NCBI GenBank assembly: GCA_023053545.1
Contig: JAKZAN010000005.1
Span: 3,286,001 to 3,350,000, forward strand
DNA length: 64,000 bases
Direction of reading: 5' to 3'
Source: Lepidurus packardi
Taxonomy: Eukaryota > Arthropoda > Branchiopoda > Notostraca > Triopsidae
Shown here one piece after another: positions 1 to 64,000 of this stretch. The notes beneath the pieces were generated by a model. That model ran no database searches and was not told the DNA's origin. It worked only from the letters and a program-made list of their open reading frames with translations. The first letter of the stretch is position 1; each line of letters starts with the position of its first letter. A program made the position numbers and the translations under genes.

Positions 1-1384
1 CGAGTTTTTTAAATGAAGCCTGCTATGTATTGTTTCTGTTGTTTATAGTGTAGGCTAGAACGCCTAGAACACAAATGCGGCATACGTTTAGCCATACGCT
101 GCTCTAAACTCACAGAAATTTACTTTTAACGGCTATTGAAACTTGGCCGGGACCCACGAAAAACCGGTCACACTTCCTCTTTTTTCTATCCTTTGTCTCT
201 CTTTTTCCCCCTAAGCATCTTGAACATCATCGATTTTTTAATTTGTAGCCTTCGCTTAACCTTGACATTCTATAATCCATTAATTCATACTATTAATGCA
301 GGAAGTAATCAAATAATAAAAAACTTACGCTTAATTTCAGTAGGGTGGTACATAAGTTCGTCTTGCTCTTCTTTCGAATCATCTTCACCGACGTACCGGA
401 TGTCTGCCGTATGCATGGTTTTCTCTCCGCGCGTATAATTTGAGACAGGTAATCGTCTTTTTTTTAAAGTTCCGCAGTAACTTTAAATTATCAGCGTTAG
501 CTTAGCAGGTCTTGTGCGTTTGGCAAATAGTTCACGAAGAAATTGTCAAACATGAACTGTGTGTGAATCAAGGACGCCCGTGAGTTGGCAAAATAAGCAA
601 ACTTTCGTTCCGAATTAAGGCAAGAGTCATTCCCAATGTGTCCAGTGCAGTCCAGATTTGTGTGGTTTTGAGCACCCAAGGATCTTTTTTTCTAGCCTGT
701 CACGAGACTATAGTAGGTGACCAACAAAAGTTATTATAATAATGCTCAAGGTTATAACCGTTCGCTGACACGTATAGGTATAGGTTACTTAAACACACTC
801 ACGCTCACATGACCTAAAATTGCGGAACGCGGACGTAGATGGACAGAGATGTTATATTAGGTCCTGTAGCTTATGGCTCCCTCGTCTGCTTCACACGCTG
901 CACACATACTACACTACGCAGGGTGGCTTAATGGAAGGTCCTGAGAAAGCCCGCTTCGGTTAGTAACAAGGAGGGGCTAACGTTACAGTTTTGTATACGG
1001 CATGTGGCCAGACATATGTACCTAACCCAGAAGTTTCCCGTCATCCCCACATTATAGCCTTGCCACTTGTCTATTCTACAGTCGTGTTGCCTCCGTGCTA
1101 TCTAAGGAAAAACCGCAATAAGATATGAACATATCGAGCTACGCAAAGACTAAGTTATCGCTGATAGAGAAGACAAAGGTCCAAGCTCAAAAAGTACATA
1201 AATAAATAAAAAATCCATGTGCGAAATGTGTGAATGGTCAATAATCTTCTTTTTTATATTGGTGCTCTGGATAGATCATGGAATTCATCAGGAAAGGGGT
1301 TAATATTCTTTGTAAACAGCATGGCTCCGCAGACAGAAAGGCTTTCACTGGAAGCTTCTCATCACACATGCAAATGTAGCTTAC
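1..1384. other. Left-edge sequence without a recognised gene
   Basis: AT-rich sequence with only short ORFs and no domain I recognise. It may hold the 3' untranslated region of the receptor gene, but I see no decisive polyadenylation context. Confidence 0.5.
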
Positions 1385-1832
1385 AAAGTGCTCGAAAATA
1401 ACTCGGTAGATCCGGACCATCACTTTTTGGTTCTTTTCACTGGCTCGGGAAAGCTTCTGCAATAAAACTGAAAGAAAGCAGAGGCACCTGAACTAAAAAG
1501 AAAGGAAGTATACATTTTTAAGCAACGTAAATAAGGGTTTCAGACAACTTTTGAACTAGATAACATGCACACAATAATACATGTGCGAACTTATATTGCT
1601 TGCTGAATCGCCGAGTGTAGTTTAGTAGTTGTTCTGAATGAATCCATAAAGGGCAGAGGAACGCTTTTGCTACAATAGGGTCCATTCAGGAAAAAGTGAT
1701 CGATAACACACTGGAAGCGAATCAAGGTACACGACATGTCAAGGTCATATAACGGTGTTGCGACCTTACGACGTGACATGAACGACTCTTGTTGGCGTTT
1801 CCTTACATTATTCATCTCCAAACGTTGAAGAT
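1385..1832 (-). other. Candidate terminal exon(s) of the GluN2-like gene
   Basis: The last exon I can place in the receptor gene (2492-2385) ends in phase 2 at a good donor, so at least one more exon is needed. Two downstream acceptors would each continue the frame and then stop. One, starting at 1832, adds about nine residues. The other, starting at 1456 after a TTGCAG acceptor, adds about twelve residues ending in basic Lys-Lys. The second piece (1456-1385) also has a GTAAGC donor, so it could instead be an internal exon in another phase or belong to another gene. I cannot choose between them from sequence alone. Confidence 0.3.
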
Positions 1833-2384
1833 CTGTCTGGGAATGCACCGACAATTACTTGTTCCCTTGTTTTTGGCATTACATGGTACGAAGTCGTTCA
1901 CTTGCTATTGCTATTGATTTAGTGCAGCAAACTTCTAACGGACTTCTGAATTGCATTTTTAGAACCTCCCTTACAAAGCATTTCGTATAGTATAGCCCCT
2001 TTCCCGTCGTTGGCGACTTTGTCAAGTCACACGAAGTTTTGCTTGCACACTAGTTTTCTCTTTTCCTACAAAACCGTTTCCATTTCAGACACCTCGTGAA
2101 GGGACCTAAACAACATAAACGCTATTGAGCATTTCCAACTACCCTAAAACTGAGGTATAGCCAAAAAAATGTAGCAAGAAAATAATAAAAACACAAGGTA
2201 AAAGTTATGCGAGTGAGAGCTAAAACTCTTTATTGCATGCAGCGTAAAGAGGAAAGCTGCGAAAACAAGATAAAAACCCGAGAACAGTAAGTGATTAAAA
2301 CTTTTATGGCGCCATGTTCAGAAATGTTTACATAAGCGACAAGAAATATAGGATTTGCTGCTCAGCAATTGGATATAGTATTAC

Positions 2385-5300
2385 CGATAGAGTTCTAGGT
2401 GCAAAGGCGTACTCGTACGAGTTGAACCTGGACCAGTATTTGTATAATATTCAGCTAACGGGTCCATATCCCAACGATATGGATCAGGGAAACTGCATAT
2501 TTCTAGTGCTCGTCAAATGTTGTCGGAAAATATATGTTTATTTTTTTACCTGTGCGGAGCAATATTGGTGCCTACTTGGATCAATTGCTCTAAGGTTCTG
2601 AGCCTTGATTGTGCTCGTCGCAATTGTAGGCGCATACGACGCAGGTGCAAAGTACATATGGTATCTCGACACCGATGTTGGCGTAAACGGTCTTGCGTTT
2701 CAAAAACAGCGTCGCTGAATGTTAAAGATCGGCCCATGTTCTATTCAAAAAAGAAAGTTTGTAAGAGACAATAACCTTTTTCTTGTGTTGGCAAGAAAGC
2801 AAATATAAAGCTTACGATTGAAATAAGAGCGCAGCAAGCTCCTTTGCCAGTGTTGGCCAAATGAGCTCGTATGTATGTGAAATACATATGTTCTAATGCT
2901 AACAAGCAAATGGACAACCCAATCCCAGAAAGTAGCAGCAAAAACGCAGACAAAAACTGCTCCGTCGCTAACGGCTCGGAAAACTGACGCTCCTGCTTAT
3001 GTGGTTTGCAAATTCCCGTCAGCCAGAATCTTCGCAAGCGCTCCAAATCACCTGTGCAGTGTGCACCAAAAAAGGGTTCGGTCAACAAATCAGTATAAAA
3101 AAGCTATAAGGTTTCGTAATGTTACGCTAGTTTCTGAAGTTGTCATTTTTTACTAAGATAATCTTTTTAGTAAGAAAATCGTTTCTTTTTATCTTTTTTC
3201 AATACTTCATAATCTAATTTCGCATCAGAAACCATGTTCACAACTGGTATATACACATGCCATTTTCGGTGTATTCGAGCAGACGTTCGTTGAAAGCTTG
3301 CAAGTATTTGGAACCACGAGGAAACGCCAAGCCGTAGCCCGTCATGGCATACCAATTGCCTACTGTCAGCAAAGTGCACTCCTCATCTTGTGCAACCAGG
3401 TAATCTAATACTGCCCCGTCATAGAGGAACGCATCCAATTCCCTATTACGTTAGCAGATTAACAGAAAATACATTACATCGACAGGCTAAATATATCGCG
3501 ACTGCGTTGAATCTTGTCCTAGATTTTTCCCTTCAAGTTCCATAATTTCTAAGGGAGATCCAATTTACCCTGTTTTGACGCTGTCGATGCCCTCCCTGAT
3601 GACGCTTTTGTTGTAGTTCCGCATGTGTTGATACATGGCAGGATAATAACGTTTGATGGTAGCTTCGGTATGCGCATTGAGAACCGTGCCAAATTTCAGA
3701 GGCGGCTCAAGGCTCATGGGGTTGGTCAACTATGGACATAAAAAGATCTGCTTTCACTCCCTACGACAACCATACGTGTTGACATGTATCTTACCCTGGG
3801 GTCTTCGACTCCGCTGAAGTCGAAGAATTCTTCACGCGTGATCATGAAGGCGGCAAGATTAGCTGTGTATATAGCCAAGAACACCACGGCGAAGGAAGCC
3901 CAGACATTCGACATGAATCTGTCAGGAAAATTCGTTCAGATTAAGGTCAACGTATAAATTCAGCCTCACCCCATCGTTTTAGTTAGTGGCACTAAAACCC
4001 TTCTTAATAAACATGAAATGATTCTAGAGCTTTGATAATGAAGGAAAGATAACAGCATCTGGTACTAATCTTGCTCTGCATTATTTTTGGTCTGGGGGAG
4101 GATAACTGTTACGTGTTTTACTCCCTTTTTGATTATAAACCCCATGTTGTTTGTACAGGAAATGTGTGTGTCAACATGTAAACTGTGAATATTCGTGGTC
4201 CATTAATTACCTAGAAGTAAATCCTCGGGGACAATCCACGTTTACGGCCGCTTGGAATAATATGGCCCATACCAGCCAGTATGTGCGGAAGAGCGAAAAG
4301 CGTTGGTTTGTAGGCGGGGACAACTGACACAAACGCACACATTTCAAGTCAGTAATGCTACGTATAATGTTACATAATATGTTTTTCTCAAAACCTGCAT
4401 ATTGTAGCCAGACGGAGACAGCCATTCGAACATAAAAATGGTGAAAGCTGCTGCTTGAATTGCTACCACGCCAACCAACAACCATGATGCCGTATCAAAA
4501 GGTTCTGTATGGGTCCAATAGTATGTCACGATACAGTATTAGTGATATTTTTAACACTGAAAAAGAGAGAATGAAGGAATGTTGTCGTACCTAAAAACGC
4601 AGTGGCTGAAATGATCCCAGTCCTTTTGGCTACCAAGATGGCAATTCCAGTTTCCATGAACGGAAGACTAAAATCTGCAACGGACTCACGCTCGCTGTTG
4701 ATTGTGAGTGAAGACATTACCATATCCGATTTACGATGGGCTAGAACTCCCATCAGACCATTCCACTTGCCATTCTTGGTCGGGCAAGTAAAGAAATGTT
4801 GTCAAATTGCGCGAAAAAGGAACGATTAAATACAAAAGGTTTGGAAGACCCCAAATCGGGCATCATACTCTTTCCGATTATGACGCGAAATGATTGCAGA
4901 GATTATGCTTGCAATTCGTATAGGTATTAGAAAGGACCAGGCAAAACAGTCAAAATAATACATGCGCATGTGGCGCTAAGAAACGCACATCCAACAAAAG
5001 TCTGTTTAAGATTTCAACTAGAAAAAGTTTAAAATTAAAGAGAGAAATAACTAAAGCATTCTCCAAGCCACCGGGGTGCAAATGCTTTCCAAATGTGATT
5101 ACGGAAACCCACGAAATAAGGCACCATAAAAACTTACAACAAGAACTCCCCATTTTGGATCTTCTACACGAGATAAATCGTATGTGAAACCCAAATCTCC
5201 AGCTAATTTCTGAAGCAAGTCGATGCAAAACCCCGAGCAGCACTGGAAAGCTGACGCCGAGTGATTGCGATTGTTCGCTACCGTCCCGTTGGGACTATAT

Positions 5301-8300
5301 AAGTTGTTAACGGAGTAAGTCCAACCACAAACCAAGATTCCAGAAGCAAAAGATGTAAAAAAAAAGAAAAGAAAAAGTGTCAGCTATTTTTAACAGGATA
5401 TAAAGCTGATCCAGTATAAAAAAAAAAAAAACTTACGCAGAATCCGCGCCTGACAACCTACACAGGACGCCTTGGCTCACGTGGCAACGCCCAGTTACAG
5501 GATCGGCTGGGGCCAAGTTAATAAAAGGTGGCTCATCCAAGAAGATGATCTTCAAGTGGAATTTCTCGGGAACGCCTTGCGGGGGGACGTGACTATAACC
5601 CGGCCAGACAATATCTTTGATGTCCAAGGCTTGCTTTTTCCAAGATTGCCATCGCCCAATCTACATTATTCCCCGATCGCGTCCAAATAACCAAACTTGC
5701 ATTATTTCTTCAATTATGTGCAAAAGATAAATAAAAGATCCTGCCTTGTCAGCAGAAAGGTCTTACTTCCGTCCACACCAAACTTTCACTGGAACCAACG
5801 CCTGGTCTCAGGTTCATGATAACGAGTTCAACTGCCCTCAACGTGCCATCAGATTGGAACTCCACTTTGCATTTTCCCACGTCGCCCTCCACGCTTACAT
5901 TTTGCAAATACCTTCATAAATCAAATAAAAGATTTACTCATTAGCTTCCTCCATTTCCACGGCCCGACGAACGGTCTAGAGAACTAAAAAAAATGTAAAG
6001 AATAAAACATAAACTTGCTTGAAGAAACTCTGGCCAATGCCCCAACGGGTGTCTCCATGTCCATCACAGGATAACTGCGGCTGCAATGTCATGTTTAAAT
6101 TAGCAGGGTCGTCATGAAACTGTTGAACGCCATACACGAAGACTTTGAGAGCAGTAGAAATCGATTTGGTCAGACTTGCGTCACTCGTATCGAAATGTAC
6201 ACCTGGAGTCGTTAAGTAGATGGATGTGATTATTCCCCAAGTTCGCATCCAAACGAAAATGGTTTTTCACTCTTTTTTCTTCTTAAAAAAGGGTTACGAA
6301 TTATAGGATTTCGTTAAAAGAGACACGTGATAAATGACAAAAGGTAAACCACCAAAGGGAGAGAAATAAGTAATCGGTTTCTTACCCAACATTCCCACAG
6401 GAAATTCTTCTGGCGCTTCGTGGGTATTGCTGCCTATGACACTTTGCGTCACAATCCACACATATTTTTCGCCCGTGAGGCCCAAGACTGACGCGGCTAA
6501 AAAAATACTTCGCGCTTCTTCCCTCGTCGAGTACAAGAGTAATATTCGCGCTTCCGAGTTCACCAAAGGCGACAGTGGTTCTTGGTCGGCACTCACAATA
6601 ATCGTGTCTAGGATTGTGAATCTATTGAGGCAAAAAACAATAATAATACTAAAGCGAAAAGTAAACAAAAATACGGCTTGCAAACAAGAAAGCTATAAAT
6701 CCTCATTTGCGCTCTTAAATGTCTTCCTTTTTTCCTTCACCCAGGACCTGCAAAGCAGTACTCTTATCATGATAAATCTACATTAAGGAAATTGCTCAAC
6801 ATGTTTCTAACTTCAGAACAGGGTCGACGCTCCTTTGCTTGCCTCAGGGTGAATTTAGTTACGTGGGTGAACCGACAATGCACTAATCTTTCCCTTCAGG
6901 CCAATGTAGAAAAGGGTATACATGCCCTAGGGCACGTTTAGGGTGCCGTTTGCCATGCTTTACTAAGTCTTGCCCTATTTCCTTCCTTGAAATACGGCCG
7001 CTTCAGACTTCCGTGCTCGTACAAAACGAGAGTAGCCGCTTTGAGGTTTTACACATTTCCAAGCTTCGTCTTTTTTGTGTATGTATAGTACTTGTCTCTC
7101 CACAATACTACTGTATATTCAAAAGGAACACCAAGCTCGACGAATTCAACAAACGATCTTTTTTTTTTATAAATGATGTGCGAAGGACAAGTCCGGACAT
7201 TTACTCCCCCACTGACCTTTACGCTAAATAGTCCTGCCTTTTGGGGTCGCTCCAAGACAAACGATCTTGACAGCCATAATCATTAGAGCAATTTCCTTTT
7301 GAGCTTTATAAGACATGAGCTCTGGCGCCATAGGTTCAGGAAACCAGCCTTATATTCTATCTTCTATACAGTCATAGCGAAAGCAATCTGCCAAGGAAGA
7401 GAAGATAAGTTTTGGCCTACTAACGTATACATTCGCGTAGCCAGGGGCGGACCGAATGACCAAAGAAATATTGCCCACAAGAGGAATAAAAAAGAGGAAA
7501 AGACAAAAGGGGTCTGTTTTCCTTACTTGAAATCGCTCTCCAAGACAGCGTCGCGAACAGCTTGGATGAAATCATTGTAGCCGGCCACATGCGACGTCAC
7601 GATGGCAAACTGGTGCCAAGAGTAGCGCTGCAAGAGGGACAACATTGCTGCCGCTTGATGAGCTACCGAAGGCGCCATTTGGAGCACTAAACCGGAACTG
7701 GAGCTTCGCCTCTAACCAAAAAAGTATACAAAAGCATGAAGAAAAAAAAGTAGAAGAAAGAGTTGGTGGGCTCTTTTATGAAAGCCGAAAACTGGTATTA
7801 ACGTGGCTTAATTTATGGAGCGGACTAAAGGAGGGTGGAGCTCTACAATCTTCCAGATCGTTTGTTATGCACGGTGGCCAGTAATCACGGTAGCGAAGGC
7901 AGAAAACCTTCATTTTGACTCAACGGATGAAAGACATGGGCTTCCACGGCATTACATGAGGATTAAGACAACAGCAGCCATGCGGCAGTTAAGAGTCAGG
8001 CCTCGCGATAGGCTACCCACGGCAAGCTATACGACCAAACCAACAAAGTATTTTCTATTCGCAAGAAGCCTATAGAGACCAGAAACATAGTCGTTTGACA
8101 AAAGCCGAACGTTTCGCAGACGACAATACTGCCTGGGCACAACAATGGCGATGAGAGTATCTTCAGTACTTGGGCGTCGTGGAAACACTTTTCTGTACAT
8201 ACTTCGTACAACTGACCGTGTTATTCTTGGTGCTATTGATCAAAACGAATCACTTTGTCTGGGCACAATGTAATGTTTTGTTACTTCTCGGTTCTTATAC

Positions 8301-11300
8301 AATCTCAATGATAGCCCGTTTGCCGTGTTTGCAAATCCGTAAATCTAAAAAATATTAAGAATGCAAGCTCGGGTTTGTAAATAATTATAAATTGAAAGAA
8401 AAAAACTTCCATTGACTCTATGTATCTGAAGCCAAAGGCAAAGAATCCTTTAAGAGTATTCGAGTTCCTTGGCACACATACAAAAGAAAAAAAAAACTAA
8501 ACGCGGAAAATTGCTGCCAGCGAAATTAGCGGCGTAAAAGGAAAATACATATGAAACGAGAACATAACGTCAGATTGAATTTAATGGTACAGCTGTCGGA
8601 GCGTATTTATTTAATTTTACCAGCGTTAAACACAAGGTGAGGCTTGTAAGGTGAGGCTTGTGCTCTGGTAGCTACAGGGTGCGATGATGACAGCTCAGAT
8701 TGGAACCATCAGATGTCTTTTGGTGAGATACAAAGAAAGCCAATTTACTCGAAACCTTTTCACCCGCAATTGTTGGCGGCGTACTACAGGAGAAAAGGAG
8801 CAAGAAAAAAAAAGAAGCAGCAATTTGGTACTAACGCTTGCGTATACTCAGCAATCACAGAAAGGATGGGGCGTTCCCACCCCAAAAAAGCGCCTAAGGG
8901 AACTAGAGATAAACTACGAATTGAATCACGCAAAATTTGCATGCCAAAACTCTTTACCCTCTCGGCGAAGACAATTTTTGAAATTGGGGAGCTGAGGCCG
9001 AAGTGTCGCGCACATTATGTGAGAGGCGGCAGATCTCGGCTTCCAGCCCGTTTCAAAATATATTTTTCCGTTTTTATTGCCGCCTCTTCTTTTCTATGAA
9101 TTTTCATTACTTCTTAACTCGAGCCAGGGAAAAATGTAATCAAATCCTAGAATACAAAAGAGAGCTCTAATAAACATATCCTGCTTTTCTCAATCTGCAT
9201 GTGAAATTTCTGATACAAGGCAAAAGGAAGCAGCTTTGATAACGGAAAAATATGTGTTCAATTTGCTCCGCAATTACGATTTCTGATCTGAACTTTTCTG
9301 ATCTGAAGCTAATTCATATGGAAATATAGCAAGACTGTATAAGACCAAGTGTAAGATTGAGTTGTACAGTTCCTTTGCAGTAAAATACTGAGTACCAGCT
9401 GCACTCTCGAATGGTTTGCAGTTTTTACGAGCGACCAAACTGATTTCTTTCTTGACATGCGGGCATCGATCTTGGGCACGCCGGCTAATTGAACAGAATT
9501 AAAATAACAGAACTTCTATGACCAAGAAAGGAAGTTTCAAGAAATCGAATCAAGAAAGTTTACTTCTCATTCAGGTCAGTCTGCAATAGAAGCACAACGA
9601 CTTGTCGGGTAAAGAACAGAACGACACCGAGCCAGTAATACGACGATTTAAAATTGTCTACACGACCCCAATCCCAAAGCTGTGCAATTTCTGATGTCTC
9701 AAATATAATCCCTATCCAATCCCAAGAATAGCACTAGCGAAGCCTCATGTCTGCTATATTCCAGGACAAAAGCACAGCAAAACACGAAGTGAGTATTCAA
9801 AGTAGGCAGGCCGAGTCTCATAAACCAAAGTTCGAAACTGCGGAAGAACAGCTGAGTCAGAAACGTGGCGACACGTTTTTTCCCCTTTTTATGATATGTA
9901 GTATCTCTAGCGAGCGGTGGTTTCGTAGCAAAGAAATCATATTTATCTTCACTCATTGTCACAACGACAAGTGCCCCTGAAAAACTAATGGACAGCATAA
10001 TCCCTGGCACACACGGCTATGCAGCAAAGAGCCTTTACTACTTAGCACTCCTAAAAGCTTTTTCCTGTTCATAAACGTCAACACGCCGCCTCGGTGACTC
10101 TGTCGTGCCACTTTCTCTCTTGTTTTCTAAACTCACCGGAAAGAAAATATTTTGAATTATTCTCTGTTCCCAACACAAACCCTTTCTTTCCTTTACTGTT
10201 TTGGACATACAACGGCAAGATCTAGACTGCCAAATTTTCCTGGCAATAGAAGTCTACGAGGAATTGATAGTAGCACGTGATCGGCCTCCCGAGAAGGCCT
10301 TAGGGTAGGCGAGCAGCAACAACGCCTACGGCAACATCTTAAAGGTACAAGAAACATCGTGTCTACAGGGTGCGATCAAAGAGACGTTCTAAAAAGGGGG
10401 GACCCACAGTGAAAACCTTCCTGGAGACGCCCGATAACGATGGTGGGGACCACCCGGGGTATTTGTGCCCGTGAGAAACGCCTTGGCAAAAAAAAAATAG
10501 TTCCACAGTAAAACCAGCTAAATAATTTCAGCGGCACACCCCTCTGGTGGAAAGCAAATGGGATGCTTTAAACGGAATTTCATGAGGTTATCGGCTACGG
10601 TACAGTACTTTTCAATTGAAAAGTATATGAGCGAATAGGAATTTTTGGGATAGATTTAGGAAGGGGAAAAAAGAAAAAAAAAAACTTGCGCAAACGCTGC
10701 TTTTTCCTTTCTTCCATTGCTTCTATAACAACGTAGCGGAATCGGTTATGGGTGGAAGGGTCCAAGAGTACGTAATGGAAAACTAGCATAGTCCAGAACG
10801 GTTTTGCTTAGGAATAAAAAGAGTCCTACTGTTCATGGTATCATTAACGGATGTTGACGTTTGACGTTGTTTCTATTCGTTACTGTCCCCTCCATAAAAC
10901 TTCTGGTTATCCAGTTTTTCCAGTTTCCCCCTCCGAGACCAAGCTAAGAGCGGACTCGGCAAACTGCCAAGGGCTGGGTACGTAGCCAGCAAGTGTACAG
11001 TACGTAAAAAAGCACTCGTACTTTTCCAGTTGGACAATTTCTTTTATTACTACCTTTTTATTTTTAGGACCAATACATTTGAACTGCCAATTAAGTATTT
11101 CTCTTTCCTACACCAAGCCAATTGTAATACAGTGAAAAACGCTTAACATGAAAGCGAAGGGACAGGAATATTTTTTGTGTTAAAAGGAATTCGTGCTAAC
11201 AGATATATGCACAAAACCTAGTTAATCAAAAAACCGCCGTGATAATCGAGTTAATGTTCAAGTTTGTACTTGTATATTGACAGTCAATACATTTTCAAAC

Positions 11301-14300
11301 ACAAATAATAAATTTTAAAGCATTTTAACGGACTGTAAATAAAAATTAAATTTTTTGACTACCCACGGACTGTTGGGGCGAGAATGACGAAGATTGGAAC
11401 TTAAGTCAGGGATGTTGCTAAGGATCTACAACCCTTCCCATTGGCAGAGGGAGACGGTTGTTAAATAGACAAAAGTATTTTGTCGTCCAAAAAATTTTTT
11501 TCGTAAGAAAACCATCTTGTCGTTCCTCTAAGACGCGAAATTTTTTCGTGTTAAGTGGTTTTTGTTTCGTGTTAAAAGGAAACAAATGTATGGAATTGCA
11601 TAGCGTTTTGTACGGAACGGATCCATTTTGTGTTAACAGGTTTTTCGTGTTAAGCGGTTTTCACTGTACATGTAAACACTATACAGTAGATGAAGCATAC
11701 TGTGATTACTGGTTATTAGAATCAGCCGCTTTACGGAATCAAATTTTAAAGGACCGATTCAAACTGATAGAAATTCATAGCATTTTAACGGGTTATTAGA
11801 ATCACACTTTCGGATATTAGAATAAATTTCAAAAGAATCTTCACATGTACAGTAACGAAACTATAGTAATGACTGCTTCATGGACTTCGCATACGGACCA
11901 ATGACATTGCTTTTACGTCGTTTTGACCAATCCTGTCATTTTCCAGCTTACTACGACGCTTAGAGGGAAATACCTTCTGAACTCTCCAATCAATTAAATG
12001 AACAGTTTATTCGATTGAATCACCAGTTCTTTTAATTGAATGGAAAATTATAACGCGTATCGTGTTGAGAACTCCGACCTAAGCGCAGGAGTAAGCTTCA
12101 AAGGCGCAGTATTAGTTGTGTTTTAGACATGTGGTTACACAAAAATGGCGATGAACAAGAAAAGAGTTGATTTAAATGTAAAAGAGAAGTTGCGGCTCAC
12201 TGAACCTTACGATAAGTTAAACTTAAAAGATTTGCCAAAGGGTAGCGGCCGTTAGAATTAGGAATTCTTAAATCATCTCTATCACAATTGTTGAAAAATC
12301 GAAATACGAAATAAACAATAGTGGGTGTACGAGTAGCGAATCTAGAAAAAGGAAACTTTTGGGTAAGTGTCAAAAAGTAGAAGGAATTCCGAAAAAGTAT
12401 TTCGGAATTTCGGTTATTAGAATCTCCGCTGAATAGAATCAATATACACTTGACAAACGTGATCACAATAAGTGCCATCTACTGTACATACACAAATTAA
12501 AAAATTTGCATCCACACTTGGAGTTACATCCACACTTGGAGTTTTCAATGCTCTTAATTGCTTTGCAAGTTTTGTCCTTGAAAAAAAGAGCAGCTTTTAT
12601 GCTTTGAACGCAGCTACTACACAAATCGAATATTTCCCAAGAAAAAAAAACTCTCAAACAATGAAGTTACCAAGAAAGCTAAAAAGGAAATACAAACTTA
12701 CCTTTTCTAGCCCAGAGTTATCTGCATTCCAAGCTATGACAGGCACTCCAAGGTAACCGGCCAGTTGAAGAAAGTATTGCGCCGATGCCGTATTCCTGCC
12801 GTATTGCTCGGTATTACTGAGAAAAAGCACGGCTGAGACATTCTTGGATAGAAAAGTCGCACATAGTGACGTCAATATAGCTGCAAATAAACAAAATATT
12901 AAAAAATTACTATTAATACAGAAACACGACAGGCTTGACTTGTTTTTCTTGGGAATACAGTACATAAAAAATTGATGTCACGGTCGTACCCTCTGCAGCC
13001 ACAATTCCTTTTTCTTACCAACTAAACGGAAATCCAACTGGGAAGTCGCCCCAAAAGAAAGCATTCCTTCCGTAAACTACACAGGATGAGGAGGCTAATT
13101 CAACGTTTTTATTTTACATTAGCCGAAACGGCTGAACCAAAGCTACTTCTATATTAGAAGTGCAAAAGCTGTAATTTGACAAACAAACCTCATTGCAATC
13201 CAAGATTCTTGTTTTGTTTTTTTAAACTCCGCTACTATAACAGTTTGAGGATTCTGCTGTCGTGAAGAGCCTCGAGGAGTACAAACAGCCTTATGTGGAC
13301 GGTTTAAAGGCGACAGACCTTGTTAATCCTCTTCCAAGCTGAGGCAAGCAAATTCAGAGTCGTGCTGGTGCCATGGGTTCTCAACTTTTTGTCCTCCATT
13401 TCATACTTGAAACAGCTAAAAGCGGAACATTTGTTTACACGACGAAGAAAGAACTTTACAAAGATATTCTCTACCCTATATATCACTGCAGCATGCAACT
13501 GAACTATCTAGATACTAACGCTTGAGTTTGTTTGGGTTGAATTCTTGCTTCTGAGAATAAATCAACTATTAACTTCCACAGGACAAAAGAGCAGAAGACT
13601 TTCGTCAGTCGTGAGGCATAAACCCAGGCATAAAGTTCGAAAGGATCTTGAACAACGTTCTGAGAAAGCGAGAGAAAATGCACCAGAGCATAAATTTTTC
13701 ACTTGATCATATTTATTAATAGTATTTGCAGTACAAAGTGCACATACGCATTCTCTGCTTGGCAGGCAAGGTGAGCTATAATACACCACAAAAATGTGCA
13801 TGGTATTTTCGCGTCAAAAGTAGAAGAAGAAAAAGAAGCGGAAATGTTTAGATCAGGGAGGTAAAATAAGGTGCTATATATGAGCAAGCAATATGTTTGA
13901 TCCACTTAAGCTCATCGGAGCCTAAAATATACGTAGAGATTTCCCCTGGAATTAGTGGAGGAGACGGGGGTGTGATATGGTTTGGAAAAGAAAGAAAGGC
14001 GCTTTTCTCAAAACCACTCATAAGGAAATGCGGGACAATCTGAGACGTGCTCATTTGACGCGCCTTTTGCTAACAAAATGAACTTGCTTCCCAAGTTTCA
14101 AAAGGCTCTCTCTCTCTGCTCGCTGTGTGGAATTTCGAACTAAATAAATCTAAGGGAGCATCACGCGAACATTTAAGAGAAAGATGAGAAAAAAAAGAAA
14201 GTGCTACCAAACTTGCCTTTCACAGAGCAAGCCACAAACTTGGGATTCTTTCTTTTTAATTTCCTTTCTTTGCTTTTCTCTTGCTATTTTTTAACAAGAT

Positions 14301-17078
14301 TTCCTTAGAGAGATGTATTACTTTCTCCAAAAACTAAAGATTTATTAAAGAAAAAGTCACCGTTGTTATATGGTGGTGCTCCATGATTAAAAGTCACCCA
14401 AGGAGAAGCTATATAACTGGCAGGAGAATCATCGCTCATTCCCGCAATACAAATTCTTTCAAAAAGTCTTGACACATTAAGCAGTGCCCCTTATGTAACT
14501 CAGTAGAACCTAGGGGCTGAAAACGCCATGAAGTTAGTGATGGGTTTGACATCACGATTGAAAGGCGAACGAATCGTAAGGAACAAGCGAGGGTTTTACT
14601 GTACTACAGTTTCATCTTTTCCAGTGGAAGGAATATAAATGTGATAAACGTAAGGAAAATCTTCACGTTTCACACTTCGACTCTTCTGACCTAACGATTT
14701 CTCATTTAGGGACTTCAACGACATGCAACAAACACCGACGATGAAGACTATACGGAGACCTTCGTGTTAGTCACGCATCTGTTATCACTTCTTAGGAACA
14801 GCTCATCTGAAGTGATGGTAAATCTAATAGCAAAGACTCGATGAAGAGGGCGAGCGTACCCTTGTCAACTTTTCTCCGGCGTACACTCATTTGATTTTGT
14901 CGTTTTTTCGCATCTCTTTTTTCTAAGAAAAAAAAACTCGTTTCCTTGTTCCCATCATTATTATAGCCTTGAGACATTGCACCGTTCCCCCCATTCCCCT
15001 TTTCTTGTTCTTGGTGTTGCAGCAAGTATTTTCTACATCAACACATGTTATTGTTGGCTTGTCCAGGGATGATGACTTGTTTCGTTCAGCAGAACAGATG
15101 ATAACGACAAGACCATTGTGTTGGTGAAAAAGATAAAATAGCTTTGCTATTTTATGTTGTTGTTTTTTTGTTGGTTTTCTTTATTTGTATGAAAAACGAT
15201 GCGATCTTTCATGCTATGGGTATGCGCCATAACAATACTTCTCGGAGATGGTTCGCATAAATCATGTTACTCGTTGTCTTTTTCTTTGCTTCTCTTCGGA
15301 GTCTAACCAGTTTAGCTTGTAATTCATACAGGAAACCAAGTAGAGGTCCATAACTTGCTACTAATGAACAACTTACCCTGACCTGACAGGAATACTGGTA
15401 TCCGCCAGGGGAATATGTAGATGAACAAGGGCTATGAAGTAATGCTGTACTATTATAATAGCCAGCTGGGAAAATGCGAAATGCAGACTATGATATATCT
15501 GAGCCATAACCAAACATGACACCATAGAACCCAATCCAATGTTCTAAATGTTTGTCTGATGTTAAATGGCGGAACAGTCTCGGGAAACAAGAAATGGGAA
15601 ACTTCAAGCTTGAAGTATTACACAAGCTTTAGCTTTCCTATTAGTAGAATAACTGAGTGACTTATGTTCATTTGTCAGTTAAACTTCAAGGTAGGGTACC
15701 GACTAACGAATGCTTTACCTAGTTTTAAAGCTCATTACCATACGATAAACCCCTCTCTTTTGTTTCGTACAGGGACCCCATTTCTTAACATTCCGAAGCT
15801 ACTTGGGTATGTTATCGTCATAGAACTGGAACCATAAACTAAACACCTAGCAGCCATATTTGGTGATGCTGTTAAGTTTGGAAACACGACACGCATTTTA
15901 CCGTACCATCTTCCTCGAACGAAATTCGTTCACAACAAACAATGGTCAGTATCAACCAGCACTTATTTCTTTCTAACAAGATATATAACAGAAAGCGTAA
16001 CTAAGTCACGAAACACCAGTTTAACTTCTATACTCAGGGAGATGAAAGAGAGAAAACTCGCTATAAGAGGACGTTCTTTTGTATCTTCTTCCTTTCCTTG
16101 CCATGATTGCTTTTCTTAGAAAAATGTATAATAAAAAAATGCGTGAGTACATTAATAAAGAAAAAAGTCCAGTCGGTATTCGAAATCCGTTGCGCTCAAT
16201 TTAGAGTCGGGACAGCAAACTGAGCGAAACGTGTCGCGATAGATTCGATATAACGTATACTTTGTCATGGGCTTTAGAAAACTCTCTCCCTACTCAGAAC
16301 GAAAAGTATTTTTTTAATGTTTTGTCCAGCAAATTTCGAACTTTGAAGTTTCCAAATTCTCTAAACCAACGTTCATGTTAAGTTAATCCTGGGCAACACT
16401 TCCGCTAGCCCCAGAAGCCAAACCTCATTTCCTTGCCAAAGGAATGGCTAACGCAAATCAAACGTCAATTACAAGTTCCTGATTCGTATGTGCCAAAAGC
16501 ATGAACAGACGCCGAAAATGGAAAGGGAAAAGAAGCTTATAGTGTCCCTTCTAGTTTGTACCTGTAGGACTTGGATTGACTTTGAGCATTTCCATATGGA
16601 TGTCTGACGAGGCAAAGCGATACACATGGAAGAAGTCCAATTCCTGCCGACGCAATGAGGTTAATGCCGCAGTCACAGCTTTATTGTACTCGCGCACTTT
16701 AAAAGTCGTATGAGGGACTAGTAAACCCAAGGCTACTTTAGGTATGGGTTTGGGAGCAGTGCTAGCCGTACTGGCACTAGCTAGACCAGTCCATATATCC
16801 TGAGGGCTCATCCATCTTGGTGAGCCGTCTTTCGGGCTCAGGGAGGATACGGTTAACTGATTCAAATTGGGACTATTATTAGGTAGTGAGGAAGACGCAG
16901 ATATGAAGGGGAGGGACGACGAAGTCGATGCATCGGGGAGATCAGACCAGCTCAACGAGTTTAAAGACGAAGGGCTTGCGACAACAAAAGTGGTCCAGTA
17001 CATCCACCCAAAGGCGAGGATAACCAATATACAGCAGACAGGCTGTGGAAGCCTTCCATAAATTTTGGCCATCGCCAT
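2385..17078 (-). CDS. NMDA-type ionotropic glutamate receptor, GluN2-like subunit (multi-exon)
   Basis: Ligand-gated cation channel subunit of the NMDA class. Exons in transcription order: 17078-16562, 12880-12702, 7711-7527, 6621-6386, 6202-6015, 5975-5938, 5911-5767, 5660-5437, 5294-5138, 4774-4591, 4504-4395, 4323-4211, 3918-3795, 3729-3569, 3442-3255, 3051-2816, then probable tail exons 2740-2550 and 2492-2385. All junctions keep phase. Exon 1 has a hydrophobic signal segment; the start is Met at 17078, although an in-frame Met at 17129 exists. Exons 1-7 are the amino-terminal (ANF-receptor-like) domain, 8-10 ligand lobe S1 with [11 protein letters not shown] and [18 protein letters not shown], 10-11 M1, 12 the pore loop, 13 M3 (IYTANLAAF), 14-16 lobe S2 with [10 protein letters not shown] and WLTGIC, then M4. 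Closest family is GluN2 (conserved S1 cysteines and the WLTGIC cysteine), not AMPA/kainate. About 995 residues precede the tail; the last exon is unresolved. Oddities: Gln at the pore N-site and Ile for the first Ser of SYTANLAAF. Confidence 0.93.
11130..11666. mobile_element. Pogo/Tigger-like non-autonomous DNA transposon (element A)
   Basis: The ends are imperfect terminal inverted repeats. The left begins CAGTGAAAAACGCTTAAC; the reverse complement of the right begins CAGTGAAAACCGCTTAAC. TA dinucleotides flank both ends, as expected for Tc1/mariner-pogo insertion. The interior is AT-rich, has no transposase, and carries several subterminal copies of a TTTCGTGTTAA-like motif near 11176, 11545, 11565 and 11643. 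It lies in intron 2 of the receptor gene, 17 bp from element B. CAGTGAAAACC ends are typical of Tigger elements. Confidence 0.75.
11684..12484 (+). mobile_element. Pogo/Tigger-like DNA transposon relic with CENP-B-like HTH remnant (element B)
   Basis: TA-flanked element about 800 bp long. The left end begins CAGTAGATGAAGCATACTG and the reverse complement of the right begins CAGTAGATGGCACTTATTG. A GGTTATTAGAATC motif recurs near both ends (11711, 11788, 12412). Inside, an ATG at 12145 opens a 36-codon frame ([20 protein letters not shown]...) ending in a stop at 12253. A frameshifted continuation reads [12 protein letters not shown]. Both pieces match the N-terminal helix-turn-helix of pogo/CENP-B transposases. 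The catalytic domain is missing, so this is an internally deleted, decayed copy. Confidence 0.75.
12145..12400 (+). pseudogene. Pogo/CENP-B-like transposase N-terminal fragment
   Basis: Remnant of the DNA-binding part of a pogo-family transposase within element B. The first 36 codons contain a basic start (NKKRVDL) and a KEKL...LPKGSGR stretch. The later frame contains [12 protein letters not shown], the recognition-helix signature of the CENP-B N-terminal domain. At least one frameshift and several stops separate the pieces. No DDE catalytic domain is present in the element. Confidence 0.65.
12881..16561 (-). other. Intron 1 of the GluN2-like gene
   Basis: Spacer of 3.7 kb between the signal/N-terminal exon and the second exon of the receptor. 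I see only short non-homologous ORFs, simple AT-rich tracts, and a GGTTTTACTGTA motif at about 14590 that resembles a lone pogo-type end. No nested gene is recognisable. Confidence 0.6.
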
Positions 17079-17129
17079 CACAGTGATACGCAATACACCA
17101 AAGAAAAAAACACTTGTTAAAAACAACAA

Positions 17130-19391
17130 TAAAACAAGGAGGAAATTATGGTTCTGAGGATCACGTCACTTTAAACTCACATGTTGTTCCAGTTTTAGGA
17201 ACTCAGATTAGATACACCTTAGTGCACAGCCTTTGAACCTGGGCAAAGGTACTCGGGCTCTCGAGCACTTTGAAGATGCCCAACACGTCTGGCATGACGA
17301 ACCAAGTCAGTCCTCGCAAACTTATTAACAATGACCGAATTGTGACTTTGGTGGATTTTAAAGATTACGTGGATCAACAGCCAGCCACTTTCTCGCCGTC
17401 TTCTCCCTAGCTGAATTCCTGGGAACGCTCTCGCTAATCAAGTGTTGAAAGCACGTGACTACGAATTTGGGCTTGCGGGGGTACAACTGACCGAAAATCC
17501 ACAGAATTTCTCCACGGACGGTCGTCTGCCTGCTTCTGCCTTGGTCTGCACTAGGGGTCGTCAGGTCGCCTTGCCCCTGGTGTAAGACGATGTGCTGCGC
17601 CCGCGACTAGACGCGCAACACTTGGGTATACACATGCATGTACAATTATGTATAAAATACGCAATTGGAAAGATAACATATTGTGGTGCGCTAGCATCAA
17701 CCCTTCACATTGACCAGGTTGCCCCTTTATCTCAACAAAGTCCTAAGATTATAAATTCCCCGTGGAAGAATAACATACGCTGTACTGCAGGCTAGTGGCA
17801 GTTCATATACCAAACGCGGGGGTTCAATCTAATCAGGACAAATGTCAATAGCAGCGGAAAACAAGACACCATAAAATAGCGTAGTTCCAACGCTTCGGAC
17901 ATTGTTTGTGCTTGTGAGCTGTGTTCTAAGCAAATACGCCTTGCTATATCCCGCGAGTTTGCATAACCTGTCTGTTTAATCAACAATCAAAGGTGTGCTC
18001 ATCTACTTATACCTCGTGATACAATGTAAGCATTTCGCTAATCCATCTTTCTGGAGAACAAAGCCTTTAGCTACTGCACGGAGATCTAAGCATTCGCACT
18101 CAATCTTTTTAATTGTTTTTCAATTTCTCATTTTTTTTACAACGAGAAGACCAAGTGCGTTCCGCGAAGCCAGAGAATAGCAACAATAAGCCTTTCCTTC
18201 CCAAAAGCAATAATAGCCACAGTAGAAATTCCTAAAAGCTATGCGGGGTCTTGTTAACATGGGATTGATGATGCTTCTTTCAATGCTCTCGAGCCATCTG
18301 CTGCGGTTGGCTCAAGGTGTTACAACTACAAGAGTACAATTCCGGTATATAGTGCACGCCTTAAGGAGTTTTCGCTGAAAAAATTTTACTGTGATTTTCA
18401 GCCAGACCTCGTTTCATCACAGCCAGTAGGTTCCGGAGACGAACCAATCAGGACATTTTAACAAATAACTTGATCCGGGCAACCACCATTAATAATTTAA
18501 AAGGGAACAAGCCTATTCTGGCTTCTTTGTTAGAAACCAAGAAAGAAGCATATATGATATAACGTAAGGGCAAGCGGGTCGGTTTATGGGGGCGTTCTTA
18601 CACCTTTTCGCACCAAAGCAGCTATAAACGTTCCGCATGTATATTAATAAATTGCTTTTCATGCTTAATAAGAACGATCGAATCATCAGTGATCCTAATG
18701 AATCGCCTATCAGTCACTTTTCCATTTTTTGTCGGCGCTATTACCCGTTGGCTGCGATCCGGGGTTAATGATGCTATAACACGAGCACATGACAGTCTAA
18801 ATGCTTTACGGTATCGATCTCGGCTTCACTTCTCACTCAAGTTTTCGCTTGCAGGAAAAAGTCGCTTACGCTGCATCTCTTTTTGTACAGAAGCTTACGA
18901 CTTGGGAAGAAGCGAACAAACTTTGCCCTTTATCTGGTAAGGCGGCAATTCGTCCACGATCCTAGGCTTGCCAATGACCCCGTAAAGCCGAACTTGAAGG
19001 TCTCGCGCACGGATCTCTGAATAGTCAGAAAAAAAGAAACAACCAACTCCTCTTACAATACCGAAAGTTGCCCCGCAGAAATTTGACGGAGCCAGCGATT
19101 CTTTAGCTGCACTGCCTAGCTCTTTCCTTTTGCCCAGCTTCAAAAGTTGAATGACAAGCCAATATCCGAAGACTCGATGTTTTGGTTAGACTTTATACGG
19201 ATTACATAAGAGGAGACATCCAGTAGAAACAACAGGGATCAGGCGACTTTAGGGTTTACATGGTGTAATAGAAAAGATCATACTAGCCATTAAAACATAC
19301 GACGTTTTCGCATGGATTAATACTATTGCATAACAAATTAGAAATATGAGAAGATTTGGTGCCTTGTAAATAATATACAAATAATTTTAAA
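17130..19391. other. Spacer upstream of the GluN2-like gene
   Basis: Presumed 5' flank of the receptor gene. No recognised coding exon, repeat or RNA gene was seen. Promoter elements cannot be assigned by eye. Confidence 0.5.
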
Positions 19392-19586
19392 CTAGAAGGG
19401 ATTAGTTTTGATCCTGATCGTTCTTAGTAAAATGGTTCTAGTGTCGGACGTCTCTTCAGCCTTTCGATTAATCTCCTGCAACAGTTGAATGCCATAAGTT
19501 TCTTCAGCGCCAACAATCGTGACATTTAGTGTTCTTGAAACAACGCTGAACGGGGAGGATGAAACTAGAACGGGTTTCCGAGACAA
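19392..19586 (-). other. Unassigned ORF resembling a periplasmic-binding-fold fragment
   Basis: A 64-codon frame with a short stretch (NVTIVGAEETYG followed by LLQEINRKAEE) that loosely resembles the strand-loop-helix of ANF-receptor amino-terminal domains. It lies 2.3 kb upstream of the receptor's first exon on the same strand. It lacks a clear donor at its 3' end and no other piece of such a domain was found nearby. It may be chance or a decayed exon of a second receptor. Confidence 0.2.
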
Positions 19587-22500
19587 AACTTTTTCCTTTT
19601 CAGAGACATGAATTGTACACCAGCACTATTCAAGGATCTAGCGTTGTTAAGTGATAAAAAGCCTATGATTGCTGGGTTCAAGTAGCAAAAACATTGATGA
19701 AAGTGCTGTTTACTCTCGGTTATATAAGTCGAACATTTGTTTTGTAGCGGGGCTCAACGACGGGGCCAAATGCCAAGATCGTGAGCTTTTGAGTTTTAAC
19801 TAAAAAGCACGGAAACGATTAAATTATAGCTTCTCTATTGAATATGATTTGGAAACAGTGGGACAAAATCAGTTCGTCTCCCATGTTCCTCGAACAAATT
19901 TCGCAGTTCCTGCCATCTAGTTTCTTTCAGTCCAATCTTATCACAGGGATGGCCTACGTTTCTTCCACGAGAGTGCACTCTTGTCTTTTCTCAATCGAGC
20001 CTTCTCATTCAACAGCAAGCATCTTCCAAGTCGTAAACCCACGCTTTGAAAATTTTAACAGACGTAGGCTAGTATAACACAGTAAGTACGCTTAGAGTAA
20101 CCGGAAAGAGCGAGAAAAATACGGCCGCTACTCTTGTTGTACCATCACAGCGAAGTCATTTTAAAATTTAAGGACTAGAGGAGATAGAGAGGGGTTGGTT
20201 CGAGGGAAGAAATGAGGACCTAAAGCTTCCCATCCATTCTTGTCAATTTGACTCTAGCCGAATAAGAAGGATAAGGCTTTGCAAGCGTTCCTTATATCCC
20301 GAGGGCAGTTAGTGTCGTAGTTCGTCTAATTCCGGTATAGCTGGCTGCTTTGAGCTAAGGTAAACTAGGCACGACGTATACAGAGAAAAAAGTTACCCAA
20401 TCTTCCTAGGAAGCCAAGTGCCATGGAGGCACTGAAGCCAACAGTCAACAAAAACCAGGCTGTTTCAGGTGATGTATAGCCCAAAGCCTGGCACTAAATG
20501 ATGAATGCATATGCAAGTAGTTCCACAGGGAACCCCGCCATCCATGGCAACCTTGTAAGACAGGCGTGTAGTTCGGTAGGCTCACGCTGTGGGTTCGCCG
20601 AGTTCGAGCCTCTTTATGCCATTATGAAGCTCATCATCACGGTTTTACTCCTTTCTGCTAGGCTCTCATTCTTCCTTTTTGCTTCCCTTTTTTCCCTTCA
20701 AGGAGACAATCTTCTCCACATAAGTAAGTCTTCGGTAATAAATAGGACGGTTAAGACAACTAATTTTCAAAGACTATCCCCATTTTCTGCCAAGAAAGAA
20801 AAAGAAATGAAAAATCCTAGTTGCCTACCCCTGGGATTAATTCAAGCCGACTCATTTCGAACCCGTTTGTAAGTCTCCTCTCTACAAACGCAAAAGAACT
20901 AGACCCCATTTTCATTCTAAGCTGGAGAATATGGAGTTCTTTCAGAAGGGTTCGATTTGAGTTCAACCCATCAAAGTCCTCCTTTAATTAATCCCAGGAC
21001 TAAAGATTAAAACCATATTGGTTTCTCTATACAATTTGTTTTCATTTTTAGCACTATAGTACTTCGTATAAAAAAAAAAATAAATAAAAAAACTATTGCC
21101 CATGACCCGACCCGTCGAGGACATAAAGCAAAACCTTAGGCAATGAGAATTGGATCGATGCGCGCACGCGCAATCTTGAAAGCTGGCTTTCTTTATAGTG
21201 AGGGAAAAGTAAAAGGTCAAAAACAACTTGAAGGTTTTGCAAGTAAAAAATTTCTTGGAAATGCCAAGATTGCTGAGCCAGGCAGAAATTTAAAAGCTTA
21301 AGCCTTTTCATGTGAGCTCTAGTCCGTGCCCCAAAGGCGGGGTTATTGAAAAACAGTGTTACAGACAAGCTCTGCAAGCCCCGTAGGAGTCGAGGGAAAT
21401 GAACCAATTGCGGGCTCGTTAGCAAGGATCACAATATTAGAGATCTCTTTCCAGCTTCAAAAGCGAGCTCGCAAATTGGAAACAACATATAATTTTCCAA
21501 GAGGAAAAAAAAGATATAGTGAGTGAGAGAGAAAGAAAGGGAGAGAGAAAAGTGGAGAAAGAAAAAGACAAAAGAGCGAGACCAAGAAAAATTCATCAGT
21601 GCCACTAAATCGGTCTTTGCCCCACTATAAGCTCTTTCCCTGTTAAGAAAACATGAGGAACTAATTAAAAATGTGGCCCTGCCTTCAAATTGTGTCTAAT
21701 CAAGGCGCATTCAGTTCTTTTTTCCGGGAAAAGAGCTAGGCAAACTTGTTTGAGCCTTTGATAAGAAATTGGCGAAAGAAAGTAATATTGCTGCGAGGGA
21801 CCTAAGGGAACTCATTGGGACGATTTTTCCGTACTTGTAGACTCGTTCATGCATACATAAACAAGACAAACGAATCAGAAAAGGAGCCAACACAAATAGC
21901 ACGAACGTATAGTTTCGGTCAAATTATTTGGCGCATACTTTAGCGACAGCACTCTCGCTTGATACGAGCTTTTTTACACCTCGAAGTTATAATTTTCCTA
22001 GAATTTTCGGAGATTCCTAGCAAGTGATCCTTGTATGCATAGTAAAGGGACTCTTATTTTTTTGTAGCATACTTGTGTCAAACTAATTGAGCTGAATTCT
22101 GCCAATTCCTAGATAATATTAGCAACTCTCGAAACAAACGAAGTTTGTTACGAAAACCCTCTTAAAACTTTCTGTGCATCCTGGCACTCTTAATTACACA
22201 AAATCTGTGATCTTTTCCTAGTGTATTCTTACATTTGTTTTCTAGAACTTATGTAGTATGCATCAGTGCTGGAATTAAGTCAAATCTTTTGCCCAGTTGC
22301 TCTTTCCCGTGCCCCGCCCCCTAAGAAAAAAAAAGCTACTGAGCAAAGTAAGATCTGTCCGGATTTGTGCTACAAGACCAAGCTACAGGCGTAATTGAAT
22401 TGACTAATGTTTATTATTCATTGCTGTATAGTTCCACTTTGCATAAGGCAGGCCGGGTGACGCTACGAGGCCCACGCCTGACCTTAGGGGAAACGTCGGT

Positions 22501-23466
22501 AGCTTTTAATTTTGGACCGGATAGTACAAATTCTGCGACATATCTAACAGAATATCCCGTTACTTAAAGAAATAGAAAGTGGACCTACAATGCTTATATT
22601 GCGATAATACTAGTATTAAGGATCCCGTATACCTTAGCTCGGTAGAGGCGGTTAGCATGGGGAATTTCGAAACAACTTTTTGAGAAAACCAGTTCATTTC
22701 ATGGAAAACTGATTAGACATAAGCTTGAGCTTGCTAACAGGTATTGCACAACCAATGCAATTTTTTGAATGAGTAATAAGTTAGCAATATGCAAATGAAG
22801 TTTGAGACTATGAGAAATACGTTACCTAAAAATATGTCATTTGATTGGATACTAGCTACTAACAAAAGTAAACTTTTGTTTTAGATTGCATTCAAATCTG
22901 ATAAGCCTTTTTTTCGCGAAATTTTGTTCCGAAAGTTTGACGACTTGATTGGGACATTGTGCTGCTACAGCAAACTGTGGTGACAAATTGTAATTTTCAA
23001 AAGCAAGACAAACGTAGAAAAGTTTGCCGGCAATTAGCTACCTATTCCTTGTCTTACTTTCTTATGCAAGGCTATCGCGAAACAGTAACAAACATCAGTG
23101 CATTCTATGACTCTTTCTCAACAATAAGCTAAGGTATACAGGAGCCTTAATGATAATTTAAATTTTCTTATGCAGCCCGATATCCTTAAAGGGTAATAGC
23201 CACAAAAAAATGTTCTTAAAAAAGCGTTAAAAATCTATTTTCAGGTGAAATGCTTATTTTTATCATACGCGAAATAATAAATGAGATATTAAGAAAATAA
23301 GCCTAAAATTCAAAACCGGCATTTTTGACCTTGGCCCAAACTAGTCACGCGGCCCTGTGACGCCATATCGGTCCGCCACATTTCCTGGCGCTCCACCAGA
23401 CCCTGTGGTTCAAGTGTACGTGTACGTGTATGTAAAGTGTCGAAGTGAGATTCCTAAACGAGTAAG
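19587..23466. other. Gene-poor spacer
   Basis: No recognised gene. Contents noted: a purine-rich GA tract at about 21518-21590, a copy of a short dispersed repeat at 22478-22525, and many short ORFs, the longest 124 codons at 20498-20872, with no recognisable domain. Confidence 0.5.
22478..22525 (+). repeat. Short dispersed repeat, copy 1
   Basis: About 48 bp closely resembling 30408-30454. Both share an ACCTTA-GGGAA block followed by CGGTAGCTTTTA and TTTGGAC, with a few mismatches. Family unknown; possibly the edge of a larger decayed element. Confidence 0.45.
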
Positions 23467-23713
23467 ATGACAGAAGACTCGGTGCAAAGCGAGTATTTTG
23501 AAAAGCCACTTTCTAGACGATGAAGGGACGGAACTTGATGAGTGTTTTGGCATTCTTGTGCCACAAACTCAAGGTGCTCAGCATACGGATCAGTTTCAAC
23601 CACGGAAGAAGCGAAAGCTTTCCAATGAGGCTGAATTGTCGGCAATTGGAGAACCAAGTGGCAGTGTTGTAACAGGTAATGATGTAACTGAAGATTCTGG
23701 CGTTTCTGACTGA
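23467..23713 (+). other. Unassigned ORF region encoding a nuclear-localisation-like motif
   Basis: From an ATG at 23467 a short frame reads MTEDSVQSEYFEKPL and stops. An overlapping frame with its own ATG at 23498 runs to a stop at 23713. It is acidic at first, contains the basic cluster PRKKRKL, and ends SGVSD. The composition (acidic, Ser/Gln-rich, NLS-like) is more protein-like than neighbouring ORFs. No family is recognised. A GTAATG donor-like site lies inside, so it could be an exon of an unrecognised gene or a relic. Confidence 0.3.
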
Positions 23714-26700
23714 CAGCTTATTATAAAATATCACGTGCGTCTATAAAAGTAAGGTAGGCTCCGACCCTGACATAACCGTGCTTGGTGCAACTGTTACAGT
23801 ATGTGGACTATATAGTATTATAACTGTTACGTTATAAGTACTTTCACTTTTAAGTAACAATTCTTACATAATCCGAAATGTAGATATTTCATTATAATAT
23901 TTGGTATTGAAATGTATGCGTATATTTATGTTATGACGCTACCTTTTTTCAATTGCGGAGGCTTTCCGACGTTTACGTGCACTACGCAGCCCAGACAAAC
24001 GCTACGCCGGCCTAACAAACTTAGTAGGGATAGCGGTTGACAACAAACTCCTACCACGATATTTTGACCAATATCTCATTGCCAGCTGTCGACCAGTACT
24101 ACTATCAAATTGATCTTCGGTGAAGTGTTCACCAAAAAGTGATATTTTTGGGGTCCACAAAATCACACCTAGTCCTTTGCACTTGCAAAACCCATTGCCG
24201 TCTTCCGTCTGCGTCTCTTGGGAAAGTATAGATCCCTAGACCATAACTTCCATTGTTAATACAACTGAAAGTAACACATTAGCTACCACAGCGTTTATAA
24301 TTTGTCTTTGAAAGCAACTTACTTGCCAATTTTTTTCACTAGAACCTACAATGCACTCAGGAAGTCTAACAACGCAAATGAATAACAAAGCGCCCGTAAG
24401 CCACGCCTGTAATGTTTTTCGCCAATGCTATATCACGGCTTTAGTGGCGGGAAAATGCCAAACTTCGCAAAAAAATTCAAAGTTAATTTCAGTGAATAAA
24501 ACAATGTGTAAAATAAGAATTAATCAAAATCTCAATATGCGATTTTGGCGTCTATTATCCTTCTATCAAATGTGGCCCATTGCCCCCCCTCCCCCCCAAA
24601 AAAAGAAAACGGTCCCAAAAAAAACGGTTTAAATACCCTTTCATTCGAAGCTACCTAGTCTAAAAAATTCTCAGAAATACTAACAAGTTTTAACAATTGT
24701 GTTGCCGAGATCGACCACTTTTCCCACTTTTGAGGAGACATTACGAATATTTAGCACACATTTTAATAGTTTTGTCCAGATAACCTTTTCACAAGCTTCG
24801 AAGCAATTTGGACCGTTTTGCTAGGTGTATGCGTCATTACCGTCCGTTTGACATACTACCAATGGTAATTAGTGTAGATTAGCAGTTGTGGACATTTTGC
24901 AACTCCGTGAATTTTTTTTCAGTGTGGTCGGATGGAGTAGTTAAGACTATAATGGTATAACTTCTTACGTCTTGTGAAGAAGTAGAAGATCCCATACGAT
25001 GACAAGCCAAGTTGTTCCCAACAGCTCTTTCCAACGTTGGGGGTGTCACCAAGGGATATAAATTAGCCCTGGTACAAAAAGCGAGATAATAAGTTGCGCT
25101 GTTTTTTCGCTTTTCGCACTAGTTCACACCGTGGAAAGACGACGCTATGAACGTCGAGTAGCGTAACTTCTCGGGGTTCAGCTGCATCTCGCAATGCTAT
25201 TAACTAGTTTTAGAGCCAAGGAACCACGCACGCAAGCTATTTACGTCCCTGTGGAGTCATCGTCCCCCCAAACGATGTTCTTCACTATCAGACCTACATT
25301 GTATCCCTACCCCGCGTACACCCCTAAACCGCTACGCGCGCCTTTGAGGGTTTTGAACACTTCACACCATGGCATAGGATGTGTTGATATAGGAGTAAAG
25401 AGAACTCTCACACAAAAACCCAGAAGTAAAAGGGCACTAGTTCACATTCCACTCATCTTAAAGACCTTCCTCAGAATCCTGGAGGGTACGTTCGTATATC
25501 ACAAACTCTTTCAAATGTCAAGTCCTCTTCGGAAGCCAGTATTATTTGAGCCCTTTAACTTTTCTTGAACCCCTATGAACAACAATGAAAGGGGGCAAAG
25601 ACAAAAAAGCTATTGCATTGGCTTACTTTTTCTTCTTAACTTTCTTTTATCACCAGGGACAATCACTTTGTATCTTTTTTTGACACACCTCGTCTTTTAC
25701 TTAGCAAATGCCTCGGACTATTAAGCTAGAAATAAAGTGATATCCAGAGAATCGTTGCTCAGGAGGGAGGATGACGGAGACTACTTAACAAGGATAGTGG
25801 AAACGGGAGCTTGCTTCATCGAAGCCCGAGCATCAGGTTAAAGTACTTGTGGTGGTTGCTTAGTGAGAAAAGTGATAAGCGTTACAGGAGCTCCACCACC
25901 ACGCAGAGAATGTGGAAGGTAAAGTAACATCCATTGCAGAAAGGCACGTCATTCGGGACGGCTATAGACAAAGGGGATGTAGAAGACAAAGGACCATATG
26001 ATATTGAAAGTGGCAATGACACAAGAAGACACCCTCCAATGATCATTTACGCGGTTCTCGACTCCCACAGGACTGTTGATCTCTCCCCTTTTCTTGAACA
26101 CTATCTCCCGTCCTGGAAGCCAACAAGCGCGTCGGCTTCCAAGGAAACATATATTGCTGCGACAATGTCTCGCTTTGAGGATGAGAAGGGCTCGGTTCCG
26201 TAATTTGAAAGCGTATATAGTGGACTTGTTCCTTTCCCCTTCTCTCTGCCACGGGGAAAATTGTAATCTTCATCATACCAGACAGTGTACCGTTAAAGGC
26301 AAGACTTAACGAGGGATTATAACGTTTTAAGAAATCCCTGGCCAGCAAAACAAAAGCTGTGGATTGCTGGTATTCCTTGCCATCCGCCAAAGCCGAAAAG
26401 TTTCAGTCCTTTCCGCGGAATTCACCCCCTGCGGCGAAAGCCAATATTGCAAAGCCCGAAAGTCTCTGCATTTCCCTGTTCCGGACATTTCTACCCCTCT
26501 AGGGAAAGCTTTTTTGGACCTCCAGGAGGAAAGGGAACGGAAAATGAACACAGGGGTTTCCTTTTCCGTAGACTTGGCTTTGCAAAGAAGCTTAATTTGG
26601 AGGCCATAAGACGCGCGAGGTATTTGAGGACCGTAGGCAATACATTACAGCCTCGGAACTGCTGGGAGAGAAAAGAAAAAGACAGCCTTGTGGCCAAACA

Positions 26701-27951
26701 AACAAGAAAACTACATAGAAAACCACAATAAAAAAGAAAATACACAAGAAAATCTGCCACGTGGCTTCCACTTGCCATGGCTGTACAGCATAAAGGTATG
26801 CCACTACGAATTCCGATTATTTAAAAACTTTGGCTGATGAACGAGCACATGAAACTAAGACGGTTTATTACACTACCCAAGCGCACAAACAGGAGGAAGG
26901 AGAGACGCTCATTTCATTACTAAATAGACCCAAGAGACTCGTCGCTATACAGTCTAAAGCATCCGACATGGGCTTGTAGGGAGGTGCAGCACTGGGAACC
27001 TTTAGCCAAGACGTGATCTACTCGCTCCTGTCCTTTTAAAAGCAATCATCCCAGCGACTTCTTTTTAGGTTCATCAAGTTGATTTTAGTAAGGTCTAACT
27101 TCGCTCTTCGAAAGTCCTGCACATTGTTACAGACGGTAGAAATTGGAAGATATAGTAGGAAAGGCTAGTACTACAAAAGTTGGTAACAATAAGCACAGCT
27201 TTCATCAGGGTCCTTCATCAGAAGTTGATTACTTTCTACATATCTACATTAAAGATTATGAATGTCCGTTAGTCAGCAAGTACCATCCCCGTCCAAAATA
27301 AAAGCTATCGACGTTTCTTCTACGATCAGGCGGGGACTCGTGGCGTTAGCTCAGCGTGTCTTACCAATAGCATAACGAAGAAATAAACTTGATTTCTTAA
27401 GTTTGATTGGTTTGCGATCTTTCAGCTCACTACATATATTCACGCTAAAACGTAAAAAGATCATTGCTGCTTTAGTTAACATTTTTTGAAGCAAGGAGGA
27501 AATAAACATATACTAAAATCAAATTTCCTTCATTTTTTTCAGCGATTTCAGAGCAATATTTGGGGTAAAGGAGTTTCCGTAAACGCAAGTTAGGAAAGAC
27601 GGGGCCGAAATGTTATTCTAGTGGCTTTCAGAAACGAAAAGAAACATAAAGCAAATGTATAAGCCCAGAAAGAAGCCTGACTGAAGAAAAATTGGTTTAG
27701 CGCTTCAAATTCTAATGTGGAAGTTTTCTTCGTTTGGCAGAAGTTAGTGAAGGTGAATTTGACGATTCTAATATGCCTTTTTTTCCATGCTAGGAAGGAG
27801 TAATTACTGTTAAGAGAAGACAGCCAATGTGTTAGCAGAGTGGCAGTCATACAAAGTTCACCAATTGATATTTCTGTGACCAAAAAATGTAGAGAAAAAA
27901 TGTGAAAAAAACTGAAAAAAAAGTAGTTTGAGTTTCTTTACGTTAGGTCTG
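23714..27951. other. Gene-poor spacer
   Basis: No recognised gene. It contains a C-run followed by an A-run near 24582-24605 and overlapping short ORFs at 25.2-26.8 kb with no domain signature. Confidence 0.5.
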
Positions 27952-28142
27952 CAGTCCCGAAACTATGCGCTTGGAGGCTTGCAGGGCGCTGCGAAAGATT
28001 CGTATAATTGCATAGATGCAGCAATTATATAGGCCTATGTTCTAATGGGCGCCGCGCGAGCTGGGGATATGTTCTAAGGGGCGCCGCGGCGAATTGGGGA
28101 TACTGTTAGTGCGCCGCGAACGAAAAAGTTTGAGAACCCCTG
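27952..28142. mobile_element. hAT-type MITE, copy 1 (degraded left end)
   Basis: About 190 bp very similar to 49590-49792. The right end reads TTTGAGAACCCCTG, the complement of the CAGGGGTTCTCAAA terminus typical of Charlie-like hAT elements. The left end (CAGTCCCGAAACTATGCG) has diverged. The interior has GC-rich blocks with repeated CGCCGCG and a CAATTATATAGGCCTATGTTCTAA core shared by both copies. Flanking 8-mers do not match convincingly, so this is the older copy. Confidence 0.75.
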
Positions 28143-29933
28143 CGTTATGCCCTTTTTGATCTCTTTGGACAGGACTGCACTATTTCCAATCCCATCAGCA
28201 GGAGAGCGAAACACGAATTAAGGTCTAATTTTTAACTTTTCATTTTTAAAAGTCATGTTGTCACTTTTCATGAACAAATCCTCTTTTTCTAAGCCCTCCG
28301 CAGAAAATTCAATCAAACGTTGGAATCAAGCAGCTTCGGATGCATGCTTTATCTCAAACTATACACCTTCCCCCTCATAAATGCAATTTACGAGCGCCCT
28401 CTTTGAAGAACGGGTTACACAATTCCTCTGCTGCGTCTCCCACAAGACTTCCTTTCGTCATCACGGTTTTCTCTCCGCTCCAGCCTCCCTCGAACGTTTT
28501 AGAATTCCTTATTCACTAAAAAACAAAGTAAAGAGAGCTTTCTTTTTTCTTTTCCGGCTCCAAGCCTCCCCCCTTCCTATAGTCTTGTGTTTGTGCGCTT
28601 ATACCTTGCTGTCAGGTTGTCATGATGGGAAGAACAGACATTAGTGTAGGACTTGGAAACCTCCATCGCATCGATTTGCTTGTATGTAACCACCACGACT
28701 TTCACATAAAAGCGTTCAACCTGTCATGGGTGCCTTCCTTTCACGCTAAAGCTTGTTCAATTACCGGACTTATCGTCTTTTCTGGAAGCAAAGGTGCCCC
28801 TGTCTCCAAGTAAAGAACAGCGAGCGAGAGGGATTTACGCCAGGATTCAAACCTTCGTCCCCACCCCATTTGTATGCAACGTACTATTGCCAATTTTTTT
28901 GCCGACAAGCTAGCCGAGGGCTTTTCATGGGCTTTACTTTCATCTCTTGACTCTCCTTATAGGCTGGAGCAAGTCGAAAGTTCTCTAAGAAAAACATAAT
29001 GTGCGAGGTCGCCCGCAGTGACCGCGATCAAGCGCCAAGGCTGCGTCAAAATGCAGGTATATTAGAAGAGCACACAAATGACGCTCGATAACTCTGAATT
29101 AGCCGACGACATACACAATATACAGTACACCCGAACCTCGAACGAAGAGAACAACAAGCAAGCGATTAGGTCCCATACTAAACGAAGTACATGCGTGAAA
29201 AGACGTAGAAATAGGAGTAATTGGATTGCTGCTCACGGCTTCGTTGATCTTATTGTGGCTAGACAACCTCACACTTTACGCCGTGCGAGGCTAGCCACAC
29301 TATATGTGTTGCCGTACTGTCCTTCGGGAATTACCCCATTGTGGGCATGTGTCAGGATGCCGGTACCCTTCGCGGGCCGACTCGGACCTAACGTTCAAGA
29401 GGAAAGCCTTGAGCTACTCCGAGATGAAGCCTAAGCAAGCTCTAAATTTACGTATGACTGCTCAAAGATTCCAGGACCACAAAAGTCGAAAAACAAAATA
29501 GTCCGCTTGCACCTAATTCGTTGCCGTCACTCACTTCTACTCCACACGTCTGTTCTAACTCGAGACCAAAACCAAACCTATACAACCTGAAGCCCCTCCT
29601 AACCTACGTGCCTACGCATAAGGTATTACTGGGGTTCTCCGGTCTTCGGAGGGAGGAAGAGAGAGAAAGATCTCTCTCTATAGGATGCTATAAAGTAGGA
29701 TTCTCGTCCCTGAAAGGATGTGTTTTTTGGGGGCGTAGGGCCTAAGGGATGCACTAAAGATCCCTCCTTGTAAAGGAAAGCAATACAACTTAAACTGCAG
29801 TTGCTGCCTGTTGACTACGGATAGAATCGGCTATCGGCTTCTTATACACAGTATTAGTCTGTCCAAGAAATAGGCTACCGAGCGAAGTAATAGGAAGACA
29901 AAGTAAGACGACGAGGCTCTTTTTAGGAATATA
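28143..29933. other. Gene-poor spacer
   Basis: No recognised gene. A 118-codon ORF at 29078-29434 (plus) has a basic N-terminal half but no recognisable domain. A strong inverted repeat lies at 29255-29298. Confidence 0.5.
29255..29298. repeat. Inverted repeat / potential hairpin
   Basis: GTGGCTAG at 29255 is perfectly complementary to CTAGCCAC at 29291. Just inside, CCTC-CAC pairs with GTG-GAGG with one bulge. This would form a stable stem with a short loop. No RNA family is recognised. Confidence 0.5.
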
Positions 29934-30344
29934 CAGTAAAATGTCGCTATAACGTACACAGGGTATAACGAACAATCAGCTATTGTGTAATGTACAAGGT
30001 CCACTGGCCCCGGCGAAATGCCTATGTAAATGAAAGGGAAAAAATCGGCTATAACGTATTCCGTATTCGCCTATAACGTATTTTCGCTTGTAGTGGACAA
30101 AAATTGAGGTCCCTTGGGCCATTTACACATGCTTTTTTTGTTCGGCTATAGTGAACACCAACAGTGCCGTGCGGTAACGCATGAAAAACACCAGCTCAAG
30201 AGGAGCACGGGTTCCTCGATAAAAATTTTCATAATGGTGTCGCGCTCAAACCCCTCCCACTGGCCATTTGCTATTTACGTACAATCGGCTATAACGTAGA
30301 AATTTTTCGTCCCCTTGCGTGTACGTTATAGCGAGATTTTGCTG
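29934..30344. mobile_element. Pogo/Tigger-like MITE (element C)
   Basis: 411-bp TA-flanked element. The left end begins CAGTAAAATGTCGCTATAAC and the reverse complement of the right begins CAGCAAAATCTCGCTATAAC, followed in both by GTACAC. Internal copies of a CTATAACGTA motif occur near 30047, 30070 and 30288. There is no coding capacity. The ends differ from elements A and B, so it is a separate subfamily. Confidence 0.8.
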
Positions 30345-30407
30345 TAGTTTGTTACTTATTCATTATTTGTTTCTATTCCTATTTGCAAAGGAGTCCCAAG
30401 CATTGCC

Positions 30408-30454
30408 CTCACCTTACGGGAACCGCCGGTAGCTTTTACTTTGGACAGAATAGT
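30408..30454 (+). repeat. Short dispersed repeat, copy 2
   Basis: Matches 22478-22525 as described there. It sits 64 bp beyond the right end of element C and is not part of that element's inverted repeats. Confidence 0.45.
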
Positions 30455-33400
30455 GTGCATACTGGTTGATAGAAGTGCTTTTCTTGGAACCGAACCTTTT
30501 TAGTTCTCACGTAGGACGGTGACAATCATACAGCATCAGCCGTGGGAATGTGCCTATTGCCCAGGACGAATACGAAGTTGATTTGGAGTGAGCTTGGGCA
30601 GCAGATTCTAAGAAAAAGATCAGGAGAGTAGTCTCACATGGGCTGCACAGACAGCCGTGCATATAAACATCGATCGCGAGCTTCGTTTGACGCGCCAGAA
30701 GAAGTACCAACAGTAAATATACACAAATACAATACTTAGATAAACGAGAAAAAAGCCGCAAAAGGCGGACCAGTTAGCGATGCATTTTGGGATACGGTTA
30801 CCAACCGGGACTAACAGCTAACGATCTATTTATCTGTACTTTGACTCTAACGACCTCAAGGAAGCTCGGGCTGCAGGGGCTCCACGGTTGGCCAAGCTGG
30901 ATCATCCGAGCGCAACAGCGATTTTCACGAAAGGCGAGCCACGAGAGTACTTCTTCTATCACCAAAAGCAAGCCATCTTCGTTTCTACATCTAAGGCTAT
31001 GTCGATCTTGATTTTCAAAATGGGAACAAAACCAGCCCTTGGAAAAAAAAGAAAAGAGGATGAAGAAGAGCTCCGAGATCTTGTTGAAGACGCGGGTACT
31101 GGGAGATCGAGGCCCTTAGAATTACAGGGTGGGCAAAGGGACCCCAGCAAAAAAAAATTGTACAACAGAAAGCCGGTGTCATGGACCAAAAAGTTCATAA
31201 ATAAGTGATATCCTCCATTATTCATAAGATGGCTTCGCAAGAGAAATTCATGTCCAGCAACGACTTTTATTCTGCACACTTTCCAAACCAAATCAGAGAC
31301 CTTTTGCTAGCCCTGCGGCTTTTCATAAATATAAGAGCAGCGAAAGAAGCTATTCGCGTCGCTTGGGATCCTCAAATTAAGGAAACGCAGGAAACCGACG
31401 TTTTCTGGATTGTTGACAATGAAATAGGGTGCACCTAGCTTTGACTAACTCGCTGGCTTCCCAGGACAGAGAAGAAATACTTCAGGACAGAAATGGTCCC
31501 GGGCACAATCTCCTTCCTATATAACTTTGGAAAACTTAAAGAGAGTATTAAGCTAACCCATGCTTTGGTGGGTTCGCCTGACGCTTCCCTGGGAGTTGAG
31601 ATGAAGAGGAGCGTGACACTCTCCAGCCCTAACAACAACAGACCTCCAACTTTTGCTTGATAAGCAAGTCAATTTCTCCTGGTCCGTCGAGCTAATAATT
31701 TGCATTGTCAAATCAAATCGGACGGATTTTTCTTGGCGCATCTGCTCCTCGTACGAACAAAAGGGGCCAAAATCATTCGTGGGAATCTAACTCTCCAGAG
31801 AAAAGAAAAAGGGGAATTACAACCAGTTTGAAGGGAAAGAACGGGCGCCATCATTTCACATGGAGTTGTTGCCGAGATCGAAGTCCTGTAGGAGGAACTC
31901 ACATTCTACTGAAAAACTTTCGTCCGAAGCTTGTTTCATTAAAGAATCTCTCATCGATCTCCTTCAAAAGCTGTTAGTCGACGAACTTTTGGCGTCAACT
32001 TTTCAAACGCTTGGCTGTGTTAGGCCCAAAAGGCGGAACGAGGCTGAAAAGAGTAGAACTGCAGATCCAAAATATAAAGGCTTTTAAGATACTTTGCTTC
32101 TTAGGACTCCCGGAAATACTCCATCTCACCGGCGCAATTCCCGTATGCCGTCTTAAAGGTTTTTTACATTGAGAAACTGTCAAGTTTCCGGTATTGCTCT
32201 CGCTTTCACCTTTCTTTTTTTCCGGTGCTTATCCATATAACTTGGAGGATGTAGGCATTCCCGACATAATCACACGTTTGCATTAAGGCATCGCCATTTC
32301 TCCTCAGGCATGTAATTATGTAACCAGAATACGAAACCTGTTCTCCTAAACTTCACAACGCCACGCAGTCAAGCAAAACATAAGAAAAGTTGTCTCGTTT
32401 TTGTTTTGTTTTTTTAGATATTTTTCTTTTAAACAAGGTTGAACAAAACCATGAAAACTTGGGAAGAAGCTTACAGTGTCTTCATTTTTCTATATTTTTC
32501 TTTTTTTTTTAAAAAAAAAAGAGAGAAAAGAAAGTACCCTGCACCCTTAAACTTGCAAGTCTAAAATTTTTTGTCTTTTTTTTGTCACGTCACTTGCCGT
32601 CTTGGAAGACCCACATCCCGCCATAGGAACAACAACGAGTTTGAAGAAGCTACATCTTAACGCTCTTACGGGCATGTGAGTCCTTCCTTGTAACAACCTG
32701 CTGAACGCGAACGGTAAATTGTCGGTCAAGATGGATCTTTTTAAGCCTGACTTTGCTCTGTATAGGAACAAGGCTGAAACACGTTAACTAACTCAAAGTA
32801 CCCTGCACGACGTTAAACTACTATACAACACCCAAACAGTTGCGTGGTTTTCCGAGGCTGTGTGGTAAAAGCAGCGATATGGCAAAAACGTTCGACCCCA
32901 GGTCTTCCGGATCGTGAACAAGGGTAGAAAAACAAATTAAGTACAGCCAGTATCATGTACTAGAAATATACATCCCCTTCCGTAATATGGGAAAAACCCG
33001 ACAATATTGTTATGTAACGTTACCAGGTAACCTATTAGTAACTGGCTTATATACTATCCACTGACGCAGACGTGAAAAGGAAACAATGATGGGGATGGGT
33101 GAGCATCACGGATATCTGGAGCTCAAGTCCGTAGCAATAAGGTGTACTTCGCAAAAGCTGATATATTTCTACAAACGGTTTTCTTCATCGATTGCTGCCG
33201 CGGTGTTCAACTCGTATAAATGCACTATAGGCCTACATAGTGCAATTCTCAAACCTCATAGACGAAGGATGGAAAAGGAGGCAGAAAAAGCATTCGGAAG
33301 TTTTGGGTTGAAGACATTTACGCGTCAGATCAATAGTGATGGAACATAACGCTTAAAAGGGGCACTTTAACCCATTTGCCCCATCAAACAGATCGTGAAG

Positions 33401-36400
33401 GACGGAGCGGTTAAAAGAGTTGGTTCCTTGAAGAGCGACAATGAAAGGAATAAACCTCATGACAGCGGTCCTTTCGGTTTTCCTCCACTATACAGCGACG
33501 TTGGTGTTGTACGTTTCGTTGCTTTCGCCCGTTGCCAGCTTCTTCGCACATGTCACTCATCGATCTGCTTGGCGAAGAGACCTCGTGGGTAGCATACAGT
33601 CGTATAACAAGGGGGACAACATAGGCTCTTGAAAATGTAACACAATCATCCCCTCATCCTTCTCTCCCTCCTATTATGTCTATCTTGACCCGAGAAAAGG
33701 CAGTCGAGCTCGTCTTTGGTGTTCTTTATAAAAGCAGAAATCTTGCGAAGAAGAAAGTGGGCTGAAAAAAAGTGGGCTGTAGAACCATAAATCACGCCTT
33801 CATTCTTTAGTAGAAAATGCTGCGCTTTTCCCTTTTTTGGCTGTGGTGACACGAACCGAAGAGATATTTGGCAAAAGGCATGGGTTGCCGTTCGGGGAGT
33901 CATATGCGAAATCGTTGGCAGCTATCGAGAGCCGGCAGGCGTACTGGCGGGGAGGCTTGGTAGCCCATTAAGGAAGGTGTTGCAAGTCACCGGAGATCGA
34001 GTTGCTGTATGTAGAAAGCGGAAGATTGCTGTTGCTGTTTGCGTAAAGGAAAAGCAGTTCATGCATAATGCAAGCGCAAGAAACGGATTCCCAATTTCGT
34101 CTCATCAAGGTTGACAAGGGTTGCCTGAGCGAGTGTACCATTCCAAGAGAAACACAAAGACCAGCTTCCCTTCAAGGGGCTGTAGCATGGTTTGTATATT
34201 GCTTCAACGGTTACATAGCCAAACGATGCTTCTACTCCACCCCTCCACTCAGCAGCTCCTTGATTCCTTACTCGCCATTCTTTTGAACGGGTCACCATAT
34301 TAAATAAGCATGCAACCAAGTGTAGGCGCCGAATTACCCGCTCAGGATATAGCGAGTCATTTGCTCGACTTGCATGACTATCCCTTTTAGGACGAATAAA
34401 ACAATCCCATTACTATTGAAAGGCGGGAAGTAGACAACAGAGCGTTGAGCTCACGTGCCAGATTTTCCACAGATCGCTTTCCTACAGCTCCCACCAAAAC
34501 AAAAACGGAAGAAAAAAATTTACCAGAAATAAGCAAAACCTCTCAGCAACTCTCTCTGCCTAGTTCGCTCTAAATGCTGCAGTTTCAATTGCAATACCGA
34601 AAAGAACATCCGAAAGTTCGCTTTAAGTAGCCAATTCAATAACAACAATTTTAAATCAATCACAACATCAAAGCGAAAAGACCTCTTCTCCTACAAATAT
34701 ATATAAATAAAAATATACCAAACCTATTTGTGTTTTTTGACGTCAGAGCGAATAACAGTTTTCAGTGGCTTTTTCGGTCGTATTTCTTTTTATTTCTGAA
34801 TGTCAGCTGTCTACCAATCGCAGTCTTCAACCAACCACAGAACCCAGGACAGTTAAAATACCCTGATGCGGCTGCTATAACGCGCTGCAGCGAAGCAAGT
34901 CGCGAAGGACGCCCGCCAGTTTCGCTGCCGTACTTTCGTATAAAGATGAAATTGCATCGCAACACACCAGCCAGTACATTCGTTGAGTGCCGAACGACTC
35001 CCAACTTCTCCTCGGAATCGGTGCGCTCCTTGTACATTTGTGGCAAGTGTACAACAATAACGCTTAGGTTAGACGGAAAAGAAACATTCCAAGGCCAGGA
35101 ATCCTCACAGTTTAATCAGTGTAGAATAATCCTGTGCGTGTGCCATTTAATTCCAGTAAATCAACCGAATCTTTACGTGATCCATAAACACTGAAACTTC
35201 GAACAGCCGGTTCGTCGATGCACCAAGTTTGCAAGCGAAGTTCTATTTCGAGAGCTCCCACTCTTGGTTCACAAAAGCCTAGATTCTCCCTCTATATGGC
35301 CTCATAACTCAATTTGCTTCCGCTGAACGGAGGACATGAGGCGAATGTTTATACCTTTCATCCTAATGACCGTTAAGTGTTTCCTTTTAATTAAACTTTC
35401 TGCCTGCTGTACTGAGAAATCCCATCACCTTCCTTACTTTTGCATTCATACAAAGGAGATCATTCGAGAGTGAGTTGCGGGTTCTTCCTCTTGACAGCTA
35501 TATAGGAGCCTCCTCCGTTAACCGGTTGTCTTAGGCAAGCTACACGGACCCTGTCGTGCTGGTTTATTCACCAGAGGTACAATATAAAGCTTGTTAATAG
35601 TCTATGAACAGCTCGGCAGGAATGAAACGCCAAGCGAAGCGACAGGGCGGAAAATGCAGATTTGATTAACAGACAGCCATGTCATTACTGCCGTACCAGG
35701 AAGTCTAATCATGTTACCCTCAAAAGGGCAATAACAGTACAGGAGACTTGTCCTAGTAAGGTACCAGAACCGAAAAGGGTACACACCAGCTCTTCCAGTT
35801 AACACCAGTGCTACCCAATATGATCCCTTTTTACGCAGATCATAAAGATCGAAATTGAAGTCAGGTTTGGCTTTCCGTGAACTCCAAGCAAGATGAGCTC
35901 CCAAACATAATAGGCTCCCTCAGGGCTTTGTTTGCGTACTGTGATCTGTGGACGTTGGACAACATCGGGTAATGAAACCTAAAACCTGCAAAGCCAAAAG
36001 CCACTTGATTGGGTTGTCCTCTCCAGCGTCCATCAGCAGAGCCTGCACGCGGAATACGGACTCCCGTCACGTCTGAAAAACCTTGCTGGTTATCAGACAC
36101 CCTATTCCCTCCTGGTCGCACAACCCATTCTACCCTGCATGACACGCCAGGGAAGTCACCATAAAGGGGTAGTACACCCCACGGAGAGAATGCACTCCCT
36201 GAATTCCCTGGAGTTAACTTTACCGAAAGCCAACCACGTTCTCCAGCTCATCAGAATTCCTCATTAGAGACTAATAAATCCCAAGGATGCGACATGAAGC
36301 TCGCACTGTGACCCACGCTGGACCAGAACAAACGAGATTCCCATCCATTTGCCAGGAAGACAGTCTCGACCGTGCTGTTCCCAACGATCCTACCTCAACA

Positions 36401-36833
36401 AGAAAGACAATAAAAAAAATTGCAACCCACAAAATCTTGTATGCCACCGGGGCTTTCAGAAGCTATCCAAAGGAATAACGAGAAAACCCTACCCAATACA
36501 AAAGAAATTACCACAGATAACAACCGCTCACTTTTCAAGGTATTCGTTGAGATGTGACTATTGTTGAAAAGCAGACAATACTTAGCAGAATGCAGCAGAC
36601 GGCTTGCAGCAGCTTATGAAAATAAAGAAAGAGAAAGGAAGAGAAAAGCGGGAGGAATCTGAGAGAAAAAACACTGAACAATAGTAATGGAAACCTTTCA
36701 ATGAGTTTTCGCCTGCTATCATCTCGTTGGCTACAGAGGCGAATTTCCTCGTGCTAGCGTACTTCCGACACGAGCGTAAGCATCAAGCGGATGCTGACGA
36801 GCCGATTTTCCCTAAAACGCCTGCTTTCCCGAA
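30455..36833. other. Gene-poor spacer upstream of the TARP-like gene
   Basis: No recognised gene. ORFs at 30888-31208, 31205-31438, 34730-35194 and similar lack family signatures and splice-consistent partners. A mirror T/A homopolymer tract occurs at about 32496-32520. The right part is the presumed promoter region of the TARP-like gene. Confidence 0.5.
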
Positions 36834-39800
36834 ATGCTGGGCTCGAGCTCGATGGAAGACCCCTCGGGGCATCAGGAAACGAAGGCGCCCTGGGGCGGTA
36901 CCCGAAACACCACTTCGCTCTTTGCCCCGCAGCGAGGCGGCCTGGAGCGTGTTTTGGCTTGCGGGGCTGGCGTGGCAGCCATGTGTGCTCTAGGGGCTAC
37001 ACTATGTGCCCTTGCCGCCACCGCATGGGTGGATACATGGGAACCCCTGTGGCTTTCGAACCCACAAGACCTCAGCCCCTTCGTTGCTACCGGATATACG
37101 GGTTTTGCTGCCGGCCCCGTAGAAAAAGTTTCCCTCCTTGGCGAGCGGAACTCCAAATCCAAATATTCTACTCCGTTGGGTTTCGCTAGCTCTGACACGA
37201 CCCTCAGTAGTGATGTGCCCCTAACCAAGACAGACGACCCTAGTCCTGCTGCGATAAATAAAGATTCGCCCAATGAACCAGGGATGGCGAGCGGTAACAC
37301 CCGAGCTGATAGTGATGAAGACAGTTGGCTGAACTGGGCGGACTGGTTTTTGTCCCGTAACTCGAGCACGGTCGTAGGCAACATAAGTGACATCGTGTCC
37401 TATCGCTACGCCATCAGCGGCAAGTCAGCTGAATTGGACAAAACGGATCAAGCCTTCGGCAACAAGCGTGTCGATGGAAGGAATCAAGGGGAAATACGTC
37501 GTAAAAATCAGACTGCTGAAAACGCAGTTGCAACCGATAAAGGCAGCACATCCCCGGATGTTCCTCCCGGAAAACCATCTCATCCTGATGATGACGATGA
37601 AGACATGACCGACTATCGCTACATTTACCTCGATGACCAAGACGAGGAGACTGCTACTCAGGGCCATCAGGAATATCCACCGGGATACCAACAGAGCCAG
37701 TTCCAGTACCGACGACTGCAAGCGACCCTGGGGGATTGGCCCCGGACTCGCCGGCCTTATGTTACTGTCTTTTTCAAGACAGGACTCTGGCGAACCTGTC
37801 CTTTGTATTTGCACGGCAACCTTCAACCAAATTTCGGTAAGCGATTTGGATTTTTAGATATATTCTTTATATCTTCGCACAGCGAAATCACCATACGAAA
37901 TAAAATTAAAAGTTCTTACATTTGGGCTAAAAACTCCTCCATGTAAATTATCAACGACCCGAGGGATCTGGGGAGCAGTTTCCTAGGCAGTCAAATATAG
38001 TAGACCTGCTAAGAAATTTTTACTTGGCATACGTTCGCAGTAGGCTTTAATGGTAGCCTCGAACGAGGTATTTTGAGACGGTGCCTCAAAAGGCCAAAGC
38101 ATCAATGCACAACGAATGGAGTCATTCACTTCCTGCTACTTTATTATTGACTTTTCCCAGAAAGTGCTCTAGCATCTCCGCGAGTCTTACGACCAGCTCA
38201 CTTGCCCTCCCTCCCCATAAAGTAGCCACCGAAATTGAGAGAATGGAGGCAAATTTTGAAATAGCTTCAAAGTATCATTCCTAACGGCATTTTCATGCAT
38301 TTTACGAGCACGCCCGATGCCTAAGGGGTAAGAAAAAAAGGTAGGCTATTGTCTTGGACACAGAAAAGCTTATAAAGCTTTCCAGTCTTATCTTCCCCTC
38401 CCCCAAAAGAAGGTAAAATACAGAGCGAACGGACAATACCGCCGCCGGGGCTTTTTGGGGGTGGGGCTTCACTTGCCTCCCGGAAGATTACATGCTGGCC
38501 CGAAGGCAGCATGATAATAACGATGCGGGATGGACTTTAAGGGGGGGTTTTGTCTCCGCGTAACCAGGATTTTCTCCTTTGGCCTCCCGCTCTCCCCCAT
38601 CTTAGCTTTCCATCCACGGAGTTCCAGAGGACCCGGACGAAGGCAAAGGCGTACAAGTGGACAATAACCGTCCCTAGGAACGGGTCAACCTCATATGAGC
38701 TCGTAAAACTCCGAGCCACGATATATCCCAACGCTCTTGGGAACTTTCCAGTGGAAAGCTTCCGGAAGGCGAGCAAAACGAACAACACAAGCCAGCGGAT
38801 TCTTTGACGATTGATCCATCTTTCTTTCTTCTTCTCCGGAGCGCCAGTAGACACCACAGTTTCTCTCACTCCTACTTCAGTTCTTTTCGTTCGCTCAGTT
38901 CCAGCGAATATATCGATTTGCGTTCGCCTAGATCGCTAAAATCCGAAAGAGTAAGAAATTGATATATATTCTGCTGCCTGCTAAGAACAGCAAGAAGACG
39001 AAAAAGAATTGCCATTCTTTATCGGTCGCAGAGAACTATCCTTCCCATGACAGCTAACCTCCACTATCTTACCACTAACTCCAGCGATCCGACGAAGATG
39101 TTTCAGCTCGTAGCTCCACGTATCCTGCCGTGTGCACTTCTCGGTCAGATGAACAACCTGATGATACACAAGCTATAACCCCTTCGTCGAATCTTACATA
39201 TTTTTTTTACGTATGCGTCGTCGTGTTTTCGGGAGTAAAAAAAATTTAACAGTTGCGAGACGTCACTGACGGAAAACCTGAAGCAAGCACTCAAGGGCAC
39301 TGGCAACGTTATAATTGGCCCAGGAAGAATCAGCATAATTCCTTCCGCGTTCGCCCTGTAATGTGTAGCTTGTAAGTGGCTTGGAAACCTAGCAATGTCT
39401 AGATGTATTAGAGGATGCTACTCCGAAGTTCTACCAGACGCAGTCGAGGGGTGGAAGTAAGAGTTACGGTCACGCAACATAAGAACGGACCCAAGCGGCG
39501 TGACTTCTAACAACGTTATAGTTTCTGCTTCACTTTCAGGACCATGAATTATCGGCCGCTATCCAGGCAATATACGCTTTAAGCACTAGAGCCTAAGCGA
39601 TAAAGGAACGGACATATCTGTATACAGCTGAACGTCTACAAATCTTTCGTGTCCAGCCCAGACGTGTAGAGGGGCTGGATATATACGAAGGCCGGGCAGT
39701 GGTCAACAAATTACAAATAGCTCGACTTCCATAGCATCACATCCAAAGTAGGTGCTAGGCGTTACGAGTAAATTAATCCACGTCAAGCCATTAATATTCG

Positions 39801-42800
39801 CTTATATGCCCTCACCCCCTCCCCTTTTTTTTCGTTACGCTCTCCCCCCCCAGGATCCAGAACCTCTTCCGTTACGCCCTCCTGCAGCCCTGAAGAATTG
39901 CGTTCAATAATTTAGCTAAGTTACAGCAGGCCTTCGAGTCCCCCCCATCTCTTCCGTTTGAGTTTGCATGATAACTTAGTTTGTCGACAGTCATGACTTT
40001 TTCTACACTCTTTCATATGTCGCTTAGACTTGAATTTTTACAAACGACGTATTAAAAGAAACCCCTTTCAACAGCGACGCGAAAAAGTCGATAAATGGGA
40101 ACGCTGCTATACATACCGGCAGACAAAAACGGTAAACAAGCGATAGACGGGCGTCTTTGTAGGCGAAGTGTAAAGGCGTGGGGAAAAAACTAGAGAATAG
40201 AAAAAATGTCGAATGTGTCGCAACCATAGTCCCAGATTGAATGACAAGCCACAGATGCTAGTAGCCGCTTTTCTGGGAACGTCACAAGTTTAATTTAAAT
40301 CCCAGCAATTCTCATTCTTACTGTCACAGCAGGCGTAAAAAAACCGCATACTTTTGCTTGCTTCTAAACCCCTGTCAGAAGCAGCCAAGATTCAAAGAAT
40401 TGCAGACCTGTCGCGTTCAGTAATAAACGCTTTAGCTCTCTTCTCAATTTCCACATTTGCATACTTTTGCCCGCTAGAGCTTGAAACAAACAGTCTATTA
40501 AACTTTGACTTAAAAAAAATAAAAATAAACTTTTGGCTCGCTGATGAAGGGATAAGGGGCAAAACAGCTACACTAGTCTTGTTTTCGAGTAATTTGTGTT
40601 TAAAAAAAAAACAAAGAAAAAAATAAGACTTGGGCATGGCCATACGTTTCTGTCTCTGACATGGACACAAAAGCCGACATCACTAACAGCATCCGTGACA
40701 AAAACTGACACGAAATGTACATCCGACAGACATATGCACAAGATAACTTCCTTGACACGTACAGATCCAACGAACCCTATATAGCCCACCCTAAAGCCTG
40801 TTTAAGAACCCCGGCCAAGTACTAATGTATTCATTTGCAGGGGTGCGATTAGTCCGGATACGTGTCAATTGGGACGTGTTGGGGTATTTTTCTCGACAGA
40901 AATCAAATTTGAGTATGTGCCACGGAGAAGAAGAAGAAGAGGGTGGCTTCTTATGCACAGACTTTTGGCTTAAGGCTAAATGTAGTGTGTGTACACCGCT
41001 CGATTCGATTAAAGCGCCTTTTCTGAAAGTCAAGGAGCGTTCACGGGCGTCGTGTTTGCGCCCGGGAGGCCAAATCTATTTCCCAAGTTTCCTAATTAAC
41101 TTAGAAGCGGAATGTGAATACCAGTTCACGTTCAGGGACATTCGTACGCACTACCGTGCATATATGGGGATAAATAAATAGAAGAGCAACAAGCGGAAGA
41201 GATTAACCAACGATTACCGATTTGCTCTAGTACTAGTGCACCTCCCGCATGATAGAAACACTAACTTAAACTACGATCCAGAGCTCCCCTAACAGTTATT
41301 GGGTGACAAAAGTAATGTGTGTATGACTTGCGGGCTCCGCCACGTAGGAAGCGTTACCCGCATAGTGGGAACCGGCGCGTTCGGTCCCATTGCCAGGGGA
41401 TGGGCTCTCGACTGCGAAGCCGAGCCGAAACTTGGCTAAAGGCTCTAAGGCTCGGATCTCGGCCCGGCAGGACGGCGATCGCGTGATGGCGCGAAGAAAA
41501 CGCCGTTTTTAGTGATTGAGCTTGTAAATTAACCAAAGCACCTATAGACTTTTTTAAGCATTCAAAAGAAAGACAATGATGCCGCCCTATGAGATCAGGG
41601 ATCGATTTTCAATGCGCTCATAGGTAAAGTCGCTAGGGTGATTTAGAACATTCTCTTCACCTTACTCTAGAAACTCCTCAATTTATGCTAGACGTTTCTT
41701 GAATACCCGTGCTTAATTGCAACTGCCTTATCGTAGTTCTAAAGCACTAAGAGAAACGCAAAAGTTCTGGTTTATCTTTGGTTAGCTGCTCCCAGGCCCA
41801 TGCCCAAGTATAAAAACAATGCCATTGTGAGTTAAAAGTTGAGAGCCGACTGTATAATACCATTTTAGTACAAGCTGGGTTTATAACATAAATTGTTGCA
41901 TCCGGCGCCCTTTACACCCCTGAAAACCCATATAAGATTGCGACCTATAAATATCAAAACCCTTGCAAGTGTCCGTAGTTGTGCCACTACGATTGCGAGG
42001 AGGATTACACGCCGCGTAGCTATAAAAAACCCCTCACTGGTATACTTCTAGACCCTTGGAGATCCGTGAAAAATCTTAACCACACTAGAGATGGGATTAC
42101 GGCTCTACGGAGTATCTGATACGACCTATATATAGACCCCTCGATACCTAGCAAACAACTAGGAGCAGTAACTTTTGCTAAGGCATGTTTGGTTTCCCTT
42201 TGCGCCTTGATTTTCACTCAATCACACCCCTCCCTTTCCCCCGTCTCGACATGTATATAAAGAGCTACCTTACAGCAATGTGCTATAAAAAAAGGCGTGT
42301 TTTTCCTGGATTAGAGATTTCAAGACAGGTGGATCTTCATATATAAAAAGCATTGATCTCTCGCAAAGCCTGGGGGACTTTGCTCTAGCCGACTTGATTA
42401 GATAGCAGCAAGAAGTACCCCGCCGATTGTGTTCATATTTTCCCTCCTCCTCCTCCTGGTTTAGGCCGCTTAAGGTCTTTTTTAGGAGGTAAGAGATAAA
42501 AAGAAGTGGAAGAGAAACAAACAAACACAAGCAATCCAGTACTAGAGGAATCCCTTAAGGCAGGGGTTGGTTGAGCTACCGCAAGCAACGGAGAAGAGGG
42601 TTGTGGGGAAAAAGGAAGAGAACCTGAAATTTTTGCCTAGAAGTAGAACTGGACAAACCAACCATTTTTTTGTATTTTATTTCATTTTTTTGTTAGACCC
42701 TCTAGTGCTACACTACAAAACAGCCTTTGATTCCTGGGTCCTGCCAGGCAAAGGAAGCCGAGACTACCAGAATTTCTCTTTTGTTTCCACATGGATTACT

Positions 42801-45800
42801 TGTATCCATTTTTAGAGCAATAACCATAACTACCCGGTAAGCTAATCTTGTACAGACGCTAGACCCTTTTATCCCTGCGGGGGTTTATGCTTGTATAAAT
42901 GCTCCATTGCGAAGTCGGGCCATTTTGCCTATTGAGCAGCTCCAAGGTTACTCAAATTTCTTATCAGCCAGATGTGGTAATAACAGGAGGAAGGAAATAA
43001 AAAAACATAACAGCTTGATTGAGCTCATTCGTCACTGCACGTGCCAAGTGCAATTTCATTGCTGGGCGCCAAAAAGGCATTTATAAAAGATCCCTTGCCC
43101 CTCAAGAACTCAATATTAAGAAAGCAGCAGTAACAGCAATGGGAAAAAAGCCAAAGAGAAAAATATTAACAGCCTGGATTTGAGCCTCCTCCAATGTCTT
43201 TGACTTATAAAAGAAAAAGAAAAAACTGGATATTACGTTTAGGGCTACAGGCAAAAAAACATAAAAGAAAACTAAAGAAATAAATCTTCGCGGTTGGTAT
43301 AATCTTAGTATCGAACCCGGACACCATGTTTGCGTTTGACTATCTGGGCGAGCTATTGGACGAGAAACATCCACATCGCATCAGTTTGAGGCTTTACAGG
43401 GGGAAAAATTACGAGACATATATGTGATGATCGTGCTCAAGCAAGCTTGTAAGACGGCCGAGTCAAAATGCTATATAACGCTCCATTATCCCAATCTGTG
43501 GTTCATATGAAACGAAAATAAGCTAAGATTACGGGCTATCGAGAGAAAGAGTGAAAGACGGTTCTTCTTACAAAGCCTGTATCAAGCGAAGTTTCCGGTC
43601 GGCATTGATACGCAACGACATATTTATAGCAGCCTTCGACTCCACCCTCCTCTTGGAAAGTCAACAATATATTAGATATACCCTAGGCTCCTAGATATAC
43701 ATTTGATCTGCTTTGTCCGAAAGCCAGTACGTAACCCCCTAAAGGTTAGTCTTGTGGCCTTTCAATCCGTCAGCGTCACCCTAATGATGCCACTAGGCGA
43801 AAAGAATCTTATTAACATAACTACTTTTTTTCATTCAATACACTTGATATAGTTGACATTCATAAATCATAAAGTAACGACAGAAATAGGGCGTCATAAA
43901 CAAGAGTTTCGGAGTTCCTTAGACTTCTAACATGCACGTAATTACTGGGTTTTCATGAAAAGGAGCCGAGCCTGCTATTTAAGGCCAGAGATATATGGTT
44001 TCCCGAGTCCAACTTTTTTTAATCAGGAATGGAATCTTGTTACTCTGTAATTCAAGAATACGTGGAACTAGGTCATTCAGAATAATCTATGCGCTCCCTA
44101 CAAAACAAAATATCTAATAAACGTATTTTTATTTCTTCTCTTCCACACATTATGGTATTGGCATCAGTGTTACCCGGATTGCCTTGTAGTAGTTTGGGAT
44201 ACTTTTCGTGGATGCCACTTACTAGTGACGCCCTCCAACTCGGGGGACCTATCGAGTTCACCCCCGAATTTCTCAACAAGCTCAGGTAAAATAAAAAATA
44301 AGAAAGAAGATTAACCAATGCAAAGGTGTGGCAATTCCCCGAAGAGGCCCACGTTGACAGGCTTTTTGGAGAACGAGGAGAGCTATTGACCAAACCAGTT
44401 TGGAAGACAATGTCTTTTTAATTAAAAGCTCTTCACGACTGTAGCATTTCCAGCTCAACCAAACAAATAAACAAAACATACAGACACTGCCACAATAGGT
44501 TTATAATAACAACATAATCGTCGATTTTTTTTCTACACAGGTACTCTACGCCCTTTCTACTCCTGGGAGCGGTTGTGGCGTTAGCGTCCATTGTTGTGGC
44601 CATTGCTAGCCCATGCTGCCAGATGGACCGAGCTCTCCTCTGCAGTTCGTTGCATATCTTGTCAGGTTGAACATCCTTTTGCATTATTACTTATAGCAAA
44701 AGATAAAAACTATTATATGCGTGCAGTTCTGAAGCTCAGGGCGCTATAACTTTATTGTTCTGCAGGTCTGTCCCTGGGATGTGGCCTGGTTATATTCGTT
44801 TCTGTCCTACACGGCGAATTCCACGAACCTTTGCTTGCGGCTACCCGACTTAGGACGGCCAGGGGCAACTTTTGGGATCCTCCAACCTACACTAACACTG
44901 TTCTCCCTTTGAGTGGTCCCTCTTTTCGCTACGGCTGGGCTTTTTACGCGGCAGTGGCAGCGTTCATGAATGCAGAGTTAGCTGCAGCATTATACATCAT
45001 TCTACACGCTCGTACTTTCGGTGTGCAGTTACGCAAACTTGGGGTGGTACAACGCCGCCTTCTGACAAACGACCGAGAATATGACTACGAGCTCTTGCCT
45101 TTCGACACTTCCTTTGACACGCCACTACACGGGAAAAGCCCTAGCAAGCGAAACGCTATCGTAGGTGCCGTCAGTGGTATCGTGGGCGTGCGTCGTCCTC
45201 TCAAAGACTTCCATCATTCTCAAGTTTTACAGCCCGACCACCTGACCACGTGTTCACAAAGCAGTCGGCTGACTTTAGTACAAGAGTCTATTCCAAGTGT
45301 GAGTGTTCCCATTAGTCCCATAACTGGAACCACAACGATAGTACAGGACAGTTGCTGGCCGATGCCAGACATGCGAAAACCTCCTTCGCTGCAAAGTTTC
45401 CGTGGTGGTCAACAACAAATCCCAACACCTAATAGCGACCGAGGTAGTGGTTCGGAACACCAGCTCGGAAATTACGACCCGGACATCTTACCTTTCGCAA
45501 CCCCTTTACCTAAACCGCCTAGCGATTTCCGGGATCAGTCCCCAGGGTCGCCTACGGCTATTACCAACAGCAACAGCCATACCACGGCCGTCCAAATCGA
45601 GGTTACGACGATGGAGCAACCAAAACAGTATCTAGCTTCATTCCACAATACGCACCATTTCCATTCCCATACGCTCAAACCGAACAAACCCAACTCTCAG
45701 AGTCCCGTATCTGCTCATAACAGTAAGGACCCGTGTACTTGCCATATGCAGTACAGCTCATTACCCCGACACCATCATCACTTAACGCTGAAACCACAGT

Positions 45801-46018
45801 CACAACACTTGCTGCGAACCTGGGTCGATTCCGCCGGCCTTGAGACAGAAAGCGACTCGAGTAGCGTATCCACAAGTTTTATAAGTAACAGTATATCACA
45901 CCCTATTCGACCTCAACCGCCTAATCATTCTCAACCTGCTCCCCCTCGACGTAAATCCGTTAGTATTAATCGTTACGCCACTATTGAGGTTTTTGATACG
46001 CAGCCATCACATTCGTGA
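36834..46018 (+). CDS. Stargazin/TARP (CACNG)-like tetraspan membrane protein with giant extracellular loop
   Basis: Claudin-superfamily four-TM protein resembling the calcium-channel gamma/TARP group, whose members modulate glutamate receptors or calcium channels. Exons: 36834-37836, 44168-44285, 44541-44665, 44766-46018; phases 1, 2 and 1 are all consistent, giving about 832 residues (human TARPs are about 320-425). TM1 is Ala-rich near residues 40-62. A loop of about 300 residues follows, with acidic and Ser/Asp-rich stretches, ending in the family signature GLWRTCPLYLHG and a downstream Cys. TM2 starts RYSTPFLLLG, TM3 is LSLGCGLVIFVSVLHGEF, TM4 begins with the gamma-subunit motif FRYGWAFY. 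The cytosolic tail of about 330 residues is rich in Pro, His, Ser and Gln. TARPs usually end in a TTPV PDZ ligand; here the end is QPSHS. It is divergent from the GluN2-like gene. CACNG-like is the best match, but other claudin-fold families cannot be excluded by eye. Confidence 0.8.
37837..44167 (+). other. Intron 1 of the TARP-like gene
   Basis: 6.3 kb with no recognised nested gene. It includes pyrimidine tracts near 39820 and 39845, a GC-rich patch at about 41341-41520, and ORFs up to 118 codons (40825-41181) without domain signatures. An unseen small exon is not needed, since phase 1 to phase 1 joins exons 1 and 2 cleanly. Confidence 0.6.
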
Positions 46019-47176
46019 ATTAGAAGGAAAAAAATATTTGTATGTTCGTTTTTGGCGGACAAGTTTCAAGTAGGTTGGGACATAAAATTCCAGCAGGTCT
46101 GCAACCTCGGCATGAAAACTTTGTATTCTGTAACGCACGAAGGCGAAAATAGATATCGACGTTCCTATCCAAGTGTTCTCCATTGTTTAACTCCGCAGAT
46201 AAGCCATAAACCATGCTTTTAGTGTTATTTCACTGCAGCAACTATTCTAGAAAGTAATTTTCCGTAGAATTTACGAACAATAGATCACCGGGTAAGACGA
46301 TATCAAATGAAGTATGTTTGTTACCTTTCAAAGATAAACTTGAAAGGATGCGATATGAAAACCACCGACGTGAAGGCAACTACGTTAGAAAGAAGAAACT
46401 AAGTCTGCACTTTCCATGACGACCAAAACAATTTATTTGGTCGAAACCTTACTTGATGTCTCCCCTAGCTTTGACTTGGGATCCCGTGGCCGTCGTTATT
46501 GCGGTGAATAAAGAAAGGAGTCCTGGATATTGCCCAGTTGGGAGTCAAAATAATGATTGAAAGCACATAATTCTTCTTGGATCAATAAAAAAATATAAGA
46601 GGACCTACTCTCAACGTAGCTGCTATGAAGCGTAACATGATGAGACAGAAAAGGGCAAAAGAAACGCACGAAACCGATCCTTTGAAGTGGAGTTAGCCGA
46701 AGCTAACCACAGAAATTTTAAAATTGAAACGGCCTTACCTGAACTCCCACGACGAGATGAGAGTGCCACGGGAAGGGACCCCACCGCGTACAATAGCTAG
46801 GACATCAGATGTTTGCCAAACCTAAGAAGAGATAAACGCCAAATTAAGCACACAAAAACAGAGATGAACCGCACCGTCTCCTCGCAACGGATAACGGCAT
46901 AATCAAGCAAAGTGTAACATGAAAACCAAAGAAGCACAAGCATAAAACCTTCCCTACCCGTTAAGATTACGTTCCGCTGTCTGAATGTCCTAATTCAACC
47001 TACGCTAGAGAACTTTGACTGATCTAAGGCCCCTGAATACTAGTAAGTGAGGTCAAGTCTGAAAGGGTAAATATCTATTCACGCTGTACATCGAGCAAGC
47101 ACTGCCAGCACGCCTAACGTCGTTTGGCTTCTGTTAGTTTTCATCTTTTCGGACTAAATTTTCCCCGGCAAGCCTA
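46019..47176. other. Convergent intergenic spacer
   Basis: Lies between the 3' ends of the TARP-like gene (plus) and NDUFB10 (minus). It should hold both 3' untranslated regions. No ORF of note. Confidence 0.6.
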
Positions 47177-48624
47177 TCAATGAGCAGCAACAGCTTCGGC
47201 GTCTTTCATACCAGAACCTACGGGTCCATGACGGCGTTCCCAGATCATGCGGTGCTTCTGTTTCATGTACGCTTCAGTCACGGTGCTCAGAGCACCCAAA
47301 TCGCCATCTAGATAAAAGCAATAAGGGAAACCCTATTAATTTGAATCCTTTATTAGCCAGAATAAAAAGAAAGCAATCTTAGTATAACTAGCCACCAAAA
47401 ACCTATACGTTACGGATTGGACGTGCTGAAACATATAATTGCATTAAGGCAACCTTTTGCCGCTTCTTATGCTCAAACAAAAAGTCATACTGCTTCCATG
47501 AAAAGTTGTGCTGGGTTCTTATAAATAACTTATTACTTATAAAAGGCAAGCTTCAGTATGTTTTCAAGAATATGAGCTTTTACCTCGTATTCCAGAAACA
47601 ATGGAAAATGAAATGTTACTTTTACTATAATAATCCTTTTACTGCAAAATATGTGGACCAAGATTGCGTACGAGTCCACGCGGAAAACAGTCTTCCGCTT
47701 CGACTTCAAGTTGTTACACTACTTAAAAACAAAACAATCCCTCTTATTTTTAACAATTTTCCCTGAAAATAAAGCCCCTTAAGGTATTCAAGTTTTTAAC
47801 AATGTCAATATGAGAATTTGCGCAACCTGATAGTCTGTGCCACTTTGGTAAAGAAGTGCACAACTAAAAAACAAAAGAACTTGGCAAAGATTCTGTTGCA
47901 AAAGTAGTCTACGTTCCGTATGAAACTATGCTGTTAAAGGATGCTTTTGTTTACAAGATGTCAGATACAGCAGCGGCGCAACGAATACAAAACGAATTAG
48001 GAATAGCTGTCAGTGCGGCGGAAATCCTCCCAGCAGTTCAGCCCTATTACTATTATAACGCGTGACCATAAACGAACGGCATAAAAAGGAAATTACGAAA
48101 ACCGACACAACTCGAAGTTGTGACGTGAAATATATACTTACATTTCATGAACCAATTCCCTGACGCTTCTTTGTACTGATCAACCAAATGTGCACACTTC
48201 TCCAGATGATCCGGCGCCTCATAAATTGAGCAGTCATGAACCCTTTTACGCAACAGCTGCAAAATGTTGTTTTCAACAAGTCTTCATAAAAAATACCAAT
48301 AAACATCTTTTTCTAAACAACAGAAGGATTATACTTGTCTCGATGGAATTGATCTTGAGCTTCTACGTAGCACACTATATCATCATAGTAGCACTGATCA
48401 ATCGTAGGCACTCGGCGAAAGTTTTCATGGTACCAGGTCGTCTTGGGACGATTGGAAGCGACAACCCTTTCTGTGGAACAGAGACAGGATTAAACTACAC
48501 CACGCGAGATTAAAGCTTTAAGATTACCTCTGAACCAAGTCACCGGGGTGTCCACGGCATTATACACAGAATTAATGAAAGCTTCAAAAGTATTTCGAGG
48601 TGGAATATTACCAGAAGAATCCAT
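47177..48624 (-). CDS. NDUFB10: NADH:ubiquinone oxidoreductase subunit B10 (complex I PDSW subunit)
   Basis: Accessory subunit of mitochondrial respiratory complex I, on the intermembrane-space side of the membrane arm. Four exons: 48624-48528, 48470-48335, 48281-48142 and 47307-47177, phases 1, 2, 1; 167 residues (human 172). Motifs match the family in order: DTPVTWFR near residue 25, YHENFRRVPTIDQC, then YYDDIVCY (Cys-X6-Cys), a second pair DCSIYEAPDHLEKC, and a C-terminal YGDLGALSTV-EAYMKQKHRM resembling the human tail. The four cysteines are those oxidised during intermembrane-space import in the family. The exon 3 acceptor (TTTATGAAG) was chosen because it alone restores the frame and the homologous segment. 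Divergent from ICT1, 1.35 kb away. Confidence 0.93.
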
Positions 48625-49541
48625 TTTTTTCCTACCTCAAAAACCAGCAACACCAAAAGACGTGCTAACCAACAGGGGAAAAAATTATGTTTACTATCAA
48701 GCATTCTTTTTTAGGCTTTAGAACGCACCGAGTACAGATACGACGATAAACGGTAATTATTAACACGACTTACCTTTAAAGTATAGCACAAGAAAAAGGG
48801 ATTTTGTTCCCTAAACAGCCGTGGAAAGGATGTTGATATGATGAGTGTTTCGCGGCTTCGCCACTTCATTGCATGGCCGTGAAATTGTCGCTACTATGCA
48901 GGGTGCAATTCCGGAATGCGGCTTTCATTCGGGTTGGGTATTTGACTGCCAGTCAAGGGCTCGAGGCGTCCCATTTCGAACTTGGTCCAAACCCATCGTT
49001 CTATTGCAAACTTGACAGAAATCTAACATTTGAAAAAGTCTACCAAGAATTCGATAATTTAAAAACTTAACCATTACGAAAAACTTTAAGCTCAAATAAT
49101 TTAAAGTTTTGTTTAATCATCAACATGCTATATAATTTAAAATCCTAATCTGTATGAAAATAATAAACCTTGTAAGTATTACCAACCCTAGTTAAGAACC
49201 TCCAGGATGAATTTCAAATAAAATTCTGCTTTGTAAAACAAGAACGTTCGTTCGCAGTCGCAATGTGCATAGTGTGTCGTCCTTGATGTTTGTAACCTTC
49301 ACTCGGACATTTTATGAACGAGCAAACGTTTTACAACTTTACGAAAATGTAACCAATATAAAGTATTACAATGAACTTCGATGGTTTGAAGAAAACGAAT
49401 GTAAACGAAAATGCCGTTTGGAATAGTCTAAAATTTAGTCTAAGATTTCGACTAAATCAATGAGTTGGACTTGGACCAAGTTGGATTTGAGTCGACTCGA
49501 TTTAGGATCCATTGGGTTTCTGGAACCAGTTGGTAAGGGGC

Positions 49542-49581
49542 GACTTGGCTGAACATCATTTGACTTGGCTGAACATCATTT
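49542..49581 (+). repeat. 20-bp perfect tandem duplication
   Basis: GACTTGGCTGAACATCATTT occurs twice in direct succession immediately before the target-site duplication of the hAT MITE. Confidence 0.9.
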
Positions 49582-49589
49582 GGCTAGCG

Positions 49590-49792
49590 CAGCGGTTCTC
49601 AAACTATGCGCCGCGGTAGGTTTGCAGGGGCGGCGCGAAAGATTCCTACCCTGTAATTGCATATTTGCAACAATTATATAGCCCTATGTTCTAAGGGACG
49701 CCGCGCGAGTTGTGAATATGTTCCGAGGGTCACCGCGGCGAATTAGGGGATACTTTTAGTGCGCCGCGAACGAAAAAAATTGAGAACCCCTG
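49590..49792. mobile_element. hAT-type MITE, copy 2, with perfect 8-bp target duplication
   Basis: 203 bp bounded by CAGCGGTTCTCAAA on the left and TTGAGAACCCCTG on the right, the hAT/Charlie-type terminus. The 8-mer GGCTAGCG lies directly before (49582-49589) and after (49793-49800), the target duplication length of hAT elements. Non-coding interior. It lies 180 bp upstream of the ICT1 start codon, inside the NDUFB10-ICT1 divergent promoter region. A second copy is at 27952-28142. Confidence 0.92.
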
Positions 49793-49972
49793 GGCTAGCG
49801 CATCGACCGTGGAGCCTGCTTCTCGTCAGCGGTTGAGGCTGGCGAGTAATTCATCAGGCTCCGCCTTCGACTGGTTCGTCTGACTTTTCAGGTTTTACGA
49901 ACTGTTCCTTACCGTTACAAACGTGGTTGAGTGTAAACATTGCCAAAAGGGAACAAAAAAATCACAGTGAAA

Positions 49973-50769
49973 ATGTTGAGGAATTTCACGAGAAGTTTGA
50001 TAAGAATTAGACACTTATCCAGTCAAACGGAAATTGCTTCCGGGATGCCTTCATTTCGGAGCAAATACAGTCTTGACAAACTTTACCCCCAGAGTAGTCT
50101 CGATATTACAACTGCTCCAAAAGTAATTTAGCCTGGGACATGCCGAAATTAAATAGCCATTAAATATAGTGGCTTAGCACTTGTATTGTATTTTCTAGGT
50201 CCCTCAGAATGAAAATGGAAAGTTCTCTGGATTTATACCCTTAGGTAGAAATTTAGAAAATACTTCCTTCATTAAACTTCCTTCATTTGTCTTTTAAAAT
50301 TCCGTACAGAGCGCTTGGACATTCAGTATAGTAGAAGCAGCGGACCCGGGGGTCAAAACGTGAATTGCGTCTCCACCAAAGTAGACCTACGATTTCATCT
50401 CGAAACTGCAGACTGGATCCCTGACGCTACACGTCAGTTACTAGGAAAAAGAGCAGACAACCAAATAAATAAATATGGATTCCTGGTTATTAAGTCAGAC
50501 CGCACCCGATCTCAACAGCTGAATTTAGCGGATTGCTTGGACAAAGTCCGTAATATGATTTACTCTGCTGAAGCGTCAACTCCCGAGCTTCCTACGGCTG
50601 CTGCTTTAGAGCTGGGAAGGAGAAGGTATTTGCAGAACTAATTGTCAGAAAGCAGACTCTGAAAATATGTGTGTTCCATAGGCAAGAAAAAGCAGCAAGG
50701 CAACGATTACTGCAAAAGCGAATGCAGTCGATAACGAAGCAAGGGCGTCAAGCACCCGATTACGAGTGA
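49973..50769 (+). CDS. MRPL58: Mitochondrial peptidyl-tRNA hydrolase ICT1 / mitoribosomal protein mL62
   Basis: Ribosome-rescue factor that hydrolyses peptidyl-tRNA on stalled mitoribosomes and is built into the mitochondrial large subunit. Three exons: 49973-50122, 50312-50625, 50682-50769; 183 residues (human 206). The N-terminus is basic with few acidic residues (MLRNFTRSLIRIRHLSS), fitting a mitochondrial presequence, followed by KYSLDKLYPQSS as in human. The catalytic GGQ sits in RSSGPGGQNVN. Other family blocks are TKVDLRFHLETADWI, NLADCLDKVRNMI and the basic C-terminal QEKAARQRLLQKRMQS needed for ribosome binding. The exon 2 acceptor was placed at 50311 to keep phase 0; a site 2 bp upstream would shift the frame. 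The 3' end is 390 bp from the convergent RhoGAP gene. Confidence 0.96.
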
Positions 50770-51159
50770 CCCATTAAACATAGCATTTCAAATACAATGT
50801 AGGACGTCATAAAGCTCAAGTTGGCACTTTCTATATATGGACATCACTGGTTACATTTGCCACAAATCAAGCAATCTACAAACAAGTAGACAGCTATAGC
50901 GAGAAAGCAATTAGAGAAAAAGACGAACAAAGAAAAAGGCACAATCAAGATTATCACAATGTTGTAAAGGACTTTTTTTTTCCATGACGCACAGTATTTT
51001 CCATGCTTATGGTAAGCATGAGCACAACATAATTTTTCCGCCCATAAACTTGATATCGAATTAACCCCAAAACATGCAATAATAACAAGCCTTATTATTC
51101 TTATTATGATTATGGAGGATTAAAAGATCGGAAAGGACAGAACAAAGTTTTTTTTATCA

Positions 51160-54100
51160 CTAAAGGTCTGTGCTATCCGGATTAATAGAACTCCCGCTAC
51201 CAGTTCGAGGTTTCACGGGCGGAATCGGAGGCTGAGGCTTTCTAGGCAATGTGTTATTACCATTTCCTAAGAAAAGGGTAATTTAACATTCGCGTCAAAG
51301 GAATTCCCCCTCAAAAATCTTTAAATATACCTTGTACTTCTTGTTTGTCAAGACTAATAGTACTGACGGCAATACGCTCGGGTTTCGGAGGTCTTTCTGG
51401 CTTGGGAACTTGGTCATTGTAACGATCTTTGGCCAAGAGAAACAAATTATTATTAGAAGTTTCGTTCTTTGATCTCTGGTAAACGTATTACCTTTAAAAG
51501 AAGATCTAAAAGAAGACTTCCGAAGTAATACTTCATCTGTCGGGAGCGGGAAACATCCCGGCTCTACATCAGCATAAAGAATGTCACTATCTGCATCCGG
51601 GTGACTTCGCAGTATGTCGCTGGCTGTTACAACCGCTTTGCATTCCCTTTCGAGCAGATCGGCGCTTAGGGACAGATTTTCCGTCGAAGATGGAGGAGTT
51701 GTGACTACTTGCACAACTGCGACTTGCTTGTCTACCGAATACATATGAGTCTTTTCAAGATGAGGTTTGTCTTGATTCACTTCTATAACTAACGAACCCC
51801 GTCTTTCCAAACTGTTGGCAGCAGAGTTGCTATTGGTCGAAGACGTCAACGACGTACGCGGCATGACTGGTGGTCTTTCGGGAATTTGCGGACGGGACCG
51901 CTCTACTTCTATTTGCGTCGCATGTTCCGGTTCCGTTTTGGGAACAGGGACTTTGGTCCGTTCCTGAGGTACTGGAGGCGAGAGCTGAGCAGAGTTGAAA
52001 GGGGGGATGCTGGAACTCAGGGCCGGAATGGTGTCAAAAGGTTGCAGCCGTGGTGGCGGATATGCAGGCGGAGGTTTGCTCGTGACCTCTTTATCATCCG
52101 CTTCATGTTGCCGCGCTTCCACTGCTCGCTGCAGTTCCTTTTCTATAGCTTCAAACCCAATTATTGTCCCGCGTTTTTCCCCGCCGTATGACCGAGTGGC
52201 TGCTAGCACATGTTTACTGCGTTCCAGGGTACCGGTCGCGCTGTTACTGGTCGGGGTAACCAACCGCGGCCTCTCGGTTACTTTGGGTTTGTCGAGCGTC
52301 GTAGTGCTGTATGATTTGCTTGCATCCGGTTTGAACAAATCTTGCGGTGCAGACTTGTGGTCGGACGTCGCTTCCTTAACGTCGTGTCTTACCAGCACAT
52401 TGGGCGACTTGTTTTTATCTTTATCTTTGCTCTGATTGTTGCTTTCAGGCATTTTCACAACTGGGCTTGGAGGGGCTGGCGCTGGTTTTCTTCGTCGTTC
52501 TTTGGGGCGAGGGGATTCTAAGTGGTGTGATCCATTCTGGTCAGACAGACTTCCGGACGATTCCGCCGGTTTCATCAAACCATCCACTTGCCCTTCTAAA
52601 CTGCCCATCCTGCGATGCGTTTTCATCCAAAGTGTTTGAGGTTCGGGGGATTCTTCCGCAAATCCGCCGTTATCAAGCTTGGGAGACTGCACCACGCTGT
52701 TGGCCGAGGGCGGAGGAATTCGTGAGCAAGTAACATAAAAGTCTATGTCTGTTAAAAAAAAACAAAAAAAAAACGATGAAATAAAGTAAGATTATACAAA
52801 AAAGGAGAGGAAACCAGGATCCGGTTTGGCAAAGTTCACTTGAAAAGCCTCCCGCAAATCCCACGCTTATGTTAATCTTTACCTTCAGGGAAGAACCAAT
52901 CGGCATACGAAATGAGGGTATCAACAACAGCATTATGCGTGCTCGCCAAGCTCATGTTCATGCTGAAACGGGAAAGACTATCATTAAGGAAATTTCTGAA
53001 ATTGCTAACTATTTACCATTTCTCTACGCCACCCTCTTCCGCACTCCAAAGCAAATTCGGTGCCATGACTATTGCAATATTGGAAGCCGTCATTTTGGTA
53101 TCCGTGTGGCGTGCCAACTCGGCAAAGAATTTGACAAGATATTTCAGATTACTCTTCCTTGTTTCAGGTAACTTGTGTAGGACTTGCCACACGGCTTGCA
53201 AGCGTGCATCTTGGTCCGTCACCCTTGTCAGAAGATATAAATAAACACGGAGATTTGTACATCACGCTCTTCTACAAGAAACTTATCAGCGTAAAATAGA
53301 GTACTTGATCGCGCTAGTCCATTCTTCGTACAATTCGTAGGTTAGTAATGGATCGGGTAATTCCCGTAGATAGCATTTCAGGCAAGACGCGATAACATGA
53401 GGATCACGGATTCCTCCCAAAACAGAACCCAAGTCTGCCATATTGGCATCAAATGCAGCTTTCAACTTCTTGACTTTGGAAGCACCTTGTAAGATACAAC
53501 CCACATCCATTAAATTTTCGGACTCTTTCCATGCGACTTAAGCAGTAACTTACCTCCAGCTATACGGAAAAGACCTTCTTCTTGCAAACCAACTTCGTAT
53601 AACGCGCATATGCATACTTCGATGGGAAACGCTATCTGTCGATCCGTTGACTCCAGATGTTCCTCTAACGATTTCCCAAACACGGGCCTTTGTGAGCTAT
53701 CCTCTGTCGAAAAAGTTCAATAAAGACCAAACGCCGGAAAAGTACAATCCAAGGCTATAAAGCTTACTGATAATGTTTTCTAGAATTGGCAGTTGATTAC
53801 TCAGTTTATCTAGCTCTTGCTGATGGTAGTCCTTTTTCATACGGACGTACTGCACTATCAGCGTGGCTAACTCGGGTTCTTTCGCAAGCAAGTTGAAGAT
53901 TTCTGTCGCTAGTGTATCCTACGGACGGAATTTTAACACAATACGTTATAAATGAAACTGATGTTAACAAACCCTGCAGATTTCTACTCTGGAAACTGCG
54001 TCTTCCAGCTCGTCTTTGATACTATCAATTGAAGCGTGTTTTTGCATTGCTCCTTGGTACCTCGCGCGAGCCGAATCCATATCTAGGGTTAGATTCCGCA

Positions 54101-54999
54101 ATTTTTGCCGGCTTTTGACAATATTGGTTACATCTTCTTCCACTTGTTGCAGACGGACAATGATGTCTTTTTCTACTTTAAGCTCCCAATCTAACATATC
54201 AATCCCTAGCGTTGTTTCCAACTTGCCCACTTCAGACAGTAATATCCTAAGAAAGCTTACTGAAGCGTGGTACAAATGATACAACTAAGTAATATTTACC
54301 CCAGAATGGAAGCTTCGCCTAAGAGATTGCTACTATCGACCATGCAATGACCCAAAACACATTCAGGCATCTTTTTCTAAAACCAAAGGAATAACGAACT
54401 AGTTTTGAAAAAAAAAAGAGAAAAAAAGCTAGTATACCTTTCTCTTGTCAAGGTTGGCTTGATCAACACTCTGGCTAATAAGACACCCACCCATATTTTT
54501 GGCAGTATTGCGACAGGCATTCTTTATATTCTCGACACGTTTTTCGGCCAACTGCAGATCTTCAGTAAGAACTTCAGTTTTTTCACCCCTAGAAAGGAAG
54601 GACAAGGCAAGTCACCACAGAGACAATTAAGAATGAGTTCCTTTTCCTGTGACTTAATAGCTATCTTAGTCGAAACATTCGTTAACAATGAGATCGAAAG
54701 AGAGCTTGGCTTACATTTTTAGTCTCTTATTGAAAGCCTTAAAGAGGGAAAATAGCTAGTAAAAATAAATAAACGAAAATAGCATCACATTTTCTTTAAC
54801 TTGTCTTGCTCATCCTGCTCCGCAATTTGCGGGCTCGGGCACATCCTGTCTTTTCATTTAAAAAAAAAATCTAGTCTTTATATTCTTCTTAATTTTATAA
54901 CACTTGGTAACTAAAACTAAATCGGAATAAAAACAGCAAAATTTACCTTGCAAAGGTCTGGTCAGCCAGTTGCATTACCCGGAAAAATTGCTTCTTCAT
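51160..54999 (-). CDS. BAR-RhoGAP protein, ARHGAP17/ARHGAP44/SH3BP1 (RICH/nadrin) family
   Basis: Rho-family GTPase activator with a membrane-curving BAR domain. Exons: 54999-54947, 54845-54789, 54588-54438, 54376-54300, 54246-53973, 53918-53768, 53703-53554, 53485-53305, 53223-53017, 52962-52883, 52838-52815 (24-nt microexon, least certain), 52748-51492, 51426-51331, 51266-51160; all phases agree, about 954 residues. The start MKKQFFRVMQLADQTFAR is the family's N-terminus. BAR: EKTEVLTEDLQLAEKRVE to LDMDSARARYQG to EICRDTLATEIF. GAP: FGKSLEEHLE, the arginine finger in EEGLFRIAGG, CLKCYLRELPDPLLTYELYE and NIAIVMAPNLLW, then ADWFFPE. A long Pro/Ser-rich tail with PPPAYPPP-type motifs suits SH3 partners. 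The last four residues STDL form a class I PDZ ligand. Divergent from the SLC38A10-like gene, about 640 bp apart. Confidence 0.95.
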
Positions 55000-55637
55000 G
55001 CTGATGTGTGTTGTATGCGACCTCATATGCTTCCTGTACGATCTGCGATTTCCGTACACAACGTGTTATACCAAAGCTAATAGCATCCCCGTCAGTCGGG
55101 TTACTTAACCGGGCTAAATAATCTAGCACGGTGCGATGCTAATTGTATTGTTGGCAGCAGTATTATTATGACTCGTTCATGGTTTCCATAAACCAAAATA
55201 ATCTGGGTAAAAAATACGGTCAATTCAGTTCTATATTCGTAATATGAACAGACTTACGTTTTCAAAACGTTCTAGTTTCCGACTATTTTTAAACTTCAGG
55301 TTTTCTATATTTTACACTTTCTTGAGAGGAGCCGCTCCTTTCATTTACGTCGGCCGCAGCCCTGCCATTACCTACTACATGTTGCCAATTTTCTTATTTT
55401 TTAAACTGATTTGTAGTGTATTTTTACAACTAGACATTCAAATCTCTAATAAAATTCTTAATAAATTTTTTCCTCAACATTTAAAGCTATTTTAGATTAT
55501 ATATGTTTTTGTTCGATAAGCTGCAATGCCGCATCTTTGTTTTCAGCCAAATGTGTACACGTGTTCTGTATAATTGTAAACAGCCGTTTTGGTGCAGGTT
55601 AAGTTGTTAACGAAAACTTCAATTAACAGCGATATAA
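55000..55637. promoter_or_regulatory. Divergent promoter region, RhoGAP / SLC38A10-like
   Basis: About 640 bp separate the two start codons, which point away from each other. It presumably holds both promoters and 5' untranslated regions. An 83-codon ORF inside has no homology I recognise. No specific elements assigned. Confidence 0.4.
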
Positions 55638-57494
55638 TTGAGCTACGATATATTTGATGCAGAATGCTATTGTGTCGATCACACTATGCGCTTCAGAATG
55701 CATTTAAGGCCTGTTTTAATGCTTGCAAATAGCATTATTGGTGTAAGTGTTTTGTCAATGCCTTACTGCTTTCAAAAAGTACGTATTTTCAAACATTTTG
55801 TAAAGACAATTAATAAATTTTTGTATCAAATTTATATAATCTCATGTTCTAGTGCGGTCTAGTCCTCGGTTGCCTTGTTTTATGGCTAAACAATCTTATG
55901 ACTCGAATGTGTTGCAGCCACCTTATTCAAGCCTCTATCTTAGCTAGAAAAAGAAGCTATGAAACACTGGGTATAGTGAAGTCCTGTGGGGCATGCCACG
56001 CTTTTATACTTATTTTTGTACTAATATTTTTCTTTTAAATCTAGCTTTCCATGTTTTTGGTGCTTGTGGCAAACTGGCCGTAGAGTTTTGTACAATTGGG
56101 TACCTTATGGGCTGTTGCGTAGCTTTCTTTGTTGTTATCGGAGATTTAGGCCCAGAAATTTTTGTCCAGATGACTAAATTACACTGCGACGTGTATTGGG
56201 TCAGAATATCTTTCTTACTAGGTAAAAAAAAAAAAGCTTCTGTAAGTATTATCTTAACCAGCACTTGCTTTGTAGGGGCTGCGTTCCTGATCATTTTGCC
56301 GTTGTGCCTTCTTAAAAATGTGGACAGTTTGAATGTGATATGTATGATTTCCATGGCTTTTTACGCTTTCCTAGTGCTAAAAGTAAGATTATCTTTTATT
56401 TGTGCAAATGCATAATTTTAAAAAGGAATTATTAATTTAACTTAATAAATTCGTAGGTGTACTTGGAGGCTAACCTTTTCATTGATCTTCATGCATGGAA
56501 TAGGATTTCCTTATGGAAACCCTCTGGAATACTTCAGTGCATTCCAATCTTTTCAATGGCATTATCCTGCCAAACGTAAAGCGAAATAATCTTACTCTTG
56601 GAGAGTACTCCTAACTTGATGGATCTTTTAATTTTTGCAGACAAGTTTTTGAAGTATACCAGTCCCTTCCTGAGCCGTCTCTAAAAGATATGGACTTTGT
56701 AGTGTACCGTGCTGTAAATCTTTGCACTTGCGTCTACCTGGCGGTTGGTGTATTTGGATACATAGCATTTTACACTCAGACTATTTCAGGTAATTCCTTA
56801 TATACTTATTGGAAGCGTAAAGATTTATTAAATGAATAGGAAATGTGTTGGTCAGCCTTTCTGCATCAATACTTACCGACCTTACAAAATTAGGTTTCTT
56901 GTTGTCGATTATTCTCAGTTTTCCCATTGTTGTTTTACCTTGCAGAAGTAGCATGTATTCATTGCTATACAAAAAGGTAATTAAAACATTATCAACCGTG
57001 GTTTACGTAAGATGTTGTTTATTTGTAGGCTTCTGACAATGGTCACTTCACTGTAAATTTTATTCCCGAAGACAAATTTCGGTACATTACCTTATGGACC
57101 ATAGCTTTCACCTTAGCTGTAGCGGTCTTCATTCCGAATGTCGAGTTTATACTCGGTTTGGTGGGCTCTACAATTGGGACCTTAATTTGTGTTATAATTC
57201 CTGCCTTATTACATTATAAACTTTCCAGTTCTCGTAATTATACCGCACAGGTAAAGTCATTTGGTGCCGTGTACAATGCAAGGCATAATTTTCTTTCCTG
57301 CCTAGGTTGTGCTACTTGTGGGCGTTGTGGCTTTTATATCAGGAACTATAGCAACGATTTTTGCAGAGGAAGAATACTCTGCTTCACAAAACACGCCAAT
57401 AATTACAGAAGGCATTTTAAACGAGGCTTATTTACAGGAACGGCCGACTTCAGACAGAAAACTGGCGGCGATTATCTTAAGTAAGAACAATTAA
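55638..57494 (+). CDS. SLC38A10: SLC38A10-like putative sodium-coupled neutral amino acid transporter
   Basis: Amino-acid/auxin-permease family transporter with eleven expected TMs. Exons: 55638-55778, 55853-55970, 56045-56221, 56276-56382, 56457-56575, 56641-56789, 56840-56976, 57029-57250, 57306-57494; phases consistent. The first Met gives 452 residues; Mets at 55686 or 55698 fit the family N-terminus better. Signature blocks: ANSIIGVSVLSMPYCFQKCG in TM1, AFHVFGACGK, FFVVIGDLGPEIF, QTQVFEVYQSLPEPS, FPIVVLPCR and VFIPNVEFILGLVGSTIG. These match SLC38A10 better than SLC38A1-9. Vertebrate SLC38A10 has a very long cytosolic tail; this model stops soon after the last TM. A strong GTAAGA donor sits eleven bases before the stop, so a longer spliced tail is possible. 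Convergent with AGPS, 271 bp between stops. Confidence 0.92.
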
Positions 57495-57765
57495 CTCGCA
57501 TGCTTAAACTCTTGTATTTTGAAGAATGATCTGAAAACATAACCTGACAGATCAAACTGGGATCCTGAGCAGTCAGAAATCATTAACCAGTGATCCGAGC
57601 ATCACATGAATGACAATTACAACATCTAAATCAAACCTACGCTTTGGTAATCACATTCGTACCGGTATGTTTTGACCTAGCTTGTATGCACTGTTCACGT
57701 GCGGAATGTTTTGATTGTTTCTAATTATGGCAGAAAAAGCTTGGCATTATGCAAAAATAAAGCGT

Positions 57766-60145
<2,380 letters not shown>

Positions 60146-61175
60146 GTTGAGCAACAACTGAGAATTCGTACTACTTCTACGTTCTGCTAAGAAATGTGGA
60201 ATGCTTTCGTGAAAGCTATTGCCATACCTTCATATAGCTCGACATTCTGGTTTTTGTTAACTATACACTACGCCGATGGCGCTTTTGTAACTGCGCGGGC
60301 AACTCAAACAATATGCGTAGAATTAAGTCTATGGGCGTAATACAGTATTAATGGGAAGATAATAAATCTTTCAGGTACACGTATTACTATTTGACTTCAA
60401 CGTGCACACAGATTTTTCTTTCTTTTGAATGCTATTTAGAAAATCTTTGAACGTTCCACGTCACGCTTCATGTAGATTATGAAAATATGAAACTTCATCT
60501 AGAAACGAAAATATGAAACTTCAATAATAGGGACATTTCCGTAGTATGCCACGAAACAACTATACTATCCGAAGTAGCCAAGCTCTCTAATTCATACCAA
60601 TTTATAACCTAACTATAGTTGTAAATAGAATTTTTAATTCTAAAGTACTTACAATCGTCCGTTGATGAAGGAGTTGGTTTTTCGATGAACGGATAGAAGA
60701 GGTCTTTTTTTTTTTTTTTTTTTTTTTTTGTATTTAGAACCAGCGTGAGCATTTGCTCTTTGCGGCTTATCTAACGATGCATACAAGATTGGTAGCATTA
60801 CACAATTAGTAACACAAAAAACCATTATTTGTTATTACATTTCACATGTGGGTCAATTATAGCTGACTATAATGTGGCCCTGAAGAGGTCTTTGTTTTTA
60901 CATTACAATTATATAAAAGAGGAAACCACCGATGTTGTATCACTTTTTAAATAACTTCTCAGAGAAACGTTGTACGTGGTTTTCCCTTTAAGCTGTAGCG
61001 GTCTTAATTCCAAAACTTCGTTCGGTTTAGCTGCTGATTTCTTCGTTCAGCATGAACAACTTAACTTCATGTCTTGGCGACCTTATGGCATTCGGTAAGC
61101 CCCCAAACTTTTGATACAGAAAAAATTCACGGACTTGACTGATAGCTTAAAAGACGGCCAGTAAAAATCTATGAA
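60146..61175. other. Spacer upstream of AGPS
   Basis: Presumed AGPS promoter side. It contains a near-pure T tract of 28 bases at about 60702-60729 and a short duplication of a GAAAATATGAAACTTCA motif near 60479-60523. No gene recognised. Confidence 0.6.
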
Positions 61176-61300
61176 ATGCTATCAAGTTGTATCAAATCAT
61201 CTATCAAATGCCATCAAGTTGTATCAAAACTTCTATCAACAGCTATCAAGTTGTATCAAACTCGATCAAGTGTATCAAATTCTATCAAGTTGTATCAAAA
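61176..61300 (+). repeat. Tandem repeat of CTATCAAGTTGTATCAAA-type units
   Basis: Four to five imperfect copies of an 18-bp CTATCAAGTTGTATCAAA motif alternate with shorter diverged CTATCAA spacers, giving a higher-order unit of about 36 bp. Open in two frames, but only because the units lack stops. Confidence 0.85.
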
Positions 61301-61373
61301 TTTCTCCGAAATGCGAATTAAAATGCGGACCAAACGCGAAATGCGAAACGACTGTGTTTTCAAGTGCTATCAA

Positions 61374-61676
61374 CTACCGATTTTGTACAGGTTTGTCTCG
61401 CCTGTCCCGGGCCTGGCCAGGCTCCCGAATTGTTCGAGTTGGGTTACTAATGGATACTGAGAATAATCGTCGTACACTACTAATAAATATTCGTTTTGAA
61501 CTTCGGCAAAATCGATGCTGACTTCCGCCCATGGAGCTTCTGGTAATTTTGACATATTTAACGGAGTTCTTGGAGTTAGGGATGCATTTTGAGATTTTGT
61601 CTTTTACTATCTTGTCAATGTTTGGGAAGCAAACCTTTTCTCTTAAAGGGTGGTTCACACTACCGCTCACAATCAA
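61374..61676 (-). mobile_element. Ty3/Gypsy-like retroelement fossil (integrase region)
   Basis: Minus-strand fragment of pol resembling integrase of Ty3/Gypsy LTR elements: a zinc-binding-side block (REKVCFPNIDKIVKDKI) and the start of the catalytic core (PWAEVSIDFAEVQNEYLLVV, then YDDYSQYPLV). It is about 300 bp, broken, with no gag, reverse transcriptase or paired LTRs seen beside it. An old, truncated fossil. Confidence 0.7.
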
Positions 61677-62005
61677 AAATCACCAGTCAAAATCAAGAAA
61701 AGCACTGACTGGGGGCGTGGTTTGGTCTGATTTGGTCTGACTTGTGCCATTCAAATAAGATTGAATTTGGGTCCTTTGATTGTTGTGATTTGTGTGACTT
61801 ACCACATTGCCAAGCAAAGTTATATGAAAAACATGAAGGAAACTTTGGATTTTGAGCAGCTAAATAATAAATAAAACTGTAAAAAGCTATCCAGATTTAC
61901 GGAATTAATATTATACAGTTTTATGTTGGAGTTTTATGTTTTGGCTGCAACATAAAACTTTATTATATTAATATTATTCTATTAAAACTTTATTATATTT
62001 TTCTA

Positions 62006-62728
62006 GTGAATCGAGACTTGCTTGCCAGCCAAACGCTACAAAAGGGGCTTCAAATGTGTGAGCAGTGGGACATAGAAGTTGAACGACGCCGTAGGAAGAA
62101 AAAACAAATGCCTGGGGAGAAAGCTAGTGATGAGGGACTAGGTGAACAGGACTGCTGCGAATCATCAAGGAAACGGTTGACCGTATTCGTGTTGAGATTG
62201 ACGAAAGATTCATTCGTCCGCATCAACTGGACTCAAAATTTGGATTTCTGTTAGACGTTAGTGGATTACTTGATTTAAATGGAATTCCTAGCATTGATGC
62301 CTAAGATAGGTTAAGAAAAAGTTGGGTAAACCTTGGCCAGGTGTATAGTAGCAGTGCTGTTGAAAGACTCCAACTTTATGAAGAGATAATCGACTCCCGG
62401 ATGCTTTTAAAAAATCGCGCAAATGTTCAAATATCGAATCCACAGCAGCTTCTTTTGTTTATAGTTCAGTACAGAGATGAAACGTTTTCCCAAATTTACG
62501 GGTGCTATCCAGATCATGAGTACAATCTCTGTTTCTATTGCGTGCGAAAGATCTTTCAGCAAGCTCAAATTAATCCTTTCGTACCTGAGAGCATCAATGG
62601 GAAAAGAGAGACTTTCAGCTTTGGGTTTACTAAGTATTGAACGTGAAGAAACGGAGGCGATGAATTTCGATGATATTATTGACAAGTTCGATTCAGAAAA
62701 AGCAAGAAAAATAACATTGCAGAAATGA
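62006..62728 (+). pseudogene. hAT transposase relic, ZMYM/TTF-type with C-terminal dimerisation domain
   Basis: Plain DNA-transposon relic. In order: a basic N-terminal piece (VERRRRKKKQ), then in another frame KETVDRIRVEIDERFIRP and FGFLLDVSGLL up to an in-frame TAA, then SAVERLQLYEEIID to VQYRDETF, and, after a further frame change near 62480, the conserved hAT C-terminal block FPKFTGAIQIMSTISVSIA, ERSFSKLKLILSYLRASM and ERLSALGLLSIE ending at 62728. That last block is the hAT dimerisation domain as found in ZMYM-like transposases. At least two frameshifts and one stop, so non-functional. No inverted termini identified. Confidence 0.8.
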
Positions 62729-64000
62729 TAATCTTTCCTTTCAAACGTTCGGTAATTATACTAATCTAGAAGTTTTAAAAGCTATATGCGCTTATGCGTC
62801 ACTCCTTGTATCGGCAATCAAATTCTGTCTACCGGCCTTTTTTAGCCTCTGCACGTTTTAGCCTCTGCACTTTTAGCCTTTGCACGTTAGTGTGATCAGT
62901 TTATTGTGATGTTAGTGTGCTTTCATTGTGATCAGTTACAGTTACTTATGAATCATAAGTAACTTTATGATTCATAGTCACAGTATTATTAATCACAGTC
63001 ACATAGGATCCATCATAAGTTGTGATGGTTGCTATGTGAGTAACGTATGCTGGTAATCATAATTACAATGTGACTGCGATTCACTTTACTTGTACTTTTC
63101 TTCCTAGAATCTACGTAATATTAATTGGTTACACCAAGGGGTGTTTCATCAACTTTTCTAATGTATAAAAGTGGGGGATGTCCGCTACTTCGGTTCCGCC
63201 GTAATGCGCAGCAACGATAATTCCCGTTCGTCTACTTCCTTCTTGACCTCTTCAGAGTCAGTGGCTCTCACCCGGACGTCCATGGCGTTCAGGAGGGCCG
63301 TGTGCCAGATCTATGTGCTCCATCTGGTTCCTGCTGTTTGGGGGTCGTCGTTGACACTTTAAGTGAATTAAACTGAGGCAGGGTTATAGCCATGTTGAGA
63401 CTATTTCCTATTCCTCGTCGGCAGTGTAATGTTTAGTGAAGCTCTGTTCACTGAGTCTAACTGTTAACTGCTTGTGTATTATGTATTACGGGTTTTTATA
63501 CATGCAAGGCATTATGTACACTTGTGTGCACTTTCTGCGGTTCTTGAGTTACTTTCTGCAGTCCTGAGTTTTGTCCTCTCGGGGCTTCCATATCCAACGG
63601 AAGAACTGGTGAACGGATCAGTTCACAATAAAACACACCCTTTGCGAGCTTAAAGGACCGACTAGCGATTAGCGAGGACGAGAAACGAACAAAAAGTATG
63701 CCTGGCTTTTATTGATTAAGAAAGGCACCTAAGAAAGAAACCTGGCCACGTAGAAAATAATTTGCGAGAAAGCTATGGTCATGTATGAAGAGCTTCGAAA
63801 ATCCATTCCAGGAACAAGCTCACAAGCTTTAGAACAACAGGAAGAAGAGTCCAAAGCCAATAGGTTTCATAGGTTTAAGAAATTACGAGTTTATAATGCA
63901 AAATTACGAGTTTTTGCGATTTTGGAACGGCCTCGGGAACGGATGAAAATTAGTTCCATAGTAACTTATGGGGAACGGCGTCCCGCATAATGAACGATTA
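62729..64000. other. Right-edge sequence without a recognised gene
   Basis: Contains TTTTAGCCTCTGCAC repeats near 62838-62885, the palindrome, a TATAAAAG motif at 63165 and an AATAAA at 63628. The ORFs (63171-63362, 63775-63990) have no recognised domain. A small duplication of AAATTACGAGTTT occurs at about 63879-63912. Confidence 0.5.
62941..62963. repeat. 23-bp near-perfect palindrome
   Basis: GTTACTTATGAATCATAAGTAAC is self-complementary around a central base. It lies in a stretch (62780-63080) rich in short GTGAT/ATCAC and CACGTTTTAGCCTCTGCAC repeats. Confidence 0.7.

What the first reader, a model, noticed from the sequence alone, without database searches (positions are those of the whole stretch)
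4211..4323. GluN2-like subunit with glutamine at the pore N-site
Aligning [20 protein letters not shown] to vertebrate GluN2 (WLLWGLVFNNSVPVQNPKG) puts Gln-Ala where GluN2 has Asn-Asn. Gln is the residue AMPA/kainate receptors carry at the equivalent Q/R site. The N-site asparagines control calcium permeability and magnesium block in NMDA receptors, so this subunit could lack classical Mg block. The residue is read directly; the functional consequence is inference.
Basis: partly seen in the sequence, partly recalled or inferred. Interest (0 to 1): 0.7.

Follow-up and report, generated by a model that had tools for sequence, protein, structure and literature searches.

The report
Arthropod NMDA receptor with altered filter
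[quoted passage not shown] this probably weakens rather than removes magnesium block, and is most likely an ordinary arthropod form rather than a new kind of channel.

Summary
Window 4323-4211 (minus strand) is one exon of an open GluN2-type gene. In a gap-free alignment to vertebrate GluN2D, FNNSV becomes FQAAV: Gln (CAA, 4254-4252) at the N site, Ala at N+1. Ten exons with GT-AG introns give 547 residues without a stop; 59 of the 60 best structure matches shown are named GluN2. No second copy was found in the genome, whose TTAGG contig end points to an arthropod. Its GluN1 keeps the N-site Asn; its GluN3-like gene has Ser-His. No second pore exon and no editing hairpin were found; A-to-I editing of CAA gives only Gln or Arg codons. 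Published vertebrate changes at either GluN2 position weaken Mg block, so weak block is the prediction (inference). 'Lacks classical Mg block' goes too far: flies have a block that depends on GluN1 Asn, and, from memory only, fly Nmdar2 has the same FQAAV. No other arthropod GluN2 could be aligned here. Probably an arthropod-wide form: new member of a known kind, low interest. In passing: two kainate/AMPA-type genes carry tandem pore exons that could choose the Q/R-site residue by splicing.

The parts
4211..4323 (-). Pore (M2/re-entrant loop) exon of GluN2: [37 protein letters not shown] plus two bases of the next codon
   Evidence: AG/GT borders, phase 0 in, 2 out; only significant pore match in the window
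4252..4254 (-). N-site codon CAA (Gln) opposite vertebrate GluN2 N-site Asn
   Evidence: gapless alignments
4249..4251 (-). N+1 codon GCG (Ala) opposite the second vertebrate Asn
3795..3918 (-). M3 exon, [41 protein letters not shown]
   Evidence: Lig_chan match at this place (C4:3289801-3289929)
4395..4504 (-). M1 exon, [13 protein letters not shown]...SGYNMQ
4591..4774 (-). End of ligand-binding half S1, [13 protein letters not shown]...SATAFL
5138..5294 (-). S1 exon, PNGTVANN...[31 protein letters not shown]
5437..5660 (-). S1 exon, [10 protein letters not shown]...[13 protein letters not shown]; its acceptor has a poor pyrimidine stretch (0.33), so this border is the least certain
5767..5911 (-). 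End of amino-terminal domain exon
3569..3729 (-). S2 exon, [30 protein letters not shown]...
3255..3442 (-). S2 exon, [40 protein letters not shown]...
   Evidence: donor, acceptor; my first end (3256) broke the frame and was set to the listed donor
2816..3051 (-). M4 exon, [16 protein letters not shown]...[22 protein letters not shown]
   Evidence: aligned to GluN2D M4
16551..17165 (-). Possible first coding exon (hydrophobic start and beginning of amino-terminal domain); assignment by eye only
   Evidence: open frame; no Pfam family

Best explanation
This is the GluN2 (NMDA2-class) gene of an animal that is most likely an arthropod. Its protein would pair with the genome's GluN1 in a tetramer whose narrowest ring is two Asn (GluN1) plus two Gln (GluN2), with Ala instead of Asn at the next place in GluN2. 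Shown: gene structure, class by similarity, the residues, the Asn in GluN1. Inferred from vertebrate mutants: Ca2+ still passes, but extracellular Mg2+ is held less tightly, so block is weak and needs high Mg2+ or strong hyperpolarisation; the remaining block rests on the GluN1 Asn. Inferred from recall only: the Gln-Ala pair is the usual arthropod GluN2 state, not a peculiarity of this species.
For: Ten exons with GT-AG borders, chosen by hand among the candidates so that phases match, join to 547 aa with no stop. Of 384 structure matches the 60 best are shown: 59 are named GluN2, one only 'Glutamate receptor'; best GluN2D E 2.5e-122. Pfam Lig_chan and Lig_chan-Glu_bd above cut-off. 48.0% identity to GluN2D against 35.3% to GluN1 and 38.0% to GluN3A of the PDB. 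A GluN1 (76.6% identical to PDB GluN1, LLNSGIGEG) and a GluN3-like gene (pairs with GluN3A, support 99/97) exist apart from it. Of 36 genome matches at E<=1, 10 are this gene; the best of the other 26 are in the GluN3-like and GluN1 genes (the tool says counts are lower bounds). TTAGG repeats end contig C3. Vertebrate evidence: GluN2A N614Q leaves Ca2+ permeability unchanged but strongly reduces Mg2+ affinity (PMC8667807 passage); GluN2A N615S, the N+1 site by my numbering, attenuates Mg block (PMC7794508 passages); GluN2B N615Q robustly affects it (PMC13246513 passages). Fly Mg block is altered by GluN1 N631Q (PMC13065333 passages); fly workers used 4 mM Mg to prevent block and a 20 mM MgCl2 wash (PMC5262376 passage). 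[quoted passage not shown]
Against: No other arthropod GluN2 could be aligned: searches found no animal GluN2, so 'arthropod-wide' rests on memory. The 8-row tree does not resolve this protein with GluN2D apart from GluN3 (that fork is open, under 80). The double change Gln plus Ala was not among the mutants in the passages read. PMC2974739 (passage) says Gln at either N site lowers Ca2+ permeability, against the unchanged Ca2+ permeability above. PMC12226733 (passage) calls the GluN2A site otherwise invariable. PMC9616736 (passage) reports hindrance already at 4 mM Mg in flies, which fits a tighter block than I predict; PMC7843133 (abstract) finds Mg-enhanced fly memory independent of mushroom-body NMDA receptors.
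Confidence: 0.75

Rival explanations
1. The Gln-Ala filter abolishes Mg2+ block at any natural Mg2+ level, so this animal's NMDA receptors are plain ligand-gated Ca2+ channels without coincidence detection.
For: Both GluN2 positions that hold Mg2+ in vertebrates are changed; single changes already weaken block (passages).
Against: GluN1 Asn, which also takes part in Mg2+ binding, is kept; fly NMDA receptors show block (passages) with, as recalled, the same GluN2 motif.
Confidence: 0.15
2. The genomic Gln is recoded to Arg by A-to-I editing, as in vertebrate GluA2, giving a Ca2+-impermeable, Mg2+-insensitive subunit.
For: The codon CAA could become CGA (Arg) by A-to-I editing.
Against: 0 of 9 inverted repeat pairs reported in 3569-4774 cover the codon; 3795-4504 folds no better than shuffles (z -0.87, 4 of 20 shuffles at least as good). 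Pairing partners outside these stretches were not sought.
Confidence: 0.04
3. The exon is not the one used: another pore exon with Asn-Asn is spliced in instead.
For: Two kainate/AMPA-type genes of the same genome do have tandem pore exons.
Against: The flanking introns are 71 and 292 nt and I see no pore-like segment in their three frames; tblastn of the GluN2D pore finds no second significant copy in the window; the genome search lists one copy.
Confidence: 0.02

Closest known systems
Drosophila melanogaster Nmdar2 (dNR2), recalled
   Same: From memory only: same FQAAV pore tip, [16 protein letters not shown]3 and similar start of the C-tail. Its partner GluN1 has an Asn (N631) whose change gives an Mg-block mutant (PMC13065333 passages).
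   Different: Cannot say; no sequence of it was available to align.
Vertebrate GluN2A-D
   Same: Channel core, gapless pore, 48.0% identity to GluN2D over 177 columns, FMI after YTANLAA.
   Different: Gln-Ala for Asn-Asn; IYTANLAAF for SYTANLAAF; Asn where GluN2D has Leu before VWA (that this is the S/L site is recalled).
AMPA and kainate receptors
   Same: Gln at the position equivalent to the Q/R site (equivalence stated in the background section of PMC2974739).
   Different: Pore loop one residue longer than in two of this genome's AMPA/kainate-type subunits, Asn rather than an acid at +4, and about 29% identity to them.

Membership tests
GluN2 (NMDA2) class | Ligand-gated channel core with S1/S2 binding halves and M1-M4 | tested here: met
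   Pfam Lig_chan E 9.9e-28 and Lig_chan-Glu_bd E 1.7e-27, both above cut-off; M4 aligned
GluN2 (NMDA2) class | Closer to GluN2 than to GluN1, GluN3 or AMPA/kainate | tested here: met
   59 of the 60 rows shown, of 384 matches, are named GluN2, the other 'Glutamate receptor'; 48.0% vs 35.3% (GluN1), 38.0% (GluN3A), 29-30% (own AMPA/kainate-type)
GluN2 (NMDA2) class | Groups with GluN2 in a tree, apart from GluN3 | tested here: inconclusive
   GluN2+GluN3 clade 97/97, but the fork joining this protein to GluN2D is open, under 80 (8 rows)
GluN2 (NMDA2) class | Glutamate-contact residues (SxTxxxxR, T in xTE, YD; roles recalled) | tested here: inconclusive
   Seen: [15 protein letters not shown] (GluN2D GSTEK), FLYDGAV; the Ser before Thr is His here
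Vertebrate-type GluN2 | Asn at both N and N+1 (PMC2974739 background section) | tested here: not met
   Gln and Ala
Classical NMDA receptor | GluN1 partner with Asn at the N site | tested here: met
   AWGVLLNSGIGEG within one open frame of L032, aligned to PDB GluN1
Classical NMDA receptor | Voltage-dependent Mg2+ block and high Ca2+ permeability | not testable with these tools
   needs recordings
AMPA/kainate receptor | Whole-protein similarity to AMPA/kainate | tested here: not met
   29.7% and 29.4% identity to two of this genome's AMPA/kainate-type genes

The most novel reading that the evidence does not exclude
Arthropod NMDA receptors carry a mixed Asn/Gln filter with Ala at N+1, plus a rewritten GluN1 entrance motif (DRPKTS for DRPEER), as a matched set that lowers Mg2+ affinity into the range of the animals' high-Mg2+ blood (blood level recalled), so coincidence detection is kept by tuning the site rather than conserving it; in a low-Mg2+ freshwater species the same filter would act as an unblocked Ca2+ channel.
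Probability: 0.25. Interest if true: 0.5.

Novelty: new member of a known kind. Interest (0 to 1): 0.25.

Why it matters
The GluN2 Asn pair is usually seen as a main seat of Mg2+ block and so of coincidence detection. An open GluN2 gene without either Asn, next to a GluN1 that keeps its Asn, is a natural test of how much block the GluN1 ring alone supports and whether block is tuned to blood Mg2+. It matters modestly, because flies already offer the same test if, as I recall, they share the motif.

Tried and rejected
Rejected: wrong exon or pseudogene (open frame, splice borders and phases fit; transcripts were not available). Rejected: second pore exon in this gene. Not supported: editing hairpin. 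Rejected: an AMPA/kainate gene misread as GluN2.

Led nowhere: looking for stray animal GluN2 in the bacterial, viral and plasmid collections (no animal gene; one search gave six records, the annotated ones bacterial transporter binding proteins; the peptide patterns picked did not include the M3 motif, which searches then searched). Looking for a printed statement of the N-site residue of insect or crustacean GluN2: paper searches; I saw none in the listings or in the passages that I opened, which does not show that none exists. Four papers sought by id were not held (one paper; 54, 55, 56). Rows dropped: one search uses 2 of the AMPA/kainate-type genes and none of the divergent receptor genes among the 80 matches. 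No structure prediction was run.

Full report
What is there. The window is the stretch 3286001-3350000 of contig C4 in a 108.6 Mb assembly. On its minus strand lies a gene for a glutamate-gated channel subunit. Ten exons from 5911 down to 2816, their borders chosen by hand among the candidates, join into 547 residues without a stop (a one-base slip at one donor was corrected to the listed donor). They cover the end of the amino-terminal domain, both halves of the ligand-binding domain and M1 to M4. A further open frame at 16551-17165 looks by eye like a first coding exon, but Pfam found nothing in it.

Which subunit. The best solved-structure match is GluN2D (E 2.5e-122); of 384 matches the 60 best are shown, 59 named GluN2 and one named only 'Glutamate receptor'. 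Pfam gives Lig_chan and Lig_chan-Glu_bd above their cut-offs. Over S1 to M3 the protein is 48.0% identical to GluN2D, 35.3% to GluN1 and 38.0% to GluN3A of the PDB; in an 8-row tree it falls in a GluN2+GluN3 clade with support 97/97, but its pairing with GluN2D is not resolved. The same genome has a GluN1 gene (76.6% identical to PDB GluN1 over 175 columns) and a GluN3-like gene that pairs with GluN3A at 99/97. Of 36 matches to the window protein in the genome at E <= 1, 10 are its own exons and the best of the other 26 are in these two genes, so no second GluN2 copy was found (the tool calls its counts lower bounds). TTAGG repeats form the end of contig C3, which points to an arthropod; that TTAGG is the arthropod telomere repeat is general knowledge, and the species is not known.

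The residue. The alignment is gap-free through the pore: GluN2D WLLWALVFNNSVPVENPRG against [19 protein letters not shown]. Gln, codon CAA at 4254-4252, takes the N site and Ala, codon GCG at 4251-4249, the N+1 site. GluN1 keeps Asn-Ser at these places (LLNSGIGEG), while the GluN3-like protein has Ser-His where PDB GluN3A has Gly-Arg.

Could the protein differ from the genome? Probably not by a second pore exon: the introns on either side are 71 and 292 nt, I see nothing pore-like in their three frames, and tblastn with the GluN2D pore has one significant hit in the window, this exon (E 2e-7, next E 2.0). Not by known editing into Asn: A-to-I can turn CAA only into Gln or Arg codons and C-to-U gives a stop. 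There is no sign of an editing hairpin nearby: 0 of 9 inverted repeat pairs reported in 3569-4774 cover the codon, and 3795-4504 folds like its shuffles (z -0.87, 4 of 20 at least as good). RNA reads were not available.

What it does. In vertebrate receptors the cage of Asn side chains in GluN1 and GluN2 binds hydrated Mg2+ above the filter, and GluN2B Asn615Gln or GluN1 Asn616Gln robustly affects block (PMC13246513, passages read). A modelling paper states, citing earlier work, that GluN2A N614Q leaves Ca2+ permeability unchanged but strongly reduces Mg2+ affinity, while the same change in GluN1 reduces both (PMC8667807, passage read). The discussion of a mutagenesis paper says, citing Wollmuth, that Gln at either N site widens the constriction and lowers Ca2+ permeability (PMC2974739; abstract, background section and passages read), so the Ca2+ effect is not agreed. 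GluN2A N615S, the N+1 site by my numbering, attenuates block and raises Ca2+ permeability 1.4-fold (PMC7794508, passages read). With both positions changed here, weak Mg2+ block and kept Ca2+ permeability are the reasonable prediction; this is inference, and no double mutant of this kind was seen.

Why 'no Mg2+ block' is not the best reading. Flies overexpressing GluN1 N631Q are used as Mg2+-block mutants (PMC13065333, passages read), so fly receptors do have a block in which the GluN1 Asn matters; [quoted passage not shown] Fly workers dilute NMDA in 4 mM Mg2+ to prevent block and wash in 20 mM MgCl2 (PMC5262376, passage read), which suggests low affinity; another group saw hindrance at 4 mM (PMC9616736, passage read), which argues the other way, and a third found Mg-enhanced fly memory independent of mushroom-body NMDA receptors (PMC7843133, abstract and passages). 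From memory, fly Nmdar2 carries the same FQAAV. I could not test this: searches gave no animal GluN2, and in my ten paper searches I saw no statement of the residue. One survey of placozoan receptors says that Q/R/N-site variability extends to all classes of animal glutamate receptors, though it also calls the GluN2A site otherwise invariable (PMC12226733, passages read).

Verdict. A correctly read and real substitution in an open GluN2 gene; most likely the standard arthropod state with weakened rather than absent Mg2+ block. New member of a known kind, interest 0.25.

Passing observation of possibly greater interest. Two AMPA/kainate-type genes in this genome have two M1-M2 exons in tandem before one M3 exon, with matching splice phases (one M3-type Lig_chan match for each gene). 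In L036 one exon encodes Arg at the Q/R site with Gly at +4, the other Gln with Asp at +4; in L037 one has Lys with Val at +4, the other Ser with Asp. Each pair thus offers a positively charged filter without the +4 acid and a neutral one with it, the two determinants of polyamine block named in PMC12226733 (passages). If spliced exclusively, this would be a genomic stand-in for Q/R editing. Transcripts are needed; I made no search of the literature for this.

Noticed in passing
L036 (C3:3089000-3096000, minus strand), reverse-complement positions 3105-3362 and about 3635-3898, M3 exon from 5063: Tandem M1-M2 exons before one M3 exon in an AMPA/kainate-type gene, both with phase-0 ends: one encodes Arg at the Q/R site and Gly at +4 (LLRQGSGLNPK), the other Gln and Asp (LMQQGSDLNPK). 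Candidate splice-chosen Q/R site.
   Followed up: partly
L037 (C6:6218000-6225500, plus strand), 3933-4291 and 4519-4874, M3 exon from 4993: A second gene with tandem M1-M2 exons of matching phase: Lys with Val at +4 (LLKAGSVTLPR) versus Ser with Asp at +4 (FMSQGADVSPR).
   Followed up: partly
L038 (C3:3142000-3149000, plus strand), 2397-2600 and 2792-2998: Two similar S1 ligand-binding exons in tandem with phase-0 ends in a third gene, possibly alternative binding-domain halves.
   Followed up: partly
L032 about 6256-6420 (C6:9106255 onward): GluN1 ortholog has DRPKTS where PDB GluN1 has DRPEER, the entrance motif named for Ca2+ permeability in a passage of PMC13246513.
   Followed up: partly
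L059 about 5170-5493 (C4:10067169 onward): GluN3-like gene has Ser-His (LLFSHLV) where PDB GluN3A has Gly-Arg (LLFGRTV) at N and N+1.
   Followed up: partly
window 3908-3906 and 3872-3870, minus strand: In the M3 exon, Asn stands where GluN2D has Leu before VWA (the S/L site by recall), and SYTANLAAF reads IYTANLAAF.
   Followed up: partly
whole genome G000: 80 Lig_chan matches at E <= 10, spread over several contigs, which suggests a large set of ionotropic receptor genes beyond the NMDA and AMPA/kainate types.
   Followed up: no
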